IMG/VR virus record: IMGVR_UViG_3300025425_000080
Span: 1-33,819 of that record
DNA: 33,819 nt
Strand: one strand, 5' to 3'
Source: a virus
Below, in pieces: positions 1 through 33,819 of this stretch (the first letter of the stretch is position 1; every line of letters begins with the position of its first letter). The translations under genes and the position numbers were made by a program. The notes under the pieces were generated by a model. That model saw nothing but the letters and a program-made list of their open reading frames with translations. It was not told the DNA's origin and made no database searches.

Positions 1-128
1 CCATGATCAAAGTGTAGCACATGAACACGATGATTACGACGTAGGAAATCCAATGCTGCCATTGAATCTACTCCACCACTACACGCAAGGTAGATGCTTC
101 TAGGCAGTTTTGTTTGTAGTTTGATCAC
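1..128 (-). CDS. PP-loop ATP pyrophosphatase, TilS-like (5' end only)
   Basis: Reading leftward from a GTG at 128, the first 42 residues are visible before the window ends. They contain the N-type ATP-pyrophosphatase signature SGGVDSMAAL at about residues 18-27, then a beta-strand ending in LHFDH. That pattern is typical of TilS/MesJ, which adds lysidine to tRNA-Ile, and of related tRNA-thiolating or ligase PP-loop enzymes. The GTG overlaps the TGA of the upstream phosphoesterase gene (GTGA), which supports this start and translational coupling. The specific substrate cannot be judged from so short a piece. The PP-loop call is firm; TilS is only the nearest family by motif. Confidence 0.75.
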   Translation of the reverse strand, partial: MIKLQTKLPRSIYLACSGGVDSMAALDFLRRNHRVHVLHFDH

Positions 129-778
129 AGTTCTACATCAACGTAGTCAAGTTCGCCAATACATTGAAACTGTGTACGTCCGTACTTGTATGTCATAGTT
201 TTATGCCAATGTCCAAAGTACCATTCGTCTGGCTGATGAATATCCAAAAATCGATCAAACCACTGACCAGTACGGTTTGGATACATAGGCCCTGTTAAAA
301 AGCCTGAACCCCAAAACATCTCGTAACTAACACGCTGAGGACAATCGTGTGTGATCATAACACGTGGTCGATGGAAGTCATATGCTTCCAGCATCTGCTC
401 AAAGCGTTCATCTGAACATTCCTCATCAAACCACCAATCAACACCAGCAGTACGACGATACCATCCTGGAGGAGCAACAGGGTTGTCAATACTCCAAGCC
501 CCACCGATGAACATCACATCATCTTCGATGTTACCGTCGTTGATCCAGCCCACCATCTCCTCACGGCACACAGTAGGATTGTCGTGATTGCCACGAATGA
601 ATCTGTGAGTGCCATCTGCGTGGAAATCATTTACTGATTCATGCCAGTAGTCGCTTTGTCCCATGCCAATGCCAAAGTCTCCTACTTGAATAGTAGGGCC
701 TGCCCAGTCTTCAATACTGTAGGCCTGGTAGTGATTGAACATTCCGTGAATATCGCCAATAAGTCTAGTCAGTGCCAT
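125..778 (-). CDS. Calcineurin-like metallophosphoesterase
   Basis: The 217-residue protein carries the metallophosphoesterase motifs in order: GDIHG near residue 8, a GDFG block near 33, RGNHDNP near 62, THDCP near 145 and GHWH near 192. These Asp, His and Asn residues bind two metal ions in enzymes that cleave phosphomono- or diesters. The family includes Ser/Thr phosphatases, diadenosine-tetraphosphate hydrolases and cyclic-nucleotide or RNA 2',3'-phosphodiesterases, and the substrate is not evident here. No signal peptide is seen, so it should be cytosolic. The start at 778 lies inside the end of the preceding gene (14-nt overlap), and its stop overlaps the GTG of the PP-loop gene, so the three form one operon. 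Confidence 0.85.
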   Translation of the reverse strand: MALTRLIGDIHGMFNHYQAYSIEDWAGPTIQVGDFGIGMGQSDYWHESVNDFHADGTHRFIRGNHDNPTVCREEMVGWINDGNIEDDVMFIGGAWSIDNPVAPPGWYRRTAGVDWWFDEECSDERFEQMLEAYDFHRPRVMITHDCPQRVSYEMFWGSGFLTGPMYPNRTGQWFDRFLDIHQPDEWYFGHWHKTMTYKYGRTQFQCIGELDYVDVEL

Positions 779-1091
779 CAGTTACCTTCAATTTATCATA
801 TACCCAGTTGATCTTTTGCTCTTCGGTCCAGTCTTTGAGATAGTCATTTTGTTTATCAAACATTTCGAGCATTTGTTTTTGGTCAATTTCATAACACTCT
901 AGTATCTGCTCTCCGACATGTTTTTGAGAAAATTCTTCAACTTCCTCCATATATACACTGTCAGCAAGCCATTCTACCTCTACAGGTGCATCTAGGTTGC
1001 ATCTCTGTAGCTGATCCATAGGAACTACAAAGTGATGATAAAATGTAGATACTGTTGTTACTACTGCGTATTTTTGAGTTTGTTCAGTCAT
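765..1091 (-). CDS. Hypothetical acidic phage protein (108 aa)
   Basis: Not recognised. It is a soluble, acidic protein with a beta-rich first half (KYAVVTTVSTFYHHFVV) and a charged helical second half. No catalytic motif, Cys cluster or membrane segment is visible. Its end overlaps the start of the metallophosphoesterase by 14 nt, which supports it being a real co-translated gene. Confidence 0.6.
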   Translation of the reverse strand: MTEQTQKYAVVTTVSTFYHHFVVPMDQLQRCNLDAPVEVEWLADSVYMEEVEEFSQKHVGEQILECYEIDQKQMLEMFDKQNDYLKDWTEEQKINWVYDKLKVTDGTD

Positions 1092-1118
1092 TTTAGTACT
1101 TTCATGGTTCTAATTAGT

Positions 1119-1367
1119 CTAGGTTTCAAAACAGTCTCTTCCTGTTTGATGTTCAAAAGTTAGTAGTCCTGCTCTAGGAGCACCTGGTTTACTGCATACA
1201 CCCCAGTCTGCACCTAACTCACCTTCTAAAGGCAAGAACCAACGACATCCACAACTACAGTCAGGATAGTCATCACCGTCTGCCCAGCGTAGTATCTCCC
1301 CACCGTAGTCTGTATAGTCAGTGGGAAGACGCTTTAGCAGTGTGAACAGTTTCTCGTGCTGTGTCAT
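1119..1367 (-). CDS. Small Cys-containing conserved protein (82 aa)
   Basis: The protein has a CSCGC cluster near residue 38 and a C-terminal WGVCSKPGAPRAGLLTFEHQ-type segment. I have the impression of a family of small bacterial and phage proteins sharing this Trp-Gly-Val-Cys plus Arg-Ala-Gly-Leu block, but I cannot name its function. The Cys residues could bind zinc. It lies 27 nt upstream of the next gene and is overlapped at its 5' end by a possible small gene at 1318-1455. Confidence 0.6.
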   Translation of the reverse strand: MTQHEKLFTLLKRLPTDYTDYGGEILRWADGDDYPDCSCGCRWFLPLEGELGADWGVCSKPGAPRAGLLTFEHQTGRDCFET

Positions 1368-1455
1368 TTAGGTTTAAACACTCCAAGGCCAAGTCTGCTT
1401 CCAGTTTTTTGTATTCTGTAGCCAGTGTACGGTTGATTTTGTCAAATGTCAACAT
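1318..1455 (-). CDS. Possible small helical protein (45 aa)
   Basis: An ATG at 1455 opens a 45-codon frame. It begins MLTFDKINRTLATEYKKLEADL and is predicted to be largely helical with charged heptads. It overlaps the stop of the upstream membrane-protein gene by 14 nt, as its neighbours do, but also overlaps the next gene by 50 nt, which is long for this genome. Codon and residue use look protein-like. No family is recognised. The alternative is a chance frame filling the gap. Confidence 0.45.
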   Translation of the reverse strand: MLTFDKINRTLATEYKKLEADLALECLNLNDTARETVHTAKASSH

Positions 1456-1663
1456 CTTTTTCGCACCATTCGCGCCACTTCAAGATTTCTGTGTCTTTGC
1501 CGCGAACCTGTGTTTTGAGATAGCCATCTTTGATGAGACTATCAACAGTAGCAGTAACTGTCTCATCGATCTGACTTTTCTTGCCAATGTACCAACCAAA
1601 CACTGTGAACAGCACAGCAGTACCAAACAGCCACAATACCATTTCGTTGTAAAAAATATCCAT
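1442..1663 (-). CDS. Small single-span membrane protein (73 aa)
   Basis: Residues about 8-27 (MVLWLFGTAVLFTVFGWYIG) form one hydrophobic helix, followed by KK and a soluble charged tail. This is the usual layout of a small inner-membrane protein with a cytosolic C-terminal domain. Function is unknown. Its ATG overlaps the TAA of the upstream 49-aa gene (TAATG), so the two should be coupled. Confidence 0.65.
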   Translation of the reverse strand: MDIFYNEMVLWLFGTAVLFTVFGWYIGKKSQIDETVTATVDSLIKDGYLKTQVRGKDTEILKWREWCEKDVDI

Positions 1664-1812
1664 TATGCTTTTACCGCCTTGTATTTCTCGATTGAGTTAT
1701 ATTTAGAAGAGACTCCGAATTTTTTTTCGATAATTAAAATTGCCTCTTCTTCATCCTTAGCATATAAAAGGTCCATATGCTTTTTTCCTAGTATTATATG
1801 ATAATTGGGCAT
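1663..1812 (-). CDS. Small protein (49 aa), coupled between two membrane proteins
   Basis: This frame is short but well supported. Its ATG overlaps the TAA of the upstream gene and its TAA overlaps the ATG of the downstream gene, both as TAATG. It reads as a strand, then a helix rich in Glu (AKDEEEAILIIEKKFG), then a strand. A similar layout is seen in the 48-aa gene at 3541-3687, so both may be small alpha/beta phage proteins of one type. No family assigned. Confidence 0.65.
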   Translation of the reverse strand: MPNYHIILGKKHMDLLYAKDEEEAILIIEKKFGVSSKYNSIEKYKAVKA

Positions 1813-2060
1813 TACTTGCCTTTCAGTGTTCGCATCATATCTCGATTTTCTTGCTCTACCTTTTCCTTAGCGTCACGCCACATATCACGCACAAGATACG
1901 CAAGCATGGGCAGGCATACAAACGTAATTACAACTGCAAGCCCACTACCTTCAAACAGTGATTCTAGATATGTTGCTCCTATAATGACTGCGATAAGATA
2001 TACAGCAAAGCCTGTGGGCCACGCAAGATTTTTCAAAAAGTGTTTCCATACTCTGCTCAT
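1812..2060 (-). CDS. Small two-span membrane protein (82 aa)
   Basis: Two hydrophobic stretches (about residues 13-33 and 40-58) are followed by a charged, probably helical tail (RDMWRDAKEKVEQENRDMMRTLKGK). This suggests an inner-membrane hairpin protein. It sits one base downstream of the GIY-YIG-like gene and overlaps the next gene by TAATG. No family recognised. Confidence 0.6.
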   Translation of the reverse strand: MSRVWKHFLKNLAWPTGFAVYLIAVIIGATYLESLFEGSGLAVVITFVCLPMLAYLVRDMWRDAKEKVEQENRDMMRTLKGK

Positions 2061-2061
2061 C

Positions 2062-2607
2062 TTATGCTACTCCGCTCATTTTTTCATCGTTGAATTTTGG
2101 TTTCAAATTATCAATATAATATTTTTCAAGCAATGGCGACCAATTTTTTTCAGCAAGTATGTAAGAAAAACGCCAATTACGTAAGTTTGGATCGTGTTGA
2201 TACATTTTTCTTGCTGCAACACTATCTACTTGGCTGGTTATTACATCATTTTTAAAAAAAACTTTAGGATTACCGTTATTCCTAAAAATTTGAAGATGAA
2301 TGGCTTTTCTTTGTGATATATTACCTTGTCCAACATACATAATTTCTGCATCAGCACCAAGATCTACATTCCGTGTAGAAAAATTATACTCAGCATTTGG
2401 TGCATATGTGATAAAGTAAACTCCAGTACCACAATGAATTGCAGGAAATTTTAATCTGTCATAAAAACAAATAGGGTCAGACATTGGCTGATCTAAAATA
2501 TCTTTAAATTGACGTTGTAGCCTATTTAGCATACTGTTAATATCAACGGTTAGAGTATTGTATGTTTCTTCTACAATAACCTTGTGTAAAGAATTAATGA
2601 TTTGCAT
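2062..2607 (-). CDS. GIY-YIG-fold nuclease-like protein
   Basis: A GVYFITY strand at about residue 62 pairs with an IMYVGQG-x-x-x-x-R block about 25 residues later, the two strands that define the GIY-YIG catalytic core. A following Glu-Lys-Tyr-Tyr-Ile-Asp-Asn-Leu-Lys-Pro-Lys-Phe-Asn motif near the C-terminus matches the region that often carries the metal-binding Glu and a DNA-contact loop. Phages carry such genes as free-standing homing endonucleases or, less often, as repair nucleases. It lies one base after the 233-aa gene and has its own N-terminal extension of about 55 residues. The target is unknown. Confidence 0.65.
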   Translation of the reverse strand: MQIINSLHKVIVEETYNTLTVDINSMLNRLQRQFKDILDQPMSDPICFYDRLKFPAIHCGTGVYFITYAPNAEYNFSTRNVDLGADAEIMYVGQGNISQRKAIHLQIFRNNGNPKVFFKNDVITSQVDSVAARKMYQHDPNLRNWRFSYILAEKNWSPLLEKYYIDNLKPKFNDEKMSGVA

Positions 2608-2608
2608 T

Positions 2609-3310
2609 TTATGCCTCCATTTTGATCAGTTTGACATAGTTGATACGGTTAACTGTTAGCCCGGTATCGTTGTCTGTGGTTTGATTTTTTACATTGGCCC
2701 GGAAGCCAAACACTTCGCCTGTTTTGTATTCAAACTTGTTGCTAAACATAACTAGGTTACCGTCGAAGCCAGCAGTGTAAAAAAATGTTTCGTAGTTAAC
2801 ATTGTATACACGTTTGAGTATTTCAAGCTCACCAATAATTTTTTTATCTTTGATTGCGTGGCTTTCAGCAAACTCTGTCTTGAGGCGTACTTTGTACATT
2901 TTATCTTCAAGTTCGCGTTCTATAAATTGAGGAAGATACGCAATCAATCCCACGCGATTTGCAACAGTTTGTTCTTGCGAATATGCCTTGAATACATCAG
3001 ACTGAAAATCACTCAAATTACCCAAAGCCAGCATGGTATAACGACGCATATGTTTTTCTGCTGTTGCCATTGACTGTTTGTCTTGATCAATAACTTTCAC
3101 AGGAACAAAATCACTGGGCAAGTAAGAGTTGCTGTCTAGATAGAATGCAGCACTAAAAGCAACAATTTCTTTGTTGCTAAAAGTAGTGGGCCGGCCTTCA
3201 CTGTATCGCTTGGTAAATTTTACATAACCGTTGTTAACACGGTGCGCTGCAAAAGTAAGTTCGATTAAAAATTTTGTAGAATACATTTTGAGTTGCAGTA
3301 CATCTGACAT
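2609..3310 (-). CDS. Hypothetical phage protein (233 aa)
   Basis: Not recognised. It is a soluble protein with mixed alpha/beta character and no visible nucleotide-binding or metal motif. The second half is strand-rich (FFYTAGFDGNLVMF, EVFGFRANVKNQ, INYVKLIKM), which could be an OB-like or single-strand-binding fold, but this is only an impression. It is first in its operon behind a strong sigma70-type promoter embedded in an inverted repeat at 3330-3371. Confidence 0.6.
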   Translation of the reverse strand: MSDVLQLKMYSTKFLIELTFAAHRVNNGYVKFTKRYSEGRPTTFSNKEIVAFSAAFYLDSNSYLPSDFVPVKVIDQDKQSMATAEKHMRRYTMLALGNLSDFQSDVFKAYSQEQTVANRVGLIAYLPQFIERELEDKMYKVRLKTEFAESHAIKDKKIIGELEILKRVYNVNYETFFYTAGFDGNLVMFSNKFEYKTGEVFGFRANVKNQTTDNDTGLTVNRINYVKLIKMEA

Positions 3311-3329
3311 AACGTGCCTCTGTGTGTTT

Positions 3330-3371
3330 GTGCCTATACACTATTGTAGCATATAGGCACATCATTGTCAA
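3330..3371 (-). promoter_or_regulatory. Sigma70-type promoter inside a 9-bp inverted repeat
   Basis: TTGACA at 3366-3371 and TACAAT at 3343-3348 are separated by 17 bp. A perfect 9-bp inverted repeat (GTGCCTATA / TATAGGCAC) at 3352-3360 and 3330-3338 flanks the -10 box. The upstream arm lies in the spacer and the downstream arm lies just after the expected start of transcription. It would drive the gene ending at 2609. Confidence 0.75.
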
Positions 3372-3374
3372 CCA

Positions 3375-3536
3375 TTAGATGTTATAAGCAATATATGCCA
3401 AAATAGGAACAACAAGAAGTAATAGTACTCCTGCGGTGTTGTTGTATCTTGCCCAATAAAAAATCTTAGCAATGATTACAAAAGCAAGTAACCCTAAGAA
3501 CCCTAAAATTAACAGTGCTACCAAAGGATTTTCCAT
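3375..3536 (-). CDS. Very small two-span membrane protein (53 aa)
   Basis: The protein begins MENPLVALLILGFLGLLAFVIIAKIFYW and ends with a second hydrophobic stretch (AGVLLLLVVPILAYIAY). The ATG at 3536 is preferred over one 39 nt upstream because it follows directly after the stop of the 48-aa gene at 3541-3687. It is probably an inner-membrane peptide of unknown role, and could be involved in lysis or membrane takeover. Confidence 0.6.
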   Translation of the reverse strand: MENPLVALLILGFLGLLAFVIIAKIFYWARYNNTAGVLLLLVVPILAYIAYNI

Positions 3537-3540
3537 AATG

Positions 3541-3687
3541 TTAACCTTTTGCCACAGGATGTGATCGAATTTCATCTTTGCCGTATTGTGATTCGATCAT
3601 AGCTTTTGCTTGAGCTGCTCCCGGGGCTTGTACAGTTACCGGCACTCTTAAGCCACCGACTACTACCACTGCTTCATATACTTTCAT
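3541..3687 (-). CDS. Small alpha/beta protein (48 aa)
   Basis: The frame begins MKVYEAVVVVGGLRVPVTVQAPG and continues with AAQAKAMIESQYGKDEI: two strands, an Ala-rich helix and a charged end. The ATG at 3687 overlaps the end of the GIY-YIG gene by 14 nt, and the stop is 4 nt before the next ATG. It resembles the many small phage proteins with a beta-beta-alpha layout. No function assigned. Confidence 0.65.
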   Translation of the reverse strand: MKVYEAVVVVGGLRVPVTVQAPGAAQAKAMIESQYGKDEIRSHPVAKG

Positions 3688-4009
3688 TTTGATTCTCCGT
3701 TATTAAGTTGTTATAAGTGTTTTCAATCTCCCAATCAATCCAACTCACCACTTGTTTAGTTGAAATCTCTTGATTGATCCATTCGTATTTGCCGATTCCT
3801 GTACTAAACATGTGATTGTAGAACTCATGTTTGATGTTGGTTTCTAAGTCTTCGATGTGATTAGCAGGACCTTGGTAGACTTTATCAAACGTAACCTCGA
3901 TACCGCAATGCCCTTCGTATTTGCGCTTGCGGTTTTCAAGGTTACTTGTAATACCAAAGCATGTCTTGCCAACATGATTGCTCCAGATATACAAGTAACG
4001 CATGATCAA
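3674..4009 (-). CDS. GIY-YIG superfamily protein (111 aa)
   Basis: The N-terminus reads YLYIWSNHVGKTCFGITSNL, then Arg-Lys-Arg-Lys-Tyr. This matches the GIY-YIG core with the tyrosines spaced over two strands and the Arg on the first helix. The second strand is FGIT rather than YIG, a common variant. The conserved Glu may be in IEDLETNIKHEF. It overlaps the end of the ParB-like gene by 4 nt (ATGA). It is likely a compact free-standing nuclease or homing endonuclease; the second Met may be the true start. Confidence 0.6.
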   Translation of the reverse strand: MIMRYLYIWSNHVGKTCFGITSNLENRKRKYEGHCGIEVTFDKVYQGPANHIEDLETNIKHEFYNHMFSTGIGKYEWINQEISTKQVVSWIDWEIENTYNNLITENQNESI

Positions 4010-4964
4010 ATTCCGTTGTATTTGTTGATGTGTTGATCAGGCAGTGGAGGATAGTTTACATTGTTTGTATCGCACCACTTGTAAAAGTCTAGAATCAAAA
4101 TACTCAACAAACAGTTATCGCTCCACCCGCCTGGAAGGTCATTGACCTTATTAAACTTTTCCAGTCGTGCCTTACATGTCTTGTGAAACTTGTTCGGGCT
4201 TGCATATGTAGCTTTGAAAAACTTCATCAGCTCGTCTTGCCACTCACGAGTAAGAGTGAGTTTGTTTTTACGAGCCAGTTTTGCATAACGTCCTAGCGCA
4301 AGAACGAAGCCACCGTCTACGCCTTTTTCATTTGCAAAGTACCGATCGTGCAAGCTTAGTGCAAACTCAAGATCATTAATTGCAGTGTCGAAGTTTTCAG
4401 TTTGGTGTTCTGCAATCTTGTTGAGACCTGTAATGTAAGTAACCATACCAGGCTTTGCACCCATACCACGTGCTTCTACAGCAGGACGAGTAAACATGTT
4501 GTTTTCTTCAACCACTGTTTGGATACGTTCTGCATGTACATCTTCAAGCAGTGTGCTGCCATAGTTGCGAACACCACTCACACGACTTTTGTGCATGAAG
4601 TAAGGCTCTACTGCTTTACGACCCTTGTAGTTGATCAATCGGAACAAGAAGTTACCAAAGGCTTCGCCTTTGAGATCGCTGCCCGGAACAGTTGCTAGTG
4701 CATCGACTACCTTACATTGGATTTTAAAGTTTTTAGGAAGGATACCCGACACCCAAAGCAAAAACAGTACAGTAGCAGTATGCTGACCCTCTGGAACACT
4801 GTAACTGCCATCAGCAAGCTTGATTACATTGACCACTTGTGCTGCACGAGGATCAAAAGTTTCAATAATGTGTGCAATATGATCCCAGTCAACATCTCGT
4901 TGATTGTCAATGTTGATATTGATTTCGTTCAGATCGATATATTCGATGCGCCCAAAATCTTCAT
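4006..4964 (-). CDS. ParB-like protein with apparent 1-nt frameshift near the N-terminus
   Basis: The long frame downstream of about 4954 encodes a ParB N-terminal-like region. It reads EYIDLNEI, then R-x-VDW-x-HI-x-x-I-x-x-FDPRAA, then a strand and DGSYSVPEGQHT, the ParB-type catalytic/CTP-binding GxxR-like region with Gln-His. No start codon exists in that frame. The natural start is the ATG at 4964, which overlaps the upstream stop as ATGA, the usual coupling here. From that ATG the frame reads MKIL and soon stops. One extra T in the run at 4954-4957 would give MKIFGRIEYIDLNEI and a 319-aa protein. ParB-like proteins in phages act as nucleases or regulators. The break may be an assembly error, a real mutation, or recoding. 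Confidence 0.65.
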
Positions 4965-5155
4965 TTCATGCGTTGCGTTAGGGTATTGATTGCATCTAAA
5001 ATTTGTTTTTTAACTGGGGGTGTTTTAGTAGGTGCAACACGTTCTTGCAGTGACTCATACAAATTGCTGTTGCCAAGTTTTGCAATAGCATTTTCAATTT
5101 TTGCAATGCTAAAAGGATTGCGATTTGGAAGGATACGTTCGTTAGTAACTGACAT
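4961..5155 (-). CDS. Hypothetical small protein (64 aa)
   Basis: Not recognised. The protein is mostly helical and basic, with a Pro-rich middle (APTKTPPVKK). Its TGA overlaps the ATG of the ParB-like gene as ATGA, so the two are translationally coupled and may act together. An AGGAGAACTAAA leader precedes the ATG. Confidence 0.55.
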   Translation of the reverse strand: MSVTNERILPNRNPFSIAKIENAIAKLGNSNLYESLQERVAPTKTPPVKKQILDAINTLTQRMK

Positions 5156-5236
5156 TTTAGTTCTCCTATGTTTATCATCAGTTTAGATGTTGCTAGATTA
5201 TTCTAGCGTTTTACAACAAGTTAATGTTGTTAAGTT

Positions 5237-5265
5237 AATATAATAGTTTTATGGTATACTGTCAA
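5237..5265 (-). promoter_or_regulatory. Sigma70-type promoter
   Basis: TTGACA at 5260-5265 and TATATT at 5237-5242 are 17 bp apart. The leader of roughly 75 nt to the ATG at 5155 holds two small inverted repeats: an ACAAC/GTTGT pair near 5210-5230 and a CTAGA/TCTAG pair near 5190-5205. These could fold in the mRNA. Confidence 0.7.
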
Positions 5266-5660
5266 CCAGTTTGTGTCCATTTTTTATGTGCAACAGATTC
5301 GTTTTCTGCCCAACGAATAAACAATCCAAGTTCACGTCCGTGAGCTTCAATCTCATGCGGGCGATCCCAATAGTCACCTTCTGAGATACAGTCGGGCATC
5401 TCATCTTTAACGTATTGTTTAACATGAACTAGCTCGTGTGCCAATGTGGTCAACATCTCACGCATGGGCAGACTGCGCTTTACATCAATCTTATATTCGT
5501 TGTCCTCAAGGTGACAAGCATAACCATAGTTAGCGTCATTGGTCATACGTCTAAAGTTGATTTCGATACTGGGAGAGATGCCAAACTTCTGACAAACAAA
5601 GGTTGCCATGCTGTATGCATATTTGCGCTGATTTCGTGAACCGCCGTTGACTGTGATCAT
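5262..5660 (-). CDS. Putative zinc metallopeptidase, SprT-like / phage HExxH
   Basis: Residues about 72-80 read LAHELVHVKQ, a HExxH zinc-binding motif. A downstream YWDRPHEIEAHGREL segment offers a third ligand (His or Glu). Such compact HExxH proteins are common in T4-like marine phages and resemble SprT/Spartan-type or M48-like peptidases. There is no signal peptide, so it would act in the cytosol. Its start overlaps the upstream stop by 4 nt (ATGA). The substrate is unknown; processing of phage or host proteins is an inference. Confidence 0.7.
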   Translation of the reverse strand: MITVNGGSRNQRKYAYSMATFVCQKFGISPSIEINFRRMTNDANYGYACHLEDNEYKIDVKRSLPMREMLTTLAHELVHVKQYVKDEMPDCISEGDYWDRPHEIEAHGRELGLFIRWAENESVAHKKWTQTG

Positions 5661-5959
5661 ATTTGTACCGGTGTTTTGCCCGTGATAAGATATAACTTTT
5701 TGATTATAACATCCACAGCAGACTCTGTCAAGTAGCTTTTTACAATATCGCCATCCTCGGTAATACCAGGCAACTCGATCATATCTGACGCTACTCCCTC
5801 AGCAGCCTCAAACACCCCAATTTCGTATAGACCTTGATCAGAGCCATATCCGTCGTTAATAATGCTGAGATGGTAATCGCCAAAATCCAGCACAGCCTGT
5901 CGGCCGTCTGTTCCGCGCTCTTTGCATAGCATTTCGAAACTTTTAAGTTCTAGTATCAT
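5657..5959 (-). CDS. Hypothetical phage protein (100 aa)
   Basis: Not recognised. It is a small acidic protein with alternating strands (YHLSIINDGYGS, LYEIGVFEA) and a C-terminal helix. It is coupled by ATGA to the metallopeptidase gene and sits behind its own promoter at 5981-6009, so it heads a two-gene unit. Confidence 0.6.
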   Translation of the reverse strand: MILELKSFEMLCKERGTDGRQAVLDFGDYHLSIINDGYGSDQGLYEIGVFEAAEGVASDMIELPGITEDGDIVKSYLTESAVDVIIKKLYLITGKTPVQI

Positions 5960-5980
5960 TTCTCTCTCCGTGTTGTATAT

Positions 5981-6009
5981 TGTATAACACAGCTAGAGCT
6001 GTTTGTCAA
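5981..6009 (-). promoter_or_regulatory. Sigma70-type promoter with palindromic spacer
   Basis: TTGACA at 6004-6009 and TATACA at 5981-5986 are 17 bp apart. The spacer contains the palindrome ACAGCT-CT-AGCTGT, a possible repressor site. The -35 box overlaps the stop of the IF-1 gene. Confidence 0.7.
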
Positions 6010-6224
6010 ATTCTAAATGTGATTCTACCTTTGTTGAGATCATAAGGAGTCATTTCTAATCTGACTCTGTCGCCCATCACCAAGCGTATCCTAAATTGTC
6101 TCATTTTTCCACCAGTGTAACAAGTTACATTGTGTCCGTTTTCAAGTTCTACTTTAAACATTTGGTTAGGCAATACATCTACTATTGTACCTTCTAACTC
6201 TATTGTTTCGTCATTCTTTGCCAT
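6006..6224 (-). CDS. infA: Translation initiation factor IF-1 homolog
   Basis: The 72-residue protein has the same length and block order as bacterial IF-1. These are an acidic start ([20 protein letters not shown]), [10 protein letters not shown], a TGGKMR block, [19 protein letters not shown] and a KGRITFR end. IF-1 is a single OB-fold protein that binds the 30S A site during initiation and helps IF-2 and IF-3. A phage copy could bias initiation toward phage mRNAs or replace a limiting host factor. One local change is [10 protein letters not shown] in place of the usual HxSGKMRxNYIR, so the 16S-contacting loop may be altered. It overlaps the AbrB-like gene by 14 nt. Confidence 0.92.
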
Positions 6225-6396
6225 TCTCTACCTTTGTTATAGAAATGGCACCATCTTCTGTTGTGATCTTCAATGTATCTCCCGGGTTCCATCCCATTTG
6301 TTTTGCAATCTCTGGCGGAATATTCATCAACACATTTTCAGGATCGCCTTCAATGTCTTCAAATATTTCGTCAACTGCGTATGTCTTATTTACCAA
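6211..6396 (-). CDS. AbrB/MazE/SpoVT-type DNA-binding protein
   Basis: The 61-aa protein has the swapped-hairpin AbrB signature: [32 protein letters not shown], i.e. Pro, a short helix, hydrophobic, then GD-x-L-x-I and a final strand. Such proteins are antitoxins or transition-state regulators. Similar lone AbrB-like genes occur in T4-like marine phages without a toxin partner. No MazF-like gene is adjacent. It overlaps both the IF-1 gene and the upstream 58-aa gene. Confidence 0.75.
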
Positions 6397-6562
6397 CCCA
6401 ATTACTCCAAATACGTTTGATTTTGCCTACCGTTGTTTTTGGTAAGACTTTACAACCAATAACCATTCCGTTATCAGTTTCTTTAACTTTTAATACGGCT
6501 GCTTGACTGCTGTTGCACTCAACCACATGCCGTTTTTTTGTTGTCGTTACTTCCCACTTCAT
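6386..6562 (-). CDS. Hypothetical small basic protein (58 aa)
   Basis: The ATG at 6562 follows an AAGGATG leader and a clear promoter. The protein is short, basic and strand-rich (MKWEVTTTKKRHVVECNSSQ...GMVIGCKVLP) with no known motif. It overlaps the AbrB-like gene by 11 nt and heads a promoter-driven unit with AbrB-like and IF-1. Confidence 0.6.
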   Translation of the reverse strand: MKWEVTTTKKRHVVECNSSQAAVLKVKETDNGMVIGCKVLPKTTVGKIKRIWSNWVGK

Positions 6563-6580
6563 ACATTCATCCTTTATTTT

Positions 6581-6609
6581 ATAATATACAAAAGTTGATG
6601 TTTTGTCAA
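6581..6609 (-). promoter_or_regulatory. Sigma70-type promoter for the AbrB-like/infA unit
   Basis: TTGACA at 6604-6609 and TATTAT at 6581-6586 are 17 bp apart, about 20-25 nt upstream of the ATG at 6562. The rest of the gap (6610-6686) is AT-rich with no other gene seen. Confidence 0.7.
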
Positions 6610-6686
6610 CTGTATTATATATCAATAGAGATAAATACATATACAGAGCGTGAGGGCGCACTTACTAGATTACATACGATAATTTA

Positions 6687-7382
6687 TTATATTTTTGCAA
6701 TGTTGCCAGTGTAACAAGACTTGATAATATCAGCTACAGTATTACTACACACAACTTCATAATGCGTATGTGGTACTTCTACTATTGTCATATCAGTTCT
6801 ATGTGTCATGCTTGCTAATGTTACTACTCCATCGTTTGGTCCGCCGTGATAAGGAACAGATCCAGTTGTGCTTACAATCTGCGTCCACGGTATGTCTAGT
6901 TGTATATCGTTGGCTTGTCGTATAGGATCACTGTTTCTGCCAATGTCCTTGAACAGTGGATAGCTTGGTACAATATACTTTGCCCAATCTGCTGTTGAAC
7001 TTCCACGGAACGGCGTTGAGATACTAACACCGCCAACTACTCTTATGTACTGTGTAAGATGCAGAGCATATATTCCGCCCATACTGTGACCAATAACAAA
7101 ATGTGGCCCTTTTCCTTGCACCTGTTCTACTATCATATCTAGGTTGTCTTGAAAGCGTGTCATGCTTGAATAGTTGATCATTATTTCTTTTTTAAATCGA
7201 GTTTTTGTTCTTAAGTACTCAAAACTCAAGCTGGTTTGATTTGCGCCATGCAACCATATAACATTAATGTCATCTTTGGTATAGGGTTCTTCTATTGTAG
7301 TTTGCCCTAATAAGTTTTTTAAATAGTTTAGCATAAAGTATTTATCAGAAGGTCTGCTGCGGTACAGCATTTCGAATAGCAT
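6687..7382 (-). CDS. Alpha/beta-hydrolase, lipase-like
   Basis: An INVIWLHGANQTSLSF strand-turn (oxyanion region) is followed by FVIGHSMGGIYAL at about residue 117, the nucleophile elbow G-H-S-M-G-G of alpha/beta hydrolases. A late Asp (GPNDGVV) and His (PHTHYE) complete a plausible Ser-Asp-His triad. Similar hydrolases occur in marine T4-like phages with unknown substrates; lipid or ester hydrolysis is the family activity. There is no signal peptide. An AAGGAG site precedes the ATG, and a small ACAGCT/AGCTGT hairpin at 7391-7408 lies directly upstream. Confidence 0.8.
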   Translation of the reverse strand: MLFEMLYRSRPSDKYFMLNYLKNLLGQTTIEEPYTKDDINVIWLHGANQTSLSFEYLRTKTRFKKEIMINYSSMTRFQDNLDMIVEQVQGKGPHFVIGHSMGGIYALHLTQYIRVVGGVSISTPFRGSSTADWAKYIVPSYPLFKDIGRNSDPIRQANDIQLDIPWTQIVSTTGSVPYHGGPNDGVVTLASMTHRTDMTIVEVPHTHYEVVCSNTVADIIKSCYTGNIAKI

Positions 7383-7424
7383 CTCCTTATACAGCTATTC
7401 TAAGCTGTTATTTTTTTATGCTGA

Positions 7425-8846
7425 TTAAACTGTTGCGTTAGGAGTTTGTGGTGCAGATGCAGGTGCAGGTGCAGGTGCAGGTGATTTTATAGTTGCTAAT
7501 TGATCTAGCAATGGGCCACCTTCAATAATGGTTCTTGTTAGTTTACCTGCTGGGCTCCAATAGCTTCTTGCTTTAAACAATAATAAATTTTTACCACCGA
7601 TATTGCCTGTCACTTGCACACCTAATCCATTTGGTGTCGCTGTTCCTACAAGATCAACTTTTTCTAATGCTTGTTCTAATGAACTATCTATACGCATTAG
7701 TTTGTAACCTGGGGATCCAGGAACCGTGCTTAGTTTTACAATATCTATGATTTGAGACTCGCCAGAATCACTAACATCGTTAGCATAATGAACAAGCCCT
7801 CCTACAATCTGTTTCACTAATTCTTTTTCTTTTTGCACACTATCGCCACCTGTCAGTCTCATGATTTTAGGAATAATAAGATTGCTATAGATTTGACGTA
7901 ATACTTCTAGGTTTTTAGGCTGATCTTCTGACCAGTTATCTTTGTATGTACTAATATCTTCACCAAATACTGTATTAAAGAAATGTAAAGGTTTACTCCA
8001 TTCTTTACCACTAGCTTGTCCAAGTTGGCTTGCACCTGCTTTTGCACTTAGTAGATTAATTCGTTCGCCATCAATGTTAAGTACAAGATCTGCTTTTGTA
8101 CCTTTTTGATCTTGTGTGCCTATAGCTGCTACTTCAATTCTGTTTGTGTTTGGATCTTTTGCGGTTCTATTTGCGCCGGTGGTTATACTTTCGTTGTTAT
8201 TGGCAAATTCTAAACTACTTGCAATAGTACCTTGTACATTTTTTGGTGAAGCTCCCAAGTTGTTAATAAATTGAATGAAACTTTTTACGCTTCTTGCCGG
8301 CACTACAATGTCAATTGAAACTTGATCATTTTTCCCTGATTCATAAGAAACTGTGTCTTCTAACTTCATTTGTAAACTTTGTTTACCTTTGATAGGCGTA
8401 GCTTTTGCTTTCTTAGCCATTGTAAGAAAGTCATTTATGTTAATTAGCTGGCCAGCTTTTTTAAATCTAGCACCGGTAGCGATACCCAACGCAATTTCGC
8501 CAATGTCGCCTATGTTGTAATCAGCCTCTTTGCCTTTGATAGCAGGACTTTTGTAAATTCTACCAATTGTAATTTTTTGGTCGTCGATAGTGTGTAATCT
8601 AATTTTTTTAATTAATTCAATTTGTTCAGGAGTCGCTGTGTCTGATCCATCCCAAATTTCGGCTAGGTTATCTGCTACAGCTTGTGGATTTTTTAATTCA
8701 ATGCGTACTTCACCATTGTCAATAGGAATAGGTGTACCTTGCTCAATAAGTTCAATAAGATTGATCCAGTACTCTGGATTTCTCTTGCCAAAATCCGCAA
8801 CACTTAACGTAGCTTCATTAATAATTTTAATTTCGGTGTATCGCAT
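7425..8846 (-). CDS. Large phage protein of unknown function, possible PD-(D/E)XK-like core
   Basis: The 473-aa protein begins MRYTEIKIINE, a start style seen in several marine phage proteins. A GDIGEIALGIATG segment near residue 117, a KADLVLNIDGERINLLSAKAG stretch near residue 252 and nearby basic residues have the spacing of a PD-(D/E)XK nuclease (Glu, then Asp and x-x-K). This is a weak match. The C-terminus is a Pro-Ala tail (PAPAPAPASAP) encoded by a GCAGGT repeat tract at 7453-7481. No membrane segment is seen. It could be a structural or DNA-processing protein. A late-type ATAAATA lies about 20 nt upstream of the ATG. Confidence 0.55.
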   Translation of the reverse strand: MRYTEIKIINEATLSVADFGKRNPEYWINLIELIEQGTPIPIDNGEVRIELKNPQAVADNLAEIWDGSDTATPEQIELIKKIRLHTIDDQKITIGRIYKSPAIKGKEADYNIGDIGEIALGIATGARFKKAGQLININDFLTMAKKAKATPIKGKQSLQMKLEDTVSYESGKNDQVSIDIVVPARSVKSFIQFINNLGASPKNVQGTIASSLEFANNNESITTGANRTAKDPNTNRIEVAAIGTQDQKGTKADLVLNIDGERINLLSAKAGASQLGQASGKEWSKPLHFFNTVFGEDISTYKDNWSEDQPKNLEVLRQIYSNLIIPKIMRLTGGDSVQKEKELVKQIVGGLVHYANDVSDSGESQIIDIVKLSTVPGSPGYKLMRIDSSLEQALEKVDLVGTATPNGLGVQVTGNIGGKNLLLFKARSYWSPAGKLTRTIIEGGPLLDQLATIKSPAPAPAPASAPQTPNATV

Positions 8847-8866
8847 TGCTTATTTCCTATTTTATA

Positions 8867-8873
8867 TATTTAT
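8867..8873 (-). promoter_or_regulatory. Candidate late promoter (ATAAATA)
   Basis: On the minus strand this heptamer matches the core of the T4-type late promoter TATAAATA and lies about 20 nt before the ATG at 8846. Similar hits precede hsp20 (10954-10964) and the 30077 gene (30100-30106). Short AT-rich matches occur by chance, so this is tentative. Confidence 0.35.
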
Positions 8874-9571
8874 TCAATATCAGGAAACAAACATTCTTGT
8901 ACGAAGACTCTTACATCTTCTTCGTTTAAACCTAAACTGACCATTGTACGAGGAGTATGAGGATTCTGTTTTTGATAATGTGCATAACGGTTTTGTGCAG
9001 CTTTGACTTCGTCTATGTCTGCTTGATTATTAAATAATCCAATCTTGGATAGATAGGCATCAATGCTGTCAAAACTAAGTTCTACCAGCTGATCCAATTC
9101 ATCTGTTTTGCTGACATTGCCTGCTGCTACCATGTGTTCACTAAAGATTGCTTGCGCCCACTCAGGTAGTTCACGCTGTTTGCGCCATTCTAGTTTAGCA
9201 ACTTCGTCACCAAATGCTTCAATCATAGGATGTGCTGCATCAGTGCTTCTACTGTAGTCGTGGAAGAATCCTGTAATCTTGTTTTTACCAGCAATAACAT
9301 CCAGTCCAAAAATAGGACCGTTGTTGTCCAGTCTTGGAAATACACAACAATGCATCATCCACAGTCCCTTAGTATCACGTACATCAACTACATCAATGTG
9401 GGCACGGCGATAGTTGTCACTGCTCCATACTCTGTTGATCCAGCCTGGTTGATTAAATCTGTCCATACCCGGTTCAAATACTTCTGTACCAGTAGCGTCA
9501 AAGCGTTCTATTAAACGATCTTGTATTTTGATCAATGTATCCCAAACTTCACTCACTGTCCAACTCCTCAA
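8870..9571 (-). CDS. Ferredoxin-dependent bilin reductase (PcyA/PebS/PcyX family)
   Basis: The 233-aa protein has the family's ordered blocks: RRAHIDVVDVRD (residues 55-66), WMMHCCVFPR (71-80), GPIFGLDVIAG (85-95) and GFFHDYS. These are followed by LPEWAQAIFSEH and a C-terminal Q-N-R-Y-AHYQKQN...SLGLNEEDV...CLFP. D91 matches the catalytic Asp of PcyA (Asp105) and H74 matches its His88; the PcyA Glu76 position appears to be D60. These enzymes use ferredoxin to reduce biliverdin to phycobilins. Known phage members are PebS of cyanophages and PcyX of uncultured marine phages. It overlaps the heme oxygenase gene by 23 nt, so the pair would make biliverdin and reduce it. The product colour and subfamily need phylogeny. 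Confidence 0.9.
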   Translation of the reverse strand: MRSWTVSEVWDTLIKIQDRLIERFDATGTEVFEPGMDRFNQPGWINRVWSSDNYRRAHIDVVDVRDTKGLWMMHCCVFPRLDNNGPIFGLDVIAGKNKITGFFHDYSRSTDAAHPMIEAFGDEVAKLEWRKQRELPEWAQAIFSEHMVAAGNVSKTDELDQLVELSFDSIDAYLSKIGLFNNQADIDEVKAAQNRYAHYQKQNPHTPRTMVSLGLNEEDVRVFVQECLFPDIE

Positions 9572-10088
9572 AAAGTTTCATAGCAAACTCAAAACAGATA
9601 TTTGCTTCGTCTGCCATTTCATCTGTGAGCATGGATCTAACGGTGACTTTAAGTTGTTCTACATTTTCAAAATCGTACATTGTGCCTGACCCAGGATTGC
9701 GTTTACGAATCATCTGACCACCATACATATCACCAAAGTGACGAACATAAAGATGTGCTAATATGTCATGAGTTTCATCTAGATCCATGACATAAGCAAT
9801 GTAGCTACTCGCAGTTGGACATAACAAGTCGATATTGCGCTGAATATTGTATGTTGTTTCTAGTTCTTCTATGTCATTGCGAATAGCTGCTGCTCGACAA
9901 ATGTCTTCAATGCCTGTTAGAACACCTTTGTTACCTGCAACACTTTCTAATGCAGCATATTGCACATATTGATTGTAAATGTATCTATGGTATTCTACTG
10001 GAGTCATACCCTTGAGAAGTTTACGTGCATGTTCCGTACGCTCTGCCTTTTGATGGTTTTCCCAAGTCAAATCTTTTAGTTTATTCAT
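9549..10088 (-). CDS. ho1: Heme oxygenase (HO-1 type)
   Basis: The 179-aa protein starts with a helix containing the proximal-ligand motif N-H12-QKAE, matching VH-x-x-AE of HO-1. The distal-helix Gly motif HLYVRHFGDMYGGQMI (residues 112-127) matches Y-x-R-Y-x-GD-L-S-GGQ. It cleaves heme to biliverdin, CO and ferrous iron with electrons from ferredoxin or a flavoprotein. It is slightly shorter than cyanobacterial HO1 (about 240 aa), mainly at the C-terminus, as in other phage copies. Its ATG overlaps the clpS stop (ATGA) and its end overlaps the bilin reductase gene, giving a coupled clpS-ho-reductase operon. Confidence 0.93.
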   Translation of the reverse strand: MNKLKDLTWENHQKAERTEHARKLLKGMTPVEYHRYIYNQYVQYAALESVAGNKGVLTGIEDICRAAAIRNDIEELETTYNIQRNIDLLCPTASSYIAYVMDLDETHDILAHLYVRHFGDMYGGQMIRKRNPGSGTMYDFENVEQLKVTVRSMLTDEMADEANICFEFAMKLFEELDSE

Positions 10089-10393
10089 GCGTCTTCTTCT
10101 ACCTTAAGACGCAACGGAAATCCGTTGTCTCGAGACAATGTAGTTGCTTCAATGGCTTTTTGTTCAGCAATTTCATAACTATAAATACCAACTACTCCAG
10201 AACCTTCTTCGTGAATTTGTACCGTGATGTTGTTAGCACTTTGCTCGCTGTGTTTAAAGAATTCGATCAACAATGATACAACAAAATCCATCGGGGTTTT
10301 GTCGTCATTTAGCATAATAACTTTGTATCTCTTAGGCTCTTTATTAGTTACTTTAATTTTTTCGTTGATTACTACGTCAGTGTTTGTACTCAT
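10085..10393 (-). CDS. clpS: ClpS-like N-degron adaptor for ClpAP
   Basis: The core reads YKVIMLNDDKTPMDFVVSLLIEFF, then an IHEEGSGVVGIYSYEIAEQKA segment and a final LRLKVEE strand. These match ClpS: the NDD-x-TPM-x-FV pocket that binds N-terminal Leu, Phe, Tyr or Trp, and the x-H-x-x-G-x-x-x-x-G-x-Y-x-x-x-x-A segment. The adaptor delivers N-end-rule substrates to ClpA/ClpP and blocks other ClpAP substrates, including ssrA-tagged proteins. A phage copy could redirect host proteolysis. This fits with the phage tmRNA, whose tag is a Clp substrate. It is coupled to the heme oxygenase gene. Confidence 0.9.
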   Translation of the reverse strand: MSTNTDVVINEKIKVTNKEPKRYKVIMLNDDKTPMDFVVSLLIEFFKHSEQSANNITVQIHEEGSGVVGIYSYEIAEQKAIEATTLSRDNGFPLRLKVEEDA

Positions 10394-10411
10394 TTTTTAA
10401 TCCTTTTAATG

Positions 10412-10434
10412 ATGGGGGGATGTTATCCCCCCAT
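10412..10434 (-). terminator. Strong hairpin after hsp20
   Basis: A perfect 10-bp inverted repeat (ATGGGGGGAT / ATCCCCCCAT, loop GTT) sits just after the hsp20 stop. It lacks a long T-run, so it may be a 3'-end processing or stabilising hairpin rather than a classical terminator. Confidence 0.6.
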
Positions 10435-10441
10435 GACTTAG

Positions 10442-10903
10442 TTAGCCTTCAATTGTGTCTTGTACAATACCGTTAAAGTCTGTAATTGCAATCTTCTTTG
10501 GTTGTAGTTCTTCTGGAACATTGCGTACCAAATGAATATTAAGCATACCTAGTTCAAGACCTGCTTGGCGAACTTCGATATGATCTGCTAGTGTAAAGGT
10601 CCTACGGAAGTTGCGACCTCCGATTCCTTTGTGTAGATAGTTTACTGCTTCATCACCCTTGGGTGCAACACCTTCTACTGTGAGCAGATTCTTTTCCAGT
10701 GTGATATCTAGATTGTCCATACCAAAGCCTGCAACGGCAACACTGATCATGTATTCGTCTTCGTTGATCTGTACAATGTTGTATGGGGGATATCCGTTAG
10801 ACTTTGTGTTTTCAAATACACGATCCATATCACGGAACAGTTGATCAAAACCTATAGTAGCACGATGTAGCGAGGGCAGATCTAGAGTTTGTAATCTTGT
10901 CAT
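10442..10903 (-). CDS. hsp20: Small heat-shock protein Hsp20 / IbpA-like
   Basis: The alpha-crystallin domain spans about residues 38-130. Typical blocks are PPYNIVQINEDEYMISVAVAGF, ITLEKNLLTVEG, YLHKGIGGRNFRRTFTLADHIEV and the late G-x-L-x-I/L motif as LGMLNIHL. It holds unfolded proteins against aggregation. Hsp20 is a near-signature gene of marine T4-like phages. The ATG at 10903 is chosen over one 51 nt upstream because AAGGAG lies 6-8 nt before it. A late-promoter-like ATAAATA occurs at 10954-10964. Confidence 0.92.
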   Translation of the reverse strand: MTRLQTLDLPSLHRATIGFDQLFRDMDRVFENTKSNGYPPYNIVQINEDEYMISVAVAGFGMDNLDITLEKNLLTVEGVAPKGDEAVNYLHKGIGGRNFRRTFTLADHIEVRQAGLELGMLNIHLVRNVPEELQPKKIAITDFNGIVQDTIEG

Positions 10904-10953
10904 TTCATTTCTCCTTTTAAAGCAAGATATAATCGGACCCATTATGGCGTCCA

Positions 10954-10964
10954 TATTTATTTAT
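10954..10964 (-). promoter_or_regulatory. Candidate late promoter upstream of hsp20
   Basis: Two overlapping ATAAATA heptamers on the minus strand (10958-10964 and 10954-10960) lie about 50 nt before the hsp20 ATG. Transcription would begin near 10945. They resemble the T4 late promoter core. No sigma70-like box pair is evident in the same gap. Confidence 0.4.
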
Positions 10965-11638
10965 CATTTGCCTATTGTACTAGATTCATACACTGAATTA
11001 TGAGTTTGAGTACAGCGTATAAATGTTGTACATTTAGGCAGTTGCTTGATTGTACCGGCACCTACATAAGTACAAGTCGAACGGACACCTCCGAGGATAT
11101 CCTGTACCGTATTGGCTACAGCACCTCTGTAAGGCACAAGCACTGTGCGTCCTTCTGACGAACGATAGTTTTTCAATCCGCCAAAATGCTTGTCGTTTGC
11201 ACTTTCACTGCTCATACCGTAGAACTGTACAAACTGTTTTGCTTCTACTAATTCTTCGCCGGTGTCATAGTGTATTTCACCAGTCTTAAATGCTCTGTTG
11301 ATAATTTCGCCACCGCCTTCATCGTGTCCGGCAAGCATACCACCTGCCATTACAAAGTCTGCACCAGCAGCAAATGCTTTGGCTACATCGCCAGGGCAAG
11401 TGCAACCGCCATCAGCAATGATATGTCCACCAAGACCGTGAGCAGCATCGGCACATTCGATGACAGCTGAGAGTTGCGGGTAGCCCACACCAGTCTGCAA
11501 TCTCGTCGTGCATACGCTATTATGTACCACTACACCCTCGATATTGTATGAATGATCTTCTTCGACTTCAAGATCATATGTGTATCCATCATATGGTTCA
11601 ATTTCAAGTATATCTATTTCAACTAATTCAAATTTCAT
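10964..11638 (-). CDS. guaC: GMP reductase, C-terminal half, fused to the C-part of a split intein
   Basis: Residues 1-40 are an intein C-part: [19 protein letters not shown], then [19 protein letters not shown], ending in the conserved His-Asn. The +1 residue Ser41 starts the C-extein, [16 protein letters not shown], which carries the catalytic Cys (C43) of GMP reductase. It continues with [42 protein letters not shown] and [12 protein letters not shown] reductase turns GMP into IMP and ammonia with NADPH. The CTTR loop and C-terminal blocks distinguish it from IMP dehydrogenase. Trans-splicing with the product of 12445-13371 would restore a 378-residue enzyme (E. coli GuaC is about 347). 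Confidence 0.9.
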
Positions 11639-12455
11639 CTAAAATACTCCAGTCATTTTCTTTAATTTGTGATTCCCATATAACGAGATATCTATATCCG
11701 TTATCTTCTGCTAATTTTTGTTTTACGATATCGCGTTGCTTTTTATATTCTTGTCGTTCTGTTAATATATTATACACTTCGGGGTTCCCGTGCCAAAAAT
11801 CTCCGTGAACCTCTAAAACAATATTGCTATTTATTAAAAAATCATACTGTGCTTTATTATGTAAAATGAAGTTATACTTAAAATTGACGCCTAACTCTTG
11901 TAACTTTTGTTCTGTTGTTTTTTCTATTTTAGTTTTTTTAGGTCTACTATTAACAGATTTTATTCCCATTAATGAATAATATTCTTTAGGACGTTTGCCT
12001 ACAGTTTTCATAAATTCGGACTGTTTCTTTTTAAATTCATCAGTATGAGTTTTTCCATAAAATCCGTTATCATTGCCATAGCGAGCACATTTTTGGCGAA
12101 GTATTTCTTTGGTCTCGTCCGTGTGTGTTTTTCCATAGAACGCATTATTTTCGCCAACAAATCGATCCTTCATAAAATGCGATTGCTGTTTTTTTGTTTC
12201 CGTAGTATGATTTTTACCATAAAACGGATTACTTTCACCTACTTTGTTGCAACTTTGGCACATATATTCGTTTTTTAATAATGCCGATCTAAAACCTACC
12301 TGCGTTAATGATTTACATTTATAACATCTGATTTCTATTTTGCCTAAATCACCGGAAGAAAGTTTCTCTCCATTTTCAAAGTAGGCAAAATTGTTTCTGC
12401 CTACTTTTTCAAATTTTATAATTTCCACACAATTTTTAAACATTTTAGATTTCAT
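11628..12455 (-). CDS. Free-standing homing endonuclease, NUMOD3 repeats plus Vsr-like nuclease domain
   Basis: After an N-terminal Cys-containing segment (CYKCKS...CQSC, probably a zinc ribbon) come three repeats of the form NPFYGK-x-HT-x-ET-K at about residues 75, 100 and 122. These are NUMOD3 DNA-binding modules. The C-terminal domain (about 185-275) has E[10 protein letters not shown]...[22 protein letters not shown] and [10 protein letters not shown], the Vsr-like PD-(D/E)XK fold of the homing endonuclease family first seen with fractured genes. It overlaps both flanking guaC pieces by about 11 nt, so one transcript encodes all three. Its likely target is the intact guaC gene at the intein site. 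Confidence 0.85.
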
Positions 12456-13371
12456 ATCCTACTCCAATAGCAACTTTTATAGTGTTATATTTATGCTTTA
12501 GAAGTAAATAATCCTTTGTTAAATCTTTTGCTTCGACCCATTCTGCATATTGATGAATATTATCATCTGTTACTGTTTCTCGATGTTTTTTATGTAAAAC
12601 ATAAAACTCGTGATTAGGAGTTGCTTTAATACCATTAATATTAACTATTGATTTTTTATCGTCAAATTTAAATGTATTAGTAACAGTTTTATAAGATCCA
12701 GTGTGAGTTAAAACTTTTTCACCTTGTTTAATATCTTCGATATTCTTTAAACATTTATCAGTCTTAACTTTTTGCCCAGGAGCAAAACATCCAGGACCAA
12801 TGCCCACCTTAATAATATCTGCTCCAGCAAGAATAAGTTCCTCCGTCATTTCTCTTGTAACCACATTACCTGCTATAATAACAAGATGTGGAAAGCGTTT
12901 GCGTACTTCACGAACATGTTCAGCAAAGTGTTCTGAATATCCATTTGCAATGTCAATGCAAACATATTTTAGATTGTCTTCACATTTAGCATACACAGCG
13001 CACAGTTTCTCAAAGTCTGCTGTGCTGGTGCCTATGCTCATAGCCACATAGTCTGTGCGATTAAGTCCGTCACCGTAGAAAAACTCAATCAGTTCTTCCG
13101 CAGTGTAGGTTTTTACAAGGCAGGTAAAGATACCTTGTGCGCCCAACTCATCTGCCATAGCAAATGTGCCGACACCGTCCATGTTAGCAGCCATGATAGG
13201 TACACCTCGATAGTGAGGGTCTTCTGAGCAGTTGTCAGGGAAGTCTGGAATGTAATTTCTAAAATTTGTTTTACGTTCTAGACTAACTTCACTACGACTT
13301 TTAAGTGTGCTGCGCTTGGGCCGGATCAGCACATCCTTGTAGTCTAATTTTACTTCGGACTCTAATTGCAT
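12445..13371 (-). CDS. guaC: GMP reductase, N-terminal half, fused to the N-part of a split intein
   Basis: Residues 1-194 are the N-extein of a GMP reductase-type TIM barrel: LDYKDVLIRPKRSTL, MAANMDGVGTFAMA, CIDIANGYSEHF, IIAGNVVTREMTEELILAGADIIKVGIGPG. From Cys195 the intein N-part begins (CFAPGQKVKT...EDIKQGEKVLTHTG), with the block-B-type T-x-N-H in IKATPNHEFYVL. It ends after about 114 residues. The break falls one residue before the catalytic CTTR loop, so neither half can be active alone. The arrangement closely resembles the IMPDH-1 split intein known from marine metagenomes. It is followed closely by the homing endonuclease gene. Confidence 0.9.
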   Translation of the reverse strand: MQLESEVKLDYKDVLIRPKRSTLKSRSEVSLERKTNFRNYIPDFPDNCSEDPHYRGVPIMAANMDGVGTFAMADELGAQGIFTCLVKTYTAEELIEFFYGDGLNRTDYVAMSIGTSTADFEKLCAVYAKCEDNLKYVCIDIANGYSEHFAEHVREVRKRFPHLVIIAGNVVTREMTEELILAGADIIKVGIGPGCFAPGQKVKTDKCLKNIEDIKQGEKVLTHTGSYKTVTNTFKFDDKKSIVNINGIKATPNHEFYVLHKKHRETVTDDNIHQYAEWVEAKDLTKDYLLLKHKYNTIKVAIGVGYEI

Positions 13372-13377
13372 TACATT

Positions 13378-13611
13378 TTACCAGTTCTGAAAATCTTTGA
13401 TTCTTTGCTTTTTAAGGCGGCGTGTGGCAGCTTCTTTTGCTTTACGGCGCTTTGTGCCTTTGGATTCGTAGAACTCTCTTGAACGGAGTTCTTGCAGCAT
13501 TCCGTCATCAGCGAGGCGCTTTTTTAGTTTGCGAAGCGCCTTAGCAATGTCATTGTTGTATACATCAACTTTGGTTCCTTTAGAAAATTGTTCTTTAGCG
13601 TGTTTGCTCAT
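13378..13611 (-). CDS. rpsU: Ribosomal protein bS21 homolog
   Basis: The protein (77 aa from the ATG at 13611) contains the S21 core: VDVYNNDIAKALRKLKKRLADDGMLQELRSREFYESKGTKRRKAKEAATRR, ending in a basic helix. bS21 sits on the 30S platform near the anti-Shine-Dalgarno helix and affects mRNA selection. Phage S21 genes are known from marine phages including pelagiphages. The start at 13611 follows GAGGAACAA and is preferred over the more upstream Met. A strong promoter lies inside the upstream gene at 13673-13702. Confidence 0.92.
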   Translation of the reverse strand: MSKHAKEQFSKGTKVDVYNNDIAKALRKLKKRLADDGMLQELRSREFYESKGTKRRKAKEAATRRLKKQRIKDFQNW

Positions 13612-13987
13612 TTGTTCCTCCAATGATATTTTCAAGCAAAATAAAATCATAAATTCTATTCTTGCTTATTAAATTATACGGCGTTGTGCCGTCGTTTGTC
13701 AAGTAAAAAGTGTTTGGTTGCGCAATAAAATGTGATAGAAACATTCTCACCTCAGGCCCACAATTATCAACATCAATAAGTGTAACATCAACTTTTTTTA
13801 TTAAGTTGATCAGCCATTCAATGTTATCGAATGCAGTTTCATACAGATATAGGTTCAAATGAATCTGTGTTTCGCTTAATATATTGTTGAGTAACTGTTT
13901 TTTATCTGTGGTTGGACATACAACAAGTATGCTGTATGCATCGTTGTTTAATATGTCTGGCGGTGTAATTATTGTAACATCATTCAT
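13595..13987 (-). CDS. Hypothetical protein with receiver-like strands (130 aa)
   Basis: Not firmly recognised. It reads as alternating strands and helices (YSILVVCPTTDKKQLL, DVTLIDVDNCGPEVRMFL, NTFYLTNDGTTPYNLI, YDFILLENIIGG). That layout is like a Rossmann or response-receiver-type fold, but without a clear acidic pocket or phosphoacceptor pattern. It overlaps the upstream membrane protein by 8 nt and the S21 start by 17 nt. Confidence 0.55.
   Translation of the reverse strand: MNDVTIITPPDILNNDAYSILVVCPTTDKKQLLNNILSETQIHLNLYLYETAFDNIEWLINLIKKVDVTLIDVDNCGPEVRMFLSHFIAQPNTFYLTNDGTTPYNLISKNRIYDFILLENIIGGTNEQTR
13673..13702 (-). promoter_or_regulatory. Strong internal sigma70-type promoter for rpsU
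   Basis: TTGACA at 13697-13702 and a perfect TATAAT at 13673-13678 are 18 bp apart, inside the coding region of the 130-aa gene. The spacer holds the inverted repeat ACGGC-ACAAC-GCCGT, whose right arm touches the -10 box. It would start transcription near 13665 and feed rpsU. Confidence 0.75.
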
Positions 13988-15695
13988 CTTTAGATCTTAT
14001 ACGGTTCCACAAACTATTAGGACTTTGTTCGCTGTTTTGAACATAACTTACCCATGGTAGTTCGTCTATTTTACCCTTTATATATTGATCTTTCCAAAAC
14101 TTAATGTTCTGATCTGGATTTAACGATTTCCAGTCTTGCTTTGCATTTTTATAACCTTCATCCTGCTCGAGTAGTTCTAATTCTTGATGTCGTTGTGTTT
14201 CGTTGTCATCCATTCTGCTGGAAGAGTCTCCTCCATTATATTGGGCTCCAGTTGTGATATGTACAATTTCGTCGGTGTTGTTTTCTTTGTCGGCACCGCC
14301 GGCAGCACCACTACTGTATTCGTCTGGACTTTCTGCTGGTGCAGATAACTCATGTTCATCAGAGCTGTTAAGTGATTGATCATTTTGTTTTTCTTCCTGC
14401 AAGTAATTATTTCTACTAATTATTGCTTGTATTTTTTTATCCGTCTCTTCCTTTTCGAGCTGGATACGTTGATTTTCTTCAGCAACAAGTGCTGCTTTAG
14501 CTCGTAGTTTAGATTCCCTACGTATTTCAAATGTCTGTTGGCTAGCTATCAACAGTAACACTGCCAATGGATCAAATACAAATATGATTATAAGTATAAC
14601 CCATCTTACTGCTTCTTCTAATAAATTATCATTTGCTGATTGTCCATATATAAATTCCGCAAGGTACTTTACTGGCCCTACTTCTGCTTCCAGCTTTCTG
14701 TATTCTATTTGTAAAGTATACTTTTGTTCTTCGAGTGTGTCTATGTTAGTGTTTGCCTGAACAATTATATTTTGCTGTTCGTTGACTGAGTTTGCAATAG
14801 CTTGAATATCCTCGGTGCCCAGCTGTTCTCTCAGTCGGGCAATTAGCTTATCACTGTCTGCAATTTGCTGTTCTGCTATACTGCGCAATCTAGCAATTTC
14901 ATTTCTAGCAGCTTGAACATCAGTTTGTGGGGTTGTTCTGATTTGATCAGCTTGGTTTAATAATTCGTTGCGTTTAGATTCTTCAGTGTTCCTGTACTCT
15001 TGTATTCTAGCACTGGTAGACGGACCTAATGATCCGTCTTGTTTTGCTCCTACTATGCCTTGCGCAATTGTTATTTCATTGTTTGTTAATGCTAGATTCA
15101 AGTTAGTTAACGCATTTCCTATTGTAGAAGCTTGTGCCAACAATGGCTCTATACGATTTTCCAATGCTTGTTCTGCTTTTGCAATAATTTCAAGTTGTTC
15201 GTCAATTGCAGGTTGTATTCGATCATAAGCACTGTCTATTCTTGTTTGCTCTGCATCAATTTTTGCTTGCAGTTCTGCATCGTTATTAGAGCCTTTTGAT
15301 TCTATATCCGATATTCTCTGCTCTGCTCGCTGGATGATTTCCAGTTGTCTAGCAACATCTGTATCAATACGTTCAATTTGTGCAAGGCCTTCGGTGGCGT
15401 TTGCGGTTTGTTCAATGTGTGCTTTAGATAGGAAACCAAAAATTCCCATACTGGTAATCAGCATCAATACTACAACAGATACACTAAGATACCCTTTAAG
15501 CCACCATTTGGCTTCATTCCAGTAGTGGTGTAGCCATACTGCGGTCACCAGCTTGGCTACTTCTAAAGTAGTGCCCATGATCATGATAGGAACAGCCGCA
15601 GCAGCAAATATTGCAACCAAGCCTGCAACTGAGTAATAGATTGCAACAGCACTGATACTTAGTGCTGTTATTAGTGTTAATATACCTAATATCAT
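13980..15695 (-). CDS. Large coiled-coil membrane protein (571 aa)
   Basis: Three N-terminal hydrophobic helices (about residues 3-24, 27-44 and 72-92) are followed by about 250 residues of Glu/Gln/Ala-rich coiled coil. Another membrane span (about 366-386, WVILIIIFVFDPLAVLLLIA) and a charged cytosolic tail complete it. Within the coil, IAQGIVGAKQDGSLGPSTSARIQEYR resembles the DG-x-x-GP-x-T-x-x-A core of a peptidoglycan-binding domain. Proteins of this design occur in marine T4-like phages and are usually called structural or membrane proteins; the role is unknown. An ATAAATA is only 5 nt before the ATG, too close to be a normal promoter for this start. Confidence 0.65.
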   Translation of the reverse strand: MILGILTLITALSISAVAIYYSVAGLVAIFAAAAVPIMIMGTTLEVAKLVTAVWLHHYWNEAKWWLKGYLSVSVVVLMLITSMGIFGFLSKAHIEQTANATEGLAQIERIDTDVARQLEIIQRAEQRISDIESKGSNNDAELQAKIDAEQTRIDSAYDRIQPAIDEQLEIIAKAEQALENRIEPLLAQASTIGNALTNLNLALTNNEITIAQGIVGAKQDGSLGPSTSARIQEYRNTEESKRNELLNQADQIRTTPQTDVQAARNEIARLRSIAEQQIADSDKLIARLREQLGTEDIQAIANSVNEQQNIIVQANTNIDTLEEQKYTLQIEYRKLEAEVGPVKYLAEFIYGQSANDNLLEEAVRWVILIIIFVFDPLAVLLLIASQQTFEIRRESKLRAKAALVAEENQRIQLEKEETDKKIQAIISRNNYLQEEKQNDQSLNSSDEHELSAPAESPDEYSSGAAGGADKENNTDEIVHITTGAQYNGGDSSSRMDDNETQRHQELELLEQDEGYKNAKQDWKSLNPDQNIKFWKDQYIKGKIDELPWVSYVQNSEQSPNSLWNRIRSKDE

Positions 15696-15733
15696 TGTGT
15701 ATTTATTGTTTCATTTTTTGAATTTTATGCGTA

Positions 15734-16114
15734 CTAATTTCTACGCATTTCCGCAATGTCTTTTGCGTCTTGTTTTTTATCTGCAAAGATTGGTACCATG
15801 TTACTCTTGTGCATAGTAGCCACGCCCAACAATTGCCGCTCGCCACTGTAGATCATTGACTCTCTAGCCTTGCCATGACCAGCTACATTATTACTCAGCT
15901 TAACTGACGACTTTGTTTTGTAATCTGGAATTTCATTAATGCCTACACGCTCTCCCTTGGCGTTGGTAGGCAGTGTTGTTTTACCTACACCCATTGACTT
16001 GAGCCAAGCTTCATGGTCTGTTTGTGCTTGAGAAAGACGCTTGCTTTTGCTGGCTTTTTGCTTGCGATTGTATTTGGTTGTGGTCAGATACGGTCCTACC
16101 ATAGACATTGTCAT
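15734..16114 (-). CDS. Conserved marine phage protein of unknown function (126 aa)
   Basis: The basic protein begins with MVGPYLTTTKYNRKQKASKSKRLSQAQ and ends with a Lys/Asp-rich helix. Proteins with this N-terminal Gly-Pro-Tyr-Leu-Thr-Thr-Thr start are familiar from T4-like marine phages, but no function is known to me. It is highly basic and could bind nucleic acid or be a virion component. Its Shine-Dalgarno sequence AGGAG lies inside the right arm of an 11-bp inverted repeat (16118-16155). Confidence 0.65.
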   Translation of the reverse strand: MTMSMVGPYLTTTKYNRKQKASKSKRLSQAQTDHEAWLKSMGVGKTTLPTNAKGERVGINEIPDYKTKSSVKLSNNVAGHGKARESMIYSGERQLLGVATMHKSNMVPIFADKKQDAKDIAEMRRN

Positions 16115-16117
16115 AGA

Positions 16118-16168
16118 AAACTCCTGCTGTTATTTTTATACAATAGCAGGAGTTTAATCGGTTGTCAA
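16118..16168 (-). promoter_or_regulatory. Promoter within an RBS-sequestering hairpin
   Basis: TTGACA at 16163-16168 and TATTGT at 16140-16145 are 17 bp apart. A perfect 11-bp inverted repeat has its 5' arm at 16145-16155 (AAACTCCTGCT) and its 3' arm at 16118-16128 (AGCAGGAGTTT). The 3' arm carries the AGGAG ribosome-binding site of the gene starting at 16114. RNA started from this promoter (near 16133) lacks the 5' arm and leaves the site open. Read-through RNA from upstream can fold and hide it. Confidence 0.75.
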
Positions 16169-16629
16169 GTGTTTACTGCATCAATCTGTTCTTGTGTTAC
16201 AATACCTTCGTTAACAAGGCGAACCCTGTTTGCAAGATGTGCAGATTCGATCAATGCTTTATTTTCTGCATTGTACACTACTGCATGTCCTTCTTTGAGC
16301 AATATATCACATACACTTATTTCGTTGCGTGGTCCCCAGTTTATTATGTGTACAATGTCTCCTATGATTCTACCGAATTTACCTTTTGAATCATAAGCAG
16401 TTGTTCTTAAATATCGAACTGATCCAACTGGACATAGTTCTTCTACTTTAGATTTAGCAAGTAGACCAAATATCTTTTCTACACCGTCACTGGTTCGTGA
16501 TTCCGGAGCGTCAATTCCACTTAGTCGTACTCTTTCATCTTTTAACCATACTCCAAACCCTAGATCAATATCTACATCCACGGTATCGCCGTCGACTACT
16601 CGTATTATTTTACATCTGTACTCGTACAT
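16165..16629 (-). CDS. Staphylococcal-nuclease-like thermonuclease
   Basis: The 154-aa protein has the SNase OB-fold blocks: CKIIRVVDGDTVDVDIDLGFGV (calcium-binding Asp), ERVRLSGIDAPESR (catalytic Arg and Asp) and TTAYDSKGKFGRIIGDI (second catalytic Arg). Residues match Asp21, Arg35, Asp40 and Arg87 of the S. aureus enzyme, with Glu43 represented in PES. It cleaves DNA or RNA with calcium. No signal peptide is seen, so it probably acts inside the cell, for example on host nucleic acid. Confidence 0.85.
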   Translation of the reverse strand: MYEYRCKIIRVVDGDTVDVDIDLGFGVWLKDERVRLSGIDAPESRTSDGVEKIFGLLAKSKVEELCPVGSVRYLRTTAYDSKGKFGRIIGDIVHIINWGPRNEISVCDILLKEGHAVVYNAENKALIESAHLANRVRLVNEGIVTQEQIDAVNT

Positions 16630-16650
16630 TTTGATATATTCTTTCTAAAA

Positions 16651-17487
16651 TTAAAGCCATTTAGGTTTCTTGATTTTCTTAAACGGTTTGGCAATAGCAT
16701 CACCAGCTTTTTTACCAGTATCTACTACTTTATCAGCTGCTTTAGTTGTTTCTTTAGCCACCGTATTTGCTGCTTTAGTTGTTTCTTTCGCAGTTTCATT
16801 TGCTACATTAACTATTTCTTTCTGAGCTGGCTTTGTATCTACACTAACACTAAGGTCAACATCAACTCCAGCCAGCAAAGCAACTTCACCACTTATGCCT
16901 ACAGTAGCAACACCGTTATCCATAGTTGCGCCGCCGCCAACTTCAGCACCTGCTTGAACACCGATACTTACACCACCAGTTGCAGCACCACCATTGCCAC
17001 TGCTGTCATAAGCACTCGATGTATTGTCAACACCAACACTTGCTCCTGCTGTAGCACCAGCATGACCTGCTGCACCATCTTTACCGATTTGCGCCGATGC
17101 ACCGGCACTTGCTCCTGCTTCTGCATGAACTGCGGTTTCGTTCTTAACTGTCACATCACCGACTTGTTGACTTACACTTGCGCTTGCTTCTGCACTTGCG
17201 CCAACTTCTGCGCCCGCTTCAGCATAAGCATTGCCGCCACTTACACCCGCTTGTGCTCCTGCACTTGCATGTGCTTCTGCGCTTGCTCCTGCTTCTACAG
17301 TAGTATCACCGTAGGCTGCACTTGTGCCAGCTTCTGCACTTACGCCGGCCTCTGCACTTGCTGCGGCAGTTGTAGCAGTTACTTCTGTGCCTGCACTTGC
17401 ATGTGCTTCAGCGCTGGCGTGTGCTTCAACGTCGACGCCGCCTACAGTTGTTTCTGCACTTGTACTTGCTTCTACTTTATCATTCAT
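16651..17487 (-). CDS. Ala/Gly/Ser/Glu repeat protein with Lys-rich C-terminus
   Basis: About 200 residues consist of repeats such as SAEAHASAGA, ASAEAGVSAEAG and GASAEASAS, with Thr/Val-Glu/Asp units between them. After a VDLSVSVD segment comes a LEA-like helix (NETAKETTKAANTVAKETTKAADK) and a basic end (KPFKKIKKPKWL). The composition suggests an extended beta-helical, fibre-like or disordered protein. No signal peptide is seen. It overlaps the likely holin gene by 8 nt and precedes the nuclease gene, a position that fits a late or virion role. The repeats make the DNA prone to expansion. Confidence 0.6.
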   Translation of the reverse strand: MNDKVEASTSAETTVGGVDVEAHASAEAHASAGTEVTATTAAASAEAGVSAEAGTSAAYGDTTVEAGASAEAHASAGAQAGVSGGNAYAEAGAEVGASAEASASVSQQVGDVTVKNETAVHAEAGASAGASAQIGKDGAAGHAGATAGASVGVDNTSSAYDSSGNGGAATGGVSIGVQAGAEVGGGATMDNGVATVGISGEVALLAGVDVDLSVSVDTKPAQKEIVNVANETAKETTKAANTVAKETTKAADKVVDTGKKAGDAIAKPFKKIKKPKWL

Positions 17488-17797
17488 TGTAATTATCCTC
17501 TTCTTTTCTTCTTGCTAATGCGCTGCCTGTTAATAATGCACCAAACGCCAAATGAAACATACCTGCACCTTTAAGCGTCAGTGGTTCATAAGGTGCCCAT
17601 GCTAATTCTATTAATTGCATTTGGATGTCGTGATCTACTTCTGATTGTACAAATACAGATGTATCTAATTGAGCCCTGGTTGCACCAACCCAAGTAGGGA
17701 TTATAATAAAGTCAAAAATGCATATTATTGCATAAATCAAAGCAAGAATAGACTTCCAACCTTCACCTTTTTGTAGCCACACGAAGAAGTTTTTCAT
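17480..17797 (-). CDS. Putative holin (3-TM, GTA-holin-like)
   Basis: The 105-aa protein has two clear hydrophobic segments (ILALIYAIICIFDFIIIPTWV and MFHLAFGALLTGSAL), with an amphipathic middle ending WAPYEPLTLKGAGMFHLAFGA. This W-x-P-LT-L-x-G-x-G-x-FH-x-AFG block is a mark of the 3-TM holin family associated with gene-transfer-agent and marine phage release. Holins form membrane lesions that time lysis. No endolysin is adjacent in the window. ATAAATA lies 6 nt before the ATG, too close to be its promoter unless the leader is nearly absent. Confidence 0.65.
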   Translation of the reverse strand: MKNFFVWLQKGEGWKSILALIYAIICIFDFIIIPTWVGATRAQLDTSVFVQSEVDHDIQMQLIELAWAPYEPLTLKGAGMFHLAFGALLTGSALARRKEEDNYNE

Positions 17798-17827
17798 ACA
17801 ACTATTTATGTATTATCTGTGTAGTTT

Positions 17828-17864
17828 GTTAGAATAAAGGGCCCGTTAGGCCCTTTATTCTAAC
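17828..17864 (-). terminator. Bidirectional-type terminator hairpin
   Basis: A perfect 16-bp inverted repeat (arms GTTAGAATAAAGGGCC and its complement, loop of 5 nt) lies after the stop of the 84-aa gene. GC-rich stem top and T-rich arm ends give a strong intrinsic-terminator shape on either strand. Confidence 0.8.
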
Positions 17865-17881
17865 AATATTATGTGTTATTA

Positions 17882-18136
17882 CTAGCGTTGAAAGTTATTT
17901 GATTTCCAAATAGTTTTAGCATTTACCCTAATGAATTTCTTATCAGTTTCGTTAGGATTAGGGTTAGCAATAGTCACCATTACATTTTTACCAGCATCAA
18001 ATGCCTTGCGCTGGTTAATCAAACGATCGCCACTGGCAAGATATGCTGCTCGCATCGCCCGCTTAGTTGCAGTGCTTACATTGCTGTGAACACCAGCACT
18101 TACATTACCTTTGCTCTTTCCGCCTTTTTTACCCAT
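17882..18136 (-). CDS. Conserved basic phage protein (84 aa)
   Basis: The protein begins MGKKGGKSKGNVSAGVHSNVSTATKRAMRAAYLASGDRLINQRKAFDAGKNVMVTI. It has a disordered basic start, a basic helix and a strand. I recognise this start from conserved small proteins of T4-like marine phages, without known function. Its base-rich helix suggests nucleic-acid contact. It is flanked by a promoter and a terminator and so is a single-gene unit. Confidence 0.65.
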   Translation of the reverse strand: MGKKGGKSKGNVSAGVHSNVSTATKRAMRAAYLASGDRLINQRKAFDAGKNVMVTIANPNPNETDKKFIRVNAKTIWKSNNFQR

Positions 18137-18171
18137 TTTGTTATTCCTTGTGTTAAGTTGTTAATATAATA

Positions 18172-18200
18172 ATTGTATACTAAGAGTATACCGTTGTCAA
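18172..18200 (-). promoter_or_regulatory. Sigma70-type promoter with palindrome
   Basis: TTGACA at 18195-18200 and TACAAT at 18172-18177 are 17 bp apart. The spacer and -10 box contain the palindrome GTATACT-CTT-AGTATAC, a possible operator. Confidence 0.72.
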
Positions 18201-18205
18201 GAATA

Positions 18206-18227
18206 AAGGGGCAGTTTCCTGCCCCTT
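18206..18227 (-). terminator. Intrinsic terminator after the barrel-protein gene
   Basis: A 9-bp GC-rich stem (AAGGGGCAG / CTGCCCCTT, loop of 4) is followed on the minus strand by TTTATTC. It lies 20 nt after the stop at 18248. Confidence 0.8.
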
Positions 18228-18247
18228 GTTGCCGTGACTTAGGTTTA

Positions 18248-19039
18248 TTAGAAGCTAAAGCTTACACCAGCGCCTACACTGTTTGTTTCAGCGTTAACGT
18301 TGTATGTGCCTTCTGCGTATACATTTAGACCAGTGAAGTCGTATGCTACACCAGCACCAACGTTTTGGAATGCGTCTGTATCGTCACCGTTTACAAACGC
18401 TGTAGCGAAACTGTAACCTGCACTTGCTTCATAAGCAACTACTTCTGTTGCACTTGCATAGGTTACAATACCACCAACTGCAACGTCAGCAGTTACACTA
18501 TAATCGGCTCGTACACCAACTGTATAGTCTTCGCTGTCGACGTTATAGTCTGCTACGCCAGTAACAGCACCTGCGCCGACGTCAAGTGTATAAGAACCTT
18601 GTACGTTTTCAATGTCGCCAATGTCGGTGGTGATGTTAGTGAATCCAATCAGCACTGCGGCAGAGCCAAATTCCACAATCAACGACTCATGATCGCTTGC
18701 AGGGTTTGCAATAGTATCGCCGCCTACGATTTCAAAATTATTACCAATAAAAATGTCACCCTGATCTCCAAAAGACACAGTAACAGCATCAGTTGCTATG
18801 CCAAGTTGCCATTCGTCAACAGTCAAATTGCCAGCATCAACTGATTCAAGATTGAATCCGCTAAAAGCAAGGCCCGCGCCAGTGTCAGCAGTTACACCAA
18901 AACCCAGTGTGGTTTCAGCTACATAGTTGCCAGCTGTGTTTTCAGTAATTTCAACGCCAACTGAACCACCAAGTTCTGCTGCGGTGGTTGTGCCTGCTAC
19001 GAATAGTGTGGCTACAGTTGCCATAAATAGATTGCGCAT
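18248..19039 (-). CDS. Outer-membrane beta-barrel (porin-like) protein with signal peptide
   Basis: Residues 1-21 form a Sec signal peptide (MRNLFMATVATLFVAGTTTAA, cleavage after AxA-like TAA). The mature part is a series of alternating amphipathic strands rich in Gly, Ala, Val, Thr and Asp. It ends in VGAGVSFSF with a terminal Phe, the signal recognised by the BAM complex. This is the layout of a Gram-negative porin of about 12-16 strands. A virus-coded outer-membrane protein could block superinfection, replace a host receptor or change uptake. Its codon use looks like its neighbours. It stands alone between two terminators, with AAGGA before the ATG. Confidence 0.8.
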   Translation of the reverse strand: MRNLFMATVATLFVAGTTTAAELGGSVGVEITENTAGNYVAETTLGFGVTADTGAGLAFSGFNLESVDAGNLTVDEWQLGIATDAVTVSFGDQGDIFIGNNFEIVGGDTIANPASDHESLIVEFGSAAVLIGFTNITTDIGDIENVQGSYTLDVGAGAVTGVADYNVDSEDYTVGVRADYSVTADVAVGGIVTYASATEVVAYEASAGYSFATAFVNGDDTDAFQNVGAGVAYDFTGLNVYAEGTYNVNAETNSVGAGVSFSF

Positions 19040-19071
19040 GTTTTATTTCCTTTTTACATGTGTTAAACAGT

Positions 19072-19098
19072 AAAGGGCAAGTTCGATGCTTGCCCTTT
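19072..19098 (-). terminator. Intrinsic terminator after the AOX operon
   Basis: A 10-bp stem (AAAGGGCAAG / CTTGCCCTTT, loop of 7) lies just beyond the stop at 19119. It closes the operon of small membrane protein, AOX and two small genes. Confidence 0.8.
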
Positions 19099-19118
19099 CA
19101 CTATTATAGTTATAACAG

Positions 19119-19331
19119 TTATTTGCGTTTAGTCAATCGTTTTGATTGTTTAGTAGGCTTTTCAGCAACAATATTGGGTAAAGTGTTGCGTTCTAGCAAC
19201 GGTAACACTGCTGCTTCTGATTGACTGCGGTTCCATTTGAACTGCTTTTCTGCTTCTTTAAGCATATCCTCTACGGCATCGTGCCTTGCTATAATGCCGT
19301 AGAGCATTCGATCTATTTCGATCCAATTCAT
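19119..19331 (-). CDS. Hypothetical helical protein (70 aa)
   Basis: Not recognised. It is predicted mostly helical with a very basic end (KPTKQSKRLTKRK). The ATG overlaps the preceding stop as ATGA, so it is last in the AOX operon. Confidence 0.6.
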   Translation of the reverse strand: MNWIEIDRMLYGIIARHDAVEDMLKEAEKQFKWNRSQSEAAVLPLLERNTLPNIVAEKPTKQSKRLTKRK

Positions 19332-19558
19332 CCGCCGACATAAGTTTCTGTTTTTGGTCTATAAAAGTTTTTTTGATTGTGAAGCCGACCGAGGAGATCT
19401 TGTATCTCCTTTACCTCACGATCCGCAAGCTGCTGATTTTCAATGTCAGCAGCAGTTAATTTGTATTCAGTAACTGTGCGCTGTCTATCACGTAGTGCAT
19501 GTTCGATCATTTCGATGTCACGCACTGTTAGTTCAAATTCTGTATTGGGTTTTGTCAT
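19328..19558 (-). CDS. Hypothetical helical protein (76 aa)
   Basis: Not recognised. Two charged helices (DIEMIEHALRDRQRTVTEYKL and ADREVKEIQDLLGRLHNQKN) suggest a coiled-coil hairpin. It is coupled by ATGA to both AOX and the next gene. Whether it serves AOX is unknown. Confidence 0.6.
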   Translation of the reverse strand: MTKPNTEFELTVRDIEMIEHALRDRQRTVTEYKLTAADIENQQLADREVKEIQDLLGRLHNQKNFYRPKTETYVGG

Positions 19559-20142
19559 AGTGTGTCTGCTATTTTGTGATTAACTTCTGCGTGGCCTTGC
19601 TCGTCTGCTCTCACTGCTATTACAACATCACGCAATGTTGCGTCATCTGCTAGATTATAATAGTCACGAGCAATGTTGGGTGCAGGAATATTTTCTGTTC
19701 TTCCTGCATCAATCTCTTCCAGGTAGTGAGTGTAGCTGATCACTGCTTGATCTTCAAAGTAGCCTACCATTCTGTGTGCTGTGGTTGGGAAGAATACGTA
19801 AAGAATAAAATAAAAGTGCCAAAACACAAACTGTGCAAATAGAATCAACAGTCTTTCAAAGCGACTTGGCTTTGCGATCTCAACAAAGATCATAAGATGC
19901 ATACGCTCGTTTTCTGCTTCTTCTAGCAGCGTTTTGATCCAGCCACGTTCGTCTGGTGCTATGTTGCGCAGGCTGCGTAGGTGCTGCCACATACCTGCTA
20001 CCATGCCTGGAACACCTGCCACAGTCTCTAGAACAACTGCACGATGTCCATAGCGTTTGGCGAAGAATGTGTCCGCGAACCAACGAAAAGTCATTGTTAA
20101 AAAATAAGCAACTCTATCACTGAAGTCTTTGGGCTGTCTCAT
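19555..20142 (-). CDS. aox: Alternative oxidase (AOX), diiron ubiquinol oxidase
   Basis: The 195-aa protein aligns by eye with the core of mitochondrial and proteobacterial AOX: YGHRAVVLETVAGVPGMVAGM, WIKTLLEEAENERMHLM, AHRMVGYFEDQAV, NIPAPNIARDYY, ATLRDVVIAVRADEQGH and VNH. All six diiron ligands are present: E39, E79, H82, E130, E181 and H184. AOX oxidises ubiquinol and reduces oxygen to water without heme or proton pumping, and resists cyanide and CO. The protein is an interfacial, monotopic membrane protein and needs no transit peptide here. The blocks fit AOX better than the plastid/cyanophage PTOX. It is coupled by ATGA to a small membrane protein upstream. Confidence 0.95.
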   Translation of the reverse strand: MRQPKDFSDRVAYFLTMTFRWFADTFFAKRYGHRAVVLETVAGVPGMVAGMWQHLRSLRNIAPDERGWIKTLLEEAENERMHLMIFVEIAKPSRFERLLILFAQFVFWHFYFILYVFFPTTAHRMVGYFEDQAVISYTHYLEEIDAGRTENIPAPNIARDYYNLADDATLRDVVIAVRADEQGHAEVNHKIADTL

Positions 20143-20501
20143 ACATGTTCACCGTTGTTTGCACGGCCGTTGTACTTTGCGCCTGCTGTTACTAATTTGT
20201 TTATGGAAGTTGGGTTGCGGTTTGCTTCACGGAATGTGATAGCAGTGATTGCAACTCCACTGATCAGCAATATGTGAAACACTGCACTGATGCCAAACGC
20301 AACAAAGCTGCCCAGCATAGCAGCAAAAAGGCCGCTCCATACAAATGCTAGACTTTGAAATACCATATGAGCCGCCATAGGGTCTAGATTCTTCAGTGGT
20401 GAATTTTCAATGGTCATTACGCTATCCCACATCTCTCTAGGCATAGCAATTACAGTCTTCACTGTGGTAACTATGCCTACTGGCTTTGCTTTTCTGTTCA
20501 T
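20139..20501 (-). CDS. Small membrane protein in the AOX operon (120 aa)
   Basis: The ATG at 20501 is chosen because AAGGACACAC precedes it and a promoter lies 29 nt upstream; a longer frame would run through that promoter. The protein has an N-terminal amphipathic part, then two hydrophobic segments (LAFVWSGLFAAMLGSFVAFG and VFHILLISGVAITAITF). No family is recognised. Its ATGA coupling to AOX suggests a partner, anchor or regulator of AOX, an inference only. Confidence 0.7.
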   Translation of the reverse strand: MNRKAKPVGIVTTVKTVIAMPREMWDSVMTIENSPLKNLDPMAAHMVFQSLAFVWSGLFAAMLGSFVAFGISAVFHILLISGVAITAITFREANRNPTSINKLVTAGAKYNGRANNGEHV

Positions 20502-20529
20502 TGTGTGTCCTTTTGTATGTGTATATGTT

Positions 20530-20558
20530 AATTTAGCATTGTTTAGCGTATGTGTCAA
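20530..20558 (-). promoter_or_regulatory. Sigma70-type promoter of the AOX operon
   Basis: TTGACA at 20553-20558 and TAAATT at 20530-20535 are 17 bp apart. It lies between the 3' end of the tmRNA region and the ATG at 20501, so AOX has its own start of transcription. Confidence 0.72.
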
Positions 20559-20564
20559 GCATCG

Positions 20565-20990
20565 TTGCTGCGCTAAAGTGTAGCAGGTACTTACAGTTTC
20601 AGAGTGGTGCGTTTTGTATCCCACTATTTGTAACCCAATGTCCTAGTCCCAGTTTAACGGGCACATTCTCTTACCCAGCTGATAAAACTATGTTAAACCT
20701 TTTTGCCGTCTGTAAGTGTAAGTTGATTCTGTTACTAGGTTCAACTTACAAAACCCTCACATACCCTTAGGCTGCTATTGCCATCTCTGGCGCTCTATTT
20801 GCGTTTGCATTTAGAATGTTTGACTGAATAACGTAGGTCAACACGAATACCTAAAAATAAGTTTTTAACGCCCGTCGATCCCTTTCGCCCCCGGAGTAAA
20901 ACACACATTTATATATGTGCTTTATGGTGGAGGCGTTGGCCTTCGAAAGCCAAGTCCGGTACATCAATCACCTATTCGTGATTAAACTAT
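20565..20990 (-). ncRNA. ssrA: Circularly permuted two-piece tmRNA
   Basis: On the minus strand the order is acceptor piece, intervening segment, coding piece. The acceptor piece (about 20990-20925) has a T-arm (TTGGC-TTTCGAA-GGCCAA) and ends CGCCTCC-ACCA at 20925. A 32-nt spacer follows, then the coding piece starts GGGGGCG at 20892 and GATCGACGGGCG. GGGGGCG and CGCCTCC pair over 7 bp as the acceptor stem. P2 is TATTCGTG (coding piece, near 20843-20850) with CACGAATA at 20973-20980. The tag frame at 20808-20767 reads ANANRAPEMAIAA-stop. A 9-bp stem (20718-20726 / 20741-20749) follows. This is the permuted form of Alphaproteobacteria and a few other groups. The 3' end is estimated. Confidence 0.92.
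20893..20924 (-). ncRNA. Intervening segment of the permuted tmRNA precursor
   Basis: This 32-nt AU-rich loop joins the CCA end of the acceptor piece to the 5' end of the coding piece. In permuted tmRNAs it is cut out by RNase P and a 3' nuclease. It contains a short CACATATATAAATGTG hairpin. Confidence 0.75.
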
Positions 20991-20999
20991 AAGACAGTA

Positions 21000-21752
21000 T
21001 TATTTCCTATAGTATTCCATTCTACGACCTTTATACCAACCGTTTGGTATCTCGCCGCTCGTGTATTTATTTTCTTTTGTTGTTGGATTATAGATCCAAA
21101 AATTTCCATAAACTCCAGACTTTCTCTTTAGCCTATCTCTTGCTTCTGTAATCCTTATCCATCCTTCTTGTATATTATATACGGAAAAAACTCGTTTGTC
21201 AAGATTGAATCTCGAAGTATCTGTAAGATTTTCTGGAACACACCAGCATTTGTCTTTCATACTATTATTTTCTTTTTGATATTTAGAAACTTTTTTGTAT
21301 GATTCCTTATAGACATCAGGGTTGTCTCTAATCTTCCTTTCTTTAGATTCGTTAGCTTTTTTACTAAGATTTACAACTTCAGGGTCGCCCTTCTTAAATG
21401 AAGTTGATCGAAGTCCACCTCCTTTTTTAGCACCTTTTAATCTTGCTGCTTGGGCAGCAGGCGCCTTATTCCAAGTACTCCATCCTCCGTCGCCTTCTTC
21501 TATTTTAAGATTAGCCCATTCGTTAGATTCGACAATATTAAAACGGTTGCTGTATTCTATGCCCTTTTCTTTAATAACATCTTTACTGTCTGTTATTATT
21601 AATATTTCTGTAGAGATATCAGCACCGTGTTTTTTAAGATGATTTGTCCATCGTGTACCACTGCCTTTATAAGTATATGGGTCAGCAGATGTCTGACCTA
21701 GGTATTTTAATCCTGTTTGATTGTGTGTTTTTACATATAAATAATATGTCAT
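21000..21752 (-). CDS. GIY-YIG homing endonuclease with NUMOD-like tail
   Basis: The N-terminus has YYLYVKTHNQTGLKYLGQT, then a Y-x-GSG-x-RW-x-x-HLKKHG block, the GIY-YIG core with the catalytic Tyr and Arg. A Glu (KEKGIEYSNRFN) follows at the metal site. The middle is basic and linker-like. The tail carries a CWCVPEN segment and FWIYNPTTKENKYTSGEIPNGW, modules typical of phage GIY-YIG endonucleases. It ends 10 nt before the tmRNA acceptor piece, so the tmRNA locus is a likely homing site. Its leader is shared with the HNH gene at 27146. Confidence 0.82.
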   Translation of the reverse strand: MTYYLYVKTHNQTGLKYLGQTSADPYTYKGSGTRWTNHLKKHGADISTEILIITDSKDVIKEKGIEYSNRFNIVESNEWANLKIEEGDGGWSTWNKAPAAQAARLKGAKKGGGLRSTSFKKGDPEVVNLSKKANESKERKIRDNPDVYKESYKKVSKYQKENNSMKDKCWCVPENLTDTSRFNLDKRVFSVYNIQEGWIRITEARDRLKRKSGVYGNFWIYNPTTKENKYTSGEIPNGWYKGRRMEYYRK

Positions 21753-21830
21753 TGCTGGAAATCTCCTTTAGTATTTTTAGAGTAGTTGGGACTGCCATCC
21801 GCGAACTACATTATTATTTATCTAAAAGAG
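21753..21830 (-). promoter_or_regulatory. Leader shared with the HNH homing endonuclease: late-type promoter, hairpin and RBS
   Basis: On the minus strand TAAATAA (in GATAAATAAT) is followed 4 nt later by a hairpin at 21809-21782. This has outer arms GTAGTT/AACTAC and inner GGA/TCC, followed by CTCTA, an AAAGGAG site and CAGCAATG. The same order and spacing occur before the plus-strand HNH gene at 27073-27145. Confidence 0.65.
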
Positions 21831-21897
21831 TTATTTTTGCCCGGTACCGCCCCCAGGTCCAGAATGTGTCCACGTTGTTTCAACGTTTACAAGTTTA
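21831..21897 (-). other. Structured GC-rich segment without a gene
   Basis: This stretch contains a 6-bp hairpin (ACGTTG-AAA-CAACGT, 21872-21886) and a GC-rich block at 21841-21860 with GGTACC at its centre. The block is unlike its AT-rich surroundings. No protein frame is supported. It could be a leader RNA structure or a relic from another genome. Confidence 0.4.
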
Positions 21898-21925
21898 TTT
21901 ATACACTCTTTTTATGATTTGTCAA
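21898..21925 (-). promoter_or_regulatory. Sigma70-type promoter upstream of the GIY-YIG gene
   Basis: TTGACA at 21920-21925 and TATAAA at 21898-21903 are 16 bp apart. It overlaps the stop of the 69-aa gene and would read into the GIY-YIG gene and the tmRNA. Confidence 0.6.
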
Positions 21926-22131
21926 CTATTTCGATCTGCTCTGGTGTTTCCGCGATCTAGATACCACGGATCCAAATTCAACTGTTGAGCAACTTCTGCC
22001 GCTTGTTCTACACTGTTACAGCTGGTGACCATGTCGCCTTTGCGGCCGCCTGTGCGGATTCGCCACAGTGTCTTACCCAGTGTGGTAACTTCTTCGTATA
22101 CCTTAAAATCGTTTCTTACTTTAGTAACCAT
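21922..22131 (-). CDS. Hypothetical small protein (69 aa)
   Basis: Not recognised. The order is strand, strand, helix (VYEEVTTLGKTLWRIRTGGRKGDMVTSCNSVEQAAEVAQQLN), which is like small phage proteins of the DUF-type beta-beta-alpha fold. It is last in a run of coupled small genes. Confidence 0.6.
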   Translation of the reverse strand: MVTKVRNDFKVYEEVTTLGKTLWRIRTGGRKGDMVTSCNSVEQAAEVAQQLNLDPWYLDRGNTRADRNS

Positions 22132-22142
22132 TGTATGTTCCT

Positions 22143-22379
22143 TTACTCTATGGTTTGGTTGATGTATTTTTTGTATAGTTCTAAACTGTCTCGTTCCAAT
22201 ACAGGATCAAACTCTTTGTTAGGATATTTGATACGGGCAAAGGTAAGTTGAGCATCAGTTAGCCACACTACCTCGCCGGCATCCCACGATCTGTTTAATA
22301 TCTGTGTCCAAACAGTATAACAGCGTTTTCGATCACGCTGACGAACGGGCTGGGGTATAGGTGCGGACCACTTGTTCAT
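22143..22379 (-). CDS. Hypothetical small protein (78 aa)
   Basis: Not recognised. The N-terminal half is basic with several Trp, and the C-terminal half is helical. It is coupled to the upstream 127-aa gene by ATGA. Confidence 0.6.
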   Translation of the reverse strand: MNKWSAPIPQPVRQRDRKRCYTVWTQILNRSWDAGEVVWLTDAQLTFARIKYPNKEFDPVLERDSLELYKKYINQTIE

Positions 22380-22759
22380 CTGCCCAGCCTCACAGGAGTT
22401 TTAATAGGTCCTACGTGTCCAACTTTGTCGCCTGGTTCTGCAGGTTCTACACGATGTCCATGCATACGCAGCAGTGTTGTTTTTTTTGGCTTCAGCCATT
22501 TTACTTCGTAGGCAACATCGTGTTTGAAATATTCATCTACCCAGAGTGTGTATATTTTTTGTATACCAGTATAGGTCTTGCTGTGTTGTCTGCCCTTGCT
22601 AAGAGTCATTTTAACGTCTGCCCGCTTGTAGTCATCTTCAATCGCATAGATACGATACAACTCGTAGCCCAAGCGAGGCAAGCGAACAGCATTGCAGGCT
22701 GTGCGACTTTGCGTAAGCCGTTGTTTGAAGTCTACATCAAAACGATGACACGATGACAC
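22376..22759 (-). CDS. Hypothetical basic protein (127 aa)
   Basis: Not recognised. It is basic throughout, with strands YELYRIYAIEDDYKRADVKM and IYTLWVDEYFKHDVAYEVKWL. It starts with GTG at 22759 and overlaps the preceding gene by 23 nt. It could bind nucleic acid. Confidence 0.55.
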   Translation of the reverse strand: MSSCHRFDVDFKQRLTQSRTACNAVRLPRLGYELYRIYAIEDDYKRADVKMTLSKGRQHSKTYTGIQKIYTLWVDEYFKHDVAYEVKWLKPKKTTLLRMHGHRVEPAEPGDKVGHVGPIKTPVRLGR

Positions 22760-23090
22760 CTTCTCGTACTTCTCCTTTTAACACACGCCAAGTGTATTCT
22801 CGTTCTTTCCGTTCGCGGTACTGTGTGCGAAGTCCATCTTTGTCTCTGCACCACGCTCGCATACGTTCAGCATTGCCATAAGCTTGAGCAGGCAACTTGA
22901 AAAATACTTCATTTACGATTTCAGGCAGGCGCGGCTTGTTCCAATGATCAGCACGACCACAAGCAAGTTGTAGATCGTTGCAGATAACTGCGGTCAAAAA
23001 TCCACCTGGCATATAACCGTGCAGCAGATAGTTTTCAAGACCTTCGTCCAGCAAACTGTTGCCAGTGTTGATATCAGTATAACGGATCAT
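22737..23090 (-). CDS. Conserved-looking hypothetical protein (117 aa)
   Basis: Not assigned. It starts at the ATG at 23090 (MIRYTDINTGNSL), which forms ATGA with the upstream stop; an ATG 6 nt upstream is less likely. The sequence LLHGYMPGGFLTAVICNDLQLACGRADHWN is well ordered and suggests a small helical protein with a Gly turn, of a type seen in several phages. Confidence 0.6.
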   Translation of the reverse strand: MIRYTDINTGNSLLDEGLENYLLHGYMPGGFLTAVICNDLQLACGRADHWNKPRLPEIVNEVFFKLPAQAYGNAERMRAWCRDKDGLRTQYRERKEREYTWRVLKGEVREGVIVSSF

Positions 23091-23278
23091 TGCCATTCAT
23101 TTCCACGATTAATTTCTTCCTGTGTAAACTGTCCACCCATTCGATCCGGATTCAGTCTCCAGCCCATATCACTGTTTTGGTGTTCCAGATGTGCAACACG
23201 CTTTTGCAAACGCCAAATCTCTAGTACAAGATCCTGTTTCTTCATCTTCATCAGTTTGTTGAATTCTTGCTCAGTCAT
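23087..23278 (-). CDS. Small coiled-coil protein (63 aa)
   Basis: From the ATG at 23278 the protein reads MTEQEFNKLMKMKKQDLVLEIWRLQKRVAHLEHQN, a clear heptad helix, then a short tail. An AGGAGG site precedes this ATG, so the more upstream Met is rejected. It probably dimerises. Function unknown. Confidence 0.6.
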   Translation of the reverse strand: MTEQEFNKLMKMKKQDLVLEIWRLQKRVAHLEHQNSDMGWRLNPDRMGGQFTQEEINRGNEWQ

Positions 23279-23320
23279 TGTGTGCCTCCTATATACATTT
23301 ATAACACACAGACACAAACA

Positions 23321-23623
23321 TTACAAGTAAAAAGTTTCTTTAGATTCCAGTGGCATAGCCATCAACAGCAAAGTGTGATATTTTTCTCCGCGGAAGTAGA
23401 TGCGTTTGCTGCTCCATCGTTTGCCCTTATGATGAGCAACACCTCGATAGTTACCATCGCCATATACACGGCCAGCAAACTCCCAAAACTCTGGTCCGAG
23501 GTTAGCGCGGCAATATTTGGTATAACGATTGTAGTTGTTCCAGTCGTTGCTGTCAAACTCCACATAGCAATCAAACCCATAACGGTGCAGATTGTATCGT
23601 TTATCGGTTTTACGAAGTTTCAT
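23321..23623 (-). CDS. Hypothetical basic, aromatic-rich protein (100 aa)
   Basis: Not recognised. It is rich in Tyr, Trp, Asn and Arg (YVEFDSNDWNNYNRYTKYCRANLG). Single-domain proteins of this composition often bind nucleic acid, but there is no motif. It overlaps the upstream gene by 14 nt. Confidence 0.55.
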   Translation of the reverse strand: MKLRKTDKRYNLHRYGFDCYVEFDSNDWNNYNRYTKYCRANLGPEFWEFAGRVYGDGNYRGVAHHKGKRWSSKRIYFRGEKYHTLLLMAMPLESKETFYL

Positions 23624-23864
23624 TTTTCCATTCCACAGCCTGTAGTTGAATCATTAAAAACTCTTTACGATCAACTGGTGTCATTATTCCTGTTTGTCTA
23701 TTTTTAACATACTTTACTTCATCTGTCAACGGGTCCCAACTCCAAATACGAGAAGAGAAGACCAGTGGGGGTGAGCCTACATGGTTTCCTGTTGCTGCAT
23801 GACGATAGTATTTTATATTGTTATATCGCCACTTTTCGGGCATTTCATAAAACATCACCTTCAT
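23610..23864 (-). CDS. Hypothetical protein (84 aa)
   Basis: Not recognised. Strand-rich with several Trp and Tyr. Its ATG overlaps the stop of the 50-aa CxxC gene as ATGA. Confidence 0.55.
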   Translation of the reverse strand: MKVMFYEMPEKWRYNNIKYYRHAATGNHVGSPPLVFSSRIWSWDPLTDEVKYVKNRQTGIMTPVDRKEFLMIQLQAVEWKNETS

Positions 23865-24013
23865 TTGATACGTGCCTCTGTGTATTTTGTGTTAGCATAC
23901 AGTTTTTTACCGTTTGTGCGAATCATATCAACCAGTGATTGTGGTTTATCTTCAGGGTATGCTATGTCCCAGTTTTCTACTTCTTTATTACACACGATAC
24001 AATTTGTTTTCAT
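23861..24013 (-). CDS. Very small CxxC protein (50 aa)
   Basis: The frame begins MKTNCIVCNKEVENWDIAYPED. It is held at both ends by ATGA overlaps with its neighbours, which is strong support for a 50-codon gene. The single C-x-x-C pair resembles half of a zinc ribbon; the upstream neighbour also carries C-x-x-C. Confidence 0.65.
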   Translation of the reverse strand: MKTNCIVCNKEVENWDIAYPEDKPQSLVDMIRTNGKKLYANTKYTEARIK

Positions 24014-24231
24014 GCTTCTTGTGTTCCTAGTTCATAGTTCCAACCCTTGCCGCCAAGTGTTTTGAGATTTTTCCATTTATCTGCTTCTTCCTTACACTGA
24101 GCCGACTGTCCCATACTGCCTACCACAGCAAAACAACTGTCACAACGATAGGAGAAATCACCGTCAAAGTGAGCAGTTGATCCACACGGTAGAAATATTG
24201 TATTAAGAACGGTCATTCTTTTGGTTTCCAT
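24010..24231 (-). CDS. Small zinc-ribbon-like protein (73 aa)
   Basis: Cysteines occur as LPCGS, YRCDSCF and AQC, with His in between. The FSYRCDSCFAVVGSMGQSAQC part looks like one knuckle of a zinc ribbon. Overlaps: ATGA with the next gene and 19 nt with the PTH2-like gene upstream. Function unknown. Confidence 0.6.
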   Translation of the reverse strand: METKRMTVLNTIFLPCGSTAHFDGDFSYRCDSCFAVVGSMGQSAQCKEEADKWKNLKTLGGKGWNYELGTQEA

Positions 24232-24533
24232 AGTTTAGCAAATTTCAACACATTTGGCAGTTCTTCAGTAAGTTTGGTATAAGTTACTGCACAACTCTTA
24301 CGCCCGTCTAATGTCGTGTTTTCGTGTCCTAGATAGACATTATCAAGGGCGGCAATCTTATCAAACTCTTTTTGATTAACACGAATCACACATTTCTTAA
24401 ATGACATACGCAACCAGTTATTGTAATGTCTGTCATTTTGAAATTGTAAATGAGCCCCAAGAACAGCATGTGCCACAAGAGTAGGCGTCATATAGTCTGG
24501 AAACTCATCTAATACACAAATATACATTTTCAT
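24213..24533 (-). CDS. Peptidyl-tRNA hydrolase 2 (PTH2)-like protein
   Basis: The protein reads MYICVLDEFPDYMTPTLVAHAVLGAHL, then W-x-x-x-SFKKCVIRVNQKEFDKIAAL...YLGHENTTLDGRKSCAVTY and ends with a helix. The order (strand, conserved HA-x-LGAH helix, K-K-x-V-x-x-V strand, small strand, DAG-TQ-like region) matches the PTH2/Pth2 fold that releases peptidyl-tRNA. The usual D-A-G-x-T-Q block is not exact here, so activity is doubtful. With the phage tmRNA it would serve the same problem, stalled or dropped peptidyl-tRNA. It is coupled to the next gene. Confidence 0.5.
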   Translation of the reverse strand: MKMYICVLDEFPDYMTPTLVAHAVLGAHLQFQNDRHYNNWLRMSFKKCVIRVNQKEFDKIAALDNVYLGHENTTLDGRKSCAVTYTKLTEELPNVLKFAKLWKPKE

Positions 24534-24757
24534 TCTGCCACATGTCCTCCTGTAGGGTTTTGTTGATACACAGCATCGCCAAGGTTGATCAACTTCTCGA
24601 TATGTTTCGGTTCAAAGTTCCACGCTGGCTCCGTCATATTTACAAGATTGTATCCATGACGATGTACACAGCGACCATAGTAGAGAGCATAGCCATCACC
24701 GTGCGGCTCGATTGTATATCTGTTTTCACACTTACATTCACCAAACGGATCAGTCAT
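24530..24757 (-). CDS. Small Cys/His-rich protein (75 aa)
   Basis: From the ATG at 24757 the protein reads MTDPFGECKCENRYTIEPHGDGYALYYGRCVHRHGYNL. Its C-x-C, C-x-H-x-H pattern could hold one zinc ion. The start forms ATGA with the upstream 45-aa membrane gene. No family recognised. Confidence 0.6.
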   Translation of the reverse strand: MTDPFGECKCENRYTIEPHGDGYALYYGRCVHRHGYNLVNMTEPAWNFEPKHIEKLINLGDAVYQQNPTGGHVAE

Positions 24758-24891
24758 AGCATTACTCCTAATAAAATTCCAAGTCCGAAAACAGCAATTA
24801 CAGTCCCAATCACATACCAAAAAGCAGGACCCAAAATCATTCCAGCAGCAAGAACGACCAAGTATGGAAATTCAATAATTTTTTTAAGCAT
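24754..24891 (-). CDS. Very small membrane protein (45 aa)
   Basis: The frame begins MLKKIIEFPYLVVLAAGMILG and is almost wholly hydrophobic, with two short spans around Pro-Ala-Phe-Trp. It overlaps the upstream gene by 8 nt and the downstream gene by ATGA, both typical here. It could sit in the inner membrane. Confidence 0.65.
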   Translation of the reverse strand: MLKKIIEFPYLVVLAAGMILGPAFWYVIGTVIAVFGLGILLGVML

Positions 24892-25243
24892 CTCCATAAG
24901 CCTTTAAAAAGTTTTCCATATACTTGCGAATGTTTTCCGCACCTACGGGATTCATTGAATGTACTAAATATCCAAAGCCCATGGGCAAACGCAGATTGTG
25001 ATCCATGATATAATCACAGAACCATTTAGCAAAGGTGTAGCCAGTCTTTTCGCCATCACCAATGATGTAGTGTACATCTGCCAAATCATGATCAAATGAT
25101 ATGAAAGTGGGCAAGCCATATTGCTCCACACACCACACAGCATCATCCATAGTGCGGCAGATAACTAGATCCTTATAAGGCCCATAGTTGTGACGCACAT
25201 CTGCTGGAAAGCGTATGTCATCTAAAAAAAGTGTCCAAGCCAT
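24884..25243 (-). CDS. Cyclic-phosphate-processing receiver-like protein (cREC)
   Basis: From the ATG at 25243 the 119-aa protein reads MAWTLFLDDIRFP, then VICRTMDDAVWCVEQYGLPTFISFDHDL, then DGEKTGYTFAKWFCDYI and VHSMNPVGAENIRKYM. These blocks (LDD-x-R-x-P, SFDHDL, HS-x-NP-x-GA-x-NI) are those of the cyclic-phosphate-processing receiver family, found near RNA-ligase and kinase genes and proposed to act on 2',3'-cyclic phosphate ends. It therefore fits the RNA-repair cluster about 1-4 kb upstream. Its start overlaps the preceding stop (TAATG), and a promoter lies at 25273-25301. Confidence 0.8.
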   Translation of the reverse strand: MAWTLFLDDIRFPADVRHNYGPYKDLVICRTMDDAVWCVEQYGLPTFISFDHDLADVHYIIGDGEKTGYTFAKWFCDYIMDHNLRLPMGFGYLVHSMNPVGAENIRKYMENFLKAYGDA

Positions 25244-25479
25244 TATAGGCCTCCATATTTCAATACAAACAAAGTATAGCACTTTTCGTTAGCAAAGTCA
25301 ACTCTTGTTTGGGGAATATATTGTGCCTTGAACTGTTTGAGTTCTTGATTTAGTGTATCAAGGTCAAAGCCTTCAAGGTTGTTTTGTTCAACTCCTCTAT
25401 CACGTAGGTCGCGAATAAAGTTTTGCCAGTTAGTAGGACACAAGGATAGGCCATCACCTAACCGTAGACTCACAGTCAT
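25243..25479 (-). CDS. Hypothetical protein (78 aa)
   Basis: The ATG at 25479 (MTVSLRLGDGLSLCPTNW) is chosen because it forms ATGA with the small gene upstream; longer starts would lie inside it. The rest is helical and charged (QNFIRDLRDRGVEQNN...TLNQELKQFK). Not recognised. It contains an internal promoter for the cREC gene. Confidence 0.55.
   Translation of the reverse strand: MTVSLRLGDGLSLCPTNWQNFIRDLRDRGVEQNNLEGFDLDTLNQELKQFKAQYIPQTRVDFANEKCYTLFVLKYGGL
25273..25301 (-). promoter_or_regulatory. Internal sigma70-type promoter for the cREC gene
   Basis: TTGACT at 25296-25301 and TATACT at 25273-25278 are 17 bp apart, inside the 3' end of the upstream gene and about 30 nt before the cREC ATG. 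Confidence 0.65.
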
Positions 25480-25634
25480 TTTAATGTCCATAAGTCTTTG
25501 GCAAAATCGCCCATCTCCGCTAATCCCGCTTTGTAGCCAGCCAACCAAGCACGATACAATGCTTCCTCTGTATCGCCTCGCAACAGTTCTGTTAGTTGAT
25601 CTTTGTTCGCTTCAAACCATTCATCAAATGTCAT
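25476..25634 (-). CDS. Small helical protein (52 aa)
   Basis: The frame reads MTFDEWFEANKDQLTELLRGD and then EEALYRAWLAGYKAGLAEMG, a common layout of small phage proteins with a conserved W-x-A-G-Y-x-A-G helix. It is bracketed by ATGA overlaps with genes on both sides, which supports it strongly. Function unknown. Confidence 0.7.
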   Translation of the reverse strand: MTFDEWFEANKDQLTELLRGDTEEALYRAWLAGYKAGLAEMGDFAKDLWTLK

Positions 25635-25840
25635 ACTTCTACTACCTTTACTTCCTGTACCACAAGCACTCTATTGCCTGGATAACTCACATGATGTCCC
25701 GCAGCGTCGATTGTTTTCTGTGCTTGAATTGGGCTGGTAAACAGTCGTACCTCGTCGATAAAATAACTGTACCAACCGTTGCTGCTGGAGCGTTGACGAT
25801 AGTATTCACCACTGTTTGTGTCTTTGATTACCCAAGCCAT
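25631..25840 (-). CDS. Small protein (69 aa)
   Basis: Not recognised. It reads as three strands and a helix (WVIKDTNSGEYYRQRSSSNG, FTSPIQAQKTID, RVLVVQEVKVVEV), which is like the small beta-rich phage proteins that modify host factors, but no motif is present. It is coupled by ATGA to the 52-aa gene. Confidence 0.6.
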   Translation of the reverse strand: MAWVIKDTNSGEYYRQRSSSNGWYSYFIDEVRLFTSPIQAQKTIDAAGHHVSYPGNRVLVVQEVKVVEV

Positions 25841-26178
25841 TGCTTCAACCTTTCACCAAAATACTTTTTTGTCGGTTCGTGCTTGTTCCTCAGTATCAAA
25901 ACAGGCGATGTCGATCTTACTGTCTCACCACCAAACACACGCTCTTTTACAAAGTAGTGTTTGCTCGTAGCAGTATATTGACGGCCCATATCATCGTATG
26001 GCACACTCACTTCACGGCTGGTTACATCATATGTAGTAAAGTCAATACGAACTTTGCGTAGATCAATAATAAGTGTGCTGCCCAGTCGCTTGCCATCGTG
26101 TGTTTGATCTACAACTGAGAACTCATCCGCTTCCCAGTTGTTGCGATAGGCTAATAGTTTTCCACTACCGTGTGACAT
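25828..26178 (-). CDS. Hypothetical protein (116 aa)
   Basis: The ATG at 26178 (MSHGSGKLLAYRN) is chosen because it lies one base after the upstream stop; the longer start lies inside that gene. The protein is strand-rich (LLAYRNNWEADEFSVVDQT, TLIIDLRKVRIDFTTYDV) with a basic tail. Not recognised. Confidence 0.55.
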   Translation of the reverse strand: MSHGSGKLLAYRNNWEADEFSVVDQTHDGKRLGSTLIIDLRKVRIDFTTYDVTSREVSVPYDDMGRQYTATSKHYFVKERVFGGETVRSTSPVLILRNKHEPTKKYFGERLKQWLG

Positions 26179-26179
26179 A

Positions 26180-26356
26180 TTATTTTTCCATCCTAAAGAT
26201 ACGTTCGATTTCAAGTTCGCTTTTGTCTTTTACTCGTTTACAGAATTGATGATATTGATCTGTATCATAAAGCTCGTGTTCAACAAACTGTTCAAACCAC
26301 TTGTTTACAACTTGCTGTCGCAGTTGTGCTCGGTCATGTTGTATACCGTGTGACAT
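26180..26356 (-). CDS. Hypothetical helical protein (58 aa)
   Basis: The frame begins MSHGIQHDRAQLRQQVVNKWF and is predicted fully helical. Its ATG lies about 35 nt below a -10-like box. Both this protein and the next one begin MSHG. No family recognised. Confidence 0.55.
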   Translation of the reverse strand: MSHGIQHDRAQLRQQVVNKWFEQFVEHELYDTDQYHQFCKRVKDKSELEIERIFRMEK

Positions 26357-26390
26357 ATGTGTGTCTTTCGTTTGTTTCTATTACACATAA

Positions 26391-26418
26391 AGTATAGCAC
26401 AATCAAGAGAAAACGCAA
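26391..26418 (-). promoter_or_regulatory. Candidate sigma70-type promoter
   Basis: TATACT at 26391-26396 has a TTGCGT-like -35 box 16 bp upstream at 26413-26418. It would drive the small-gene operon starting at 26356. The -35 box overlaps the terminator hairpin of the RNA ligase gene. Confidence 0.55.
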
Positions 26419-26439
26419 GCAAAAAGTTGCCTGCGTTTT
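26410..26439 (-). terminator. Intrinsic terminator after the RNA-ligase C-part gene
   Basis: Arms AAAACGCA (26410-26417) and TGCGTTTT (26432-26439) pair over 8 bp, with an inner GCAA/TTGC pairing. The minus-strand arm ends in TTTT and TCTC. It lies just after the stop at 26447. Confidence 0.75.
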
Positions 26440-26446
26440 CAAAGGT

Positions 26447-27004
26447 TTACATACCTAACCACTTAGCACAAGCGTCCCACTTGACGTTTGTAGTGATGTT
26501 CTTCGCAATGTGCTGTAGCAGCAACTCTCGCAAGTCGTGGCCGTCCAACATACGGAAGATGAACTGAGCATCGGTTTTGTGTTCCATAGTAGGAACAAAC
26601 TCAGTAGCAATCCGCTTGCGGTCATTCTGATACATCAGTTCGCAACCAGTTCGATATACAGCCAAGCGATCCTCAGTTGATACAAATGCTCGCCAAAAAC
26701 GCAGTTCAAACTCGCGAATGCGTTCAACTTGAACAGAAGGCAACATGGGAATCACGTCGTCCACTTCTTCGTTGATGATTAGGTTGACAATGTTACGATC
26801 AAACACAATGCGATCAATGGTCTTATGAATTCTAACATATTGATCTGCTTTGATTTTTACTCGGTGTCCATCTGCCAACGCAAGAACAAAGCCTTCTGCG
26901 TTTTCAAGGCCACGAGTAAATTCTATCAGAGAATCAATTTTTGTAAATGGTAGGATTGTATCTACCAATGGAATATTAAATTCTTGAATTTTGTCTAGTA
27001 GCAT
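26447..27004 (-). CDS. rnlA: RNA ligase 1 (RnlA-type), C-terminal part of a split gene
   Basis: From the ATG at 27004 the 185-aa protein carries nucleotidyltransferase motif IV (ENAEGFVL, residues 35-41) and motif V (RVKIKADQYVRIH, 48-60). The helical C-terminal domain of T4 RnlA follows. The N-terminal part with the catalytic Lys lies at 27881-28474. Together they make about 382 residues (T4 RnlA is 374), so little or nothing has been lost. This part has its own promoter (TTGACA-17-TATACT at 27033-27061) and RBS (AAGAGG). It cannot ligate alone, but could complement the N-part in trans. Confidence 0.85.
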   Translation of the reverse strand: MLLDKIQEFNIPLVDTILPFTKIDSLIEFTRGLENAEGFVLALADGHRVKIKADQYVRIHKTIDRIVFDRNIVNLIINEEVDDVIPMLPSVQVERIREFELRFWRAFVSTEDRLAVYRTGCELMYQNDRKRIATEFVPTMEHKTDAQFIFRMLDGHDLRELLLQHIAKNITTNVKWDACAKWLGM

Positions 27005-27032
27005 AGTTGGTTGCCTCTTACTGTGTTTAGCA

Positions 27033-27061
27033 AGTATAGCACTGCAAATATAGTTTGTCAA
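27033..27061 (-). promoter_or_regulatory. Sigma70-type promoter for the split RNA-ligase C-part
   Basis: TTGACA at 27056-27061 and TATACT at 27033-27038 are 17 bp apart, 29 nt before the ATG at 27004. The presence of a good promoter at the 3' piece of a split gene suggests it is still expressed. Confidence 0.75.
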
Positions 27062-27072
27062 CTGATAAAAGG

Positions 27073-27145
27073 CTAAATAAAAGTGTAGTTCACGGACTTC
27101 GTGGTGGTCGTCCCAACTACTCTATAACTAAGTAGGAGTTACAGC
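27073..27145 (+). promoter_or_regulatory. Leader of the HNH homing endonuclease: late-type promoter, hairpin and RBS
   Basis: CTAAATAA at 27073-27080 is followed 4 nt later by a hairpin at 27085-27120 with outer arms GTAGTT/AACTAC and inner GGAC/GTCC. CTCTA, TAGGAG and CAGCATG follow. This is the same element as at 21753-21830. It gives the only plus-strand gene its own start of transcription. Confidence 0.65.
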
Positions 27146-27940
27146 ATGAATATTTATATACAGATTATAAGTGATCTCTCACAAAAGAACAAGTATTTTT
27201 CTTGGTGGCAGTCTATGATCGAACGTGGTATACAAAGAGCCAGCACTCGAGAAGAAGCCAAATCTCTGCTAGGATATGTAGAAGGACACCACATAGTGCC
27301 TGTTAGTTTTAACCTCGGTGGCAAAAACGATAGCGATAACTTTGTTTATCTTACTGCAAAAGAGCATATTATGATACATAGACTAATGTGTAAATTTCTC
27401 ACTAATGAATATAGAATAAAATCATTGAGAGCATTTCATTGCATGTGCTTTAAAGATAACGGTGGTCAAAACAAAAGATTAGCATCGCTACACCAGTTAG
27501 CAAAAGCAAGAGAGGCAGTATCTGAATCGAACAAAGGCAAACGAGGCCCAATCGGTGTTCCAGCCTGGTTTACAGAATCAACCGATTTTGATATTTTTTG
27601 CGATCGATTAGGAGAATTGGTAGCAGAAGGATTAAGTGATCCGCAAATAGGTAAAAAGTATGACGTAAGTGCTACCGCTATTTTTAATTGGAGAAATAAA
27701 CTAAATCTCAGAAGACGTCGATGGCAACTGAGAGATAAAAAATGGTTACACAATCACTATGTGAATAAAAAATTGTCTGCAGAGAAAATTGCGTCTCTAA
27801 TAGGTTGCAGCGGAACAGCCGTTCAACAATATTTGATTAAATTTAATATACCTATTAGAGACGCAAACGAACGCCAAAAATCAAGAACTGATCGGAAGAT
27901 ACTCACCAGTAATGTTGTGACGAACTGCCAACAAGGTTAG
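27146..27940 (+). CDS. HNH homing endonuclease (only plus-strand gene)
   Basis: The 264-aa protein has an HNH core at about residues 45-80: YVEGHHIVPVSFNLGGKNDSDNFVYLTAKEHIMIHRLM (His-His, Asn, His). C-terminal helix-turn-helix-like segments follow (LSDPQIGKKYDVSATAIFNWRNK and LSAEKIASLIGCSGTAVQQYLIK) that should read the target DNA. It lies in opposite direction inside the RNA-ligase locus, between the two rnlA parts. Its last 60 nt overlap the 3' end of the N-part, so its extreme C-terminus is read from the complement of rnlA. Confidence 0.88.
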   Translation: MNIYIQIISDLSQKNKYFSWWQSMIERGIQRASTREEAKSLLGYVEGHHIVPVSFNLGGKNDSDNFVYLTAKEHIMIHRLMCKFLTNEYRIKSLRAFHCMCFKDNGGQNKRLASLHQLAKAREAVSESNKGKRGPIGVPAWFTESTDFDIFCDRLGELVAEGLSDPQIGKKYDVSATAIFNWRNKLNLRRRRWQLRDKKWLHNHYVNKKLSAEKIASLIGCSGTAVQQYLIKFNIPIRDANERQKSRTDRKILTSNVVTNCQQG

Positions 27941-28474
27941 TGTATCTTCTTCGTATGGAAGAACAATTTGATTGAATGGACTACACCATTCAAAAATTGG
28001 AGTTAGTTTTTCACTGATACACCAGGCAGCGAAGTCTTTGTATCGAGTGTTTTTGGCTATAAACTCTTCGGCTTGCATAGCCACTTCAGTGATTCCCATT
28101 TTAGTCATCCAACGGATATAACCATCAACTAGCATAGGGTGAATCATTGATCCATCCAGTTTTTCCATGATAACATGAGGCTGTGATAGATTAACTAAAT
28201 GCGGCTGAGTTTCTTCCTTTTCACCAACATTAAAAAATTTCACAAACGGACGAGCAGCAATTTCACCGCTTGGGGCGAACTTCAAGCCTCTACACTCACG
28301 TCGAACAGCACCACCTAAGTCATCGGGCCCAGTCATATTGAAGGTGTCAGCCATAGCCACCACATAGTTTACCACACTATATCCTTCACGCTCTGCTACG
28401 ATAAATTCGTCGCGGCCTTCAATGTGAGGAAGCACATCATCAAGATGACGGATTTCAGGGAATTGATAGTTCAT
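27881..28474 (-). CDS. rnlA: RNA ligase 1 (RnlA-type), N-terminal nucleotidyltransferase part
   Basis: The 197-aa protein contains RECRGLKF (residues 59-66), motif I EKLDGSM with the AMP-accepting Lys105, and motif III FEWCSP (161-166). It then reads LLAVRHNITGEYLP and stops two residues later. T4 RnlA continues here into motifs IV and V, which lie at 26447-27004. RnlA seals tRNA anticodon nicks made by host defence nucleases. The start follows a promoter within a 9-bp inverted repeat (28494-28525). Whether the two parts assemble into an active ligase is unknown. Confidence 0.88.
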   Translation of the reverse strand: MNYQFPEIRHLDDVLPHIEGRDEFIVAEREGYSVVNYVVAMADTFNMTGPDDLGGAVRRECRGLKFAPSGEIAARPFVKFFNVGEKEETQPHLVNLSQPHVIMEKLDGSMIHPMLVDGYIRWMTKMGITEVAMQAEEFIAKNTRYKDFAAWCISEKLTPIFEWCSPFNQIVLPYEEDTLTLLAVRHNITGEYLPISS

Positions 28475-28493
28475 AATCTTTACTTTCTTTTGT

Positions 28494-28534
28494 GTCTACT
28501 CTCATACTATAGCACAAGAGTAGACTGTTGTCAA
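28494..28534 (-). promoter_or_regulatory. Sigma70-type promoter inside a 9-bp inverted repeat
   Basis: TTGACA at 28529-28534 and TATAGT at 28506-28511 are 17 bp apart. Arms GTCTACTCT (28517-28525 on the minus strand) and AGAGTAGAC (28494-28502) flank the -10 box, as at 3330-3371. Confidence 0.75.
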
Positions 28535-29070
28535 GCAGGTTCTGCGTAGTCAATTCCAAGCAAGGCCCCGTGCATATCATAGAAGGTGATCATATCAAAC
28601 CCTTCGTCAGCAGTGGGCATCACAAACGATTCAATCATATTGCTCAAGATGTGCTGTGGGATAGTCTTGCCAGGACGATTTGCAAGACGCTGTGCCCAAT
28701 CTTCCTTGTCACCTGAGTAATCGCTTGCAGGTGGAACAATACACTCACAGCGAACCTGATAGCCAGCCTGACGCATACGATTGATAATCTTTGCTCGCTT
28801 CTTAACTCCCAAGGTGGTTTGGTCCCAGATGATGTCCTGGCGTTCTTTGATAGCATAAGCAAGATCAATATCGGCTTCTGCTGTAGCACTTTTGATATGC
28901 TTCTCAAACACCTCGTCATAGGTCTTGCCCAAGAATTTAGCAATACGTTCAAGAATGTTGTCAGTGCTGTAGACAAACACATCAGGATCTATTGTGCTCA
29001 TATCGCGAACACGAGTTGACTTGCCCATTGCAGGCAAGCCAACCATTACAGTGCAGATAGGCTTAGACAT
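28531..29070 (-). CDS. pseT: Polynucleotide 5'-kinase (PseT kinase domain, free-standing)
   Basis: Walker A GLPAMGKST lies at residues 11-19, with a Thr-Asp-Asn region (VYSTDNIL), a lid Arg segment and DIIWDQTTLG matching the T4 Pnkp kinase. The domain phosphorylates 5'-OH ends of RNA or DNA with ATP. In T4 it is fused to a 3'-phosphatase. Here that domain is a separate upstream gene, joined by a TAATG overlap. It supplies 5'-phosphates for RNA ligase. The symbol follows T4 usage. Confidence 0.85.
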   Translation of the reverse strand: MSKPICTVMVGLPAMGKSTRVRDMSTIDPDVFVYSTDNILERIAKFLGKTYDEVFEKHIKSATAEADIDLAYAIKERQDIIWDQTTLGVKKRAKIINRMRQAGYQVRCECIVPPASDYSGDKEDWAQRLANRPGKTIPQHILSNMIESFVMPTADEGFDMITFYDMHGALLGIDYAEPA

Positions 29071-29519
29071 TAGAAGTCCTCCTCACCTTGGTACACGTTG
29101 AACACAAAGATACCGTTATCACGCCACATGCGAACCACTCTGGGCCTATCATCAAACACCATGTCAGGCTTGCGATTAAACGCAAGAACAATATCGTCCA
29201 GGATTTCCTGCTTCACAATGTCGTCGCTGCGGAAGTCGTCTGCCTTACGCATCCACAGATGCGAACTTGGCATCCAGAATTCGTTGGCATCCAGCCACGC
29301 GACTGTAGCATCTCGAGTGCGCTCATTACGCCCGCTGGCAAACACAATGTCGTGTCCTGCGTCACGCAGTGCAAAGAACGCAGCCGCAACGTAAGGGTTC
29401 ACAGCATCATTGGGGATGCCAGCGTCAAACGCCTTCCAGTTCTTTGGCTTGCTGCGAACATAGTCCAGCCGATGCTCGATGTTAGCAAGAGTTCCGTCAA
29501 TATCAAATACTACTAGCAT
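29070..29519 (-). CDS. Polynucleotide 3'-phosphatase (HAD domain of Pnkp, free-standing)
   Basis: The protein begins MLVVFDIDGTLANIEHR, the HAD D-x-D-G-T motif, with later FASGRNERTRDATVAWL (motif II), K154-like MRKADD-x-R-x-DD-x-VK and VFDDRPRVVRMW (DD motif). This matches the T4 Pnkp C-terminal domain, including the R-x-x-D-x-x-VK block. It removes 3'-phosphate or 2',3'-cyclic phosphate so that ends can be ligated. It is the first gene of a two-gene unit behind a promoter at 29552-29580. Confidence 0.85.
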   Translation of the reverse strand: MLVVFDIDGTLANIEHRLDYVRSKPKNWKAFDAGIPNDAVNPYVAAAFFALRDAGHDIVFASGRNERTRDATVAWLDANEFWMPSSHLWMRKADDFRSDDIVKQEILDDIVLAFNRKPDMVFDDRPRVVRMWRDNGIFVFNVYQGEEDF

Positions 29520-29551
29520 GTTATGCCTCTCTGTTTGTGTGTCTATAAATT

Positions 29552-29580
29552 AATATAACATTGTCAGATCAATTAGTCAA
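29552..29580 (-). promoter_or_regulatory. Sigma70-type promoter of the end-healing genes
   Basis: TTGACT at 29575-29580 and TATATT at 29552-29557 are 17 bp apart, just downstream of a terminator. It would drive the phosphatase and kinase. Confidence 0.7.
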
Positions 29581-29582
29581 GA

Positions 29583-29602
29583 GAAAAGGGCCCCAAGGCC
29601 CT
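29583..29602 (-). terminator. Intrinsic terminator after the SPFH remnant
   Basis: A stem AGGGCC/GGCCCT with a 4-nt loop is followed by TTTTCTC on the minus strand. It lies 13 nt beyond the stop at 29615. Confidence 0.72.
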
Positions 29603-29614
29603 GATCTTTTTTGT

Positions 29615-29869
29615 TTACTGTCCTACATTAAGGAACGGTACTGTTGATCCTGGAATCATTGTGGTAGGTAGAATGCCATTCCAACGCTCGGCCTGTACCA
29701 GTTCAATCAGTGTTGGATTGTCTCGCAGTGCCGCACCCCTTGCACGGATCGCACTGGCTTCAGCATCACCAGTTAGTGTAATTGCCTCGAACCCTTCTAT
29801 TTGTTCTTTACATTCGCGATTCAGGCATAAAATAATATAGAAGACTGCCTCCTTGCGAAACTGCGCCAG
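29615..29869 (-). pseudogene. C-terminal remnant of an SPFH/band-7 (prohibitin-like) protein
   Basis: The frame has no clear start. From about 29815 it reads ECKEQIEGFEAITLTGDAEA and then SAIRARGAALRDNPTLIELV, QAERWNGILPTTMIPG and VPFLNVGQ. This is the closing part of a band-7/prohibitin protein: the helix-rich tail and the conserved W-x-G-x-LP-x-x-M-x-P end. The N-terminal 200 or so residues are missing. The open frame upstream of 29815 overlaps the 89-aa gene in another frame and is probably chance. The piece may have been cut off by a gene replacement at this locus. It keeps an intact stop and a terminator. Confidence 0.6.
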
Positions 29870-30077
29870 CTAGTTCTGTAGGAGTGAAATAGTCAACACT
29901 GTGCCCGTTGCGTTTAACAGTCCACAATTCACCTGCATTTTTATTTGCTAAAATAACTGATCCTGTATTTTTTTCAAACGAAACTGCACGATAAGTTAAT
30001 ATCTCGCTGTCAAAATTATCAGGACTTACACCATACTCGGCAAAAATATATTTTTTTAGTTCTTCTACAGTTTTCAT
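29808..30077 (-). CDS. Hypothetical phage protein (89 aa)
   Basis: From the ATG at 30077 the protein reads MKTVEELKKYIFAEYGVSPDNFDSEILTYRAVSFEKNTGSVILAN. It has strands and a helix, ending MPESRM. Not recognised. A late-type ATAAATA lies 23-29 nt upstream (30100-30106). Its end overlaps the region of the SPFH remnant, so its insertion here may have truncated that gene. Confidence 0.6.
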   Translation of the reverse strand: MKTVEELKKYIFAEYGVSPDNFDSEILTYRAVSFEKNTGSVILANKNAGELWTVKRNGHSVDYFTPTELAGAVSQGGSLLYYFMPESRM

Positions 30078-30099
30078 TTGTGTGTTACCTCTCATAGTA

Positions 30100-30106
30100 T
30101 ATTTAT
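30100..30106 (-). promoter_or_regulatory. Candidate late promoter
   Basis: ATAAATA on the minus strand about 25 nt before the ATG at 30077. It overlaps the stop of the preceding gene. Based on the heptamer alone. Confidence 0.35.
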
Positions 30107-30291
30107 TAAACGTCTTTTTTCTTTTCTTGGATCTCCTGACGTCTTTTGACTATCAGATCTTTCATATCGTGTAATGCCTGGCGAGCACGAACAGCACTAG
30201 CTTTGACTCCTTTGTCTTCGAAACGCTCGTGTTCTCGAAGATACATTGCCCATACTAGTTTTAATTGTTCGTGTACGCTGTCTTCGTTCAT
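30106..30291 (-). CDS. Small helical basic protein (61 aa)
   Basis: The ATG at 30291 forms ATGA with the upstream HAD gene and is chosen over one 39 nt upstream. The protein is wholly helical and ends in a basic Lys/Arg-rich tail (MKDLIVKRRQEIQEKKKDV). Not recognised; DNA or RNA binding is possible. Confidence 0.6.
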   Translation of the reverse strand: MNEDSVHEQLKLVWAMYLREHERFEDKGVKASAVRARQALHDMKDLIVKRRQEIQEKKKDV

Positions 30292-30881
30292 CCCACAATA
30301 TGCTCGTAAATTTCTTTCCAGTTCAAGCATTTGACCATGCCTTCCAGTACAGGTTCATTCATGTTAAATCCATGCTCAACCAGTATAGGCTTCAAGCCAA
30401 ACTTCAAACCAGCAACTGCGTTTTCATACTTGTCTTCGATCCAATAGCGTCCTGTGCCTTGATACAGTTCCAATGCTTCATCCTTGTCAGCACCAGTGTC
30501 CAAACACATCAGGTGAGTAAATGCTGTGGGTCCGAACAGTTTCTCTAAATTCATTTTACGCAGTTTGTAAGCACTGTCATCAAGGCTAAGACTGGTAATA
30601 CAATGAAACACATAACCATGTTCTTCGTGCAGTCGCTTTACATAGTACATAGCGTCACGCAGTGCAGGTAGAAAGCCAATCGCAGCACTCTCGTTGAAGA
30701 TTTTTACTTTGGTCTTTGCTTCTGACTTGGAGATATCAAACCGTTCTGATAGATCATAATAGTGATTACCGTTTTCAATTTGATTGTAACCGTGCTGTTC
30801 CATCCATGTACAGAACGCATACTCCCAGTTGCAGAGTACACCATCACAATCCGTCAAGATTACTTTGTTGTTGTTTATCAT
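30288..30881 (-). CDS. HAD-family nucleotidase (5'(3')-deoxyribonucleotidase-like)
   Basis: The 197-aa protein begins VILTDCDGVLCNWEYAF, motif I D-x-D-G of the HAD superfamily, and has a Thr/Ser (CITSL) at motif II and YWIEDKYENAVAG at motif IV. This order suits the NT5C/deoxyribonucleotidase group that removes phosphate from dNMPs. It may shape nucleotide pools together with NrdB. A promoter with inverted-repeat arms lies upstream (30892-30938). The exact substrate is not certain. Confidence 0.75.
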   Translation of the reverse strand: MINNNKVILTDCDGVLCNWEYAFCTWMEQHGYNQIENGNHYYDLSERFDISKSEAKTKVKIFNESAAIGFLPALRDAMYYVKRLHEEHGYVFHCITSLSLDDSAYKLRKMNLEKLFGPTAFTHLMCLDTGADKDEALELYQGTGRYWIEDKYENAVAGLKFGLKPILVEHGFNMNEPVLEGMVKCLNWKEIYEHIVG

Positions 30882-30891
30882 TTTTTGGTCT

Positions 30892-30938
30892 TTCTGTTGC
30901 CTATATCATAGTATAACACAAACAACAGAATTTGTCAA
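30892..30938 (-). promoter_or_regulatory. Sigma70-type promoter inside an 8-bp inverted repeat
   Basis: TTGACA at 30933-30938 and TATACT at 30910-30915 are 17 bp apart. Arms TTCTGTTG (30923-30930, in the spacer) and CAACAGAA (30892-30899, downstream of the start point) enclose the -10 box. The downstream arm reaches the RBS region of the gene at 30881. Confidence 0.72.
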
Positions 30939-31225
30939 ATCATTTGTAAGCCGCTGGTGCTGCTAACATATTGCTTGGCCATGTCTGCGTCTGTTTTTAC
31001 AATGAACAACAGTGACTCTTTGCGCAAAGAAATCTTTGCATCTGGGCTTGCTGTGAATGTAAACGGACCGAGGCCTATGCCCTGTTGACTAACAATCAAT
31101 GCCAATGGCTTTTGTACTGTGATTGTTTTGTCGTTTTCTTCTACGAAACGTGCTAGAATTTCTTCTCCAGCTGCTGTTCGAATTGTAATAGTATCGTTTG
31201 TTTTATATGGTGCTTCAATAATCAT
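30935..31225 (-). CDS. Small beta-rich, Sm-like-fold phage protein (96 aa)
   Basis: Strand pattern: TITIRTAAGEEILARFVEENDKTITVQKPLAL. This resembles the first two or three strands of an Sm/LSm-type barrel (conserved G-x-E-x-x-A, then V-x-x-P). The second half is more variable (FTFTASPDAKISL). Similar proteins are common in T4-like cyanophages and pelagiphages. Not otherwise assigned. It is coupled by ATGA to a small basic protein upstream. Confidence 0.6.
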   Translation of the reverse strand: MIIEAPYKTNDTITIRTAAGEEILARFVEENDKTITVQKPLALIVSQQGIGLGPFTFTASPDAKISLRKESLLFIVKTDADMAKQYVSSTSGLQMI

Positions 31226-31326
31226 TTTTTACGCTTGATTGCCTTTTTTGCTGCTCGCATTGCCCGAGTCTTTGTACTTGGTGATTTTGATTTGGTGATT
31301 CGCTTGATTGACACTACAATGCCCAT
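31222..31326 (-). CDS. Very small basic protein (34 aa)
   Basis: The frame begins MGIVVSIKRITKSKSPSTKT and ends RAAKKAIKRKK. It overlaps the glutaredoxin gene by 13 nt and the next gene by ATGA. The strong basic charge fits nucleic-acid contact. It is too short for a family call. Confidence 0.55.
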   Translation of the reverse strand: MGIVVSIKRITKSKSPSTKTRAMRAAKKAIKRKK

Positions 31327-31565
31327 CCAGTTCCATTATAACCGGTTTCTTCTAAATAAGTAGACAGTTCTTTGTATCCGCCTATAGCTGATCCATTTAC
31401 AATGATCTGCGGATAAGTTTTAGCTTCGGGGAAACGTTCTAACAATTCTTCTCTAGTAAATTCGTTTCCTAGGCTGTAGTAACTATAATTCAGATGCCTT
31501 GATTCACACAGTGATCGTGCTGCATCACAGTATCCACAACTGGGTTTCCCCCAAATTTCTATCAT
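31314..31565 (-). CDS. nrdC: Glutaredoxin (CGYC active site)
   Basis: The 83-aa protein has the thioredoxin fold of a glutaredoxin: MIEIWGKPSCGYCDAAR with the redox pair C10-C13, then TYPQIIVNG with the cis-Pro and a GGYKEL helix for glutathione. It would deliver electrons to ribonucleotide reductase, whose beta subunit lies one gene upstream. The active site CGYC is less common than CPYC. It starts with ATG overlapping the stop of the GIY-YIG fusion (ATGA). The symbol follows T4 usage. Confidence 0.88.
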   Translation of the reverse strand: MIEIWGKPSCGYCDAARSLCESRHLNYSYYSLGNEFTREELLERFPEAKTYPQIIVNGSAIGGYKELSTYLEETGYNGTGWAL

Positions 31566-32695
31566 AGACTGAATCCTTTTTGAATTATTTCTAATTTCCA
31601 GCCCGTTGTTTTTCCTTTTTTAGGAATAGGCCAGTTTTTTTGTATTTGCATTTTTAGTGTACTCCAACTTAGATTGTTTTTCTTACAAAATTCTACTGCT
31701 TCGCCGCCGCATAAAATATGTTCAACGCTTTGAGGTGATGTTAATTTATATGTGTAACTGTTTTTGTTACCTTTGCCAACTCGTAATTTTGCCTTGGCTC
31801 CTATTAAGTCCTTTGTACTTTGCTTCTGTGTTTTGCCGTACATAGGGTTTCCAGAACCAGTATTTAATTTACTAAACTTCTTGCGTGTTTCGTCGCTGTG
31901 ACGTTTAGGCCCATAGCCTCCACGTTCTTTCTGCAGGCGCGATCGCAATTCTCGTTGTTGCTGTGCTTTTTCAACACCATAAATTTCTTCGTATGTTTTG
32001 CCTCTGTGATTAGGAGGATGTGCATCTATACAGATATTAGATAATATTCCGTCTTTTTCATATCCCTTTCTGCCATAACGCTTAATCAACTCTGATTCTA
32101 TATTATACGCTAAATCTTCATCAATGATATTTTCAGCAATATACTCAATTAATGGTTCATTACCAGATGCACGTATGCTAGCAATCTTATTTTCTTTATA
32201 AACATTCCTAGTTTCAGGAACGTCCCATAAGTGTGTTTTGGCTCGTCTACCTTTGCCTTTTCCGATATAAAAGGGTTGACTGTTTCTTGGGTCTACTAAT
32301 TGATATACATAATACACGCTATTTTTCTCCTGCTGTATATATTTAGCAAGAGACTGAGAATAACAGTTAGGTATTGAATAATCCTCGGTTTGATTAGAAC
32401 TAGCAGCAAAGATAATGTGTTCTCTGTGATCTTTATATGGGGTTATGTCTACTAGTTTGTCGTCTTTCCATATACTGTGCCGTATGGCTTGTATAACGCC
32501 AAACCCTTTTAAAAAATAATAGCCAATTACTTTCTTTCCGCCATAGATAGTGGTATGTGTTTTAACATTATTATGACAGTTGTTGTAATCGTATGCTGAG
32601 TGTGCGTTAACAACTACAGCGCCAATCCAGTTGCAATCAAGAGACTTTGCCATAGAACGCATGTCATCTTCAACTGCAACTGGATTGTTCCACAT
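31562..32695 (-). CDS. GIY-YIG homing endonuclease fused to an unknown N-terminal domain
   Basis: Residues 1-125 form an unknown domain (NWIGAVVVNAHSAYDYNNCHNN, VIGYYFLKGFGVIQAIRHSIWKDD). Then VYYVYQLVDPRNSQPFYIGKGKGRR is a GIY-YIG core, with the Arg on the next helix and E-x-ELIKRYGR for the Glu. A NUMOD3 (NPMYGKTQKQS), a basic stretch and an HTH-like GEAVEFCKKNNLSWSTL follow. The protein ends KGFSL, the same as NrdB's own end (TFKGFSL), and the DNA around the two ends is alike. It starts by TAATG on the nrdB stop and ends by ATGA on the glutaredoxin start. It seems to be an insertion in the end of nrdB. Confidence 0.8.
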   Translation of the reverse strand: MWNNPVAVEDDMRSMAKSLDCNWIGAVVVNAHSAYDYNNCHNNVKTHTTIYGGKKVIGYYFLKGFGVIQAIRHSIWKDDKLVDITPYKDHREHIIFAASSNQTEDYSIPNCYSQSLAKYIQQEKNSVYYVYQLVDPRNSQPFYIGKGKGRRAKTHLWDVPETRNVYKENKIASIRASGNEPLIEYIAENIIDEDLAYNIESELIKRYGRKGYEKDGILSNICIDAHPPNHRGKTYEEIYGVEKAQQQRELRSRLQKERGGYGPKRHSDETRKKFSKLNTGSGNPMYGKTQKQSTKDLIGAKAKLRVGKGNKNSYTYKLTSPQSVEHILCGGEAVEFCKKNNLSWSTLKMQIQKNWPIPKKGKTTGWKLEIIQKGFSL

Positions 32696-33819
32696 TAGAG
32701 GCTGAATCCTTTGAATGTGTCACTGCTAACGTCCTGTTTAGTGCCGCCAGAAACGTAAGAACTTATCTGTGTTTGCTGAGGTGCCACTTGTACTTCAGCG
32801 CCCGAAATCCATTTCTGTGTCCACGGCAGCGGATTGTTCTTGATGGTGTAGGGACTTTTAAGATTCACATTGGTCATTCTGCGTGTACAGATCCATTCAA
32901 TGTATTCACTCAACAGTTGTGTGTTTAGGCCGATCATGCTTCCGTCTTTGAACAAATATTCTGCCCAAGCTTTTTCTTGATCTACTGCGTCGATAAACAT
33001 TTGAACGCAGGCTGCTTCTGTTTCATCTGCAATCTTTTCAAAGTCCGGATCATCCTTCTTCAGTAGCTTGAGCAGCATCTGTGTGCTAGCTAGGTGCAGG
33101 TTCTCATCACGAGCAATCAACTTGATGATCTTAGCATTGCCTTCCATCTTCTTAAGTTCAGCAAACGCCCAACTACATGCAAAGCTTACATAGAAGCGAA
33201 CACCTTCGAGAATGTTCACACTCATCAATGCCAGCCACAACAGTTTCTTTAATTCATAAAGATCAACCACCACAGTGTTACCGTTCACAGTGTGTACGCC
33301 TTCACCTAGTAGATTGTAGTAACTGGCCAGTTCAATTAGGTCGTCGTAGTACTTTGAAATGTCTCCTGCACAGTCTACAATTTCTGTAATGTTCATCATC
33401 TCGTCAAAGATCTTGCTGGGGTTGGAATAGATGTTGCGGATGATGTGTGTATAGCTTCTGCTGTGGATAGTCTCAGAGAACGTCCAAGTGATGATCCAGT
33501 TCTCTAGTTCAGGTAGGCTTACAATAGTACCAAAGCTTTCTGCTGGTGCTCGACCCTGTACTGAGTCCAACAGTATTTGACGCTTGAGGTTTGAAGTAAA
33601 GATATGTCGCTCATGGTCTGTGAGAGCCTTAAAGTCTTTGGCATCTTGATAGATGTCTATTTCCTCAGGACGCCAAAAGAATCCCAACTGCTTGTCTGTT
33701 AGTTGATCAAACTGTTTGTACTTCAGTGTATCATAACGCTGAATTGTTGGGCCACCACTTGGATCAAGGAACGCCTTTACTGTAGTGTGGTCTACTGTGT
33801 TGGTGGTGTCAAATACACT
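32695..33819 (-). CDS. nrdB: Ribonucleotide reductase class Ia beta subunit NrdB (5' end cut by window)
   Basis: The frame is open to the window edge. Read from the edge it begins SVFDTTNT, like the start of NrdB proteins, so perhaps only Met is missing. It has FFWRPEEID, the ligand Asp in LLDSVQGR, Glu, His and radical Tyr in SETIHSRSYTH, Glu in ILEGVRFYVSF, and the second E-x-x-H in RDENLHL. These hold the diiron-tyrosyl radical cofactor. It reduces ribonucleotides together with NrdA. About 374 visible residues, close to E. coli NrdB (376). Its tail, needed to bind NrdA, ends SDTFKGFSL and is duplicated in the next gene. Confidence 0.96.
   Translation of the reverse strand, partial: SVFDTTNTVDHTTVKAFLDPSGGPTIQRYDTLKYKQFDQLTDKQLGFFWRPEEIDIYQDAKDFKALTDHERHIFTSNLKRQILLDSVQGRAPAESFGTIVSLPELENWIITWTFSETIHSRSYTHIIRNIYSNPSKIFDEMMNITEIVDCAGDISKYYDDLIELASYYNLLGEGVHTVNGNTVVVDLYELKKLLWLALMSVNILEGVRFYVSFACSWAFAELKKMEGNAKIIKLIARDENLHLASTQMLLKLLKKDDPDFEKIADETEAACVQMFIDAVDQEKAWAEYLFKDGSMIGLNTQLLSEYIEWICTRRMTNVNLKSPYTIKNNPLPWTQKWISGAEVQVAPQQTQISSYVSGGTKQDVSSDTFKGFSL

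Follow-up and report, generated by a model that had tools for sequence, protein, structure and literature searches.

In this work we ask how a phage gene for tmRNA (ssrA) came to stand directly behind a putative homing endonuclease gene and a truncated second acceptor piece, and whether its RNA is still complete. The locus lies in a stretch of 33,819 nucleotides from IMG/VR virus record IMGVR_UViG_3300025425_000080, which was analysed at its full length and is called the window here. In our reading the phage two-piece tmRNA that it holds is complete, and a free-standing homing endonuclease has probably remodelled the gene.

The original prediction, a circularly permuted tmRNA on the minus strand, was confirmed. 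Rfam model RF04321 (tmRNA_permuted) matched 20988-20767 (-) with 92.3 bits against a cut-off of 47 (E 8.5e-17), RF01849 (alpha_tmRNA), the covariance model proposed for checking the locus, matched 21043-20717 (-) with 82.2 bits against a cut-off of 50, and ARAGORN called a permuted form (tmRNA*) at 21020-20676 (-) with the tag ANANRAPEMAIAA. The predicted 7-bp acceptor pairing and 8-bp P2 can both be read directly from the sequence, the tmRNA is of alphaproteobacterial type, and the tag was rightly described as having an A-N start and an A-A end. The parts of the RNA are:

20925..20988 (-): acceptor piece, putatively functional (sequence reading, Rfam, ARAGORN)
20980-20973 (-): P2 strand of the acceptor piece, CACGAATA (read from the sequence)
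20953-20936 (-): T arm of the acceptor piece (read from the sequence)
20935-20929 (-): acceptor 3' strand CGCCTCC, then ACCA at 20928-20925
20893..20924 (-): intervening segment of 32 nt, containing a hairpin
20717..20892 (-): coding piece (sequence, Rfam, ARAGORN)
20892-20886 (-): acceptor 5' strand GGGGGCG of the coding piece
20849-20842 (-): P2 strand of the coding piece, TATTCGTG
20841-20837 with 20824-20820 (-): PK1, upstream of the tag
20767..20808 (-): tag reading frame, ANANRAPEMAIAA and stop, with the resume codon present and a hydrophobic AA end
20756-20752 with 20741-20737, and 20749-20742 with 20725-20718 (-): 3' pseudoknot

The CCA-bearing acceptor piece is located upstream of the coding piece, the acceptor stem has 7 pairs including G3-U70, and the intervening segment would be expected to be removed by processing. 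P2 consists of 8 Watson-Crick pairs; taken alone it is weak support, because 5 of 317 mismatched combinations of phage tmRNAs also gave an 8-bp match between P2-type regions, but the two covariance models concur on the gene. Tested blind on phage tmRNAs, P2 told little, with a mean of 5.4 for own pairings and 5.0 for foreign ones, and the gain on cofolding the two pieces (-11.3 kcal/mol) differed modestly from that with shuffled acceptor pieces (-6.9 ± 3.2 kcal/mol). Among phage relatives, compensatory changes were noticed in the acceptor stem (GGGGTCG/CGACTCC, GGGCTCG/CGGGTCC, GGGGATG/CATCTCC, GGGGGTG/CACCTCC). The alanine determinant G3-U70 was kept in 107/107 phage tmRNAs in a scan that itself required G3 and U70, and also in covariance-model matches for which only GG at the start was demanded. 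A paired T stem is present in 99 of these 107, and three positions vary with compensatory changes. Because the stems covary while G3-U70 stays, the tmRNA of the window is, by these comparisons, a real and selected RNA gene. Nor is the locus an assembly accident, since 13 IMG/VR contigs share an identical endonuclease and, wherever a contig includes the tmRNA, the same tag.

The phage two-piece tmRNA as such is an already known kind, and the supposition that a permuted form is unusual in a T4-like phage was not borne out. PMC9004378 describes two-piece tmRNAs in the T4-like phages Melnitz and Mosig; two-piece forms account for 53 of the 133 distinct phage tmRNAs in its count, and 50 of these are marine or aquatic. 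In IMG/VR, each of two pattern scans returned at least 120 matches to the permuted arrangement. The phage is of marine type. The label 'T4-like' is reasonable for the phage group, since longer contigs of several relatives encode T4 gp23, but the window fragment itself contains no capsid gene. A permuted tmRNA was present in 28 of 50 contigs with an alternative oxidase resembling that of the window, a gene with more than 400 IMG/VR matches but only one in 50,697 annotated phage records:

19555-20142 (-): alternative oxidase, just downstream of the tmRNA (PF01786, E 9.7e-79)

Host SmpB would have to serve the tmRNA, since no SmpB gene was found among 20 related contigs. The idea that the tag points to the host lineage is weak: its NRAP portion is Rhodobacteraceae-like, ANxNRAP tags being typical of Rhodobacteraceae in our tag comparison, but no bacterial tag matched in full. 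The tag ANxNRAPEMAIA was absent from 84,980 species genomes, no xPEMA tag occurred in 385 alphaproteobacteria, and the tmRNAs closest to that of the window are those of other phages. With no matching bacterial tag and only the NRAP part Rhodobacteraceae-like, host assignment by tag was rejected. Unusually long tags were seen in other phage tmRNAs, namely the 29-aa ANDNALSNVTFVDFSAPVTAVNEDFALAA (L024, L028, L048, L056) and AKKSTTFASILPVKVERVSLVQEALAASA (L033, L037), the latter having no AA end and possibly being an ARAGORN misreading.

Intervening segments of 70-130 nt occur in many phage tmRNAs (L203, L204, L210, L213, L480, L482 and others among the matches listed) and contain, besides a TAGATACACT..AGTGTATCTTTGAT hairpin, a structured insert that varies; bacterial segments in the comparison set measure 10-48 nt. 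No Rfam family fitted the long phage segments. Expanded segments of 98-130 nt in L481, L206/L151 and L214/L157 contain a small ORF with a Shine-Dalgarno sequence and ATG, the products being predicted membrane peptides (MNDFEQFPPIEGNNTSIACPMIIIGMIVVSVLIFLF, MYDLIFNKFYYILVGVLIGFMINAVFF) and a Cys-rich peptide (MKVCWCKVKDTIKQCWCFCKKKCGC). Such ORFs were found in 3 of 99 long segments, with 0.65 expected from shuffles.

Upstream of the acceptor piece the following elements, which the original prediction did not include, were located:

21896..21925 (-): promoter, TTGACA (21925-21920), 16-nt spacer and TATAAATA (21903-21896)
21839..21895 (-): remnant of a resident-type tmRNA acceptor piece (sequence reading and similarity)
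21763..21830 (-): leader hairpin over the endonuclease Shine-Dalgarno (-18.4 kcal/mol, z -2.8)
21822-21815 (-): late-promoter-like GATAAATA, inside the leader hairpin
21000..21752 (-): putative free-standing GIY-YIG (SegE/SegB-like) homing endonuclease, 250 aa (homology)

The endonuclease ORF ends 12 bases short of the point where the Rfam match to the tmRNA begins. Its product is 47% identical to the corresponding protein of L503 and 33% to that of L509, both of which pass the Pfam cut-off of SegE_GIY-YIG (E 2.4e-6 and 9.6e-6, respectively). The window protein itself had no match of relevance in Pfam at thresholds up to E 10; it has a YLY...YLG motif, and its single-sequence AlphaFold model was poor (pLDDT 47) and unfit for structure search. 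By homology the ORF is putatively assigned as a GIY-YIG (SegE-like) homing endonuclease. The remnant breaks off where the T arm ends and has neither the acceptor 3' strand nor CCA. It is 98% identical over 53 nt (E 8e-20) to the intact acceptor piece of the endonuclease-free relatives L151/L206. The functional acceptor piece, outside its own population, resembles only those of the endonuclease-linked L504 (83% over 76 nt) and L503, and this piece and the remnant represent different sequence types.

Recurrence of this layout was searched for with endonuclease matches and with the endonuclease C-terminal codons adjoining an acceptor piece; further matches to these codons were rejected as low-complexity chance hits. 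The endonuclease C-terminus abuts a tRNA-like domain in six distinguishable loci, i.e. the window population, L503, L504, L509, L132 and L519. Four phages (window, L503, L504, L509) have the full layout of promoter, truncated acceptor piece, endonuclease, tRNA-like domain and tag half; L132 and L519 fit it but are short of upstream sequence or of the full endonuclease. In 4/4 loci with upstream sequence the acceptor piece is truncated and lacks CCA, the break always falling after the T arm and before the CCA end. In L504 the endonuclease is broken and the adjacent tmRNA intact, as would be expected of a decay stage of a homing gene.

These observations bear on the alternative that survives best, namely an ordinary phage tmRNA with an unrelated endonuclease upstream by chance, the remnant having arisen by ssrA duplication and decay, with no homing. 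Free-standing endonucleases do adjoin many phage genes (PMC2988022, PMC10448857), and tRNA clusters are hot spots (PMC13096335). A chance neighbour is nevertheless hard to reconcile with four distinguishable phages repeating the same order of elements with the same position of the break, and a simple duplication with a remnant that differs in sequence type from the functional copy; we consider this alternative unlikely.

Remodelling by a homing endonuclease is further suggested by mosaicism, seen in two pairs among the six loci, each with an endonuclease-free partner (L162, L599). Identity between L132 and L162 drops from 0.88 in the tag half to 0.62 in the tRNA-like domain; the 40 endonuclease-free pairs of like tag-half identity never fell below 0.73 in that domain. 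For L509 and L599 the values are 0.82 and 0.65, the minimum in 104 endonuclease-free pairs being 0.67. Layout, recurrence and mosaicism are thus read from the sequences themselves. A single shared lineage of the endonuclease-linked tRNA-like domains was unsupported: one common cassette does not follow, because their mutual identity (0.63) is only slightly greater than that to others (0.57), and independent insertion events or divergence at a later stage would be compatible as well.

Two further loci were noted. In L505 an endonuclease with a similar N-terminal half adjoins a gene reading as phosphatase, of which a 60-nt stretch at the end is duplicated (57/60 identical); this suggests a similar way of insertion into a different gene. 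L506 (Pseudoalteromonas phage vB_Psh_XG4) has, at about 3000-3130, a comparable endonuclease C-terminus followed without a gap by a tRNA-Tyr-like sequence, which was not called by ARAGORN; another tRNA-Tyr lies nearby.

Two alternatives concern the RNA and the break. The phage tmRNA could be a decoy or poison of host trans-translation, like the CDS-less DS6A form, instead of a working rescue RNA; DS6A RNA inhibits endogenous tmRNA in E. coli, as cited in PMC11915505, but the window RNA retains an intact tag with its stop codon, intact pseudoknots and an intact alanine determinant, and the AA end of the tag is kept in endonuclease-linked relatives, which makes a decoy improbable. The other alternative places the endonuclease within a spliced element at the T arm, a group I intron or something similar, which would make exons of the remnant and the downstream part. 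It would agree with bacterial tmRNA introns in the T-loop region (PMC11915505) and a break here in the T arm, but is very improbable, as no Rfam intron family was matched even at E 10, neither intron structure nor exon continuity was found at the locus, a complete T arm is present in the downstream copy itself, and the acceptor strand missing from the remnant lies at no junction.

Among known systems, the tmRNAs of Melnitz (a Methylophilales phage) and Mosig (a Pelagibacter phage) are likewise permuted and of alphaproteobacterial type, in T4-like phages of aquatic bacteria. They have a predicted glutamine riboswitch, whereas the window locus matched no intron or riboswitch in Rfam, even at E 10; the accessible part of PMC9004378 reports no endonuclease or remnant at their ssrA, whereas the window has both. 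SegB of T4/T6 is a free-standing GIY-YIG endonuclease at tRNA-type genes, as is predicted for the window protein, and cuts within tRNA genes (PMC2988022, PMC13096335), and its late promoter and hairpin over the Shine-Dalgarno sequence (PMC2988022) resemble the window leader. SegB at tRNA genes (PMC13096335) is the nearest known case for the mechanism proposed here, with the differences that the presumed target would be tmRNA and that a truncated resident copy and a replacement tRNA-like domain flank the endonuclease. In the group I intron form of tmRNA (PMC11915505) a mobile element likewise interrupts ssrA, within the T-loop region, whereas in the window no intron was detected and function was seemingly restored by a second domain copy, not by splicing. 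A search of open-access papers for homing endonucleases with tmRNA in phages yielded no title or abstract on such an arrangement.

As to expression, TATAAATA is a sigma70-like -10 element and also an exact T4 late-promoter box; an exact copy precedes 63 of the 109 distinct phage tmRNAs, in most cases 70-72 nt ahead of A73 (0.7 in shuffles; 0/123 bacterial tmRNAs), and is often preceded by TTGACA about 17 nt earlier. The pattern fits a host-type promoter that would also carry a T4 late box. Early expression of phage tmRNA was proposed in PMC9004378. L509 has a similar leader layout, with TATAAATA within the corresponding hairpin. A late promoter and a Shine-Dalgarno hairpin act as a switch in I-TevI and SegB, and RNase E processes segB and segG transcripts (PMC2988022); RNase E-type processing could plausibly free the downstream tmRNA here. 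We propose that the tmRNA may be expressed from the distant upstream promoter; an unrecognised promoter near 21020 is possible.

The best reading of the locus is that a SegB-like homing endonuclease entered ssrA and would move with a replacement tRNA-like domain, the tmRNA staying functional. For cleavage, mobility, processing and trans-translation we infer the following course. The endonuclease would cut the acceptor/CCA region of ssrA in phages devoid of it, and repair from an endonuclease-bearing phage would copy the endonuclease together with the linked divergent tRNA-like domain (co-conversion; intronless homing). The replacement domain, probably uncleavable, would remove the target and keep the RNA working, so that the gene survives. 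The transcript from the old promoter would run through the remnant and the endonuclease into the tmRNA, with the endonuclease Shine-Dalgarno hidden in the hairpin; on late transcripts it would be free, as in T4 endonucleases. Host RNases would release the two pieces; with SmpB and AlaRS from the host, these would rescue ribosomes that have stalled and mark proteins with the tag for proteolysis by Clp.

Other genes of the window were recorded as well:

10085..10393 (-): ClpS adaptor gene, possible functional partner (PF02617, E 1.1e-29)
10964-13371 (-): IMP dehydrogenase/GMP reductase gene, two ORFs with intein N and C ends
27881-29519 (-): T4 RnlA-like RNA ligase (197 aa), with polynucleotide kinase and phosphatase in separate ORFs
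27146-27940 (+): ORF with a weak HTH match, opposite the RNA ligase region

In relatives clpS is on the same strand as the tmRNA, usually 4-18 kb apart. ClpS was found in 10/12 AOX contigs with tmRNA and 0/8 without, and in 7/11 and 2/13 RNR contigs, respectively. As a general phage-tmRNA partner it was rejected, because only 3/14 other tmRNA-bearing contigs have it and lineage explains the co-occurrence equally well. A NUMOD3 endonuclease ORF lies between the two IMP dehydrogenase/GMP reductase ORFs, and this locus resembles the fractured, split-intein genes already known. The ligase, kinase and phosphatase possibly serve tRNA repair.

There is, in our estimate, an even chance that phage ssrA hosts a whole family of mobile units. 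In each unit an acceptor-region endonuclease would be coupled to a cleavage-proof tRNA-like domain, and the units would repeatedly make chimeric tmRNAs with the rescue RNA as homing cargo. Phage-encoded permuted tmRNAs are known, but to our knowledge their role is unexplained. What we did not find described is an ssrA split by a putative homing endonuclease gene that apparently supplied a replacement tRNA-like half, recurring in several phages. The widespread late-box promoter, and an endonuclease that seemingly replaces half of the RNA and leaves it functional, make the phage need for tmRNA, and its timing, testable; also testable is whether tmRNA variants pass from phage to phage with homing endonucleases, in the way that SegB spreads tRNAs.
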